DNA from: Siphonodentalium dalli
Taxonomy: Eukaryota > Mollusca > Scaphopoda > Gadilida > Siphonodentaliidae
Reading direction: 5' to 3'
DNA length: 64,000 nt
NCBI GenBank assembly: GCA_032622095.1
Contig: CP136062.1
Coordinates: 154,562,875 to 154,626,874, forward strand
In this document: one piece after another, positions 1-64,000 of the stretch
Layout of the letters: each line of letters starts with the position of its first letter
Numbering within the stretch: the first letter of the stretch is position 1
Translations under genes and position numbers: made by a program
Notes under the pieces: model-generated
What the model was told of the DNA's origin: nothing
Database searches by the model: none
Seen by the model: only the letters and a program-made list of their open reading frames with translations

Positions 1-23
1 AATAAATCAATTTAACTGATGTT

Positions 24-286
24 TTAACCCTTTGATGACTGGAGCATCCTGAGTTTTTTTGCGAAAACCCTGTGCCAATGCATTCTCTTATATATGTGAG
101 TCGCACATATGGCGCCTCGCATATATAACAGACTGCATTGGACTAACAATACTTACCTTCATCTTGTAAGCCAGTGCATTCTATATATATGCGAGGCTCC
201 CTATCGGAGACTTGCATATATAAGAGAATGCACTGGCACAGAAGTTTAATGCTGCGCGAGCACAGCTCCCTTCATGACAGGGTTAA
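24..286. mobile_element. TTAA MITE, CCCTTTCATGA family
   Basis: TTAA flanks with CCCTTTGATGACTGGAGC at the left and GCTCCCTTCATGACAGGG at the right. It contains two hairpins built on tgcattctcttatatatgcg arms, separated by a core taacaatacttaccttcatc. No coding capacity. Confidence 0.85.
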
Positions 287-673
287 GGGTCCAGATTATT
301 TTTTACGAAACCTATTTTGCTTTTCATGTAGACTTTATCAAATGTATAGAATATGTTTATAAGTCAAAAATTTCCATCTGGAAGAGCTTATCTTTGGAGA
401 TCTAGAATGTTCTATTAATTTATTTTATGTAGTTTCCATGATTTTGAGGGACAGTATTAGTTATACCGTAAATTTTTCAATAGCATAATATTTTTGTTTG
501 GTGTTTGGTATATAAGTCTAGCTTATATACCCGCTTTGGTTTCTAACATTTGCTTTTGTAAAGATAAATTTGAATTGGGGTTCAGTGCTTGGTGCCATTA
601 CATGGATAATGTTGCTAAAACTGGACCTCACATTTGTATGGCTGAAACCGGGCTGTGCTAATAACAGACATAT

Positions 674-924
674 TTAACCCTTTCATGACGGAGCTGCTCT
701 GGTGCAGCATTAAAGATCCTGTGGCAGTGCATTCACATATATGAGGCCCCCCTATACTCACATATATAAGAGAATGCACTGGCTTACAAGTTCAAGGTAA
801 ATATTGTTAGGCCAATGTATACTCTTATATATGCAAGGCTCCATATGGGAGACTCTCATATAAGAGAATGCATTGGCACGGGTTTTCACAAAATTTCTGG
901 AAGCTCCGGTTATGGAAGGGTTAA
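674..924. mobile_element. TTAA MITE, CCCTTTCATGA family
   Basis: TTAA at both ends, left terminus CCCTTTCATGACGGAGCTGC, right terminus ending gttatggaaggg. Two hairpin modules with tctcttatatatg arms inside. Lies in the intron before exon 1 of the window. Confidence 0.85.
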
Positions 925-1057
925 TCTATAATTTTATTTTATATATTTATTCTATTTGTCTTTGAGTGCATTTTCTTTCTTTATTCACTGCACTGCACCT
1001 TTCTCGATTCTGTTGCATGATGGCTCTTATTTGCTTGCACGATCTTGATTATTTCAG

Positions 1058-1102
1058 TTTGACAGGAGAAGGTGTAGCTCTCGCTGAACCCAAAACTCCC
1101 AA
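1058..1102 (+). CDS. HYDIN: HYDIN exon 1 of window
   Basis: A 45-nt exon between a ttatttcag acceptor and a gtaagt donor, encoding LTGEGVALAEPKTP plus two bases of a Lys codon. One base at its start completes a codon from an exon left of the window. It is the C-terminal strand of one ASH unit (LTGEG.A type) leading to the next. The frame joins exactly to the exon at 3183. Only the short length lowers confidence. Confidence 0.8.
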
Positions 1103-4100
1103 GTAAGTAAGGCCAGATGTATTCTCTTATAATATGTGAGGCTCCCTGTGAGAGACTTGCATATATAAGAGAATGGTCAAAATGTCAAAAAGTTGCCAGG
1201 TTTTGAACGGGTAGATATTGATCTGTGAATCAGAGTAGATATTCTTGGCATGATCTAATTGATAACTATTCAATCATTGATATGGAATTATCACCTTATT
1301 ACTTAGCCCACACAAGTTTATTATATGTTTCTCTGCCACTTTTATTTTCGAAACGGGCAGCAGACCGCACTTTTTATACACTTTTTTATACCCGCCACAA
1401 CGAGTTGTGGGGGGGGGGGGGTGGGGGTATACTGAAATCAGCTTGTCCGTCCATCTGATCTTTTATTCCTACATTTTTTGGTAATTTGTTTATAAAACTT
1501 GGCACAGATATTTAGTACCTGTGCACCTGCAATTATGAGGTCTGTCTGACTTTTTTTGGAAGAGTTATCCCCCCTTTTTTTACTTATAAAATTTTCAATA
1601 CAGGGGGTATACCTTAGTACCACCTGGGACAGGTCCATCTCTAGTTATGATTAAATTTGCCAGCATGCAGGTTTTTATTTCATTACTTACGAATTATCAA
1701 AAATATTATTGGCGTGAAAAATTACTTTACATGATTTAAAAGTGTCAATACAATGTCAAAGTAACAGTCTGTTGTACAACAACAGTACATACCATTTAAA
1801 CAAACTATTTTAAATTAACAAATTATTTTTATCAGTAAATATTAAATACAAGTTGAGATATGTCTAGCTAGATTTATGCCCATGCAGTAGTGAAAAACAG
1901 ATTGTGGACACCGTGTTGTGAAGCTGAGTGACCGGATGATCAATAATTTTTATATGTTTTATATGTTATTGATCTGTCTGTCCATCAGGGCATCCGTCTG
2001 TCCATCCGTTCGCTGTTTTTGTTTCCAGATGAAAGCTTTATTAAGTCTGTACTGAATGGAATTAAATTCCACCTCAGCTTCCAATTTATGGGTTGATGAG
2101 AGGAATTATACTAATAATGGAGGGAAGAGATATGAGGAAATAATGACTTATCTTATTACTGCAGTAATACAGCGTTGTGTTCCAATAACGAGATCTAGGT
2201 CAGCGCTCGAGCTGACTAGGCAAGAAATCAGTGAATTGTGACTAAAGTCCGTTCGCATAGTCATGTGGGGAGTGAAGGTGAATCACTTTTATTGTGGAAG
2301 AGCATTATATCTGATGTATATTTTGAACACTCCACTTTTTTCATTTCGACATGTCTACTGATAGACTTTTTCCTGAAATCACATATGGGGTTTATTACAC
2401 TGAACTTCTAGACTATCAGAAGTCACAATTCACTGATTTCTCGCCATGTCAGCTCGAGCACTGACCTAGATCTCAGTATTGGAACACAACGCTGTATTAC
2501 TGCTGTAATAAACTATGTTAACACTCTCATTCCCGAAGATTTCTGAACAGAATTATGAAGAATAATTGGGTATTATTATTATTTATTAACATTTAAGAAA
2601 CGCATTCTACATAATGTTCCAATGCGCTTTACAAGTAAATACAATAAAAACACATGAAACTATAAAAATACAAACAATAGGCCTACTACTATTAAATACA
2701 ATTTTGTAAAGATGGATTAAGAAAAAATAAAAACTTAACTATGTTAAGAAAAAAATAATTTAAAATTAAATTTAACGAAAATTACTGTAAAATTAAAGCT
2801 AAAGAAAATTGAAATTTCAGTAAAAAATGAAAAGTTTGATTTATAAAAAGAATTAAGATAAAAGAATAAATTATAACTTTAACAACGGTGTGTATTGAAA
2901 TAACAACTGCAATAAGATTTCCAAAAATAAGTATGTGAGTTTACTAGCCCAAAATACAGGTCAAGATCAAATTTGGGTTCCGCTCACCAATTTTCACCAG
3001 AGTTATGGCCCTTTGATGTAATTACCACAGGTGTATTTTGCCATGCCCTAGCGATGCCCTTGTTATTTTTGGTGAGCCATAAAAATCAGTCAACGGAGAC
3101 AGTTCTCTGAGAAACAAAACATTAATTTTGTTTGGCCGTATCATAAATACATTTATTAATGGAATTCTACTTGTCATTTCAGATTGACGATATTCAGGTG
3201 GATAATCCCTGCTAATAGTGAGATTATCCTCAAGCTGAGATTCCAGTCTGAAGAACTCGGTCAGTTCGACCAGACACTCAACTTTGAAATAGTTGGTACA
3301 CGGAGGCGTTACCAACTCTACTGCCGTGGTGTGTGTGCCTTCCCCACCATCAGCAGGGAACCCAGGTAGGTTATCTAAATGAGATTATAATGCAAGTTGT
3401 GTTCTGTATTTATTCTACACGATTGTGTCAGATAAGTTTGATCCATGACTGTCACCTTCATTGACACTATAGCTTCCAAAACAATATTTTGATTTTGATT
3501 ATTTCAAGAAATGTAAAATTTAACATTTAAAATTTTTTTAAATTTAAGACAGAGGGTAACTTCTGAATTTTCAAAGAGAAATTGTGTAATGTTCAGTGAA
3601 AACCTGAGTAACTGAACAGTGTCGTCGCAGAGAGAGGATAACAGATTTGTTGCAGAGGATACTAGTACAGTGCTTAAAAGCTTCTTTTCTTTTTTTAGAT
3701 TGTTAGGCTGGTGTCTGTTAGCAACACTGTTTTTTTCTTCTGTAGGATTGTTTTCAAGAATAGAAAGAAGAATAAGAAGCCAGAAGACATTGTTCGTAAG
3801 AAGTATGTGCTAACGACGGATGTGTATGAATTTGGTCCGTTATTGGTTGGAAAATCCAGAGACAAGTAAGTTATATGTCATTGTTTTTTTGTTTTTTTGA
3901 ATGGGGGAGGGGATGTCTGATAGATGATAAAATTGAGGGGGAGGGTCTGGGTTCTGGGCACAAAGTACCCTTTTAAGTGCCATAGTATGTATATATATGT
4001 TGCTGGACATTTGAAGAAGCAGACTAGCATCACTAAATTCACCCTATGGCAACCTCATTCTGCTTAGGCCTCATCTTCTATGGAAAGTAATTTTATTATC

Positions 4101-7100
4101 AAATTAAAAAACATTTTTATTTCTTTAGAACCTTTTTTAGAAAGTTTCTTTTTATGTTTACCCATACCATAGTATGGTAAACATAGTGTCGTTGCCCGGA
4201 TTGACCACTCGTCGTTCGTCCGTCTGTTTGTCCGTCTGTCTGTCCGTAGACACTTTACGAGTAATGCGATAACTCAAACATGTTCTATCCGATCGAAACC
4301 AAAATACAGATCGAGTTCGAATTTGGGTTTGATCCGAGATTTTGTTACAGAGTTATGGCCCTTTTTCAACTTAGAATTCATGCATGCTGCCATAACTAAA
4401 AAAAAATTCATCTGACCGTAACCAAATTTGGTATGCGAGTTGCTCAGCCCAAAATACATTTCGAGTTTCGAATATGGGTTTGATCCGATATTTTTTCATG
4501 GAGTTATGGCCCTTTGACATAGAATTCATGCATGTTTCGATAAATCTACAATTTTTCAACTGATAGGAACCAAATTTTGTATGTGATTTTCTCAACTCAT
4601 AATACAGATCAAGTTCGAATATGGGTTAGATCTGATTTGTTATACCAGAGTTACGGCCCTTTTTCAACTAAGAATTGAACAGATTTGAGTTTTTGATAAC
4701 CCAGGTAGATTACAATTAACTACCAATAATGCAGCTTAACTGCAATATGAGAGACTGCAGAAGTGATCTCTTATTGAAATATTAGTTATTTTTAGCCACT
4801 GTATATACAACATAACTCTATGATAGTGGTGAAGCTGTAACCCAATAAAAATCATGATTCAATGGACTGTCCCATTCAGTTCTAATGTTTTAATTGGAAT
4901 AGTCTATTATTCATTTGTAGGGATGTTCTCATTTGAAATTTCAATTAATCATTCTTCTGTTATATCTCCAGGTTTCTCCTCATTCACTTGCATGGATTTC
5001 TGTAGTTAAAGATTAACACATCTCAACATTTCTGATACTTTCATCTGTCTGATACCATGTCTCATTTTATATTGGTTTATTTTGACACCCTCTTTGCCCC
5101 TATTGATTCATTAATTTATTTTGATTTTTATGTGTACCTATACCATAGTATGGTACACTTATTGTGATGTCCGGATTGACCACTTGTTTTCATTTAGATA
5201 TTGATGATTATGATACAAGTTGATTAAAAAGATTCCCAATGTATCCCTTTTTTTTAATAATTAATAAAAACAATTATTTTTTTAAGTTTGAAAATTTGAA
5301 AAACTAACACCCTTATAACTCTGCCAAGGGCACCCCGAATCACCACACCAAATTTGTTTTAATCGGTCCAAAATCTTGTGTTATGTACTGGTAAATCTGT
5401 TTGGAGCAACATTAAATCAAATTCACCAATTCCATGCCATTCCTTTGGAGCTATTGATAAGACTATATCATTTTCTGATGTCTCTTATGCCAATGTGCAA
5501 ATAATCTGATAAAGAAGGCTATGGTATCTAATTTAAAATAAAGATTCAACAATAAACATCACATGATATTAGCAGTAGACTTGGACATCTGTGCTGCAGA
5601 GTTATATCTTCAGATGGTCTGAGGTCATTATAATTGTTTAATATTGGTTTAATAGAGAGGTCAGTGTTCAACATAAACAATTCCTGAGATTTGTTGACGC
5701 TCTGCTATATTATTCCATGTTCAGGTCACACCTTTCACATTTAACCCAAGGCTGTGGTGTGGTGGTTTAGCATTACATATCCTGTACCAGTGCATTCTCT
5801 TATATAAATGCCTGTGACCCATACATTCCAATAATTTGTGTTATGTACATTTGTCTATAATAGTACATACAGTATACTCTATAATTCAAAACCAAAACTC
5901 TCATTTATGATTCCGATCATAGTAAATGTTTATCGCCAAGGGATGGGTTAACATCTGCCGATCGTGATCGGCCTCTCGTTTAGTTTTAGTTTCTCTATAT
6001 CCCCAAATTGGCAGATAACACAATGCATAATCGACATGCCAAATGGGTTTATATTACCATCTTCGCAATCTGGGAACTTAAAACTGTGTCTCCAATATCA
6101 GATGAGGAGCCTGGTGTGTGGGGTAGCATCACTAAATTCACCCTCTGGGGACCTCATTCTGCAAATGACCAGCACCATATTTGAGTTTTGCTTACTTCAA
6201 TGAGTATACAGTGTCTAAAATGCATCAGGTTGAGCTAAATTGTCATTGACACTTTTATAAATTTTACCTCAAGATTCAAGGAAGGAAAATACCCAGAGAA
6301 CATGGAGAAGCTGATGTTGATGAACACGTCGCCGCTGGATGCTGATATCAGCATTTGTTTCTTGGTGGATAGTAAGGGTGAGACATACCTATTCGACCCG
6401 CCGTCCATGATGCTGAAACCTGGTGAATCACAGGAGCTCACTGTGTGGGCGTATCCTAAAGTTCCTGGCCATTACGAGGACGCCATAGTTTGCTGTATCA
6501 GAGAGAATCCGGAGCCGGTTGTTTTCAAAGTTTGCTGTGATGGATTCCGTCCAGAACTTGAGCTTGATAAAAAGCAACTGCATTTCGACAAAGTTCTGCT
6601 TCACAGGTAATTAATTTGCAACAATTACATTCTTCTATACTAATTTACAATCAGGTCCCAAAAAAACTGAAGTGTTGAAATATAATAATTTGGTAAAAGT
6701 CAAGAGTAATGTTGTCACAGCAGTGTGCTATGTTGCAACTGCGTGTCATACATTGGTGTAAAACTTCTCCAAAATGGATTCCATATGGCTTGTTACAGAG
6801 GTCAGCTAGGAACAAACTGTAGAATGAAAATATTTTTTTATATATTTTTTACTAACAGGGCACCGTTCAGCGAATTTGGCCCTCCTGTAGATATTTTGAT
6901 CTGAACGCTGACACCAATACCTTGGGTATCCAGTAATTCAACAGTAATTCCAATGTGATTAAAACTTTAGAGGTTTCCAGTTGTGTATAATATTAATTTT
7001 AACCAATCTTAGACTTTCAAACAAGCCATTATAACTAAACATTTAATAATTTTGAATGCATTCACTCACTTTTCGCTAATTTGAGCTATTTTGCTTTATA

Positions 7101-10100
7101 ATTTTCTTCAGGAAGGACACTAAGACTATGTATCTGAGGAACAGCACCCATCTTCCTGTAGCCTGGAGACTGAATGGATTAGAGAATCTCGGCGATGACT
7201 TCACAGTGGCCGCTGATAGCGGGGTCGTCGAACCAAAGTCTGAGTATGCTCTTCATGCCTACTTCCGAGCCATGAAACCAATGCAGACGAGTAAAAAGAT
7301 GATCCGATTAGAGGTAAGTTCATCGTTGAGTGAACAGTTAGCTTTAAGATGACATTGATCTTAATCATACACTGAAAGATCAGATTAGAGGTAAGTTCAT
7401 TGTTGAGAGAACTGTTAGCTGACATAGATCATAATCATACTGTGAAATGTTTAATTTAATTAAATGAAATATAAATTGGAACATGTATCAATTATATAAA
7501 TGGAAAATCATACATATGGTGTTATTAACTTTAAAAATACTTTTGCTGAAATTTCCAGACACCTTATAGAAACAATCCTGCCACTGACTTTGAGGACCTA
7601 CATTATTTACCAGCATCTGACTGATTTGATATTAATATGACTTCTCCCCCTCACCCCCCCCCCCCCCATATTTGATATATGATTTTGATTCTGCATATAA
7701 GTGCCCCAATATATACTAGTGGGATGAGTAAGTTAATCTTTTAATTATGAATGTTCAGGAATTAAAACATGAAGAAATTTATAAATTTATTGCCAAATTC
7801 TCATTGCTCAGTGCAGAATTTTCTATCTAATATTTGGTCTGGAATGTGATTCATTTCTCTACCATAAATTCATGTTATTTGCAGGTTTCAGATGTTGATA
7901 ATATTATGGGCGTCGTTCATACAGAACCAATTCAAGTGATAGCAGAAGCTTATGATGTCGCCTTGGACATGAGTTTCCCTAAGGGTTAGTATAGTCAATA
8001 TATATACCTTTCAGCGCTTGTGCATTAAATATCATGTGCCAGTGCATTCTCTTATATATGTGATATATAAGAGAACGCACTGGCTTATAAGGTCAAGGAT
8101 AATATTGTTAGGCCCATGCATTCTCTTATATATGCGAGGCTCCCCATGGGAGATTGTCACCTGTGTTTTTTGCATAATTCATGAAGCTCCAGTCATGGAA
8201 GGGATATACAAACAAATAAGTTAATGTTATATTTGTGATTTGGTAACCAAGTCTATGTGAGCATCGACATATATTTATGATTCAGAGGAAATTGAGACTT
8301 AACATAATTGAATAAATTGTTATAAAGTTGATATACCGATGATCGTCATTCTGCTGGTGAAGTTGCTAACTGGATTTTCACTTGCGTCTGTAAACTTGAA
8401 GAGAAACAACAATTAATGTAAAATTTTCAAACGAGTGGTGGACTAGTATTAACTGCTTTTAATAATAGACTTTTTTGGAGGCTCACAGCTTTGTCAATGT
8501 TCTGTGATATGTAAGCCTGAATTTAGTGTGTCTGACATTTGCTGAATGAGGTCGCCTGAGGGTGAATTTAGTGATGCTATCCTGCACAGCATAATACCAG
8601 AAGATGAGGCCTAAGCAGAATGAGGTCCCCAGAGTGTGAATTTGGTGATGCTAGCCTGCTGGGATAGCGGCACTAAATTCACCCTCTAGGGACCTCATTC
8701 TGCAAATGTCAGACACACTAAATTCAGAATTTAATAGTGATACTAAAAGACTTTTTTCAAGACTCACAGCTTTGTTGTGTGATATGACTGTTACCAGAGA
8801 TTTTATTGTCATTACTTTCTTTTGTAGGAACTGATGGTGGCCTTGATTTTGGCGTGATTCGGGTCATGGATGAAACAAAGCAAACATGCAACATGAAGAA
8901 CAAGGGAAAATATGAAGTTGGTTACCAGTAAGTGTATCTCTCTCCTACAGACCTACTTTAGAATTTGTTCATCTGAACAATGTGTTTTTGCTTCAAAACA
9001 ACCTCAAAGTCCAAGTACATTGTGTTTTTTTGAATAATTAATACATGCAGATATCATTCAAACATGGCAGAACACATTGCTGGAATAGAAACTGGATTTC
9101 CAAAAATATATTGACTCAAGATACAATTGCAGTTTCATGAAAAGTAATCAAAATGTGCTCGTTAGTATTTTTCAAGAGCAATAAAAATGTTACAGCTATA
9201 CTTAAAGTAATTGATCACCTCTAATGTGGTGTCACCACGGTAATACTGGGGTATTATACTGCAACCTCCAACATCACGGTAAGGTTACCGCTTCAACACC
9301 GCGCGCACCGCAGTTACACCATGAAGCATGCAGTCACGGTTCACAGGCATGAAAATAAAATGCAGCAATTCTCCTTATATCTCTGGAATTTAACAAGATC
9401 CTAATGGTCGTAATATTTTCTTCAACTTTTGGTGTGACAATCCACTAATAGACAGCGATATCATAGCTACGTGGTACCGTAACTCCACCATAGTGACCGT
9501 CTCGATACTTCTGTGTTCATTACCGGAGTATCTCACCATTTCTCAAGTCAATTACTTTGAGGATAGCACTATTGTGGCAGAATTTAAAAGAAGTTGGTGG
9601 AGCATGAGAAGATTAACTTCTTGTGAAAGGCCTAATATAATAACATATTCATTTCACTTGCTGCAGTTTCTTCTTTGAGGCGAATTGACAAGCAACTGGC
9701 GTTCAGGGAGTCATAGTCGATTTGGACAATTCATGGAACTGCAGTCACCCTTATAAAACTTTCCCGTGTTAACCCTTTACCTAACAGAATGGCCATGTGC
9801 CAATGCATTCTCTTATATATGCGAGTCGACCATAGGTCGCCTCGCATATATAAGAGAATGCATTGGCTTAACATATTAAACATTATAAAATTGTTGTAAG
9901 AAAAAATGGTAAAAAGTGTTAAAAGTGTTAGGCCAATGCATTCTCTTATATATGCGAGGCGACCTATGGTCGACTCGCATATATAAGAGAATGCATTGGC
10001 ACAGGGCATAACTGTAACCATCACAATGTGGTCAATGAGCCGGTTCGAATGATATTCATATTTGTATGGTTTTATTGAGACAGACCCAAGATAATTTAGG

Positions 10101-13100
10101 CTGTTGCAGCTTTATTTGGCCGTTTTTGGCCGGTTTGTTGGGTAAAGGGTTAACTTCTTGTGAATGGCCTAATATAATAACATATTCATTTCTCTTTCTG
10201 CAGTTTCTTCTTTGAGGACAAGGATCCAGCAAACCCAGGCGTAGCTGATTTATTCACAGTCGTACCACAGAAGGGTAACCTGGCTCCGTTAGACCGACCA
10301 GCTCAGGTCCAAGTCATATTCAAATCTAACAAGGAAATCACTGTCAAGGATGCTCCGATCCTCAAGTGTGAGGTGATCGAGCCAAATATGGCCGAAGGAG
10401 GGGAGATAATTGCCAGCATCCCAGTGAAGGTGTCCGTCAAGGCTGTTTTCAGCAAGTAAGTTCTGTAGAAATAAGCTAGGCCAAACAAAATTAATGTTAT
10501 TCTGTTTGTTTTTTTCAGACATAAAAATCAATCTCTAACAGAGCGCACCAGTTATACTTCCTTTCTGACTCTCACCGGCTGGGTACTATGTGGTTTTCTA
10601 TATTTAGCTTGTTTTTCCAGACAAAATGGCGAAATAGATCAACCAAAGTCAAATTTCTTATGTGCTTTGAGAACAATTCTCGCACTAATCACTTATTGGC
10701 AGAATGGAGAATGGAAGTTTTGTTGACTATTTTTGCATACTTCTTGGCAAAATGGCAGCAAATTAGAACTCTTGTGTTTGACTTGCCATGCATGCTGTTG
10801 TCCATGTGCATTTAGACTTTTGTGTTGATAAAATAATCGGAGAACCAAATCACACCGTTACGCAATATAGTTCTTTGGTTCCAGAGGGCCTTTCCAAACT
10901 TAAGGTACGAATTTATATTACACAATTTTTTTTCGATATTTTGTGTGCTTAATAAGAGCAACATGTTGCTGTTCGCTTAGTATATATACTAATATCGTAG
11001 AAGTCCACCAAATGTGGGTAAAATGTCGCCAGTAGCAGCGGTTTTATCGAGACATCAAGGGAGATAAACCCTGCATGGAGCTTGCATAATAATATGGCCT
11101 GCTGTTTTTCCCAGAGGTTGAATTTGGTGATGCTAGCCTGCCTTGCAGGATAGTGTAAGTAAATTCACCCTTTGGGGAACCGCAAATGTCAGACACTGTT
11201 CACACACTCCAGGCTTGTTTTCAACTAAAGTCTAATAATATCTACTGTAACTAACATTGATGCTCTAATAATATCTACTGTAACTAACATTGATGTTCTA
11301 TTCCAGATATAGCATTTTGCCTGTGAGTGATATCAATTTTGGATCACTTCTGGTCAATAGCAAAAAATCCAGAACGTTTGTCATTGAAAACAAGGGTGAA
11401 TTCGAGTTTAAATACTCAATCACGAAGTTGGTCAAAGAACCTGCACAGCAGTCATCTCAAACCAGACAAGCCAGGCCGTAAGTAAATATGTATAATTTAA
11501 CAACTATGTTCCACATGTAAATAGTTTTTTAAAATTTTCCCTAACCTTTTATAAATAAGTTTTAACTTTTACCCTTTCTATACTAAATGGATTCTCCCAC
11601 TCTATAAAAATGACATTTGATTGGTCTATTATTCATCTGGAGGGATGTTCAGAAAATATGAGTATAGACGATAGTCGTACGAAAAGAAAATACATGTGCA
11701 GAAGAATTCATATTCATTGGTGGGAAATGTTCAGATAATAAGTTCATCATTAGGCCACAGGAAGTTGATTCTCTGTTTCTCAGACACTTTTTTTCCCAAA
11801 GCAGGCAGGCAGGCATATTTTTATATTTATTTTTTATGGCCAAAATTTACTGGCAGGCAGGTTTATATTACCATATTTTATGACCAAAATTTCCCGGCAG
11901 GCAGGTTTTTATTTGTTTATCCTAAAATTGTAAATCAATGTTCGGACATTGAAACATGACTACTTGATTTGATTTTAATGAAATTTTATTAATACTGAAA
12001 CTTGTCAGGCTTCACTAAGCCATCTTTGAATGTGTCAATACAAGACAAAAACAAAATATATTAAACTTTCATAACATAAAATAACAACAATATGCAGAAT
12101 CAAATTTTTTAAATGTGTATGGGTAAATTGATTATCAGTGGTTGTTCTTAATCACCATTGCTACTGTCGTTTTAGCAAGCTTCCACCTGTTGATAGTACA
12201 AACACACATACATATATAAATAGAGTATATCTGTATGTATGTATGTAATAATAGAAATGATGTTTAATATGTGAAACATACATGATTTAATAAGTGTTGT
12301 CTAGAAAATTATTGTCATATGAGATCAAATCACATGTATGTGTGAATCACTTCTAGAAATTTTTGGGTGAGTTCATCCCTTTTATTTATGGATTTGTCCA
12401 ACTTTGGAAGCTGGAAAGTCTTTTCCATAAGAACACTGAATGCAGACTTCGTTGGTGCATCCGCACTGGTAGTTGCACGTTGACAAGTACTTGAAGAAGT
12501 ATTGGTGGTCACCGTGATCTTAAAATAAAAGCCAAAAATGTCTGCAACCTGTGTGGCTTTCAGTTCAGGTGAGACGAAGTCGAAGTCTGATGTTTTGTTT
12601 TTTCCAACAGAAATGGATTTGATGCTTCTGCCGTGTTGGGACGTTATCCGTTCCGATAAATTCCGACATGTTTCATCGATCTCAACACTCACTATAGTCC
12701 AGGGGATAAGATATTTGTTGCCATCCCACACGCAAACATTCAGAATTGCAACCATTGTTTTAGCGGAAGTAGATCGGGCGCGTTCGATTAAGATTCCGGA
12801 CATCGGCTTGTTCGATCTATTAAAAGATTGGAATTATGAGATAGAGTTGCGCCTCTTTATCCACACCTGTTAACAATGGTCGATTGCGAACTTCACGGAT
12901 TGCGAGCGGCGGGATGAATTATACTTTTTATTTTTGGTAGGCTATAAAAAGTACCCAGCGGCGTATTTTTTCGGGGGGCGGCGGTGTCTGAGAAACAGAG
13001 AATCAACTTCCTATGGCCTTATGATCGTTTGTTGAACTTATTATCTGAACATTTCCTGAGGGAACTACTCATCAATGAGTATTTAGTATAGAGAGGGTTA

Positions 13101-16100
13101 ATAAGGGAACTACTCATCAATGAGTATTTAGTATAGAGAGGGTTAATAAGGGAACTACTCATGAATGAGTATTTAGTATAGAGAGGGTTAATAAGGCAAC
13201 TACTTATCAATGAGTATTTAGTATAGAAAGGGTTAAACAAACAAAATTAGTGAGAGGAATTTTGATTAATTATTTTTGGTGAATATATTCATTTAAAAAA
13301 AATGTATTATTGAGAACAAAGAATAACAATGGGAATTAGAGACAAAATACATATAAACATTCATGCTCAAAATCCACGACATGGAAGACTGAAACTCTTC
13401 CATGCCCTGGCCTACTTTCTAACTGTGACATGCAATTATAAAATATTTGAAGGCACACACTGTGTTCGGACAATTTTAACAAACACGGTTGAAGTTAAGA
13501 GCAAGATCTAGCAGCAATACTTGGTACAACCTTGACATATTTTTTTTTGAAAATGGACTTTCTTTAGCAACAATAAGGATGGTAAAAAAAAACAATAAAT
13601 TATTGTTTTGTCTTCAAAATAACTTTAAATTTCCCTTATTAAACAGCTAAAGTGGTTGATGGGGTGTAATATTTAAAGTTTGCAGAATCAATTTCCAAAC
13701 ACTAGGTGCAGCTTTAAATAATTTACCATAAACAATATAATTAGTGAATTTAACCATATTTAATTTATTTGCATTTGGACTGAAACATGTTATGGTGTAT
13801 ATATAATTCATAGTATTGTGAAATTTACTTGGCATAGCATAATCGGTATTTGGGAAATTTTTAATTTTTTATTGCAGAAAGTAATGCACAAAACATCTTG
13901 GTTAAGAGAGTTTAAAAAAATGAGAAACATTTATATGGTGTTCTTTACTAACTCATTCATCATGAATGTGACACTTATGATGATGTGAATATATTATAAC
14001 ATGTATGTATTCTTGAATCTTTATTGTCTTCTTTATATATAAGGTGACATCAATTTCATTAGTTTGTTTACCAAATCGCCGACAATTTTGTTTACCAAAA
14101 TTACAACAAAAAAATGTAGTTTTATTTTGCCCATGATATTCAATTCTAACCAAACCATTCTGTCAATCATAATAATAGCATGGCAAAATGAGATATTATT
14201 CATTTCATGACGGGAGCTTCCTGAAATTTTGCGAAAACCCTGTGCTCAAAAAACCGTGCTCCCATTGGGAGCCTCACATATGTAAGAGAATACATTGGCC
14301 TAACAATATTTATCTTGACCTTGTAAGCCAGTGCGTTCTCTTATATATGCAAGGCTCCCTATAAGAGAATACACTAGCACAGGGTCTTTAATGCTGCACC
14401 ATCGCATCTCCCATCATGAAAGGGTTAATGTGTTGGTTTTATTTGCAAAAAATGATTCCAAGTTAATATATGAGATTTGCATTCACCAAGATCGTGCGGA
14501 ATAATCGCCAATTGGTATGTCATGATCTGCCTGGGTTATAAAAAAAACATTCAATCCTCCATCAAGAGATTTGTTCCCCTGATGTTTGAAACAAACTAAT
14601 AAAATGGGTGTGGCCTAATTGACGATATTGTATGATAATAACAAATGTGCATGAATATTTTGGTTTTGTTCACATTTTGCATGTTTTTTTTCTCTGAATT
14701 TATATTCGTCTCACTTGTTTTGTTGATTTTCTTGGTTTTTAACTGCTGTGTATGAATAACTCTAATGAAAGTTTTCTAATTTTTTTATTGAAATTTGTCC
14801 AACTCCATTCTATAAATAGCTATAACATTCAAACCCTCCAATGAATTACTAGATTCTCAGCAAACTGTCTTGGAAAATTGGGGGGGGGGGGGTGGGGCAA
14901 ATTTTGTTTTCATATTATATTTTTTTCAACTTAAATTTTTATGTCCATTTTATGAAATTGAAGTCATAGCATCCTGTTTGATATCATACAATCAACTGGC
15001 TTACTAAGACCAAATTTGATTAATTAAGACAGTTATTGAAATTTAGTTTCACAGTCCTCAAAATTAGCCACGGCAATAAGCAATGCCGTGGGAAATGCCG
15101 TGGCAACATGATGAATGTAACATGCCACAGCATTAAATTTGCTGTTGGACATTTTTAATAATTCCGAGGGCTGCTTTCACAGCTAAGGATTGAGAGAAAA
15201 ACATCCATCAATATTAAGTAAATAAAACAACTTTTAGGAAAGGCCATAATAGGGTCTCCAGGCAATGAGAATCTAGCAATGTTTTTTATATTGACCTTAT
15301 CCTTAAAGCATAGTCTTACAGTTAATTTATTTTTCAAACCTGAATAATAATCAAAAAATATACAAATCAATATGGAGTTCCAAGATGTTTGTGCATCAAT
15401 CGTGATCTTCATCTTCCAGACCCGTCAAGGGAGATAAACATAGCAAGTCGCGTGACGGTTCTAGTTCAGGGCGATCAGTTGCGAAGCCGAGAAGAGCAGA
15501 ATCAATAAGGTAGTGATGGAATTTAACCCCCGTAGTGGCACCATTGCTTTTTTTGCACATGCTTTCATAATAGTTCTTTCCGTAAATGAGAATTATAGGG
15601 CTGAAAATTAATTCAGGACAGAAAAGAGATATTTGTTTATTAAGTTTGTTTTTTTATTTGATTTTAATCTAACAAGCATGCTAAGATGGGCACTGCATAC
15701 CACTTTAGTCATAATTTTACTTTCCAAATGCCTCAAGATTATTGAATTATTTTTTGGGGGGCAATTTTCTATGTAAACAATTGAACTCTCCAGTAAAGCA
15801 ACAAATTTCATTTTCTTGAATGTTTTTTCCCGGAATTATGCAATCTTCCGTTTAAATTTAACCTCTTCGCTGCTACATGCCAATAGGTGAAATGTCACAC
15901 TGTGTGCTATATATCTATAGCAAGTGCAGAACTATATTTGCAGTTAGTTGCTACTGATTCACAGTATTCAATATTAGCCAGCATCAGCCACACATATGAT
16001 TAACATGTAACTTGTGTTGCCATTGCCAACAAAAGTCACCTGACTCACTTGACCATTCCCCCTACCAGACCTGTTTAATGCCTAAAAATCGGTCAGGGAG

Positions 16101-19100
16101 ATTCTGCTCCTTCAGTCAGGGAGATTTGGGTCTTGTCAGGGATATTACAAATTGCAGCCAAAAAGTTACATTTTCACTATTTCTTCCTTTGAAAAATGGT
16201 GGGTAGTGATTTTAAAGTAGTTAAATGTAATTAATCTTCACTTTTCAAAGGATGTATTAATGTAAATGCACATTTCTGATCACATTTGAATGTATTTATT
16301 CAAATACAAAAAAATTGAATATTTTTTCTTTGATTATTTATTTCATAATATCATTGTATAACATTTAAAACCAAAAAAATTCTTCGGCCCACGAATCCCT
16401 ATACTTGGAGTCATATCGGCGTTGTTTCGATGGACATTCAACACTTCGTCACTGTCATTTCGGCAGCGTTTCGCTGAATTAAACCAACGGACATTTCTAA
16501 ATTTAACACCAGAACTAGTAAACTAGAATGATTTATTGCGGAAATAAACCCAACCCCAGTATATATAGCCTGCACATTTATATACTAACACGCCGTGTTT
16601 GGGTGCTTATAGTAATTATTGATCCCCAAAGAAAACAAACTGCCATACATTCAATTAATTTCTTTTGAAAGAGTGCGAGTCATTGGTCGCGACAAAGAAG
16701 CAGTGTAATCACTGATGAACGCCAGAGGCAGGCCACGGTGTCTACTCCGGTTATCAATGGAGCACACCTCATCTCGGCAAATCTCGTTCACACGTGGTTT
16801 CAATTGAGAAAACACTTCCGCGTTCTGAGAATTTTGACATTAAATTTTTTGTTGTTGTTGATTGAAACCGTGAGATTACAAGCTTAATCCGGGAGAGAGG
16901 GAGATGAGGCCTCAAACCGGTAGTCTCCCGCACGATCCGGGAGATTAAACAGGTCTGCCCCCTACATGTACATGGCCTTACCATTTAGAAATTTTGTGTC
17001 AAATGTGTAGCATTACGAACGTGTATCAAAGAGAAACAATCCAATCTTCAGGTTAATTGGCGAATCTCTGCTTCATGAACTTTTATTCCAGCAATGGCGA
17101 CCCAGCGTTACTTTTTCCAAAAGGGTTGTTGGCAACGACTTCCTTTAAATGGTGTAGGTCATCTGTCTCCTGGAATCTAAATTGCATTTTTCTCACATCA
17201 GTTTTCCCAACTTCTTTTCATCACTTATGTGCAAATGTAAGATCTTCTATAGTGAGCCACCAATATGTGACCCGCCATATCAAATCCAGTCGTAAGTCGG
17301 GATTTTTTTTACCCTGTGCCAATGCATTCTCTTATATATGCGAGTCGACCATAGGTCGCCTCGCATATACATGTATAAGAGAATGCATTGGCTTAAACAA
17401 ATTTATCATTTTTTTTAAATAAATGTTTCTTACAATTTTTAGGACATAAAATAAAAAACATCCATTACCCTGCAGGGAGCCCCACACATATATAGAAGCA
17501 TATAGAAGAGTGTGGTCTGCTCATGTTTGTCTGGGGCTCTGTATGGGTGAAATTATAAAATTGTTAAAGAATACAAGAAAAAATTATTAAAATTGTAAAA
17601 AATTGTTAGGCCAATGAATTCTCTTATATATGCGAGGCGACCTATGGTCGACTCGCATATATAAGAGAATGCATTGGCGACCTATGGTCGACTCGCATAT
17701 ATAAGAGAATGCATTGGCACAGGGTAAAAAAAATCCCGACTTACGACTGGATTTGATATGGTGGGTCACATACCGGTATGTCTGCACGGAAAGATTATGT
17801 TTTGATTAAAGCCAATTAATCATATCGAGGGTCGCACTGTGGACAGCTTATCACTACCAAAAGATTATTATTTACATGTTCTGCTACAAGTTGGGGTGAT
17901 ATCTCAAAACGTGAAATCACATGACTTTTCCCACCAAGTGCATATCCATGGCAATACCATAGGAACACATGTTACAAGTTACTATATGTGTGGCTGAACC
18001 TCGTCGATGTTTGACTTTATAGTATTTTCACACAAGCTTGAGTTTCTGTGCCTGTCATTTACAGAATGAGGTCCCCAGAGGGTGAATTTCACCCTCCAGG
18101 GATCTCATTCTGCATGGTCTCATCTGCTTTGAGAGACATAGACTCAGATTTAGGTTCCCAAATGGTGAATATTGTGATGTACACCCATTGGGAACCTCGA
18201 TTATGCAATGTGTCCTCTGCCAATTTGGGGATATAGAGAAACTAATCTACAAAAGAAATGGAGTCTTGATGTAGAAGTTTCTATAGAAATATGATTATAA
18301 AGAAACTTTTGAGAGAAGATGCGGCCTAAGCAGAATGAGGTCCCCAGAGGGTGAATTTAGTTATGCTATAATCAGGCTTGTTTTCACAGCATTTTCTTTA
18401 GGCCAATATAAACAAATTACTAGATTCTTATCCAACTCTTTTGGAATATTGGGGTGGGTTAATTTTATTTTATATATTTTATCCTTAACACTCTCTATAC
18501 TAAATAGTCATTGATGAGTAGTTCCCATAGGAAATGTTCAGATAATAAGTTCAAATAACGACCATATGCCATTTTTTAAACTTATATTCCATACCCAATT
18601 CTCCAGGTGAATAATAGACACTTCCAATAAATATTTTTAAATGGTCATAGTCGATCAGTTCTATTCAATACAAGGTGATTTAAATTTCCCAATTGTATTG
18701 CAATAGACTGATTAACCTCTTCACTGCAATGATGTCCATAACTATTACGGACGTAAAAGTGCATGTCGTGTGCTATGGACCTACTTCAGCACATTAGCAG
18801 TAGGCCATTATTCATAACTAGAACTCAGAGTTTGGTGCATCGGAATAACTGTATTTCGAAGTTTCGAACAGTGTATGATGTTCCACGATTGTGAACGATA
18901 ATAACCTTTCAACTGAGTCAGTTTTATGGTTATTGTGATATTCCCATTATATATTTCCACTGGCAAATGACAATAAAGTCAACAGCCCAGCACATGACGT
19001 CATAATGTCATTTAGCAGCGAAGAAGTTAATGGGTCATTACAATGTACTTTGAAGGTTAACCTCTTGGCTGCTATACGACACTGCTGAGTACAGACGTAA

Positions 19101-22100
19101 AATGTCATGCTGTGTGCTATACGTCTGTACTGAATACGGACCTACTTCAGCACTCTAGCACTCGGTCATGGTTCATAACTGGAACTCAAGAGATTGATAC
19201 ATCGGAACAACTGTATCTCGAAGTTTCATGATGTATGATGTTCCACGATTATGACAGATAATAGCCATTCAACTGATTCAGTGTTATTGTTTTCATGATA
19301 TTTCATGATACATTTTTTTCATAACATCAACGGCCCAGCACACGACATCATAACGTCATTAGCAGTGAAGATGTTAAGACATGAGAAAAAAAAATTTGAG
19401 GAGGGGGACCAACAATAGGGAAGGGGATGATAATTAAGCCTATTTGTTATGCCCCCCGGGACTTGAAGTCGGCGGGTATATAGTCGACGTCTCCGTCTGT
19501 AAGTCGAGCCGTCCATCCGTCCGTCCGTACAAACATTTTGCATTATTGTTCAGCAACCGCTAGGCAGATTTAGCTGATATTTGGTATGGTGATAGAGCAG
19601 CATGGGGGAACATCTACATGCATAGCGGCGGTTTCGTCCACCCATTTTCACCAGAGTTATGGCCCTTTTTTTACTTAGAAAATTCAATTTTTCTCTTGTT
19701 TTTTGGGTTTCCAGATGATAGTGTGAGCTTTGGTGGTACGATTGCAAATCCCGTATTTTTGTGGATCAGTTATATAAAAATACATGTCAAGTGCGAATTT
19801 GGGTATGATCCGATGATTTTTGCCAGAGTTATGGCCCTTTTTTCAACTTAGAAAATTTGAATTTTCGCTTGTTTTTGGGTTTCCGGATCGCTTGTTTTTG
19901 GGTTTCCGGAATTTCTAGAAGTGATGATTGTACGAACTTCTTTTGGAATGGTCATATAGACCTCCTCGGATATCCGCAGTTTCGTCCATGCTTAATCCGA
20001 ATTGCTATGGTCGGAGGCAAATGCCACGCGACAGCGTACCTCTTGTTTTATATTGGCCTTATATTTCTCCACTACAAGCCTGAGTTTAGTGTGCCTGTCA
20101 TTGCAGAATGAGGACCCCCAGAGGGTGTGAATTTAATGACGCTACCCCCGCATAGCGGGCTAGCATCACTAAATTCACCCTCTGGGGACTTCATTCTGCT
20201 TAGGCCCCAACATTCAATTTCCGAGAATGAGAGATTCCAAGATAATATTCATTGATATAAATGTGCTATAATTTCAGTGTTTCATAGTGATATATGTGAC
20301 CCGCCATATCAAATCCAGTCGGAAGTCGGGATTTTATTACCCTGTGCCAATGCATTCTCTTATATTCGCATATATAAGAGAATCCATTGGCCTAACAATT
20401 TTTTACAATTTTAATAATTTGTTCTTGTATTTAACAATTTTATAATTTCACCCATAAAGAGCCCCAGACAAACATGAGCAGACAACACTCTTCTATGTGC
20501 TTCTATATATGTGTGGGGCTCCCTGCATGATAATGGATATTTTTTTATTTTATGTCCTAAAAATTGTAAGAAACATTTATTTAAAAAACATGATAATAAA
20601 TTGTTAAGCCAATGCATTCTCTTATATATGCGAGGCGACCTATGGTCGACTCGCATATATAAGAGAATGCATTGGCACAGGGTAAAAAAATCCCGACTTA
20701 CGACTGGATTTGATATGGCGGGTCACATATAACCTTTTCTATACTAGTTAAAGCATCATTGATGAGTAGTTATCCCACAGGAAATGTTCAGATAATAAGT
20801 TTAACAAACGACCATAGGTAGTTTGTTGAACTTATTATCTGAATATTTCCCTCAATAAATAGGGCTCCTTCTTCACTTTTATTTATCTGTCGTCTGCTTT
20901 TATAAACCTTAAATCCCTCCAAATTTATAATCGACCATTCCAATGTACACATTTTAACTGACTGGAAGAATCCATTTAGTATAGAAAGGGATAAACATAG
21001 CACAATAACAAAAATTAGATTCTCATGTTTATTTCTGATGCATTCACGGGGATGTTTCATTAAAAACTAGTAAAAAATATAAAAAAATTAAAATGAGCAT
21101 GCCTCTGTAACTAACGCATCGCGTAATATTTTATATTCATAGTGAGGCATTTGCTAAAATGGCCTGCTTGTTTTTATTTCCGATTTTGTTATTTATATTT
21201 TTTTACTCATTTTTATCGACATGCCCCTGCAGAAGCATTTCTGTTTTTTGGTCGCAGTGATTACCGACTTGAATTTGGGGGAATACACGTCAATACACAA
21301 CATAATAATGTCATTTAGCAGTGAAGAGGTTAAGGATGAAATGAAAGAACTATTTGAAAGTACAGTAATGACCTAAATAATTAACTCCTTAACCACATCA
21401 GAATTATGGGTAAGTTTTCAGGATTTAGTCAGAAATATGGCTTGTTACCATTCATGGGAAAGCTCTCACTGAATGATGAATGCCAACAAGCCATATTTCC
21501 GAATAAATCCTGAAAAGTTACCCATAATTCTGCTGTGGTTAAGGAGTCGATTATTTAGGGCATTACTGTAGGGTGAGGATTCTTTTCTACACCATAGTAA
21601 TGACTACCTTGTATGTAATGTAACCAATGTACCTGTATTACTAGTACTAATACATATCCCTGTGGTTTCGGGTATTCTATGACTACCTTGTATTTAATGT
21701 AACCAATATACTTGTTTTACTATTACTAATACACGTACCTGTTGTTTTTCTATGTTGATGCAAATATTACCGTTTTGTCTAATTTTTCTATTTCAATGTG
21801 TAGAGATATTTTGAAGAGAAGTGACTCAGGGTAAGAAATGGCGGGCTTGAATTTTTCCTGAGTGAAATTATCTTTCTGGATATGAATTACCCCCCAAATT
21901 TGCTAGTAAATAGTTTTTGAGCAAATTCTTAGAATTTTTCCTATAGATTTTCCTATTGAATTTTCCAATTTTGGAAATAAGTTAAGATTGCTTGGCACTT
22001 GCATTTCTTTACATGTTAGTTTTAAAAATGACAATATGTTGTTTATAATTCCTGCAACAAATTCATCATAAGACATGCAATTGATATACATATATGAATT

Positions 22101-25100
22101 AACCTCTAATTGCATGTTAAAGAGATAGACGCAACTCGCAAAATCCACATTTTTTTGTTCTAAATCAGTCATTTATACCCTCAAAACGATCGCAAAGCAA
22201 AGACCTAAGCAAAGCGCGAATTAAAATGTACAGTTTGACGTCGCTCAGAAAGCGCGCCTGAAACGAAAACGGCGTCACGGTGAATCCAGCCAACTCTGGT
22301 GCGTGACGTCACTTGGGGACACATGAGACACTGGCGAATACGTCGTCTCTGCTTACAATTTGGTGCTGTTGTTTGCGGGTTTTAATCGATTTGTGTGGAG
22401 ATTGTTTTGATGATCAAACTCAGTTGGCAATCACCATGGATATGACGAACAAATATGTTGTCACTGGGAGCAGCCACACAAAGAATGGTCTATTGTATGT
22501 GATCAATTACCCTGAATTACCTGACAATATTAGTACCGGCATTGTCCGTCTTTCTGAGAAATATTACGATTCTTGTGAAATAAACTATTTGCCATCCGAC
22601 GGTATTTTGAAATAAAACATTTTATATCTATAAGGAGGCTAATTGACTAGATGTTACCGTGACAGATGCAAATATTTCTGGTGTGACTTTGTGCGGTATT
22701 GAAAACAAATATATTTATCTTGGCTGATCTGGCTGGTCCGCTTGGAATTTGTTCTATAACCCTTGGAACAAACGTCGCAATACCGACGACTCGAATTAAG
22801 TTCCAATTAAACTCGATTTTAATTCTAAATTCGTCTGTTGAAACAAACGTAGAATTTAATTTAAGACGAATTTAAATTATTTTGTAAAAGGGCAAAAAGC
22901 GTTCATGAGGGTTTTTGTCAAAACGGCTGAAATAGTATACATATATCAATGGAACGGTTATTCAAATAAAAACAATTTCTCTATATTATATCAATTCTAA
23001 AAAGTAAAATGTAGTGAGAAGATATGGCATTTGACTTCCAAGCGACGAAAGACCCTTGTAAATATTAGCGATTTGATTTTATATGTGGTATTTTGCTCTG
23101 AACTTGTGAAAGTCTGAAAGAAATCAGGTCCAGTTTATTTTATAAACGAGAGCGTTGTGCCTTTTTAAGTTTTTAACAATTTAACAGTCGAATTCAACGC
23201 GGCCGGGATAAAATTATACTGCGTCAGTATAGGCCTATATATATATAACACTGCGTGATATTAAAAATCAACATGCATGGTGAACAGGGACGTATAGTTT
23301 GGTGGTTTCCGTTGTGGAGGAGGGGGGGGGGGGGCTCATAACTTTTGGATAATTCGATTTGCATCCGCCTCGGTTGTTCCCTCACATGCTTGGATGATAT
23401 CCCATTCTGAATGGATCCGAGTAGACTTGTGACCATGCATTGGGCGGACCATGGTTCTACTAGTGTAAGAAAAAGTACAGATCTGAACTTGAAAATCCGA
23501 TCATAGTTGGGCACGGTGTGAGAAAATTTTGAATTCTTAACATAAAAATCACAAAATCCTATAGTATTTATAGACTGGCCTCATGCAAGCTTTCCACATG
23601 TTGGAAATTTCCGACCTGACACTCCCATTAAGGTTGGAAAATTGCCAACGGATGACTAATTAGCGGTTTTTGAGTGGCCACGGGGGTCATGAGGGACCAG
23701 GAAACAAACTTCCCAAGTGTCGGAAATTTCCTACCTCACACCTCATCAGTCAAAATTTTCAACAAAAGTAGGAAATTATGCAAATGTTGGCCTAAAAATA
23801 ACAAATTCTCCACAAATCAATTGTTGGAAAATCAAATTATAAGAAAATTTTCAACCTATCGCTGGTGTGAAATTTCCAACTAATAATGTTGTTTCCAGTA
23901 TGAACCTTCAAACTGTTGAGAATTTTACCAGCGACACCCTCAGTCGCCACTAATATCCAAACGTAATAACATTTTATTTAGTGCGTCTACTCGCATTTAT
24001 TTTGGACAAGGGTAACTGTAGAAATTCACCTTTTTAACATCGCTCGGCGATCGATCAAATTTAGCCCATTCACACCAGTAATGCTAACGATATAGGCACG
24101 GATTTATCGGCGAAGAATTCATCTTTCAATCAATACCACAAACTCCCATCAGAACCTATCATATACATAGCATTTGATAAATTTTTAACCACCGAATATT
24201 GTCTCCGAAGACCGTAAATTTTCGGATTGATCCGACTCAAAATACAATGGACCATATCTTCCTCTAAATTCACCCCCACACGGCTTACTATAATTAACAA
24301 GACAGTCAAAGACTGTGGGGTCGCTCACCAGACTGCAAAGACTGATAAGACTGGGACTTTGGAGACCATAACAGTTAGAACTTTTCATAATCACTTTAAA
24401 AAAGTAGATCTAAACAGGATATGTAGATAGTGAGGCTTCATGTACCAACTGTACGCTACTGATCACCCCCCCCCCCCCTCCTCCAGCTCATGTCCCTTCC
24501 CGACCAGGCTCCAGACTCCCAAGTCTTAGATTGGCAACTGTTTGTTGTTAAATTGCCACAGATATGTTTAGATTATAATAATACATGTCATCTGGCCAGT
24601 TTATATAATTAATGACCTGTACCTTTACAGATATATATGCCTCTGTGGTGACCACACTATGATAAATTGGCTTTTTCAATAATACAGGCTTCAGTGTTCT
24701 CTTAAAAATTAATAGTGCATAGCAAAGAGGTGTGAATTATAAAGGGCCATAACTCTGTTAAAATATATCGGATCAAACCCATATTTTAACTTGATCTGTA
24801 TATAAGTGTCAAAAATTCATATGCCAAATTTGGTGTTGATCAGATGAAAAATGTTTGAGTAATCCTGCCTGGATGAATTCTATATCAAAACAAGAGTGGA
24901 AGGGGTAAAATAAACAATACCAAAATCCATACATATGAAGAAAATGCTAAGAAAATTTTAGGTAAGAAATATGAGGCTGTAATGTGTCCTAAACAAAAAT
25001 TAAAGGTCAAAATGCAAAAAAATATTTTGTTTTGATTTTAAAGTTATGTCCCTAGCTCTGTCCCTATTTGACCCAGTGACCCCATTTGAACAAATCTGAA

Positions 25101-28100
25101 CCCCAGTCACCCAAGGTCTCTCTGTACCAAATATAAGCTAAATCGGCCAAATATTTTTTTAGAAGTCATTGTAAGAATTACTATGAGTTATGGCCCTGGT
25201 TTCTCAACTAATTGACCGGTGACCTCATTTGAACAAATCTGAACACCAGTCACCCAAGGACCCTCCATACCAAATATTAGCTAAATCGGCCCAATGGTTC
25301 TGAACAAGAAGTCGTTGTAAGAATTACTATAGAGGAATAGAGTTATGGCCCTGGCTTCGCAACTATTTGATCCAATGACCTTATTTGAACAAATCTGAAT
25401 GGGAGTCACCTAGGGAACATCCACACCAAATATGAACTAATTCGGTATGATGGTTTCAGAGGAGAAGATGTTTTTAAAAAAGTTAACGGAAGGACAGACG
25501 GAACGACGCACGGACGGACGACGGACGAGGAGTGATGACTATAGCTCCACCGGAGACTTCGTCTCAGGTGAGCTAAAAATCGGTCAAACGATCAACTGAA
25601 CATCTATCGCTCAGGGATTTCTTGTCGGCTAATAATTTATTTACTCAAACAAATCAACAGATCGTCAGTAATAATTTCTATAGAGGAGAAATCTGTCGAT
25701 AATTCCAACTTTTTTTTCATTTTTTCTTTACGAATCACTCAGCGCCTCATTTTTAATATTCATTATGACCTGACCTCGATTCTAATACTGATCGGTGATT
25801 GGCTGTTTCTACTAGTGCAGTCATGGAAAGGTCAGGTCATAATGAATATTAAAATGAGGCGATGCGTGATTCGTAAAGAAAAAATAAAAAAAACAATTGG
25901 AATTATCGACAGATTTCTCCTCTATAGAAGAATTATTAGATAGGTCTGTTGACCTCAGATGTCTTAAAAGGGCATTAATTGAACTAAATAATTCATTATA
26001 TAGTTAAATTGGAAGTTGGTCGTTGGATATTGGTTCACAGCGCCAAATTGACACAATGAGTCTCATGGGATAGGTCCCGTTTACATTTGACAGGCAACAT
26101 AAAGGGGCACCAATAAACAAATATGAGCAATAAAGAGCGTTCCTTACCAGCTTAGACAATATGTAGGAATATTGCTGCACATGGGTCACCTCACCTGGAG
26201 AATATCATGGGATAGGTGCCTTTGTCTCATATGGGATATAAAGAGCGTTCCGTATAAACTTATACAATATATAGTGATGGTGCATAAGGGCAGTGCATGT
26301 TAAGAGCAGTTTAGTGTGTTTACAAGCCAGTGTCCTGAAACTTGGAGGAATGGCAACAAAGATATCCACCAGTTGCTTGGTTCAAATAATTTTCTCAACA
26401 CAGTACAAGTGCCACAAGCTGTATGACTGGCAATTACTATTTCTACACACCGAGTTGACATTGGTGGGATAAAAGATAATATAATAATTTTTGACTAAAT
26501 AACTGAGAAACTTAAATGTTTGGCATGTGGTTGGGGGATTTGTGTTGGGGGTTCAGCTTGAAATTCCTATATTTGTCCCACAGGCCCACCCCCTCATTTG
26601 ACCGAACCGCTCCTTTCCAACTGTTGTGAAATTCCATCCTGACAAAATATTGATCGAAAGCAATAAATTAATAATAATGGATATTCTGTTTATAGTGCTT
26701 AATGACACAAGTCTATCAGCTCTTGCAGTTACAGTATTACCGAAATTATTGAGCAATGACAAGTTTAGGCCATGGTTAATAAAGTGTATGTTTAGCATCA
26801 TCCATGATTCTGAGAATTAAATGTGAAATGAGGGGATTTCTCATTATTAATTATATTCCTGATGGGTTTCTGACATTAATTACTGGTGTATAAAGTACAA
26901 TGTAATTATAACATAAACATAAACACCAATCTGGTTTACATTATTTCTATGTGAATGATATATCAAACAATCAAAGTGTGCATTGTGCCAATAATATGTG
27001 AAATTCATTAATTTTAATTATAGAAAAAGAAAATGCGCGATTGACGGTGAACATAACATTAATTAACCATGACCTTAATCCTAGTAGGAACATATAAGTC
27101 AGGCATGACCTTTCCATGGTCCATCTCTTAAGATGAAAATATGCCATGGGTACATGTATGGGAGGGGGTGTTTGAAAATGTTTGATCCCTTCGATAACAA
27201 CCCTGTTATAGCCATACAAACTGTCATGTCATAATACCCACATTCGATTACAGCTGGTTGAATATATTCAAAATGTCAGATTGTCTATAATTGTCTGAAA
27301 AATTCTGATATTCTAAATTGATATAATAATATTTTGATCAAATCACTTTAAACTTGACTATATTGAAATTGAAATATATTCCAGGAATGAGCAATTACCT
27401 GAAAACTATAGAAAGTAATCATGTAATTTCCACTGATATTATAGACATTGAATTCCTTCAAAATTTCACTGTTTTCAGGACAGGTAGCAGCTACCTTTTT
27501 CCAGCCTTTAAAAATATATAAAAATAAGATATTGCAACATGACAAGTGCATCATGGGTAGAAAAGTTGTGACAAAGGCTTTCATTAAATTTGATGTTTAA
27601 TAAGCAAACAACATCTCTCATGTCTGTCAGCCCGCCCTGAACCTGCTGTACAAACAACACTTAAGCAAACTCCTGTCTTTCCCTGTACCGGGGGTACATA
27701 ATACCGGATGGCATTAAACATCTACTGCGATGTCCAAGGTACGTCCCGGCACCATCGGTTGAACTGCCAGTAGAATGTATACTTCATGCATCATATAACG
27801 GACCTTCAAATGGTGACCACATTGCTGACCAGAAACCGATTCAAGAATGCACCAATCTATGCAGCTGTAGTCCTTTTGATATGCTGAGCCGTCTTCTGAG
27901 CAATCCTGACACTTAGTTGTACAGTAGGTGATTCTGCCATGCAGTTTGAACAGGAACACCTGAAATTGGCAAAGATTATAGAAAGATTAAGATCTTGCAT
28001 CAATAATCCCCAGGCAGAACTTGCATAAAAGTATATTTCATGATTATAATCAGTCAGTTGGACTTCCACAAGTATGTTTACACGTAGTATAGCTTTGAGT

Positions 28101-31100
28101 ACATAGAATCCCATTGTTTTCAGGGGGGCAATGGGTAAGTACGTCCTACTACAATTTCGTGAGAGAAAACAGAAATTAATATTATGTTCAAACTGACCAG
28201 TGACATGTATGTTGGACGCACATACCGATACTTGACATAAGTTGACAATTGAAACAGAAACGTAAAAAAAACCGAGATTTTATCGCCAATTGCCCAAGAG
28301 ATAATTTTTATATCTACATTTTCAGCAAAATTATGTTGTGGGTTATAAAAAAAAAACAGAGCAAAATTATGAGACTAGTAAATATATTCTTAGATCATGT
28401 TGGACATTGTCGAGTTGTCCCGAGTAGATTGGGTTTGGGTGGTCCCACTAACTCCCAATACTCTCAGTATCTCTGATAGTATCTTTTCACTACGCAATAC
28501 ATGTACTGTTCTTTTCTGAGGAGATGGCTCCATAGAAATTAGAAGCGCCTGGCGCTTGATGTCAAATCCTCTTCTCTCTCAGACTTATCATACTTACATA
28601 TATATATTAACATTATTTTGTAAATTGTTGTATAAATCTGGGATACTAAATAAATAATGTTTACACCAACTCCCAATACCCACTGTGACCCAACAACCGT
28701 TGGATCAGGCATTTTGAATTTTTTTCTTCTTTTTTTTCAGGCAAACCTGAAATTTTTGTAACAGTTTAAATTGTTTAATATAAGTTCTTTAATTACTATT
28801 CAAATATACTATAAGTTAAACAACTAGAGTAGACATATACCGGGTAGAACAAACTATCATAAGACATAACACCATTGATGGCAATGATGAGCTCTAGATC
28901 TAGATAAAATTATTATCTTTTCCATTGACAATTCATTTTTATTTTTATTTTTTAATCACATCAGATTTCAAAAATAAATAAAATTATAAACAAAATAAAT
29001 CCAGTACTCGATTTCACTTGTTTTCAATTCCACTTCAATTAGAATACTATGATATTATTGATATGTATATTCACGTCCATGTGTATGCACGTCCATGTGA
29101 TTTCGAAAATTTCCTTTTCCAGTTTCACTCACCGTTGTTACCAGGTTATTCTCCAGGCCAATACACCGATCTGCCATCATTTTTCTTCGTTTAGTGGTTA
29201 AACGCCGGTATTATCTTCTTAAATGTCTGTATCGAGCATATAACTGCTAACATTAGCTTCATTTAATACACTTTCTGTAACGCTGTCCCCACTACCATCG
29301 CCATCGTTGGCTAATGAAACGCTTGAACTTTTACAAAACAAATCATCAGTACGCCATTGTTTCAATGTTGAAGGTTGTCCCCAAGTGACGTCATCGCACA
29401 AAAGAGACTCCAAAATTTACGTTCCGGGGTAGGTTTGATGCCGGTCGATTTACGCGGCCCGGAATGACGGAAGAGAATAATCGTCTACTATGGGCTTTGT
29501 TTTTCGATGTTAGAGGGTCTGGGGGAACTCGAAAAAGTATAAATGATACCAAAGTGCGGGGAGTTGCGTCTATCTCTTTAAGGGGCATCTGTTTTAGTGT
29601 ACAGTAGTTTTCAGAATTAACCTCTAATCGCATGAATAGGGCATCCGTTTTAGTGTATGGTAGCTTTCAGAATATAGAAATATACACTGCTCGATAGGCA
29701 AATTATCAGATTATAGGGAACATATGTGACCCGCCATATCAAATCCAGTCGTAAGTCGGGATTTTTTTACCCTGTGCCAATGCATTCTCTTATATATGCG
29801 AGTCGACCATAGGTCGCCTCGCATATATAAGAGAATGCATTGGCCTAACAATTTTTTATCATTTAAAAAAAATAAATGTTTCTTAAAATTTTTAGGACAT
29901 AAAATAAAAAACATCCATTACCCTGCAGGGAGCCCCACACATATTATAGAAGAGTGTCGTCTGCTCATGTTTGTCTGGGGCTCTGTATGGGTGAAATTAT
30001 AAAATTGTTAAAGAATACAAGAAAAAATTATTAAAATTGTAAAAAATTGTTAGGCCAATGCATTCTCTTATATTCGCGAGGCGAATGCATTGGCACAGGG
30101 TAAAAAAAATCCCGACTTACGACTGCATTTGATATGGCGGGTCGCATATTTTTTGGCAGGTCTTTATTCTGTGTATGTTCACGTATTTGTCTTGGAAAAA
30201 TATTAAATAATGTATTTTTTGCATGGTGTTTGAGGCGACATATATTTTTAATTTGAACATTCCAATGGGATCATTTTCAGAATGTTTTGTTTTATTGTAT
30301 ACAATATCGATGCCATATATTAAATTCAGTATGCATTTTGATTAACCCTTTGGCGAGTAGAATGACATATATGTTGCCGTACAGTTCGCGATTGGAACGA
30401 CATATATGCCGTTTCAGGAAGTGTTATTTTTATGTAGACATAACTTCAATTAATCTTCTGATTTATAATTGATTTGTATAGGAGATATTTTGATTAATAT
30501 AATGTCCCAATGTATAAGTGCAATAGATTATGACAGCACACGTAAACAGAAAATACACATGAATTAAAATGAATTACTGGATCCTATTGACCCAAATTTG
30601 TTAATAATTATCGCTATGATGTTGACGTTAAACTCATGCATGACGTCATGTATGTGACGTTATAAATACTCTCCAAAGGGTTAATTAATGCAGGAACCAT
30701 GATACAGACTTAGGCTCTATCTTAATCCTTAGGTTTTTTTCTCTGCCCAGTGTTTGATTATTGTATCTAATGGACCTTTCCACAGCTGTCAATCAACTAA
30801 TTATTAGCAGAAATGTTCTATTCTGTGTTGACATGCTCTGTAAAACTAATTAAACCATTTCTGTCTCATAGTCACCGTAAGCTCCTCCCACTACTTAGGT
30901 AGCAATACACAATTTCCAGCAATTTTTGCGAAACTGGGAGAAGGTACTGTACTTCAAATCATTATCATTGGCATAGGTCCCATCAAGCATTGTTTATTTT
31001 CAACAGAAATGGCAGGTGTAATAAAATATCTGTACTTTAATTAGCTTCTTCATACAATTTGTCACTGAGTTAAATGCTCCTTTGTTTGCATTCACAAAAC

Positions 31101-34100
31101 TCTTAATTTTTAAACTAATTCCCCCCCCCCCAACTTGTCCATTTTCAACACAAAAACAGACCATGACAGAGTGAATGTCAGTAAATAATTAACTTAAGCT
31201 TCTTCCACCTGATAGAACTATTTTAGAGCTGAGAAATATTTGAAATAGAAAAAAATGATTAAATTTTCTTTTTTAAATGTGTTGCAAACACAGATGACAG
31301 AATTCAGGGGAGAAAAACTGGGCTATTTTCCTGTAACCAAACACACAGAGTTGGCCTTCACTGAATACAAAATTCATGTTACATGTACATATCCAAATTA
31401 TTCACTTTTTTGTGAACTTTCCCATTGTACTGCTACCTTAATATGCGAGCAAACCTCCATTATCTCTTCAATTGAAGAATGTATCAGAACTGAATGGGAA
31501 AATCCATTCAACAATCAGAGTATTATCCCTTTCATGACGGGAGCTGCGCTGGTGCAGCATTAAAGACTCTGTGCCAGTGCATTCTCTTATATATGCGAGT
31601 CTCTCATAGGGAGAAGGTAAATATTGTTAGGCCGATGCATTCTCTTATATATGCGAGGCGCCCCATCAATATCAATATTAGACGCGCACCACGTACTGAG
31701 TCTGACGAAATTGGGTAGGCCGGGGCTCTATTACTATCAGCAGGAATTACGTAATTGCCACTCGATCACAATATCATCAGTAAAGTGATGTAACCAATCA
31801 GGCGATAGTCACATGGAATCCCCAAGACATGACGAATTCCTTAATTCAGCCAGTGCAATTTCAGTAAACCCCACCCAATAGCTAAAAATAGCATTACAAC
31901 TTTTCCGCCGTATTGCTAATTTCACACAGTGTTTACAAATTCAGAATTTTTTGGCAACCAATTTAACACTGAAAAGCATATATAAAGAGTCAGGAATTGA
32001 CCAATATTGCCTAATATGTCCAATATAATTGAATATTATCAAGAATTTCAACATTTAGTACCAAGCAATCAGAGGTAGATTTAACTTTTGGCTTTGGCTT
32101 AATAGGGGTTGAAATAGAATAAGAAGCCATGTTTTTCTTTTGCGAAAATGAAAGTCGTTTGCGGAAATGAAACCTAAAGTACATTATGTCAATCAAAGCT
32201 ATTTTAAGAAGAATGGGTGGTAACGTCATACTGCAGCTGTTTGGAAGTTATTTATAGCAACAGTAATACAACAAATATCGAATTTCGTCAGACTCAGTAC
32301 ATGGAGCGTCTGAGTGTGATTTTAATCAGAACTGGGGTATCCTCTATCTATATAAAAACCAAGTGTTCGTGTGTGTCTGTTTGTAACTCTGTCATGCTTT
32401 TGGCGCATTTAAAAAACAATGACCCTCATGTCTGAATGCGCCAAATTTTGACCATGTCCTGCGTCACATCTTAGAATACGCCACGCAAAAGTTCAGGCCA
32501 ATCGGTTCAAGACGACCTGAGATATAACGCCTTTGCCAAAGGCTATCAATATTTTCCCTGATCATTAGAAAAGACCAAAGCTAAAGTCCGGACAAATTCA
32601 GCATACTATTTGCTGGCTTTCTTTATATTGTTATCAGTGGTGACGATATTTGCCTGGATGTCATGTTTGTCAACCCATCATTTTGATGGGCAGACCCCTA
32701 GCAAAATAATAAATATGAATCGAAGACCCCTGTCTGGAAACACTTAATTAACATTGATTTTATATCAATATTTTCTTATATAATGCAATAATCAAGTGGG
32801 ACTTTTTTGTTACTATTATTAGAATTTTTAGATAGAACGAACGCGAGCCATAAAATGTTCCAAATTGATTGTATGTACATGTGTATTATACCGGAAAATT
32901 TGAAACAAAATCTATATTAATTTGTTTGTAGACAGGGGTCTTCGATTCATTTTTATTATTTTAATATACCACGGAAACTATATAAAACATGTTTAGGAAG
33001 AGATAATCCATCTTTAATGTCTAGTAGTACTGTGATGTCATCTTTTCACACTTTACTATGCTTCTGTCGTTTTTGTTCTAGATAATTTCTTGCATATTAA
33101 ATAACACACTGATTATTGTTTTAAACCAGTTTTGGACAAGTTGGTCAAATTGTGAAGGCCGTAACTGGCTCACTGAGAAAGATGTAAGTCAGTAGGCGTA
33201 CTAAGTTGTTGTTTTATGTTGGTACATAGCTTGTCAAATAACCTGGTAAAATCTTAAGTTAAACAAATTTAATAGCTTTGCTTTTTAACCTGTGCAATGT
33301 TCCTCTTCTATGCATATGTACAGTAATGCCCTAAATAATCGACTCCTTTAACCACAGCAGAATTATGGGTAATTTTTCAGGATTTAATCGGAAATATGGC
33401 TTGTCGCCATTCATCGGAAAGCTTTCAGTGAGAGTTTTCCGATGAATGACAACAAGCCATATTTCCAACTAAATCCTGAAAAATTACACATAATTCTGCT
33501 GTGGTTAAGGAGTCGATTATTTAGGGCATTACTGTATGTACTTGTCAAGAACTAATTGTCAAAACAGAAACAAAAACCATCTTCATTACACATATGCGTA
33601 CCTTGCAACATGTGTTCCTTTGCCAACGAAAGTCGCTGAGTCACATGAACACTGACCACCGGTACACACAGGGTCATTTGAAGCAAATCCATTCTTTCAA
33701 TCACCGGGGATAATATTGTCAATGAGTGGTGAATGCTATGCAGCCAATAAGAGAATGAAATTTACCCAAGCCTGCAAATAGTATGTCTGTCATGTGCAGA
33801 ATGAGGTCCCTAGAGGGTATTTAGTGACGCTATCCCACATTGATGGCTAGAATCAGCAAATTCACCCTCTGGGGACCTCATTCTGATGAGGCATCAACTG
33901 CTAGCATCTAGGATCAGATAGAAGCTAGATCCCCAGTTGAAGTTGGTGATGTTCACCACGATTATGCATTTTATCTTCTGCAAATTATAGGAAATAGAAA
34001 CTTAAATTCCCAGAAGGGAAAAAGTATCTAACAACGATGTTAATTTGAGACTATAGATACTTCCTAGAATGAGGCCTAAGCAGAATGAGGTCCCCATATG

Positions 34101-37100
34101 GTCAAGCCTGCAAATAGCGTGTCTATCATTTGCAGAATGAGGTCCCCAGAGGGTGAATTTAGTGACGCTACCCCGCATAGCGAGCTAGCATCACTAAATT
34201 CACCCTCTGGGGACCTCATTCTGCTTAGGCCCTCAACTGCTATGGCAGACCTAGGATCAAATTGAAGTTCCCCAGTTGAAGTTGGTGATGTTCACCCATT
34301 GGGCGCCTCGATTATGGATTTTATCTTCTGCAAATTGGGGGATATAGAAACTTCCCAGATGGGAAAACGTAACTAAAAACAATGTTAATTTGATACCATA
34401 GATACTTCCCAGAAGATGGGGCCTAAGCAGAATGAGGTCCCCAGAGGGTGATTTAGTGATGCTAGCCCGCTATGCGGGATAGCGTCACTAAGTTCACCCT
34501 CTGGGGACCTCATTCTGCAAATGACACATGCTATTTGCAGGCTTGCATATGGTGAATTTGGAGATGCTAGCCCGCACTATTGGACTATCACTTTCACAAT
34601 GCCATAGTAACACATTTAACAAAACATATATGGGTAACTAAACCTGTTTAATCTCTATCTTTCCTTCTAAAGTGATGTGAAAAACTTCGTCACGGTCGAT
34701 TTGCTTGAGATTTTCGGTGATGTTAGTAGAATGCTACATTTCCCCAGTTGGCATAGCAACTGAATACTAACTTATCAGTTTCACGCACCCGCACAAGTAC
34801 ATAATATGTCTTTAAAGTTGTGACGACGTTTGCAAAATGAAAAAAAAACAAAACAAAAATATAAATTTTACTGAAGAATTTAATTTTAATCTGATCAATG
34901 TTCTAATAAATTCAGCTTAAAAATTGATGCATTGAGTGTTTTAGTTCAGAATATATATGTTGTTGGGTGTATCGAGAAGGCCATTATTTACTTAGTAACT
35001 AATTTCAAATTAATCAGAATTAATTGGAAGAAAACATTTGCACAGTGTTACTGGTAATTCGACTCATTAGTATTGATACATGTAATACAAATTATTAGAT
35101 AATACAGCTGCAGATATCTTGTTTTGCTCTCACCAGAGCTACATTATGGGTTATGCAGTTAAGAATAAGGTAGATTGTGGGGTGATTTTGAATTGTGGGG
35201 TGCAGCCCATAATGTAATTGTTCATCTCTGTTATATTAATTATAGTGTGGTTTTAAAGCAACCTGTGGTGTCTGGGCAAAAATAAGTTATTCAGCCCAAA
35301 AGAAAAATTAGACATCGCCCAAACTAATGGACATCCATGGTGATTGTGTGAGATTTTATCAATGTTCCTATGGATTATATTGGCGGTTGCTATTATTTTT
35401 CTGAAAACTATGGAATTCCACTCACACGGATAGGCATTTAGGCACCACCACCATTTATTCATTTGGATTCTCCTGTTATCATGACTGTTTAGTCCTTTCA
35501 TGAGCCGTGCTGGTGGAGCATAAGAGATACTGTGCCAGTGCATTCTCTTATATATGCAAGTCTCCCATGGGGATCCTCACATACATACATGTATATATAA
35601 GAGAATGCACTGGCTTACAAGGTAAAGGTAAATATTGTTAGGCCCATGTATTCTCTTATATATGCGAGGCTCCCTATGAGAGACTCAAATATATAAGAGA
35701 ATGCATCAGCACAGGGCTTTCGCAAAATTTTATTAGGAAGCTCTAGTCATGCGATGGGAGACTCGCATACATAAGAGAATGCACTGCAATAGGATCTTTA
35801 ATGCTGCACCAGCGCAGCTCCCATCATGAAAGGATTAAAAACCAGTATAGGATTGATTCGATTCAATTAGATATTTCTCTTAAAAGTCATATTATACAAT
35901 TTGAATGAGTAAGACAACACATACAAATGTATTTACACATGAGAATAGGAGAAGATTGTTATATACAATATCTACAATACAGTAATGCTCTAAATAATCG
36001 ACTCCTTAACCACTGCTGAATTATGGGTAACTATTCAGGATTTAGTCGGAAATATGGCTTGTTGCCATTCATCAGAAAGCTCTCGCCGAGAGCTTTCCGA
36101 TGAATGGCAACAAGCCATATTTCCGACTAAATCCTGAATAGTTACCCATAATTCTGCTGTGGTTAAAGAGTCTGTTATTTAGAGCATTACTGTAGCTATT
36201 ACCTAGAAACATATTATTTGTTATTACATGCTTGTTCCTAGAAATACAGTGTTATTGCTGTTCCATATTTACAAATCTTTATGGAACGAATCTTAACCCT
36301 TTGAGTGCCAGGTCCGATTTTTGGTATCAACACATTTACCCTGTGCCAATGCATTCTCTTATATATGCGAGTCGACCATAGGTCGCCTCGCATATATAAG
36401 AGAATGCATTGGCCTAACCCAAAAAAAATAATAAAATTTTTAGGGCACTCTACAGACCATAAATTAGGGCCAATGAGATCGGCCCCTGGCACTAAAAGGG
36501 TTAATGGGTTATTGATACGGCACTTGTGCCATAGCGGAAGGATAGAACTCGAGAACCCTCACATTCCGTCCTTCTGCACTAACAATCATGACCTATCAAC
36601 AAATCCATTAACACACTGTCATTCTGTGTATTTATTTTGCCTTATCAAATGTAGATAATGCGAGAAATACAATCTAGTGCTTAATAGATTTAGTGAAATG
36701 CATTTCAACTATGTTTCAGTCAGTGATATAGAATTGCTCCAGGTCCTACATGTATTCTGTCAGTTTTCTTATTTAATTTTTCCCTCTTAATTTACAGTGG
36801 AAAAGCGACCACAATTCAACATTTTCATCATTATTAGCCACACATAACTTGTAACTTGTAACGTATGTTGCCATTACCAATGGAGGTCACTGTACACCAT
36901 TTAGAGTTTAGATGTTTTGTGTCCAACATGTAGCATGCAAAACTAGTAGCGAAGAGGAATAATTAAAACTTCTGATAGCCAAATGAATTATCAATGCAGT
37001 GCAGGCAGAGATTCAAAGGCGCGAAGAGATCTTAATTTGATTGAAGCCAATTGAGCGCATTGTGGCCCATTGTTCTCACCACCTGACTACTATTTACAAG

Positions 37101-40100
37101 TTTCACTTGATGTTGGCCGATATCTAAATGTGTAGGTTTTGTGCCTTAAAACCATCTGATTGTTCCCGCCATATGCATCTCCATATGAATACCATAGTAA
37201 CACACGCTACAAGTTACATGTACATGTGGCTGAACCTGGCTATTATGTTGATGTCTATATTTGCATCGAAGTTATCTGGGAAACAATCTAAATTTTTAGA
37301 TAAAACTTGCTAATTGGATTTTATAAGTTAGATGTGTTTGTGGGAATTTCATCATTCAATTGTTAATTTTTAATCAGTTTTTCTTTCCTCTTTTGGAAAA
37401 TTAGATGTGAATTTTTCATCAGTATTAACCCTTCTATGATGGGTGCTTCCTGAAATTTTGTGAAAGCCCTGTGCCAGTGGGAGACTCGCATTGTAAGAGA
37501 ATGCACTGGCACAGGATCTTTAATGCACTATCCAACGCAGCTCCCACCATGAAAGGGTTAAGTCTAGCTCTATTTTATTATTTATTTCAGAAGTTTTATA
37601 ATTTTTTAGTGTCATAGATTCGTTAAAATTAAAAAAATTTAATTTTTAATTAGCTTTTTTGTCAGTTTCATGCCTAATTTATCTGCTTATTCAGTATATT
37701 AAGTACTCACGTGGATATTTTTGAATTGAAGTGCTCCAAGTCGAAGCATAACAACACCTCTACAGAGGGCAGGTCAGACAGCTCAGACCATGAAAAGGTT
37801 TACTACAGCTAGTGGTGGGACTAGGTAACATGTGGTTCAAACGTTCACCAAACTTTTATGTGTTCACGCAGGGTCTTGCAATGTTTTGAGATTCAATTCT
37901 ACTTCAAATCGTGATCTGTGATTATGCTCTATTCAAAATTTCTCTTCTGTCAGAACCAATGAATTCCATTTTATGCATTACTGATTCGATTTGAAATTGG
38001 ATTTGAATCTAACGTGTATTTCGCATGTCCCTACATTTGTTGACTTTTTGGGACTTATTTTAATTTTAAATGTTTCTTGAGGATTTAGTGCATGATATTT
38101 GCATGTGTAAATTTTGTATTATGTTGATTTGTTTGTTTTTTATGAGCTCTATGTTGTTCTTATGGATTAAGTTTATTGTAGCCCAGCTTTAAGTCTTGTT
38201 ATCATTATTTGTGTGCATGATGTTTAACCCTTTGAGTGCCAGGGGCCGATCTCATCGGCCCTAAACCTACAAAATAAGTCTGTTAAAGAATATAAGAATA
38301 AATTATTAAAATTGTAAAAAAATTGTAAACAAAAACAAAAACAAAAACAAAAATTGTTAGGCCAATGCATTCTATTATATATGCGAGGCGACCTATGGTC
38401 GACTCGCATATATAAGAGAATGCATTGGCACAGGGTATATGGGTTGATACAAAAATCGACCTGGCACTCAAAGGGTTAATGTGCCTTTGATGTTCAGAAT
38501 GTGCTTTATAATAGATCATTCTGGAATCTTTTGAAAAAATAGTGGACAACAGTTTCTTTCATCACCTTATCAGTCCTTGAAATTGGCCACGGCAATGAGC
38601 AATGCTGTGGGAAATGCCATAGCAACATGCGAAAACCTATAATGCCACAGTAACAAATTTTCCGTGGGTCATTTTTCTTAATTTCGAGGGCTGCCTTATG
38701 ATATACAAATATACCCCCTCTGCTGCAAGATTCTGGAACAGTCATGTAATTATAAAATACCTTAATGTTAACAGTAAATAACTATACTTTAAGTAACCAA
38801 GTGTTTCTTGAAGAACAAAATTAAAAAAATGAAACGTTTGTGATCACCATATGGTGATAAAATTGCTCGGGCATGTTCGTCTGTGTTTCTTTCCATTGTG
38901 GGATGACCTTAGTCCATGGAAAAATAGGCAGGCAGACAAGTTTCATTTTATAAATTTTATACACCCATTTTTGAAAAAACAGGACGTATTATGTTATTGG
39001 TCTCTCCGTCCATCCATCTGTTCGTCTGTCTGTTTGCTTTTGCCTGATGACAACTGTAGTATGTCTGAAATTTGGTATGCAAGTTTACTAGCCCAAAATT
39101 CACATCAAGTTCGAATTTGGGTTCCACCCGATAATTTTCACCAGTTATGGCCCATTTTGTTGGAATTTCATTTCTCAAATTTCATTTCTGGATGATAATT
39201 TTAGTAAGTCTGAACTGAATGGAATGGAAGTGAGTTTACAAACCCAAAATACAGGTCAAGATCGAATTAGGATTCCGCGGGCCAATTTTCACCAGAGTTA
39301 TCGCCTTTTGTTTGAATTACCATTTGTTGGAATTATCACGGGTGTATTTAATGCAAAGCTCTTGTTATTTTATAAGAATATCAACATTGAATGTATTTGG
39401 ATCATAGTCTGGGGGGCACCCAGTTTGAAGTTATTAGGTCTGACATCCCCTTTGCCATATGGCATAAACCATAAAACAAACACAATAATTTTGGCTTATT
39501 GATGTTAGTTGAGGTAAGCAGACCTGAAAATATGGTGCCGGACATTTGCATCATGAGGTCCCCAGAAGGTGAATTTAGTTATCTACCCTGCACAGCGGGC
39601 ATCACTAAATACACCTTCTGGGGACCTCATTCTGCTTAGGTTTTTATCTTTGGATTTATCTTTATTATAAAATGCAAAAAAAATTCAGTTTATTTACAAA
39701 ATCTTTAAAAAAAATTTAGTTTAGTTTCTCTATATCACCAAAATGGCAGATGACAAAATACATAATTGAGGCATAATTGATGCACATCACCATCTTAACC
39801 ATCTGGGAAGTTAAATCTGTGTTGAGGTCTCCCATAGCATAGATGACGCCATGCAGAATAGTCCCCAGAGGGTGAATTTGGTGACGCTACCCCGCACAGC
39901 AGGATAGCATCACTAAATACACCCTCTGGGGACCTCATTTGATGAATGTCCAGCACTGTGTTTTCAGGACTGTAGTTAAGCTGCAATATTCATGATAAAT
40001 ACAAATTTTCGAGGTGGTTCTTAAAAATCGGAGTGGCCGGGCAGGTACGAAAGCCTAACAAATATTTTAATTTTGGCATTATTGTTTTCAGACAAGATGC

Positions 40101-41716
40101 TGGTGCAAGTCAAGCGAGACTACAGCTCGGTATGTTCACAGTATTCCCAGCATTCAACATTGTGCTTCCTGGAAACTCGCAGACAATCACAGTGGATTGT
40201 ATCGCAGAAGCACAAGGCAGGGGAGATGAGGTTTGTAAATAATAATTGATCCATTTATTACATATATTGTACAGTAATTTATTTCAATCCGTGGAACAAT
40301 TATTAACCAGGAACCAACATGAGCTAAGTAAATGGGGTGGCTCCCCAGTTAAACTGCATTTCTGTTATACTTTAACCCTTTCATGATGGGAGCTGCGCTG
40401 ATGCAGAATTACAGATCATTTGCCAGTGCATTCTCTTATATATGCAAGTCTCCCATAGGGAGCCTTGCATATATAAGAAAATTCACTGGCTTACAATGTC
40501 AAGTAAATATGGTTAGGCCAATGCATTCTCTTAGGCCTAACAAAATTATACGTTTGTTTCCGCTAACGGACTGAAAAAAAATTGGGTAGGTAGGTAGGCA
40601 AATTTTTTTTTTTTTTAAATCTTTTTATTTTTTCAGGATGCAATTCACTGTGTCATATTTAAGGAAATTTTAGACATTACAGGCCATATTATTGCTAATT
40701 TGTTTAGCCCATAAAGATAAAACAAAAACACAATCTCAGGGAGATATAACAAAGCTAAAATGGGACAATAACGTTCATTTTATCTGTTTTATAACATGTC
40801 CGTAACGCAGGTTTCACTTCTGCATCAAACTCCCCACATTATTGTGGGCAGTTGCAGTGCATATTCCCGGGGCCGCAGATGCATAAGGGTGACCAGTGAC
40901 TTCGTCCCACTGCATTCTCGTGCCACCAATTTTTGTCCCGAAAAGGTGACCTCGTCCCACTTGTCGGTGATCTCGTAAAATCCCATAAAATCGGAATGAG
41001 GTCGCCATTTTGGGACGAAGTCACTAGCATTCCGCATAAGGAATCACGGAACTAAATGGTTTCCCATAGGCGACAGTGTTAACGTTTCGGCCAAATTCGC
41101 TGAATTGAAGCCTGCAGGCCATACCAGTGATATTTACCCAGCTAGATTGACACCAGTTGATCACGAAAATGCAAGAAAAATCATAGGTCATGTGTTTACT
41201 TTTTAAAATAAATCCCCAAGTGTACGACAGGGCTATCTCACAGCCAAATTTGATCTGGAAAAACCCAGATCTACAACAGCTAGTTAAATACATTTCCCGC
41301 TCACAAAAATCCGTTCCCCCATTCATTCACCAGTTTAAATTATTTAGATATTATGTACAAATCAAATAAACGCGATGTCATCCTTTAATAACGTGTCGCA
41401 TGTATCAGGTGAAGGTCATTCTTCAGTTACCTTCACCTTTAGGGTTCCACGGTGTACTCGCTCCCCGACTCTAGAACACATTTAGCTCCCTGATTCCATA
41501 AGACACTATGCGTGGTGGGATGAGATGGTGGGCGCGGACGCTTATATATATTATTATTGTGGGCCATTGCAGACACTCTATGGCGCATAAGATACATTAT
41601 ATATTATTATTGTGGGCGGTTGCGGCGCATATTCCCATAGCCGCAGGCGCATAAGACACTGGGTGGTGGGATGGGCTGGTGGGTGGACTTATATATATAC
41701 CGTATATTATTACTGT

Positions 41717-41753
<37 letters not shown>

Positions 41754-44700
41754 CGCTTGCAGACGTATTCCGGTGCATGCGGCGCATACAACAATCCTCG
41801 TGAGTGCCCAATAAACATACGTGCAGAATAATAGTATGTGGTGGAATTTTTAGGAAAATTAAAAAAACATACGGGGCAAAATAATAGTATGGGGTGGAAT
41901 TTTGTGGTAAAAATATGAAACTGACTGTAAACATTTGTCCAAAAAAAATCTTCTAAGATGAATTACTGAGGCTTTGGGAGGACGTGTATTGGTTTGAGTC
42001 ACCGAGCTTCTAATTTCTAAAAAAAAACAAAAATAATAACTTTGAAAAAAAAGTTTGCTTTTTAAACAATATTTGTTCTAAATTCAATAAAATTGAATTC
42101 AATTAGATAAGTGGAAACCCTATATTTGTTAGACCTGAAGGTTTAAAGCTGCACTGAATCAAGCCCATTGTGACTGTATGATAAAAACGATGTATATGTA
42201 CCACGAAAATAGGAAACTTGATCATTAGTTGACACTATTCAACGTACCAATATGAAATGTTCGTAGAAATAAATGTTATGCTGTGGTTAAATAGTTAATG
42301 TATTTATATTGTAGTGGTGAAGTCATCAATAACTAATGGATTAACCCATTCTCGGATCATAGATTGTTTTGTCAAAGTTCAAATAAATTTTGAATGAAAA
42401 AACGTACCGCAGTTATTTCATACGCATTGACAATTTCATAACGAAACGATACCGGAAGTAGGTCTTGCACACTCGTCTACCGGTAATTCCAACGAATTAA
42501 TTAATAATAGTTACAAATTACAATGGAATTATGCCTAATTTGTTTTAATTACCAACAACAAAAATATCATTGTTGGTTTTCTTCCAATATAATAGAGATT
42601 TAGATATTTAAAAAAAAAATCTCAAAATAAAAAGTTTAGAGTCGGCGGTTTAAAATAGGGTCGGTCGGGTTAGCGGAAACAAACGTATATATTTTTTAGG
42701 CCTTATATATTCGTGGCTCTCTATGGATATATAAGAGAATGCATTGGCACATGGTTTTCGCAAAATTTCAGGAAGCTCCAGCCATGGAATGGTTTATACC
42801 ACAAGACAGCGAGAGGACTGTGTGATTAAAATTATCAGTGAGGTCACTAAATCTCAATGTTTCTCTTCACAGGAAATCTCTGTAGATATAACCGACCGTC
42901 AGCCAACAGACCATCCTAATGGGATTCCGTACAAACTAATAGCCGAGGCATGCATTCCGTCAATCAACATTGACGACATCGGATCGATATTTGAGGAGCA
43001 CAGAGTTGTGAAAAATCTCAGTGTCTGGCAGCACTTCCATCAGGTATAAAAATAAAATTTAAATTTAATTTACAAATATATTATGCATTTAGTTCAGTGT
43101 TTCAGACTGATAGTTCAGCATTTAGGCAGTATTCTTGCTTGAAAAATGTTATATTCAACTATAAAATCACACTTTGGATAAGATTATTCGGTTTGATCTT
43201 TTGAAGAACCCAGGAGACTGTTTCACATTATTTTAAACAAAATAAATGTTTTCAACTTAGGCTAAATAAGTAGAAAATACAGGCATATCCCTCATCACTG
43301 AAAAGTTCTTTAAAAAGCCTTGTCTAACATTGTTTTCAATATTTTCCATTACAAATATTGGATTTGAAAAAGAAAAGGAGTTTTGTTTTTGTTTCTGGAG
43401 TGTTTTTCAGATTTTGAGAACAAAAATAAAAATAAATAGCCTCCCTCATCTTAAAATTGAGATCTCATTTCCTGAGAACACACATATGTTATTTGAATGG
43501 CCTCGACTTAGATATACATAGATTTTGAAACTTTATTATTCTAACTTATAGCCTGTTATACATTATACTAACTTACTGCTTTGTTATACATTATCAAAAA
43601 TTGCGAATCCCCATAAAATTTATCATTTCCATGTTTCCTGTCTTAACTATACATGTATTATCTCTTAATATACCATGTTTTTAATTCTTATTATACCAGT
43701 TTTATCTGTCTATTGTTATTTATATTTTAGTTATTCTCTATTTCCTGTGTTAAAATGTAACGAAAAAAATTGTCCAACAATGTTCACCTTATTAATGAAA
43801 TAACAGGTTAGTAACAGTTCTGAGTGGCGTCAGATATTTCAGGGGTTAACATAACTTATTATCAGACCTGAAACTAGATCAGGTTTTCCCAGCGACGTTC
43901 AACGTCACAACGTCTTGACCAATCAAAGCACATTTCATATAATAAAACATGGAGTTATTGCAATGTTTCTTGGTTGTCAGCCCATGGAAGTCAATATTAA
44001 CCTCGGCCTGTGGCCTTGGTGAATATTGACTTCCTTGGGTTGACAATTCCTTGTGTCAACCTCGAAACAATGCGTTAATTGTATAGTAACGACATCAATA
44101 TATTCTGATGGTAGTGCAATTTTCTATGAACCGAAAACCACTATATACTGATAAGAAGGGCCAGTCCGAAGAGTGTTCAGTTTGGGGAGGTTTTAATGTA
44201 ATCAACTCTCACCTCTCAGCCTGTTATTTAACCCTTTACCCAACAAACCGGCCAAAACCGGCCAAATAAAGCTTCAACAGCCTAAAATATCTTCGGTCTG
44301 TCTCAATAAAACCATACAAATATGGATATCATTGGAACCGGCCCCTTGACCACATTGTGATAGTTACAGTTATGCCCTGTGCCAATGCATTCTCTTATAT
44401 ATGCGAGTCGACCATAGGTCGCCTCGCATATATCAGAGAATGCATTGGGCTAAAAAAAATCTTTTTTTAACACTTTTTACCATTTTTCTTACATTCTTTA
44501 ACAATTTTATAATTTTTAATGTGTTAAGCCAATGCATTCTCTTATATATGCGAGGCGACCTATGGTCGACTCGCATATATAAGAGAATGCATTGGCACAG
44601 GGCCGTTCTGTTGGGTAAAGGGTTAAAACTGTTATTTCCATCTGCAGCAAGAAGAGAGTAGTGGTGGAGTATTCGCTGAAGAAGAGAGGAAATTTGTCTT

Positions 44701-47700
44701 CAGTAACGTCATTGTCGGCAGAAAAGCTTCAGCAAGATTCAAGATCTCCAACATCAATAAGGTCTGTACGGTGACTGTACCATAACTTCTTATCATATTA
44801 TCATAAGGTCTGTACGGTGACTGTACCATAACTTCTTATCATAAGGTGTGTATGGTGACTGTACCATAACTTCTTATCATAAGGTCTGTACGGTGACTGT
44901 ACCATAACGTCTTATCATAAGGTCTGTACAGTGACTATACCATAACTTCTTATCATAAGGTGTGTATGGTGACTGTACCATAACTTCTTATTATAAGGTC
45001 TGTACGGTGACTGTACCATAACGTCTTATCATAAGGTATGTACGGTGACTGTACCATAACTTCTTATCATACGGTCTGTACAGTGACTGTACCATAACTT
45101 CTTATCATAAGGTCTGTACGGTGACTGTACCATAATTTATTATCATAAGGTCTGTACGGTGACTATACCATAACTTCTTATCATAAGGTCTGTACGGTGA
45201 CTGTACCATAACTTCTCTCTTCTTAACTACCATTTCCTATGAATTTCCCTGATAAAATTGGCGATAACGAATTGGCCATACCATACTGACCCGGTTCAAA
45301 GCCCATGTCCGTGTTTAGGCCCACCCATATCTTTTGACCAAATTCCATGCACAGGGGTATATTCGTGTTTAAGCCCACCCCAAATTTTGTCAATTCCAGC
45401 AATGGTAAGTAAGTATTTGCTAATGATACTCCCCAAATAAATAATTCCAATATAACGGGAAGTATATTCGCAAACGAATAACATCTTATCTGTATCATTA
45501 CTACAGTTGCGATGCAAGGCGCGCATGACGTCCATAACTGGTTCAAAATCAATGACTGAACTTATGTCACATGCAAACGTGTGCAAAATCAAAACAACAT
45601 TCCAATGAACAATGTATATTCTTGCGCACTATCAAAAAATAGTTCCGAATTTTTATTATTTATCCCTACCGGTATTTGATTGTGGTTAATATAGTAAAAC
45701 TTATCACAAAGTAACCAATATATATTTGTTGTGTATTTATTATATAATTATTTTAAAAATGCAGGTGTAAGAGATTTTGTCCATTGAATTCAATTTACGT
45801 TAGACATATGTGCATGTAATTGCAGGTTGGGAGAATAATTTAGCAAATCAAGCTAATCGTGTGACAAAGATACACTTGCAGGTTGGGAGAATTTACTCAA
45901 GAAAGCTAATTGTCGGACACAAATCCAACATATATCTGAATTATGCAGTTAAGCGATATGCAATTAACTGATATTGACTGTAATAGCTCTAATTTATCAC
46001 TAAATCAATATTTTTATTTTAGGTTCCCGTTGATGTTAACTTCACATTGAAGACACAGGCTGTAAAACATGCTAATAAGAATATTGAGATATTTGAGGTC
46101 GATCCACCAAGACTTCAGATCGGAACACACAGTCACATCTATGTTAACGTGACCTTTACCCCTCCATCAATGCAAACGTACACCACAACATTCGAGGCAG
46201 CCATTGAGGGTGTAGCACAGAATCAGGCAAAGGGCAAATCACTGATATTCGAGATATGTGGTGATGGGAATTTGCCAAGAATAGCTATCGCCAAGCCAAC
46301 CATTCGAAACAAGAGAGGACAACCTCTGTTGCTGTTTAAGAAAATGCTGCTGGGAAGAACGGAGGCTCTGCCTTTAACGCTCATCAATGATGGATTTCTA
46401 CCGAGCAAGGTGAGACTGAAAATTCATGATATTTAACCTTGTCTTTATACTTTGGAATGATCTATTATTCATTTGGAGGGATGTTGAGATGATAAAAGCT
46501 AACTGCAGATAAATAAATGTGCAGAAGGAGCTATTTATTGAGGGAAATGTTTAGATAATAAGTTCAACAAACGACCTACAGTCGTTTTTTAAACTCATGA
46601 AAATGCTCGATTCGCTAGGGCCCTATTTATGGGGGTATTGATTTTGATTTGAATCTTCTGTTCTAATTCTACCATCATATGACATCAAGTGAATCTCTTC
46701 ACACATGTACACCCATTGTTCTATGTATGCATAACGGTTCCCTTAGGGCCTTGGATTCAAGGAATGGTCTTGAATTCAATGAGTTCAAGCTGGAAAATCT
46801 TAAAATTGCACATGTAGACATTGAAAAGCCTTGAATTCCCATGAGAAAAGGAGTTCTCGTAGTGAGCGTAATTAATTGCACAGTATTTTCCCCAGTTTAC
46901 GCTGACACTCCCTGACTGCGATGATCCCAGGGAAAATCCTTGCATTTGATTCATATATGCTTTGAAAATCTGTCAAAAATGTTGCAAAACAGCCTTGAAT
47001 AACCTTGAGTTTGACCTATCGTTGACTGAACCCTGACTATATATACAGTAATGCTCTAAGTAATGGACTTCTTAACCACAGCCATATTTCCGACTAAATC
47101 CTGAAAAGTTACCCATAATTCTGCTGTGGTTAAGAAGTCAATTACTTAGAGCATTACTGTATCTTTTATGTCAGCCGTGTTCTCTGTTCTCTAGGTTGCC
47201 ATTGACCTGATAGATCCAGATAAAGCATTCTCCATAAAAGCTACAGGAGACACGAGGGCTGTCATGCCAGAAAAAGATTCTGACCAAGGTACACATAGAT
47301 GTAACATGTTATATTAATATCTTCATCTTATAAATACATACGATATCTACCCATTTGTTTGGTTCAGCTATGGCTACAAGTTATCCATTTTTAGTGGATT
47401 CTCTTATATATGCGAGTCTCCCATATGGAGCCTCGCATATATAAGAGAATTACGCGAGGCTCCCTATGGGAGACTCGCATATATAAGAAAATTCATTGGC
47501 ACAGCATTGTCACTAAATTTTCGGATGCCTAGATCTAGGCATGGAAGGGTTAAATATTTAGAAGCCCAATACAGAATGTTGTAAAGGTATGGTTGACAGC
47601 ATATTTTAGTTTGCCAGTTGAATTGTGGTTGACAGCCACACATACACCTACAGGCCTTGAAATAGTGTGTCTGTCCTTTGCAGAATGAGGTCCCCAGAGG

Positions 47701-50700
47701 GTGAATTTAGTGACTCTTTCTTACACAGTGGGCTAGCATCATTAAATTCAGCCTCTGGGGACCTCATTCTGCTTTAAGCCTCATCTTCTGGGAAGTATCT
47801 ATATAGTTTCAAATTAACATTGTTTTCAGTTACTTTTCCCTTCTGTTCAGTTTCTATATCCCCTTATTTGCAGAAGATAAAATGCATAATTGAATATCAC
47901 CAACTTCAACGTGAATTTGGTGATGTCAGCACATTTCAGGGCTTGCCATCTTTATAATTTTGTGGAAAGTATTATGAATTTTCGTTTTCTTTTTACAGAA
48001 GTGAAGAAAAGACCCCATGCAGCATCTGTGGTGATTAACGTCGGGGAGACGGCTTCGTTTGACGTTCTGTTCTGCCCCACAGTCGTTCAGCGAACACAGG
48101 GCCACATACGGTTATCAGTGGTGGATAACCAGTATGAGGATTCGATCATACAGTTAGTCGGGGAAGGCTACGAGGATGAGATATCCATTGATAACCTGAG
48201 AGGCATCCCATCAGCTGTGGATCCGGAGGATGAAGAGGGAAATAATGCTGATGATAATGTAGCAGGTATAACCAAATAAAATTCAGGCATATGTTAGAAG
48301 CCAATTGGAACTGAAATGGTGAAGTTTGCATGTTTTTCCTTTATTTATGGTACCCAAGATTTCTTAAACGTTGATTTGGTGTGGGTACCCACAATTTCCA
48401 AACCTTGTCTTGTCATATGCCACTTAAAGAATTATTTAATTAAATTATTAATCTTTTAATCTAGCTGAATAAGTTTTTACTTTTCCTTTCCTAGCTATCA
48501 TGGGCCAACTCATTTTGTTTATAATCATGTCAAATAAAAAACTGTATAATAAGTAAGTAAATCATGTATGGGAGTGATAGGATAAGTATATTATTGATGA
48601 ATAAATAGATATCGTGGGCATAACCTGGGAAAATCTTTGTTTTTCTTTTGCCAGACAAGTGCATTTTTTTTTAATCTTATAATATTCATTTAATTTCATA
48701 TACCGTATTCTCGCGGGTATAAGCCCACTTTCGGGCATAAGACCACCCCAGTATTTTCACTAGAAGTAAGTTTTCGAGGTATAAGACCACCCCCTCCTAG
48801 GCCCTAACCATAACCCCTCCAAACGGGTTTATTCCATGCAAAAGGGTATATTCAAGTTTAGGCCCACTCCAAATTTTGTTCAATTTCAGCGGTGGTAAGT
48901 AAGTATTTGATATCAGCTTGTAGACAGAAAAAAAGATTGACGAACTCGAGAAATATAATATTTATATTCAAAACGGAAAATTATAATTCATAGGCAAGTG
49001 AGAATATTCAATAAAATAAGATAAAGTGAATCTTAAAATCTTATTTGTTTATTAAATTATACTTCCCGGGGAAACAAATAATTAACAGACATCAAATACA
49101 AATGAACCGAGTCGCTAACAGCGTATATAATTATGTAGCTTCAAGTTCAAAAGCCATGCGCGGCTGTGCGCTTTGCGTGTCTGTCCAACTACAGTACTGT
49201 AAAAACATATTTTTCGCGTTCAGTGACAACGTCGGTATGTTCCTTCATGTAACCAAACACAGAGAACTGGCTTCCTGGTTATGTAAACACACAGTTGGTA
49301 TAAAAAGAAGCAGAAGGGGAACTTGTCATTGAACAACAATGTCTTCCAAACTATAAACGTAATGTACTCGAAACCTAAATAAAGGTTATTGACATTAACA
49401 TTTTTAAGCTGCATTTTGTTCACGTTTTACAGTATAAACAGTTTAGGAGCGATAACTCTATTTATTAAAACACGTGCTTTTTAGCAGAAATACAACTCTT
49501 TTGTCAGTACTGTTAGTGTTAAATAATTACACTCACTGGCTTTTGTCAAACATGCAATTAGTCGCTATTGTAACATCCTCTATGTGGACAACGGATCACG
49601 AATAAAGCGTCGGGTTTATTAGTTTCCTAATCGGATTAAGTCTGAACATTGATATAAACTATAGACTACTAGTACTATAGACTATAGATGCGGGATTCAT
49701 GCATTGATGTACACAATGTAAGTTATGTAACCTCATAAGCTGTATTGTTTTCTCATTCTGAATAGCGATTGGATTTCTCAGTTAAATTTTTTAACGCCCA
49801 CTTTCCATTGATTGACATATGAAGCACAACATTCTTGTTTTAATGTCAACAGAAACTAAATATTTTACGGAATGCAGGACTCCGTTTACGAAACGATTAT
49901 CGGAATATAAATCCCCATTGTAATTCCCAAATAATTTATCTAGACAAAGTTTTACATACGTTTCTAGGCATATATATATATTCTTATACTGTGTTATGTA
50001 TCACATGTGTTATTTTGACTGTTCGTTTCTGTGCATATTTTCTGTGTAAGATTTCCAATTCAATGTTAATTCTGTATCGACCACGTGCGAAACCGAAACT
50101 AAATGTGGGGAAATCCCAGCTTTCTGGTAAAGTTACGTTTACTTATACCTCGAAATGCAGAAATGAGATATGTTCGATATACTTACGCTAAATATACTTA
50201 CTCATCCATCGTCCAACGCCATATTTTCTCAATTTTTTCCGGGGTATAAGACCACCCATGCCTTTTCAAGCTATTTACTCCCTAGGCCCCCTGGGCTTAT
50301 ACCCGCGATAATACGGTAGATATAAAGGAGTAGGATCTGTCTGTTGACGAGTTTTCTCCCAGACCCCTGGATCAATGTCAACCATATTTGGTGTGGTGAC
50401 TTGCGGTACCCCGGCGGATGTTGTGACAGTGTTAGTTTTTCAAAATGTTGATATATAAAAAAATAATATACTTTTCTTAAAAATGTTTTTTGTTTGTTAA
50501 ATTGAGCCAGGAGCTCAATCTGGAAAAAAAATTAGAAGTTTGTACAGGGCTCATATGCCACTGAATAAAGGCTCCCAAATGGGAGCCTGTTTCAGCTAGT
50601 TTCATGTTTTGAGGTACTGAAAATATTCATAAAGTTATCAAACATTGTTGTTTGAATAATTTAATATCTTATTTTATTTGTAATAGCTGCAAAACCAAAT

Positions 50701-53700
50701 CTACTTAAGTTTGGAGACTGCTATATCAATGAGCCAAGAACACTGTCATTCACACTGACAAACCACTCCAAAACAGACTGTGTGAGATTCATATGGCCGG
50801 AGGATCCAGACCTGAAATTCTCACCACAGATAGGACACCTTCATCCAGGATCCTCCAAGGACATATCTGTGACCTTCAAATCAGAACAGCCAAAAGCCAT
50901 CGCAGAACAACAAGTCATGTGCAAAGTGTCCAAAATCACTTTTGACAAGCCAATTGATCAGGTAAGATATCCGTTATATATAAGTAGGTTGTTGTAGTTC
51001 ATTCACCTTCAAGTTTGGCTGGAAATAACTCAAATTTTAGTTTTGTTCGAAATGACAGGCACCAATTAGTTTGAGTGGGTCATTAATAATTTTGTGCCCC
51101 TCTAATAAATTTTCACGATGCTTTGTGTTACAGGACATTTCAGATATCTAATACACTAAAATTATTTGATGAAACTTTGAAAAATATGAAGTAGATCTTC
51201 TCGAATTTGGTTCATACCCTTTTCTCGCTAATAAACTACTATAAATAGAGGATCTCACATGAGTTTCTATTTTATACGGAATTTATCAACCGAGTTCACT
51301 AAATTCGATTTGAGCCGAGGTTTACCGAGGCTCAAATAGAATTTAGTGGACGACGTTGATAAATTACGTATAAAATAGAACGAGTTTGAGATACCTTTTA
51401 TCACATGATCAAATAAACCCGAAGCAACGCGCAATATTCATCGAAAACAACAATCATAAACTACAGCGATCGCAAGTTATTTGAAGAACGCCGTGACGTC
51501 ATCGCACGCGCTGATATTAAACGTGTCTATTACCGATAATTATGAAACTGCTTTTATGGCCAAATTATGTGATAAATATAATTCTATGAATGTGCCAAAT
51601 ACGACTTTTAATTATGAGCCCTGGATGGTGAATACTGAAAAACACAAAACTGGCCAATATTTGTTTACATATTAACCATGACATGTGTTGCATACTTGAT
51701 AGGGCATGTACGTTCATTAAAACTTGCAACTACACTACCGACCAGCTAGCATTTTTAGCTGTACAATGTAGATAAATCAGCATGTGTCATATTGACATGC
51801 ATCAGTTATTTGAGTATATTCGGCCGGTCATTGACCATGACCGGATGCTTATTTCTGCGCTTTACCTATAAATTTACTGTTCAGAGATTCAACTGGCTTA
51901 TAATGTTTAATTATCAAATTGTTAGTTATCAATATCAAACATTTCAATATGTTCCCAAATGCTGACAATTAACATCTATGGATTCTTCTGTTTTATTTTT
52001 TACTGGTCATTTTTCCTTTGCAGATATCTGACTGGGATGATAGAATTCGAACAGTTAAATGGATTGATATAGCACATTCACCTTCCTTAACTGGTGCTGA
52101 AGGGTAAGTTTATAAAGCATTGTTCCATGAGTTAATGAATGTTGAAAGTTTATGCTACATAACTGTCGATGAAAGTATTTCCCTTCTTAAGTCGTTTTTA
52201 TTACCAAAGATGAAAACAAAGAAAAAACCTCCTAATTGCCAACAGTTGTATACAGACTTGACATCGAAGCTTCAAATTTAAACCATAAATTTACTTAAAT
52301 TGGTCCCTTTATCATGGTTTACCAAGATTTACCAATGATAATTATAAACAATAATCACCTACAAATTGTATGTTCAGAAAAATAAAATCAATTTTATATT
52401 CATCATGCCTTCTCTCCATTTTAGTGGACTCAAATCTCGACCAACGACGCCAATCCGCACCAGACCTGCTAAGAAGAAGGTCGTGGAGACGGAGGCTGAG
52501 CCGACATTTAATGAGGTCGCCGATTCCTCAAGGAATATCGAGCTTCTGGTGTCGGCAGTGGCTGCATACACTCAGTTCAACTGTAAGACTGAAGCCATCC
52601 ACTTCAAGGACACCCTCATGTTCCAGACCAGAGTCTATGAGTAAGTCTAAGCCTGCATATAGTGTGTCATGACATTTATGACTGTGGGAGAATCCATCCA
52701 GTATAGAGGGGGTTAGTAATGATGGTGGTACTCATTCAGTTACATTTGATCTTGATCTATGCATGAAACATAGCAAGATCAAGCCTGAGTTTAGTGTGCC
52801 TGTCATTTGCAGAATGAGGTCCCCAGAGGGTGAATTTAGTGACGCTATCCCACATAGCGGGTTAGCATCACTAAATTCACCCTCTGGGGACCTCATTCTG
52901 CGCTGGAAAGTTTCTTTATTATCAAATTTCTATAAAAACTTCTTCACATAAATTCTATCTCTCTTTTTGTTTAGTTTCTCTATATCCCCAAATTGGCAGG
53001 CAACACATTGCATAATCGAGGTTCCCAATGGGTGTACATCACAATATTCACCATTTTGGAACTTGAATCTCAGTCTATGTCTCCCGTAGCAGATGAGGTC
53101 ATGCAGAATGAGGTTCCCAGAAGGTGAATTTGTTAATGCTAGCCCCCTTTGTGAGATAGCATCACTAAATTCACCCTCTGGGGACCTCATTCTGCAAATG
53201 ACAGACACACTAGACTCAGGCTTGAGCGAGATGTGATTTGATATTAAAACTTCTTATCTTGACAACAAATGCAACGAAATAGCTCTGGCAAAAAACTCAC
53301 TTACTTACAGAATATTAGGTCTAGGTCTTCCAGGGATCAACACTTTATAAAAACAGCCAAATTAAAACAAGTTTTATTGTCTCCTGAACAATTACCAAAT
53401 CGACTTACGTCCTTTGAACTGTAAGGTGAGTCAGGTGACCACTCCTTCCCAGCAGACGGGCGCTATTGCTCTCACAATTTTCAATTCACAGTTGCTCAAA
53501 TTTGCACTCATCCCTCTTGCTTATGGTAGCTGTAAACATTGAATCAATGTTGGAACTACTTGAAAATTTACTTAGATCCTGTCCCGTTTCCATTCAATTA
53601 TGGACATGTGAAAGTGTAACTGGACATAATGTCAATCCCACAATGACATATTGTTTGAGACAACCCCAACTTATGATTAAATTATGGGAGCAATTGCAAC

Positions 53701-56700
53701 GTCTTCTGAATTGCGGGAGTAAATAAGTCCTCATGGGAAGGACTGGTTGATGATATATCAAATTTCAAGACTATATTTTGGTGCTTGTATTCTATGATTG
53801 TTTCTTATTTTCTTCAGATTGACACTTGAAAACAAGGGACAAGTACAAATGGATTACAACTGGCAGGTTGTCATGGAGAATTTCACACCAGTTCTGCAGC
53901 GACAAGTGACGTTTTTCTCAGAGGGAGAGAGACCTGAATCTCGCGTCGGGTTGGAAGAATCAAGCTACGTACCATTCATGGTGGAACCATCCTATGGAAC
54001 AGTGCCCGCCGGCAAGAAAGAAACTGTGGCTGTGAAATTCTCTCCCCTTGATAGTAATGATTACGAGGGGAGACTCATTTGCAGGTGAGGATCGATCGTT
54101 CATTGAAAATTTGTATTGCCACTGCTAGTCAAGATACATCATACACTGTTCAGTACCACGAGTTAACCCTTCAATGACTGGAGCTTCCTGAAATATTTTG
54201 AAAACCCTATGCCAATGCATTTTCTTATATATGCAAGTCTCCCATATATAAGAGAATACATTGGCCTAACAATATTTACCTTCACCTTGTAAGCCAGTGC
54301 ATTCTATTGTAAATGTGAGGCCCTCTATGGGAGACTCACATATATAAGAAAATTCACTGGCATATGATCTCTGATGCTGCACCAGCGCAGCTCCCGTCAT
54401 GAAAGGGTTAACACTTCATCTTTGTTGTGCTATATTCATTTTATTGGCGAATTAAAATTTCCGGAAATTAATTGAGTACTTATGGGAGCATGCGCAATAT
54501 TTATCATTATCAAAAACTTCACATGGCCCGCTTTGATTTATTATATATAGAGAGCGGTATTGGACCAGTAAAATAGGTTGGCATGACATTCCACACATCA
54601 TAGTTGTCCATCATGCTCACTGGTTGGAAAACAACTGCTTTTGTCGTCTTTTGCTGGAAATACAACTTATGTTGTCAAATTTCAAGTTACATATCTTGTT
54701 ATGTTTAACTCTTAGCATATATCAGAGAATACATTGGCCTAACTATATATAACATTGACCTTGTAAGCCAGTGCATTCTCTTATAAATATATGTGAGGCT
54801 CCCTATCGGAAACTTAAATATATAAGAGAATGCTTGGCACAGGATTTTTAATGCACCAGTGCAGCTCCCATCATGAATGGGTTAATAATAACTTTATTTG
54901 ACTTCAATATGGTTCTTTATATTTCTAGCATTGCCAACTTGGACAAATCTGAACAAGGACCTGTGATTGGTGTGAAAGGTAAAAGCGTCATGCCTTATTG
55001 TCACTTTGAGCTGGAGGACTCGGACTACATCTCGGGGTCGCGCAGAAATCCCGAGATGCACGGTCCAGGTGGCGCTCCATCGGGATCGACATTGGATCTC
55101 AACACGCGGGTGCTCGAGTTCAACAACATCGGTGTCAGCGTGAAGAGTAGAAGGTAAGACTACAATTGATTTATCTATTACCCTTTCATGATGGGAGCAG
55201 CGCTGGTCCAGCATTAAAGATCATGTGCCAGTGCATTCTCTTATATATGCGAGTCTCCCATAGGAAGCCTCCATATATAAGAGAATGCACAGGCTTACCA
55301 GGTCACACTCATGACAGAATTAAGGCATTAAATATGGTCTTTCTCTTCCTATAACAATTTTTCTATAGTTTCCTTTCTAAAAATAAGAAATATGAAGCAA
55401 AGACCCCTGTCTGGAAACGCTTCTATCAATTAATATTGATTTTATATCTAATTTTCTTGCATAATACATACAATCAATTTGTGACATGTTTAGGCTCACC
55501 GAAACATTCACAGCATATAGGAAGCGGATAACTCTTATCTCTGAGATCGCCTGAAAGTTTTATGACGGCCTGTTCTGAAAATAGGAAAGAAAAATGTCCC
55601 AGTTGATTGTTATTATTTTGGAAAGTTTTGATATAAAATCAATATTAGTTGATTTTTGGGACATATTGACTCATATTCAAGCCTTGAATTTGTGTATCTG
55701 ACATTTGCAGAATGAGGTCCACGTAGTGTGAATTTAGTGATGTGCAGGCAAGCATCACCAAATTCATCCTCTGGGGACCTCATTCTGCTTAGGCCTCATC
55801 TTCTGGGAAGTATCTATTGTCTCAAATTAACATTGTTTTTTCTCTGTTTCCCTTCTGTTCAGTTTCTATATCCCCTAATTTGCAGAAGATATAATGCATA
55901 ATCGAGGTGACCATCACCAATTTCAACTGGGGATCTTCACTCTGATCCTATAGTAGTATTTATTTTGAACTTATAAATAAGATGGCCTTTGTCTTTTCAT
56001 TATTTTATCATATGACATAAATTATTATTATTTATCTTATTTAAAAATAATTATTATAGCTGCCTGTAATAGTTGTTCCTATGTTTTGCAGGATGTTCAG
56101 CGTTGTGAACCCAACAAACACACCATTTTCATTTGAATGGATATGTGAAGATGAACTGGATCCAAAAAATCCACAGTGCTTCCAGTGTGTTGTACAGAAG
56201 GGGGTCATAAAGGGAGGAAAACAAGCCACAGTAAGTTCTATAACCAGCAGAGGGTCATAAAGGGAGGAAAACAATTCACCGTAAGTTACATAACCATGAG
56301 GAGGGGGTCATAAATGGATGAAAACAATTCACCGTAAGTTCCATAACCATGAGGGGGGGGGGGGGGGTCATAATTGGAGGAAAACAATTTACCGTAAGTT
56401 CTATAACCAGGAGGGGGTCATAAAGGGAGAAAATTAATTCATCGTAAGTTCTATATAACCAGCAGGGGGTCATTAAGGGAATAAAACACTAAATTATATT
56501 TTCAGAAGGAGAGAAAAACAATTCAGGGTATCACTAGATTGGGGCTGATAATTCTCTTATTAATTAGCTATAGGTAATCAGCTGCAAAAAGTAGAAAGCT
56601 GCCCGCATCATAAGTAACAAAAGTCGGCCAATAAGTAAAAAAAATCGGCCAATAAGTAGAAGCTGCCAATAAATCGACGGTAACTTAAATGACATCATAG

Positions 56701-59700
56701 GTATTTAGCTCAATCGGCAAAGAATATTGGGTGGACGGAAGATAGATTACAGTCTCTTTCAGATGAATCACCTTGCGGACTGTCACTGATTTTGGGAGTA
56801 GATATACGTGGATGAACTACATGTATCCATATCAATACCATTCCCAGTGTAAACAGACAGTACTGTGGAATCGCTGCAAGTTCTTAACAAAGTTCACAAG
56901 AATAAAAATTGCTGGAATAATTTTTAATTTAAGATCATGTGCCAGTGCATTTTCTAATATATGTGAGTCTCCCATAATCAATGAAAAACATGCTCACTGT
57001 CCGCCATCTTGGATTTTACTCTTTGCATGACTAAATACTTTGGCATGCCCTACAGTCAACATTTCTTATCCAATTGATCCCAAACTTCATATAGCTCTTC
57101 GGCTTGACCTCTGGTATTAAACATTTCAACTTTACATTTTCCTTATCACTCCATTGACTGTAATGATTGTATGACATATTTCCCCTCTCCAAGTTGAGTT
57201 ACAGTGAGTTACAGATACTTTAATTTTATTACAGGTTGGTTTCGAGTTCTTATCAAACACAATAGATATTGTGGAATCATTCTGGACATTCTCTATACCA
57301 GAACAGAACATTTTGGTGCCGTTCCTTCTCGTTGGTAACACTAAGGATCCTCTCGTCATTATGGACAGATCTCATCTCAACTTCAAGCCATTACTCATTG
57401 GTAAGTTTAACTTCAAGCCATTACTCATTGGTAAGTTTAACTTCAAGCCATTGCTCATTGGTAAGTTTAACTTCAAGCCATTACTCATTGGTAAGTTTAA
57501 CTTCAAGCCATTACTCATTGGTAAGTTTAACTTCAAGCCATTGCTCATTGGTAAGTTTAACTTCAAGCCATTGCTCATTGGTAAGTTTAACTTCAAGCCA
57601 TTGCTCATTGGTAAGTTTAACTTCAAGCCATTGCTCATTGGTAAGTTTAACTTCAAGCCATTACTCATTGGTAAGTTTAACTTCAAGCCATTGCTCATTG
57701 GTAAGTTTAACTTCAAGCCATTACTCATTGGTAAGTTTAACTTCAAGCCATTGCTCATTGGTAAGTTTAACTTCAAGCCATTGCTCATTGGTAAGTTTAA
57801 CTTCAAGCCATTGCTCATTGGTAAGTTTACAGTATAATTCTTATTCCACATTCACTGCTCTGAAAACAAAAATATTTGGGTTTAAGTTTTGGAAATGACC
57901 AAGATAAAAAAAAAAAGAGACCAGAATCTCGATCCAACTGTTTTAATTTTTTTCCTCAAAAAGTGTGCTTCGGAATGAATAAACAAAATGAAGTAGATAT
58001 GAACTGCTGTTATATGCATGCTTTCCCTTAAATCAATTGTTTGTAAGTTGATTGATTGATTGATTGATTGGGGTTTAATGTCGCTTTCAGCAACTAATGT
58101 CATATCACGACATTGCCAGTTTTAGTTGTGGAGGAAATCTGCACACTTACGGCTAATCGAACAGTCATTTCAATGGCTGATAAACTCGTTGACCATTTGC
58201 GGCAAACCACTGGCGAGTAATTGGCAACTCCATCAGATAATGATTTTGAGTTGCAAAGTCCATGATGGAAAGAGACGGCTTGGAGTTGTACCCCTAACCG
58301 ACTGAGCTACCGAGCACCCCACCCCACCCCCCCCAGTTAAAGTTGAACAAAGTTTTAAACACATTACATAGAGTTATTCCTCTTCTGTTTGAGCTTTATG
58401 GAATTGCCCTTTGAATTTTGCTTCATATCTCCCAAGACTGACACAATTACTAGTTGGATTTTTGTCATGGCCGTAAGCCATTTTGTATGTTAGCCACTAC
58501 AAATAATAATAAAACATATGTACACTTGGAGTTTATTGTCTTTTTATGGTGGGAAAACTTTAAAAACCAAGGTGATGTCATGTACCACTTTGGAAGTAAT
58601 CAGTTATACCCCCATCCAAAAGATGGGGGCCCATTGGGGATGTCTACTTGATTACATGCGTCCGTCAGTGTGTCCGTCCATCTGCTCAAATATCTCAACA
58701 ATGGGTTATCAGATCTCGAGGAAATTTGGTATGCACGTTTGGCATCAGGAGGGCTTTCAAAAGAGTGTTCATTGACATTGTTCACCCTTTCTGTTCAAGA
58801 GTTATTCCTCTTTGTTTATCTGACAATGTTGGATTTCCGTCCCTCCACTCATATATCTCAACCATAGGTTATCGGATCTCAATGAAATTTGGTATGCAGG
58901 TTTGGCATCAGGATGGCTTCAAAAAGAGGGTTCATTGACATTGTTCACATTTTCCGTTCTGGTTTCCGACCAACCCATATTTCAATTTGTCACCATGGGG
59001 GTATCTATATATATTTTTTATCCCACATACCTGGGTATCACTTTTTCCACCACCAATCCTGGTAACAGCACCCAGCTTAGTATAAATACTAATACTCCAA
59101 CTATTTTTTTGTAGGGCAAGAGGCTTGTGAAGAGATTAACATAACAAACAAGGAATCAGAACCTCTACAAATACAGTTCATAGAAGACTCGTGTCACTCA
59201 GCTGGATACTCCGCCCACATGCGAGTGGAACCAATGACAGCGGTGATTCAACCAAACTCAAGGTAATTTGTAAATAATGGTCCTTTCTTCATAGTGATCC
59301 ATTCAGCTTAAGATTTGCTTTCTCTAGAGTGGTTTCAATTATCAGCCAAGAGTCATTCCAGTCCAAAGTGCAAACTCAAAGATGTAACACTGATCGCAAG
59401 CCCGCAAATATTGTGTTTGTTATTTCCAGAATGAGGTCCCCAGAGGGTTGAATTTAGTGATGCTATCTGGCACAGAAGTATAAAATTAACTATAGTCTCA
59501 AATTTTATTTCCATTAAATGTCTAGATTTATGGCATATATATGATCACATAAATTTCCATATATTCCACATATACCTGGGATTTACGGACACTTATATTA
59601 TTCCACATTTATGAGCAAAATATGTGTTAATTTTGATTTTAAAAATGCGTGCAATGTACGGCTCATATATTCAAAATAAAAACATTTATGGATGTGTTAA

Positions 59701-62700
59701 ATTTAACACTTGTTATTCTTTATGTAATGTCTTATCTTATTCCATTGTTCTTTTCAGTCTACCAGTCAGCTTATATTTCGCTCCAAACTCCGACAAACAA
59801 GTCAGCTTCAACTTGGTGTGTCGCGTTAACAAGAAGCTGCAGCCGTTGACTCTGAATGTGAAGGCTGAGGGTTACAGTATGAATGCCACATTACTATGTG
59901 AGGACTCAGCAGGAATGCTAATCGAGCTCACCGACAAGGGCCTCAATCAAATCAACTTCGGTGAAGTAAGTATGCAAGCCTGCATTTAGTGTGTCTTGAC
60001 ATTTGCAGAATGAGGTCCCCAGAGGGTTAATTTAGTGACGTTATCCGCACGGTGGGCTAGCATCACCAATTTCACTATCTGGAAATCTCATTCTGCCTAG
60101 GCCTCAACTGCTATATATGGGAGGATCCCCAGTTGTAGTTGGTGATGTTAACCCATCAGTCATGGTGAGTCAACTTTATTTATTTTCTGCAAATTAGGGA
60201 ATATAGAAATTAAACAGAAGGGAAAAAGTAACTAAAACAATGTTAATTTGAGACTATAGATACTTCCCAGAAGAATCAGTCTAAGCAAAATGAGGTCCCT
60301 AGAGGATCAGTTTAGTGATGCTAGCCCACTGTGGAGGGTAGCATCACTAAATTCACCCTCTGGGTACCTCATACTGCAAATGACAGACACTATTTCAAGG
60401 TTTGATGACAATATCATTATTCTATTCTCAGATCTAATTATTTTGGAAATGCTGCTGAATATTTTATATATAACGTTTATCCCTTTACCCAACAGAAGGG
60501 CCCTGTGCCAATGCATTCTCTTATATATGCGAGTCGACCATAGGTCGCCTCGCATATATAAGAGAATGCATTGGCGCAGGGCCCTATAAAATTGTTAAAG
60601 AATGTAAGAAAAAATGGTAAAAAGTGTTAAAAAAAGTGTTTTTTTTTAGGCCAATGCATTCTCTTATATATGCGAGGCGACCTATGGTCGACTCGCATAT
60701 ATAAGAGAATGCATTGGCACATGGCATAACTGTAACTATCACAATGTGGTCAAGGAGCCGGTTCCAATGATATCCATATTTGTATGGTTCTATTGAGACA
60801 GACTGAAGATATTTTAGGCTGTTGAGCTTTATTTGGCCGGTTTTGGCCGTTTTGTTGGGTAAAGGGTTATATGACATTTGTTATTCTCAGGTTGAACTGC
60901 ATGAGCAAGCAATAAGAAGCATATACATAGTCAACTCAGGGAAGTTCAACTTCGACTACACGTGGGAGTTTGGATCATCGACCATCAAGCGAGAGGTGCT
61001 AGATATTGACCCTGTGAAGGGTGGAGTCATGCACACAGAGCGGGAGAAATGTTCTCTAAATTTCTGTCCAGTCAGCAGAATCTCATTACGGGGATGTTCA
61101 CTAATTCTCAGGGTATGTTGTATTTTTGGCAATTGCTTTTGGAGTCTAAACTAATACCTCTTCATCAGACCTGTCACCCCTTCTTTACTAAATGAATTCT
61201 CCCAAACCAGTTATAAAAGTATTCATTGGAATGGCCTATTATTGATATAGAGGGATGTTCAGGTAAGACAACAGACATATAAAGATAATACAAGTGCAGA
61301 AGGATTCATATTCATTGGTTGGAAATGATCAGATAATAAGGTCAACAAACGACCTATTGTCGTTTGTTGAACTTATTATATGAACATTTCCTAAGGGTAC
61401 TACTCGTCAATGAGTATCTCCGTTAATGATATCTTGGACACTGAACTATTGGTTATCCTTCACAGAAGAGTTTACATAAATAATTTGGCCGTGATTTCTT
61501 GCTAAACCCGTTTACATCCATATCTGTAGGTAATAAAATGGTACGAAATACTTATTAGGAGATACATATTGTTGTTAAGAAAATATTTATATCTTCCTCG
61601 AAGATATCTTGGACACTGAACTATTGGTTATAATTAGAAATTATAATTCTTGAAAAGGAGGAGGCTACGAGGCAGATAATCAAGACTGCAAAAACCACCT
61701 GCTAAAGCTGCAACTAGAGGTCGCAAATCTCTGTTCAACAAATGAAAATGATTTCGCCAACGAGAGCCACTTTATTTAAATTATACAATAGAATGGAGTT
61801 GTGTCCTAGCAATTTTGATGCAAAATTTATTGAAATACCTGCATTGATCAACATAGTGTTTAAATCACTTTAACAGCTTTGAATGATTAGTATTTTTTTG
61901 TTTTCAGATAAACCACGGTCCGACTTATGAGATTGCCATCACTGGTCTGGGAGTTATTCCTGCTCTTCATTTCTCATTTAGAACACATAACTTTGGAAAT
62001 GTATTCTTATACAGACCTGGCATGCCTGTGCATAACAAACGTCTGAAAATCACGAACAAGGACAAGAAGGACATCAGGTAACCTTACAACTGATCATCAT
62101 AACATCGATCTCCACTTTCAAATATACAAATGGTAGCTGTTTTTCTGTCATAGCAAATTGTAGAATTTGTGAATTGTATAAATTATAACTATATTGGTTT
62201 GTACAACCAACAGGAGAGCTATTTTAAATCAGCAGAACTCACCAACATAGCATGCCATCAGTTGGTCAATGTTTATAAAGCCATTAAAAATAAATATTTG
62301 TTTTCTTCATGGGGTGAAGGAGAAGATCATTCGATCTTTTCGACCATCCCGGGCACTTCGCGCCCACCCACTCTCTTCTCTATATCTGTATTCTCAGGCA
62401 ATTACATATGGGAAATTGGATGAGGCAGGGCTTTAAATTTTTTCCAAGAATTCTAGAAATTATTTGATGTATGGTAAAAAACCTACAATTTTCCAAGCAG
62501 TTCCTACAATTTTCCAAGCAATGTAAAGAATCTACAGTAATTCTCTAAGTAATTGACTTCTTAACCACAGCAGAATTATGGGTTAACTTTTCAGGATTTA
62601 GTCGGAAAATGGCTTGTTGCCATTCATCGGAAAGCTCTCGGCGAGAGCTTTCCGATGAATGGCAACAAGCCATATTTACGACTAAATCCTGAAAAGTTAC

Positions 62701-63826: not shown

Positions 63827-64000
63827 GTGAGTACATTAGGTTGTGATCCTTTAAACATTTTTAGCTCAACTTTACTTTGTAAAGTTTGAGCTATTGCCAT
63901 GGGTTGGTCATCCATGCATGTGTGTGTGTGTACATCGTCCATCAATAATTTCCTTTGGCACAACCTACAGGCCGCATCCTTCAACCAATCATCACCAAAC
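63827..64000. other. Intron after exon 29 to window end
   Basis: From 63861 it reads ttagctcaactttactttgt...gggttggtcatccatgcatg (gt)n...catcgtccatc, a dispersed repeat type related to the ggtgagctaaaa family. It runs off the window. Confidence 0.6.

What the first reader, a model, noticed from the sequence alone, without database searches (positions are those of the whole stretch)
57379..57828. Fifteen in-frame copies of a splice donor that could vary an ASH domain of HYDIN by ten-residue steps
Seen: the last 22 bases of exon 24 plus the first 8 bases of the intron are repeated 15 times. Every copy carries ATTG|GTAAGT, the period is 30 bp, and the frame is open across the array. The only differences between copies are TTA/TTG (both Leu). 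Inference: use of any later donor would splice correctly to exon 25 and insert n copies of KFNFKPLLIG at the first strand of an ASH domain. Fifteen equivalent products (0-14 extra units) are possible from one exon. The purely silent variation fits either very recent expansion or constraint on the peptide.
Basis: partly seen in the sequence, partly recalled or inferred. Interest (0 to 1): 0.88.

Follow-up and report, generated by a model that had tools for sequence, protein, structure and literature searches.

The report
Repeated splice donor in HYDIN gene
A short repeat has copied the end of one exon of the cilium gene HYDIN, with its splice signal, fifteen times; the first copy probably does the normal work, the others could add ten-residue steps to the protein, and similar arrays sit at exon ends of other genes in this animal.

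Summary
At 57379-57828 a 30-bp unit occurs 15 times head to tail, differing at one silent A/G site; each copy carries TTG|GTAAGT. It covers the last 22 bases of a HYDIN exon and the first 8 of its intron, and the exon frame stays open. Splicing from the FIRST donor gives a protein that aligns without gaps at this join to animal and algal HYDIN. No RNA was available, so use of any donor is inferred.

New evidence: (1) the preceding HYDIN exon also ends in a donor-spanning array (56195-56488, five GTAAGT, diverged); its donors 2-5 lead to a stop. (2) Comparable arrays sit at exon ends of a GFPT gene and a CADPS gene; in CADPS, read-through past the first donor stops at once. These suggest that the first donor usually wins and the rest stays intron.

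The silent variation and open frame are weak evidence. Human IFI6 is a known precedent (a minisatellite supplying several donors). Most likely this is a young, nearly neutral, donor-capturing minisatellite with some leaky in-frame isoforms. A weak, unblinded hint that frame-keeping periods are favoured leaves a real isoform ladder open.

The parts
57235..57400 (+).
   Evidence: gap-free alignment of the joined exons to HYDIN chains
57379..57828 (+). Minisatellite, 15 units of 30 bp, AACTTCAAGCCATTRCTCATTGGTAAGTTT, spanning exon end and intron start
57401..57406 (+). Donor 1 (GTAAGT), the one that restores the conserved protein
57431..57826 (+). Donors 2-15 (GTAAGT every 30 bp), each in phase with donor 1
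   Evidence: frame open; use not tested
57379..57408 (+). One unit; predicted hairpin that pairs AACUU with AAGUU of the donor, -5.1 kcal/mol
   Evidence: not unusual against shuffled units
59115..59262 (+).
   Evidence: ends read by eye
56092..56230 (+).
   Evidence: ends read by eye
56195..56488 (+). Second donor-spanning minisatellite: period about 50, five GTAAGT (56231, 56281, 56334, 56394, 56444); donors 2-5 run into the same stop

Best explanation
A tandem duplication took in the last 22 exon bases and the first 8 intron bases of one HYDIN exon and expanded to 15 copies (shown: the structure; inferred: the history). Because the 5'-most copy keeps the original exon end, splicing there leaves the protein unchanged and makes the other 14 copies intron, so the array could grow almost free of selection (inferred). 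Later donors are the same from -22 to +8, so some leaky use, mainly of the next few, is expected; it would insert 10, 20 ... residues and always leave an intact FKPLLIG segment before the next exon, so it may be tolerated (inferred). The same kind of array lies at the preceding HYDIN exon and at exon ends of other genes of this genome (shown by sequence).
For: The first-donor product aligns gap-free to HYDIN at both joins. HYDIN exon 23: donors 2-5, four of four, run into the same stop. GFPT exon (L025 with L036): the first-donor join to the next exon aligns gap-free over 55 columns to 2zj3; donors 6 and 7 are out of frame with it. CADPS exon (L046): read-through meets TAA at the first unit. 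Minisatellites are dense here: 14 arrays with at least 5 copies and period 20-60 in 180 kb of 18 arbitrary pieces. GGTAAGT in tandem is no commoner than its reversal: 7,791 against 8,910 matches. For human IFI6 a paper (PMC4526556, passages read) states that two downstream repeat units serve as donors and three mRNAs result, i.e. few repeats are used.
Against: There is no RNA evidence; first-donor use is inferred. GFPT donors 2-5 are themselves in frame and open, so that array does not by itself exclude in-frame isoforms. Among 30 inspected arrays, those I judged to lie at exon ends had a period divisible by three in 7 of 18 and not divisible in 0 of 12 (one-sided P 0.016), a hint that later donors are used; it is small and unblinded, two of the 12 (L049, L050) were cut at or near the array's own start, and HYDIN exon 23 (period about 50) is a counter-case. 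Predicted RNA pairing leaves the last donor the most open (0.37-0.40 unpaired against 0.12-0.16 for donors 1-14), which would favour long forms. Two of the window's four arrays with at least 4 copies carry GTAAGT against 0 of 16 in the arbitrary pieces.
Confidence: 0.6

Rival explanations
1. Isoform ladder: several donors are used routinely, giving HYDIN proteins with 0 to many extra KFNFKPLLIG units, and the frame-keeping period is under selection because the longer forms are made.
For: Identical donors in phase; open frame; 7 of 18 against 0 of 12 frame hint; in-frame, open units also at L019, L025 (donors 1-5), L040 and L048.
Against: HYDIN exon 23 and CADPS arrays cannot work this way; solved HYDIN chains have no insert; with homology as the only criterion the comparison is 4 of 18 against 0 of 12, and with an open run of 64 codons or more 4 of 18 against 1 of 12.
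Confidence: 0.2
2. Last-donor splicing: pairing between units hides donors 1-14 and the intron-proximal donor 15 is used, so most HYDIN of this individual carries about 140 extra residues.
For: Donor 15 is predicted 0.37-0.40 unpaired against 0.12-0.16 for donors 1-14; 30 other GTAAGT sites of the window have a median of 0.535. Choice between competing donors is known to be shifted by SRSF1 and hnRNP A1 (PMC5585400, passages read).
Against: Shuffled units hide internal donors as well in 33 of 300 and show as large a last-donor difference in 13 of 300; the exon would be 585 nt; a long insert in a conserved axonemal protein is unlikely to be harmless (inference).
Confidence: 0.08
3. Assembly artefact: copies were added or merged by the assembler.
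For: Not tested; no reads are available.
Against: The A/G site gives an irregular pattern over the 15 units (8 runs, 8.2 expected at random), not one block copied; similar arrays occur elsewhere in the assembly.
Confidence: 0.04

Closest known systems
[quoted passage not shown] the paper itself is not held)
   Same: A minisatellite at an exon end whose repeat units serve as splice donors and give isoforms (passage in PMC4526556).
   Different: There, use of downstream units was reported in mRNA. Here the unit is 30 bp (12 bp and 26 copies in IFI6 are recalled, from no call), all 15 donors are the same, the gene is HYDIN, and use is unknown.
Intron gain by tandem duplication of AGGT segments (Rogers model, and fission yeast genes with several 24-bp AGGT duplicates, as told in PMC4974935; passages read)
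   Same: Short tandem copies carrying splice signals become intron without changing the protein.
   Different: Here an existing donor was multiplied and no new acceptor is needed; the unit has no AGGT.
Donor arrays at other exon ends of the same genome: HYDIN exon 23, GFPT (L025), CADPS (L046), NF-X1 type gene (L048)
   Same: The unit holds the last exon bases and the start of the intron, with GTAAGT in most copies.
   Different: Periods of about 50, 27 and 37, 36, and 36; some read-throughs shift frame or stop.

Membership tests
HYDIN | Homology over the exons around the array | tested here: met
   13 pieces taken by eye from open frames of this part of the window and joined, 970 aa: E 7.4e-256 to 9ijj_4G and 8.1e-150 to 7sqc_F0
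ASH / HYDIN Ig-like domain (Pfam) | Score above the curated cut-off for the joined stretch | tested here: not met
   PF21310 20.7 bits against 27; PF22544 13.8 against 25.5
Minisatellite supplying several splice donors (IFI6 type) | Tandem array that begins inside an exon end and runs into the intron | tested here: met
Minisatellite supplying several splice donors (IFI6 type) | Donor consensus in the repeat units | tested here: met
   GTAAGT in 15 of 15 units
Minisatellite supplying several splice donors (IFI6 type) | mRNAs spliced from more than one unit | not testable with these tools
   no RNA data for this genome
Minisatellite supplying several splice donors (IFI6 type) | Copy number varies between individuals | not testable with these tools
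   one assembly held
Intron gain by AGGT duplication (Rogers model) | The duplicated segment holds AGGT and supplies both donor and acceptor | tested here: not met
   no AGGT in the unit; the acceptor used lies at 59114, outside the array

The most novel reading that the evidence does not exclude
In this animal, donor-capturing minisatellites are a recurrent, genome-wide source of protein length ladders: arrays arise at exon ends of conserved genes (HYDIN twice, GFPT, CADPS, an NF-X1 type gene and others), those whose period keeps the frame last longer because later donors are really used, and copy-number variation of the array becomes isoform-length variation, for HYDIN in the axoneme.
Probability: 0.15. 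Interest if true: 0.8.

Novelty: new member of a known kind. Interest (0 to 1): 0.5.

Why it matters
Fifteen identical donors in a row are a natural experiment on how the splicing machinery chooses among equal 5' splice sites: the local sequence cannot discriminate, only position, RNA folding and timing can. Because the same architecture recurs at other exon ends of this genome, the question can be counted: if frame-keeping periods prove enriched at true donors, later donors must be used; if not, the first donor wins.

Tried and rejected
Silent variation as a sign of constraint: weak, since one site varies and 11 of 30 transitions are silent. Open frame as a sign of coding: weak, two of three forward frames and one antisense frame of the array have no stop.

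Dispersed repeat or second HYDIN copy: each array was found at one place and the two exons at one place each.

Donor-specific enrichment of minisatellites: not seen. GGTAAGT three times at spacings of 20-50: 7,791 matches against 8,910 for the reversed pattern. Four copies at a fixed period, real/reversed: 24: 48/104; 27: 5/27; 30: 439/329; 31: 50/131; 32: 266/272; 33: 255/305; 35: 7/137; 36: 129/66. Matches overlap, big arrays dominate, and the place lists were cut at 100 rows.

RNA masking of donors: striking in raw values, not against shuffled units (internal donors as masked in 33 of 300; a single unit in 14 of 300; last-minus-internal difference in 13 of 300).

Protein fold of the repeat: AlphaFold2 without an alignment gives strand after strand, block means 94-98 over most of the array, no PDB match at E 0.001 or below (best 0.11). 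[quoted passage not shown] A neighbouring ASH-like exon folded poorly (pLDDT 54), so the place of the insert in the domain is inferred from sequence alone.

Chance of two donor-spanning arrays: with my own count of 12 donors in 46.0-64.0 kb, 0.50 covered donors expected, P(2 or more) 0.09; with an assumed 28 donors in the whole window, 0.12.

Frame test: 30 arrays inspected (HYDIN exon 24, L019-L021, L024-L035, L039-L052). I judged 7 to lie at exon ends: HYDIN, L025, L046, L048 (homology, L048 just short of the Pfam cut-off) and L019, L040, L041 (open frame). 7 of 18 with periods 24, 27, 30, 36 against 0 of 12 with 31, 32, 35: one-sided P 0.016; without HYDIN 0.026; with HYDIN exon 23 added as frame-breaking 0.058, and 0.089 without HYDIN exon 24. 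Limits: the judgement was mine and unblinded; L041 (57 codons) is inside the null (median 28, 90% 64, 95% 78, 99% 123), and L029 (70 codons, period 31) was not counted; with 64 codons or more as the rule it is 4 of 18 (HYDIN, L019, L040, L048) against 1 of 12 (L029). L049 lies wholly and L050 almost wholly in its array; in L045 no array was found by TRF, and in L048, L026, L034 and L035 the first exact GGTAAGT is not the first copy; L021 was seen only. Big arrays in the lists were left out (C5:1087916; C7:199977084 and 202035964; C1:205713363; C2:19745377 and 218409695; C3:13675332; C1:20205260 and 25802728; C5:14682658; C8:30197009; C6:209829298). Two flanks (L037, L038) were fetched and not analysed.

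Literature: ten searches of an open-licence library. In their listings I saw the IFI6 citations and the AGGT cases, and no title on a donor minisatellite in HYDIN; that is not proof of absence. Passages of PMC12958757 and PMC3549977 were read and do not bear on it.

Full report
What is there. The window lies at C2:154562875-154626874 of a 2.23-Gb genome in 9 contigs. At 57379-57828 there are 15 units of exactly 30 bp. One position varies (A 6, G 9, in the order AAGAAGGGGAGAGGG), and every unit contains TTG|GTAAGT. The first unit covers the last 22 bases of the exon 57235-57400 and the first 8 of its intron. The exon frame is open through the array and stops four residues after it. The gene is HYDIN: 13 pieces taken by eye from open frames and joined (970 aa) match 9ijj_4G at E 7.4e-256 and 7sqc_F0 at 8.1e-150. 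The exon joined to the next at the FIRST donor aligns to both without a gap, so the ancestral exon ended at donor 1. The two exons and the array were each found at one place. The species is not known to me. Names of source organisms of PDB chains are recalled.

A second array. The preceding exon (56092-56230) ends the same way: TRF gives 56195-56488, period 50, 5.6 copies, 79% match, with five GTAAGT. Spliced from its donor 1 it gives the conserved protein. From donors 2-5 all four products meet the same stop. This array is more diverged, so probably older, and cannot give useful isoforms beyond donor 1.

Other genes. Tandem GGTAAGT is common in this genome but no commoner overall than the reversed word. 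I inspected 30 arrays, HYDIN exon 24 among them. Homology supports an exon end at three besides HYDIN. L025 is a GFPT exon (E 8.8e-19 to 2zj3); the next exon was found and the first-donor join aligns gap-free over 55 columns. It has seven donors: 1-5 at 27-bp steps with an open frame, 6 and 7 each 37 bp further on. L048 looks like an NF-X1 type zinc finger exon, 22.5 bits against a cut-off of 22.7. Open frames suggest L019 (235 codons, no Pfam or PDB match), L040 (98) and, weakly, L041 (57), against a null of 28 median, 78 at 95% and 123 at 99%.

How it most likely works. A duplication that takes in an exon end and its donor does no harm if the 5'-most copy is still used: the added copies become intron. 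At HYDIN exon 23 and CADPS the later donors cannot give a working product, and in GFPT they would lengthen or shift a strongly conserved enzyme. That suggests that the first donor normally wins in this genome. For exon 24 the same rule gives mainly unchanged HYDIN with some leaky longer forms. A paper on IFI6 states that two downstream repeat units act as donors and three mRNAs result (PMC4526556, passage), which fits use of a few donors only. All of this is inference about splicing.

What speaks for more. The period keeps the frame and the unit is open; chance would give both in about one unit in six. The frame comparison among inspected arrays is 7 of 18 against 0 of 12 (P 0.016), but it rests on my judgement; stricter rules give 4 of 18 against 0 of 12 (homology) or 4 of 18 against 1 of 12 (open run of 64 codons or more), and HYDIN exon 23 goes the other way. 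Each product would keep one intact FKPLLIG segment before the next exon. By sequence pattern this is the first strand of an Ig-like (ASH) fold, with the insert in the turn after it; that is inferred, since Pfam scores are below cut-off and my model of a sibling exon was poor. RNA pairing leaves the last donor the most open, but shuffled units do nearly as much.

Against known things. Minisatellites that supply several splice donors are known from human IFI6. New here are the gene, the 30-bp unit with 15 identical donors, the sister array one exon upstream, and the recurrence at exon ends of other genes. I file it as a new member of a known kind, with the use of later donors untested.

Noticed in passing
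window 56195-56488: Second donor-spanning minisatellite at the preceding HYDIN exon: five GTAAGT copies, period about 50, diverged and out of frame.
   Followed up: yes
L025 with L036 (G000 C5:10333700-10336100, minus strand): GFPT exon end with seven GTAAGT donors: five at 27-bp in-frame steps, two more each 37 bp further on.
   Followed up: partly
   Followed up: partly
L019 (G000 C2:50418000-50421000, minus strand) and L022: Four perfect 30-bp in-frame units with CATG|GTAAGT at the end of a 235-codon open frame of unknown family; an 856-codon, repeat-rich open frame lies downstream in L022.
   Followed up: partly
L048 (G000 C5:249201800-249202690): NF-X1 type zinc finger exon with a 36-bp array in frame; the first two copies read GTACGT and GTCAGT, later ones GTAAGT.
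   Followed up: partly
L040 (G000 C3:15648600-15649420): 36-bp donor array in frame after a 98-codon open frame rich in cysteine; no Pfam match.
   Followed up: partly
window 44798-45216: 11 copies of a 38-bp unit without GTAAGT in its consensus; its relation to exons was not checked.
   Followed up: no
window 41717-41753: Run of 37 G.
   Followed up: no
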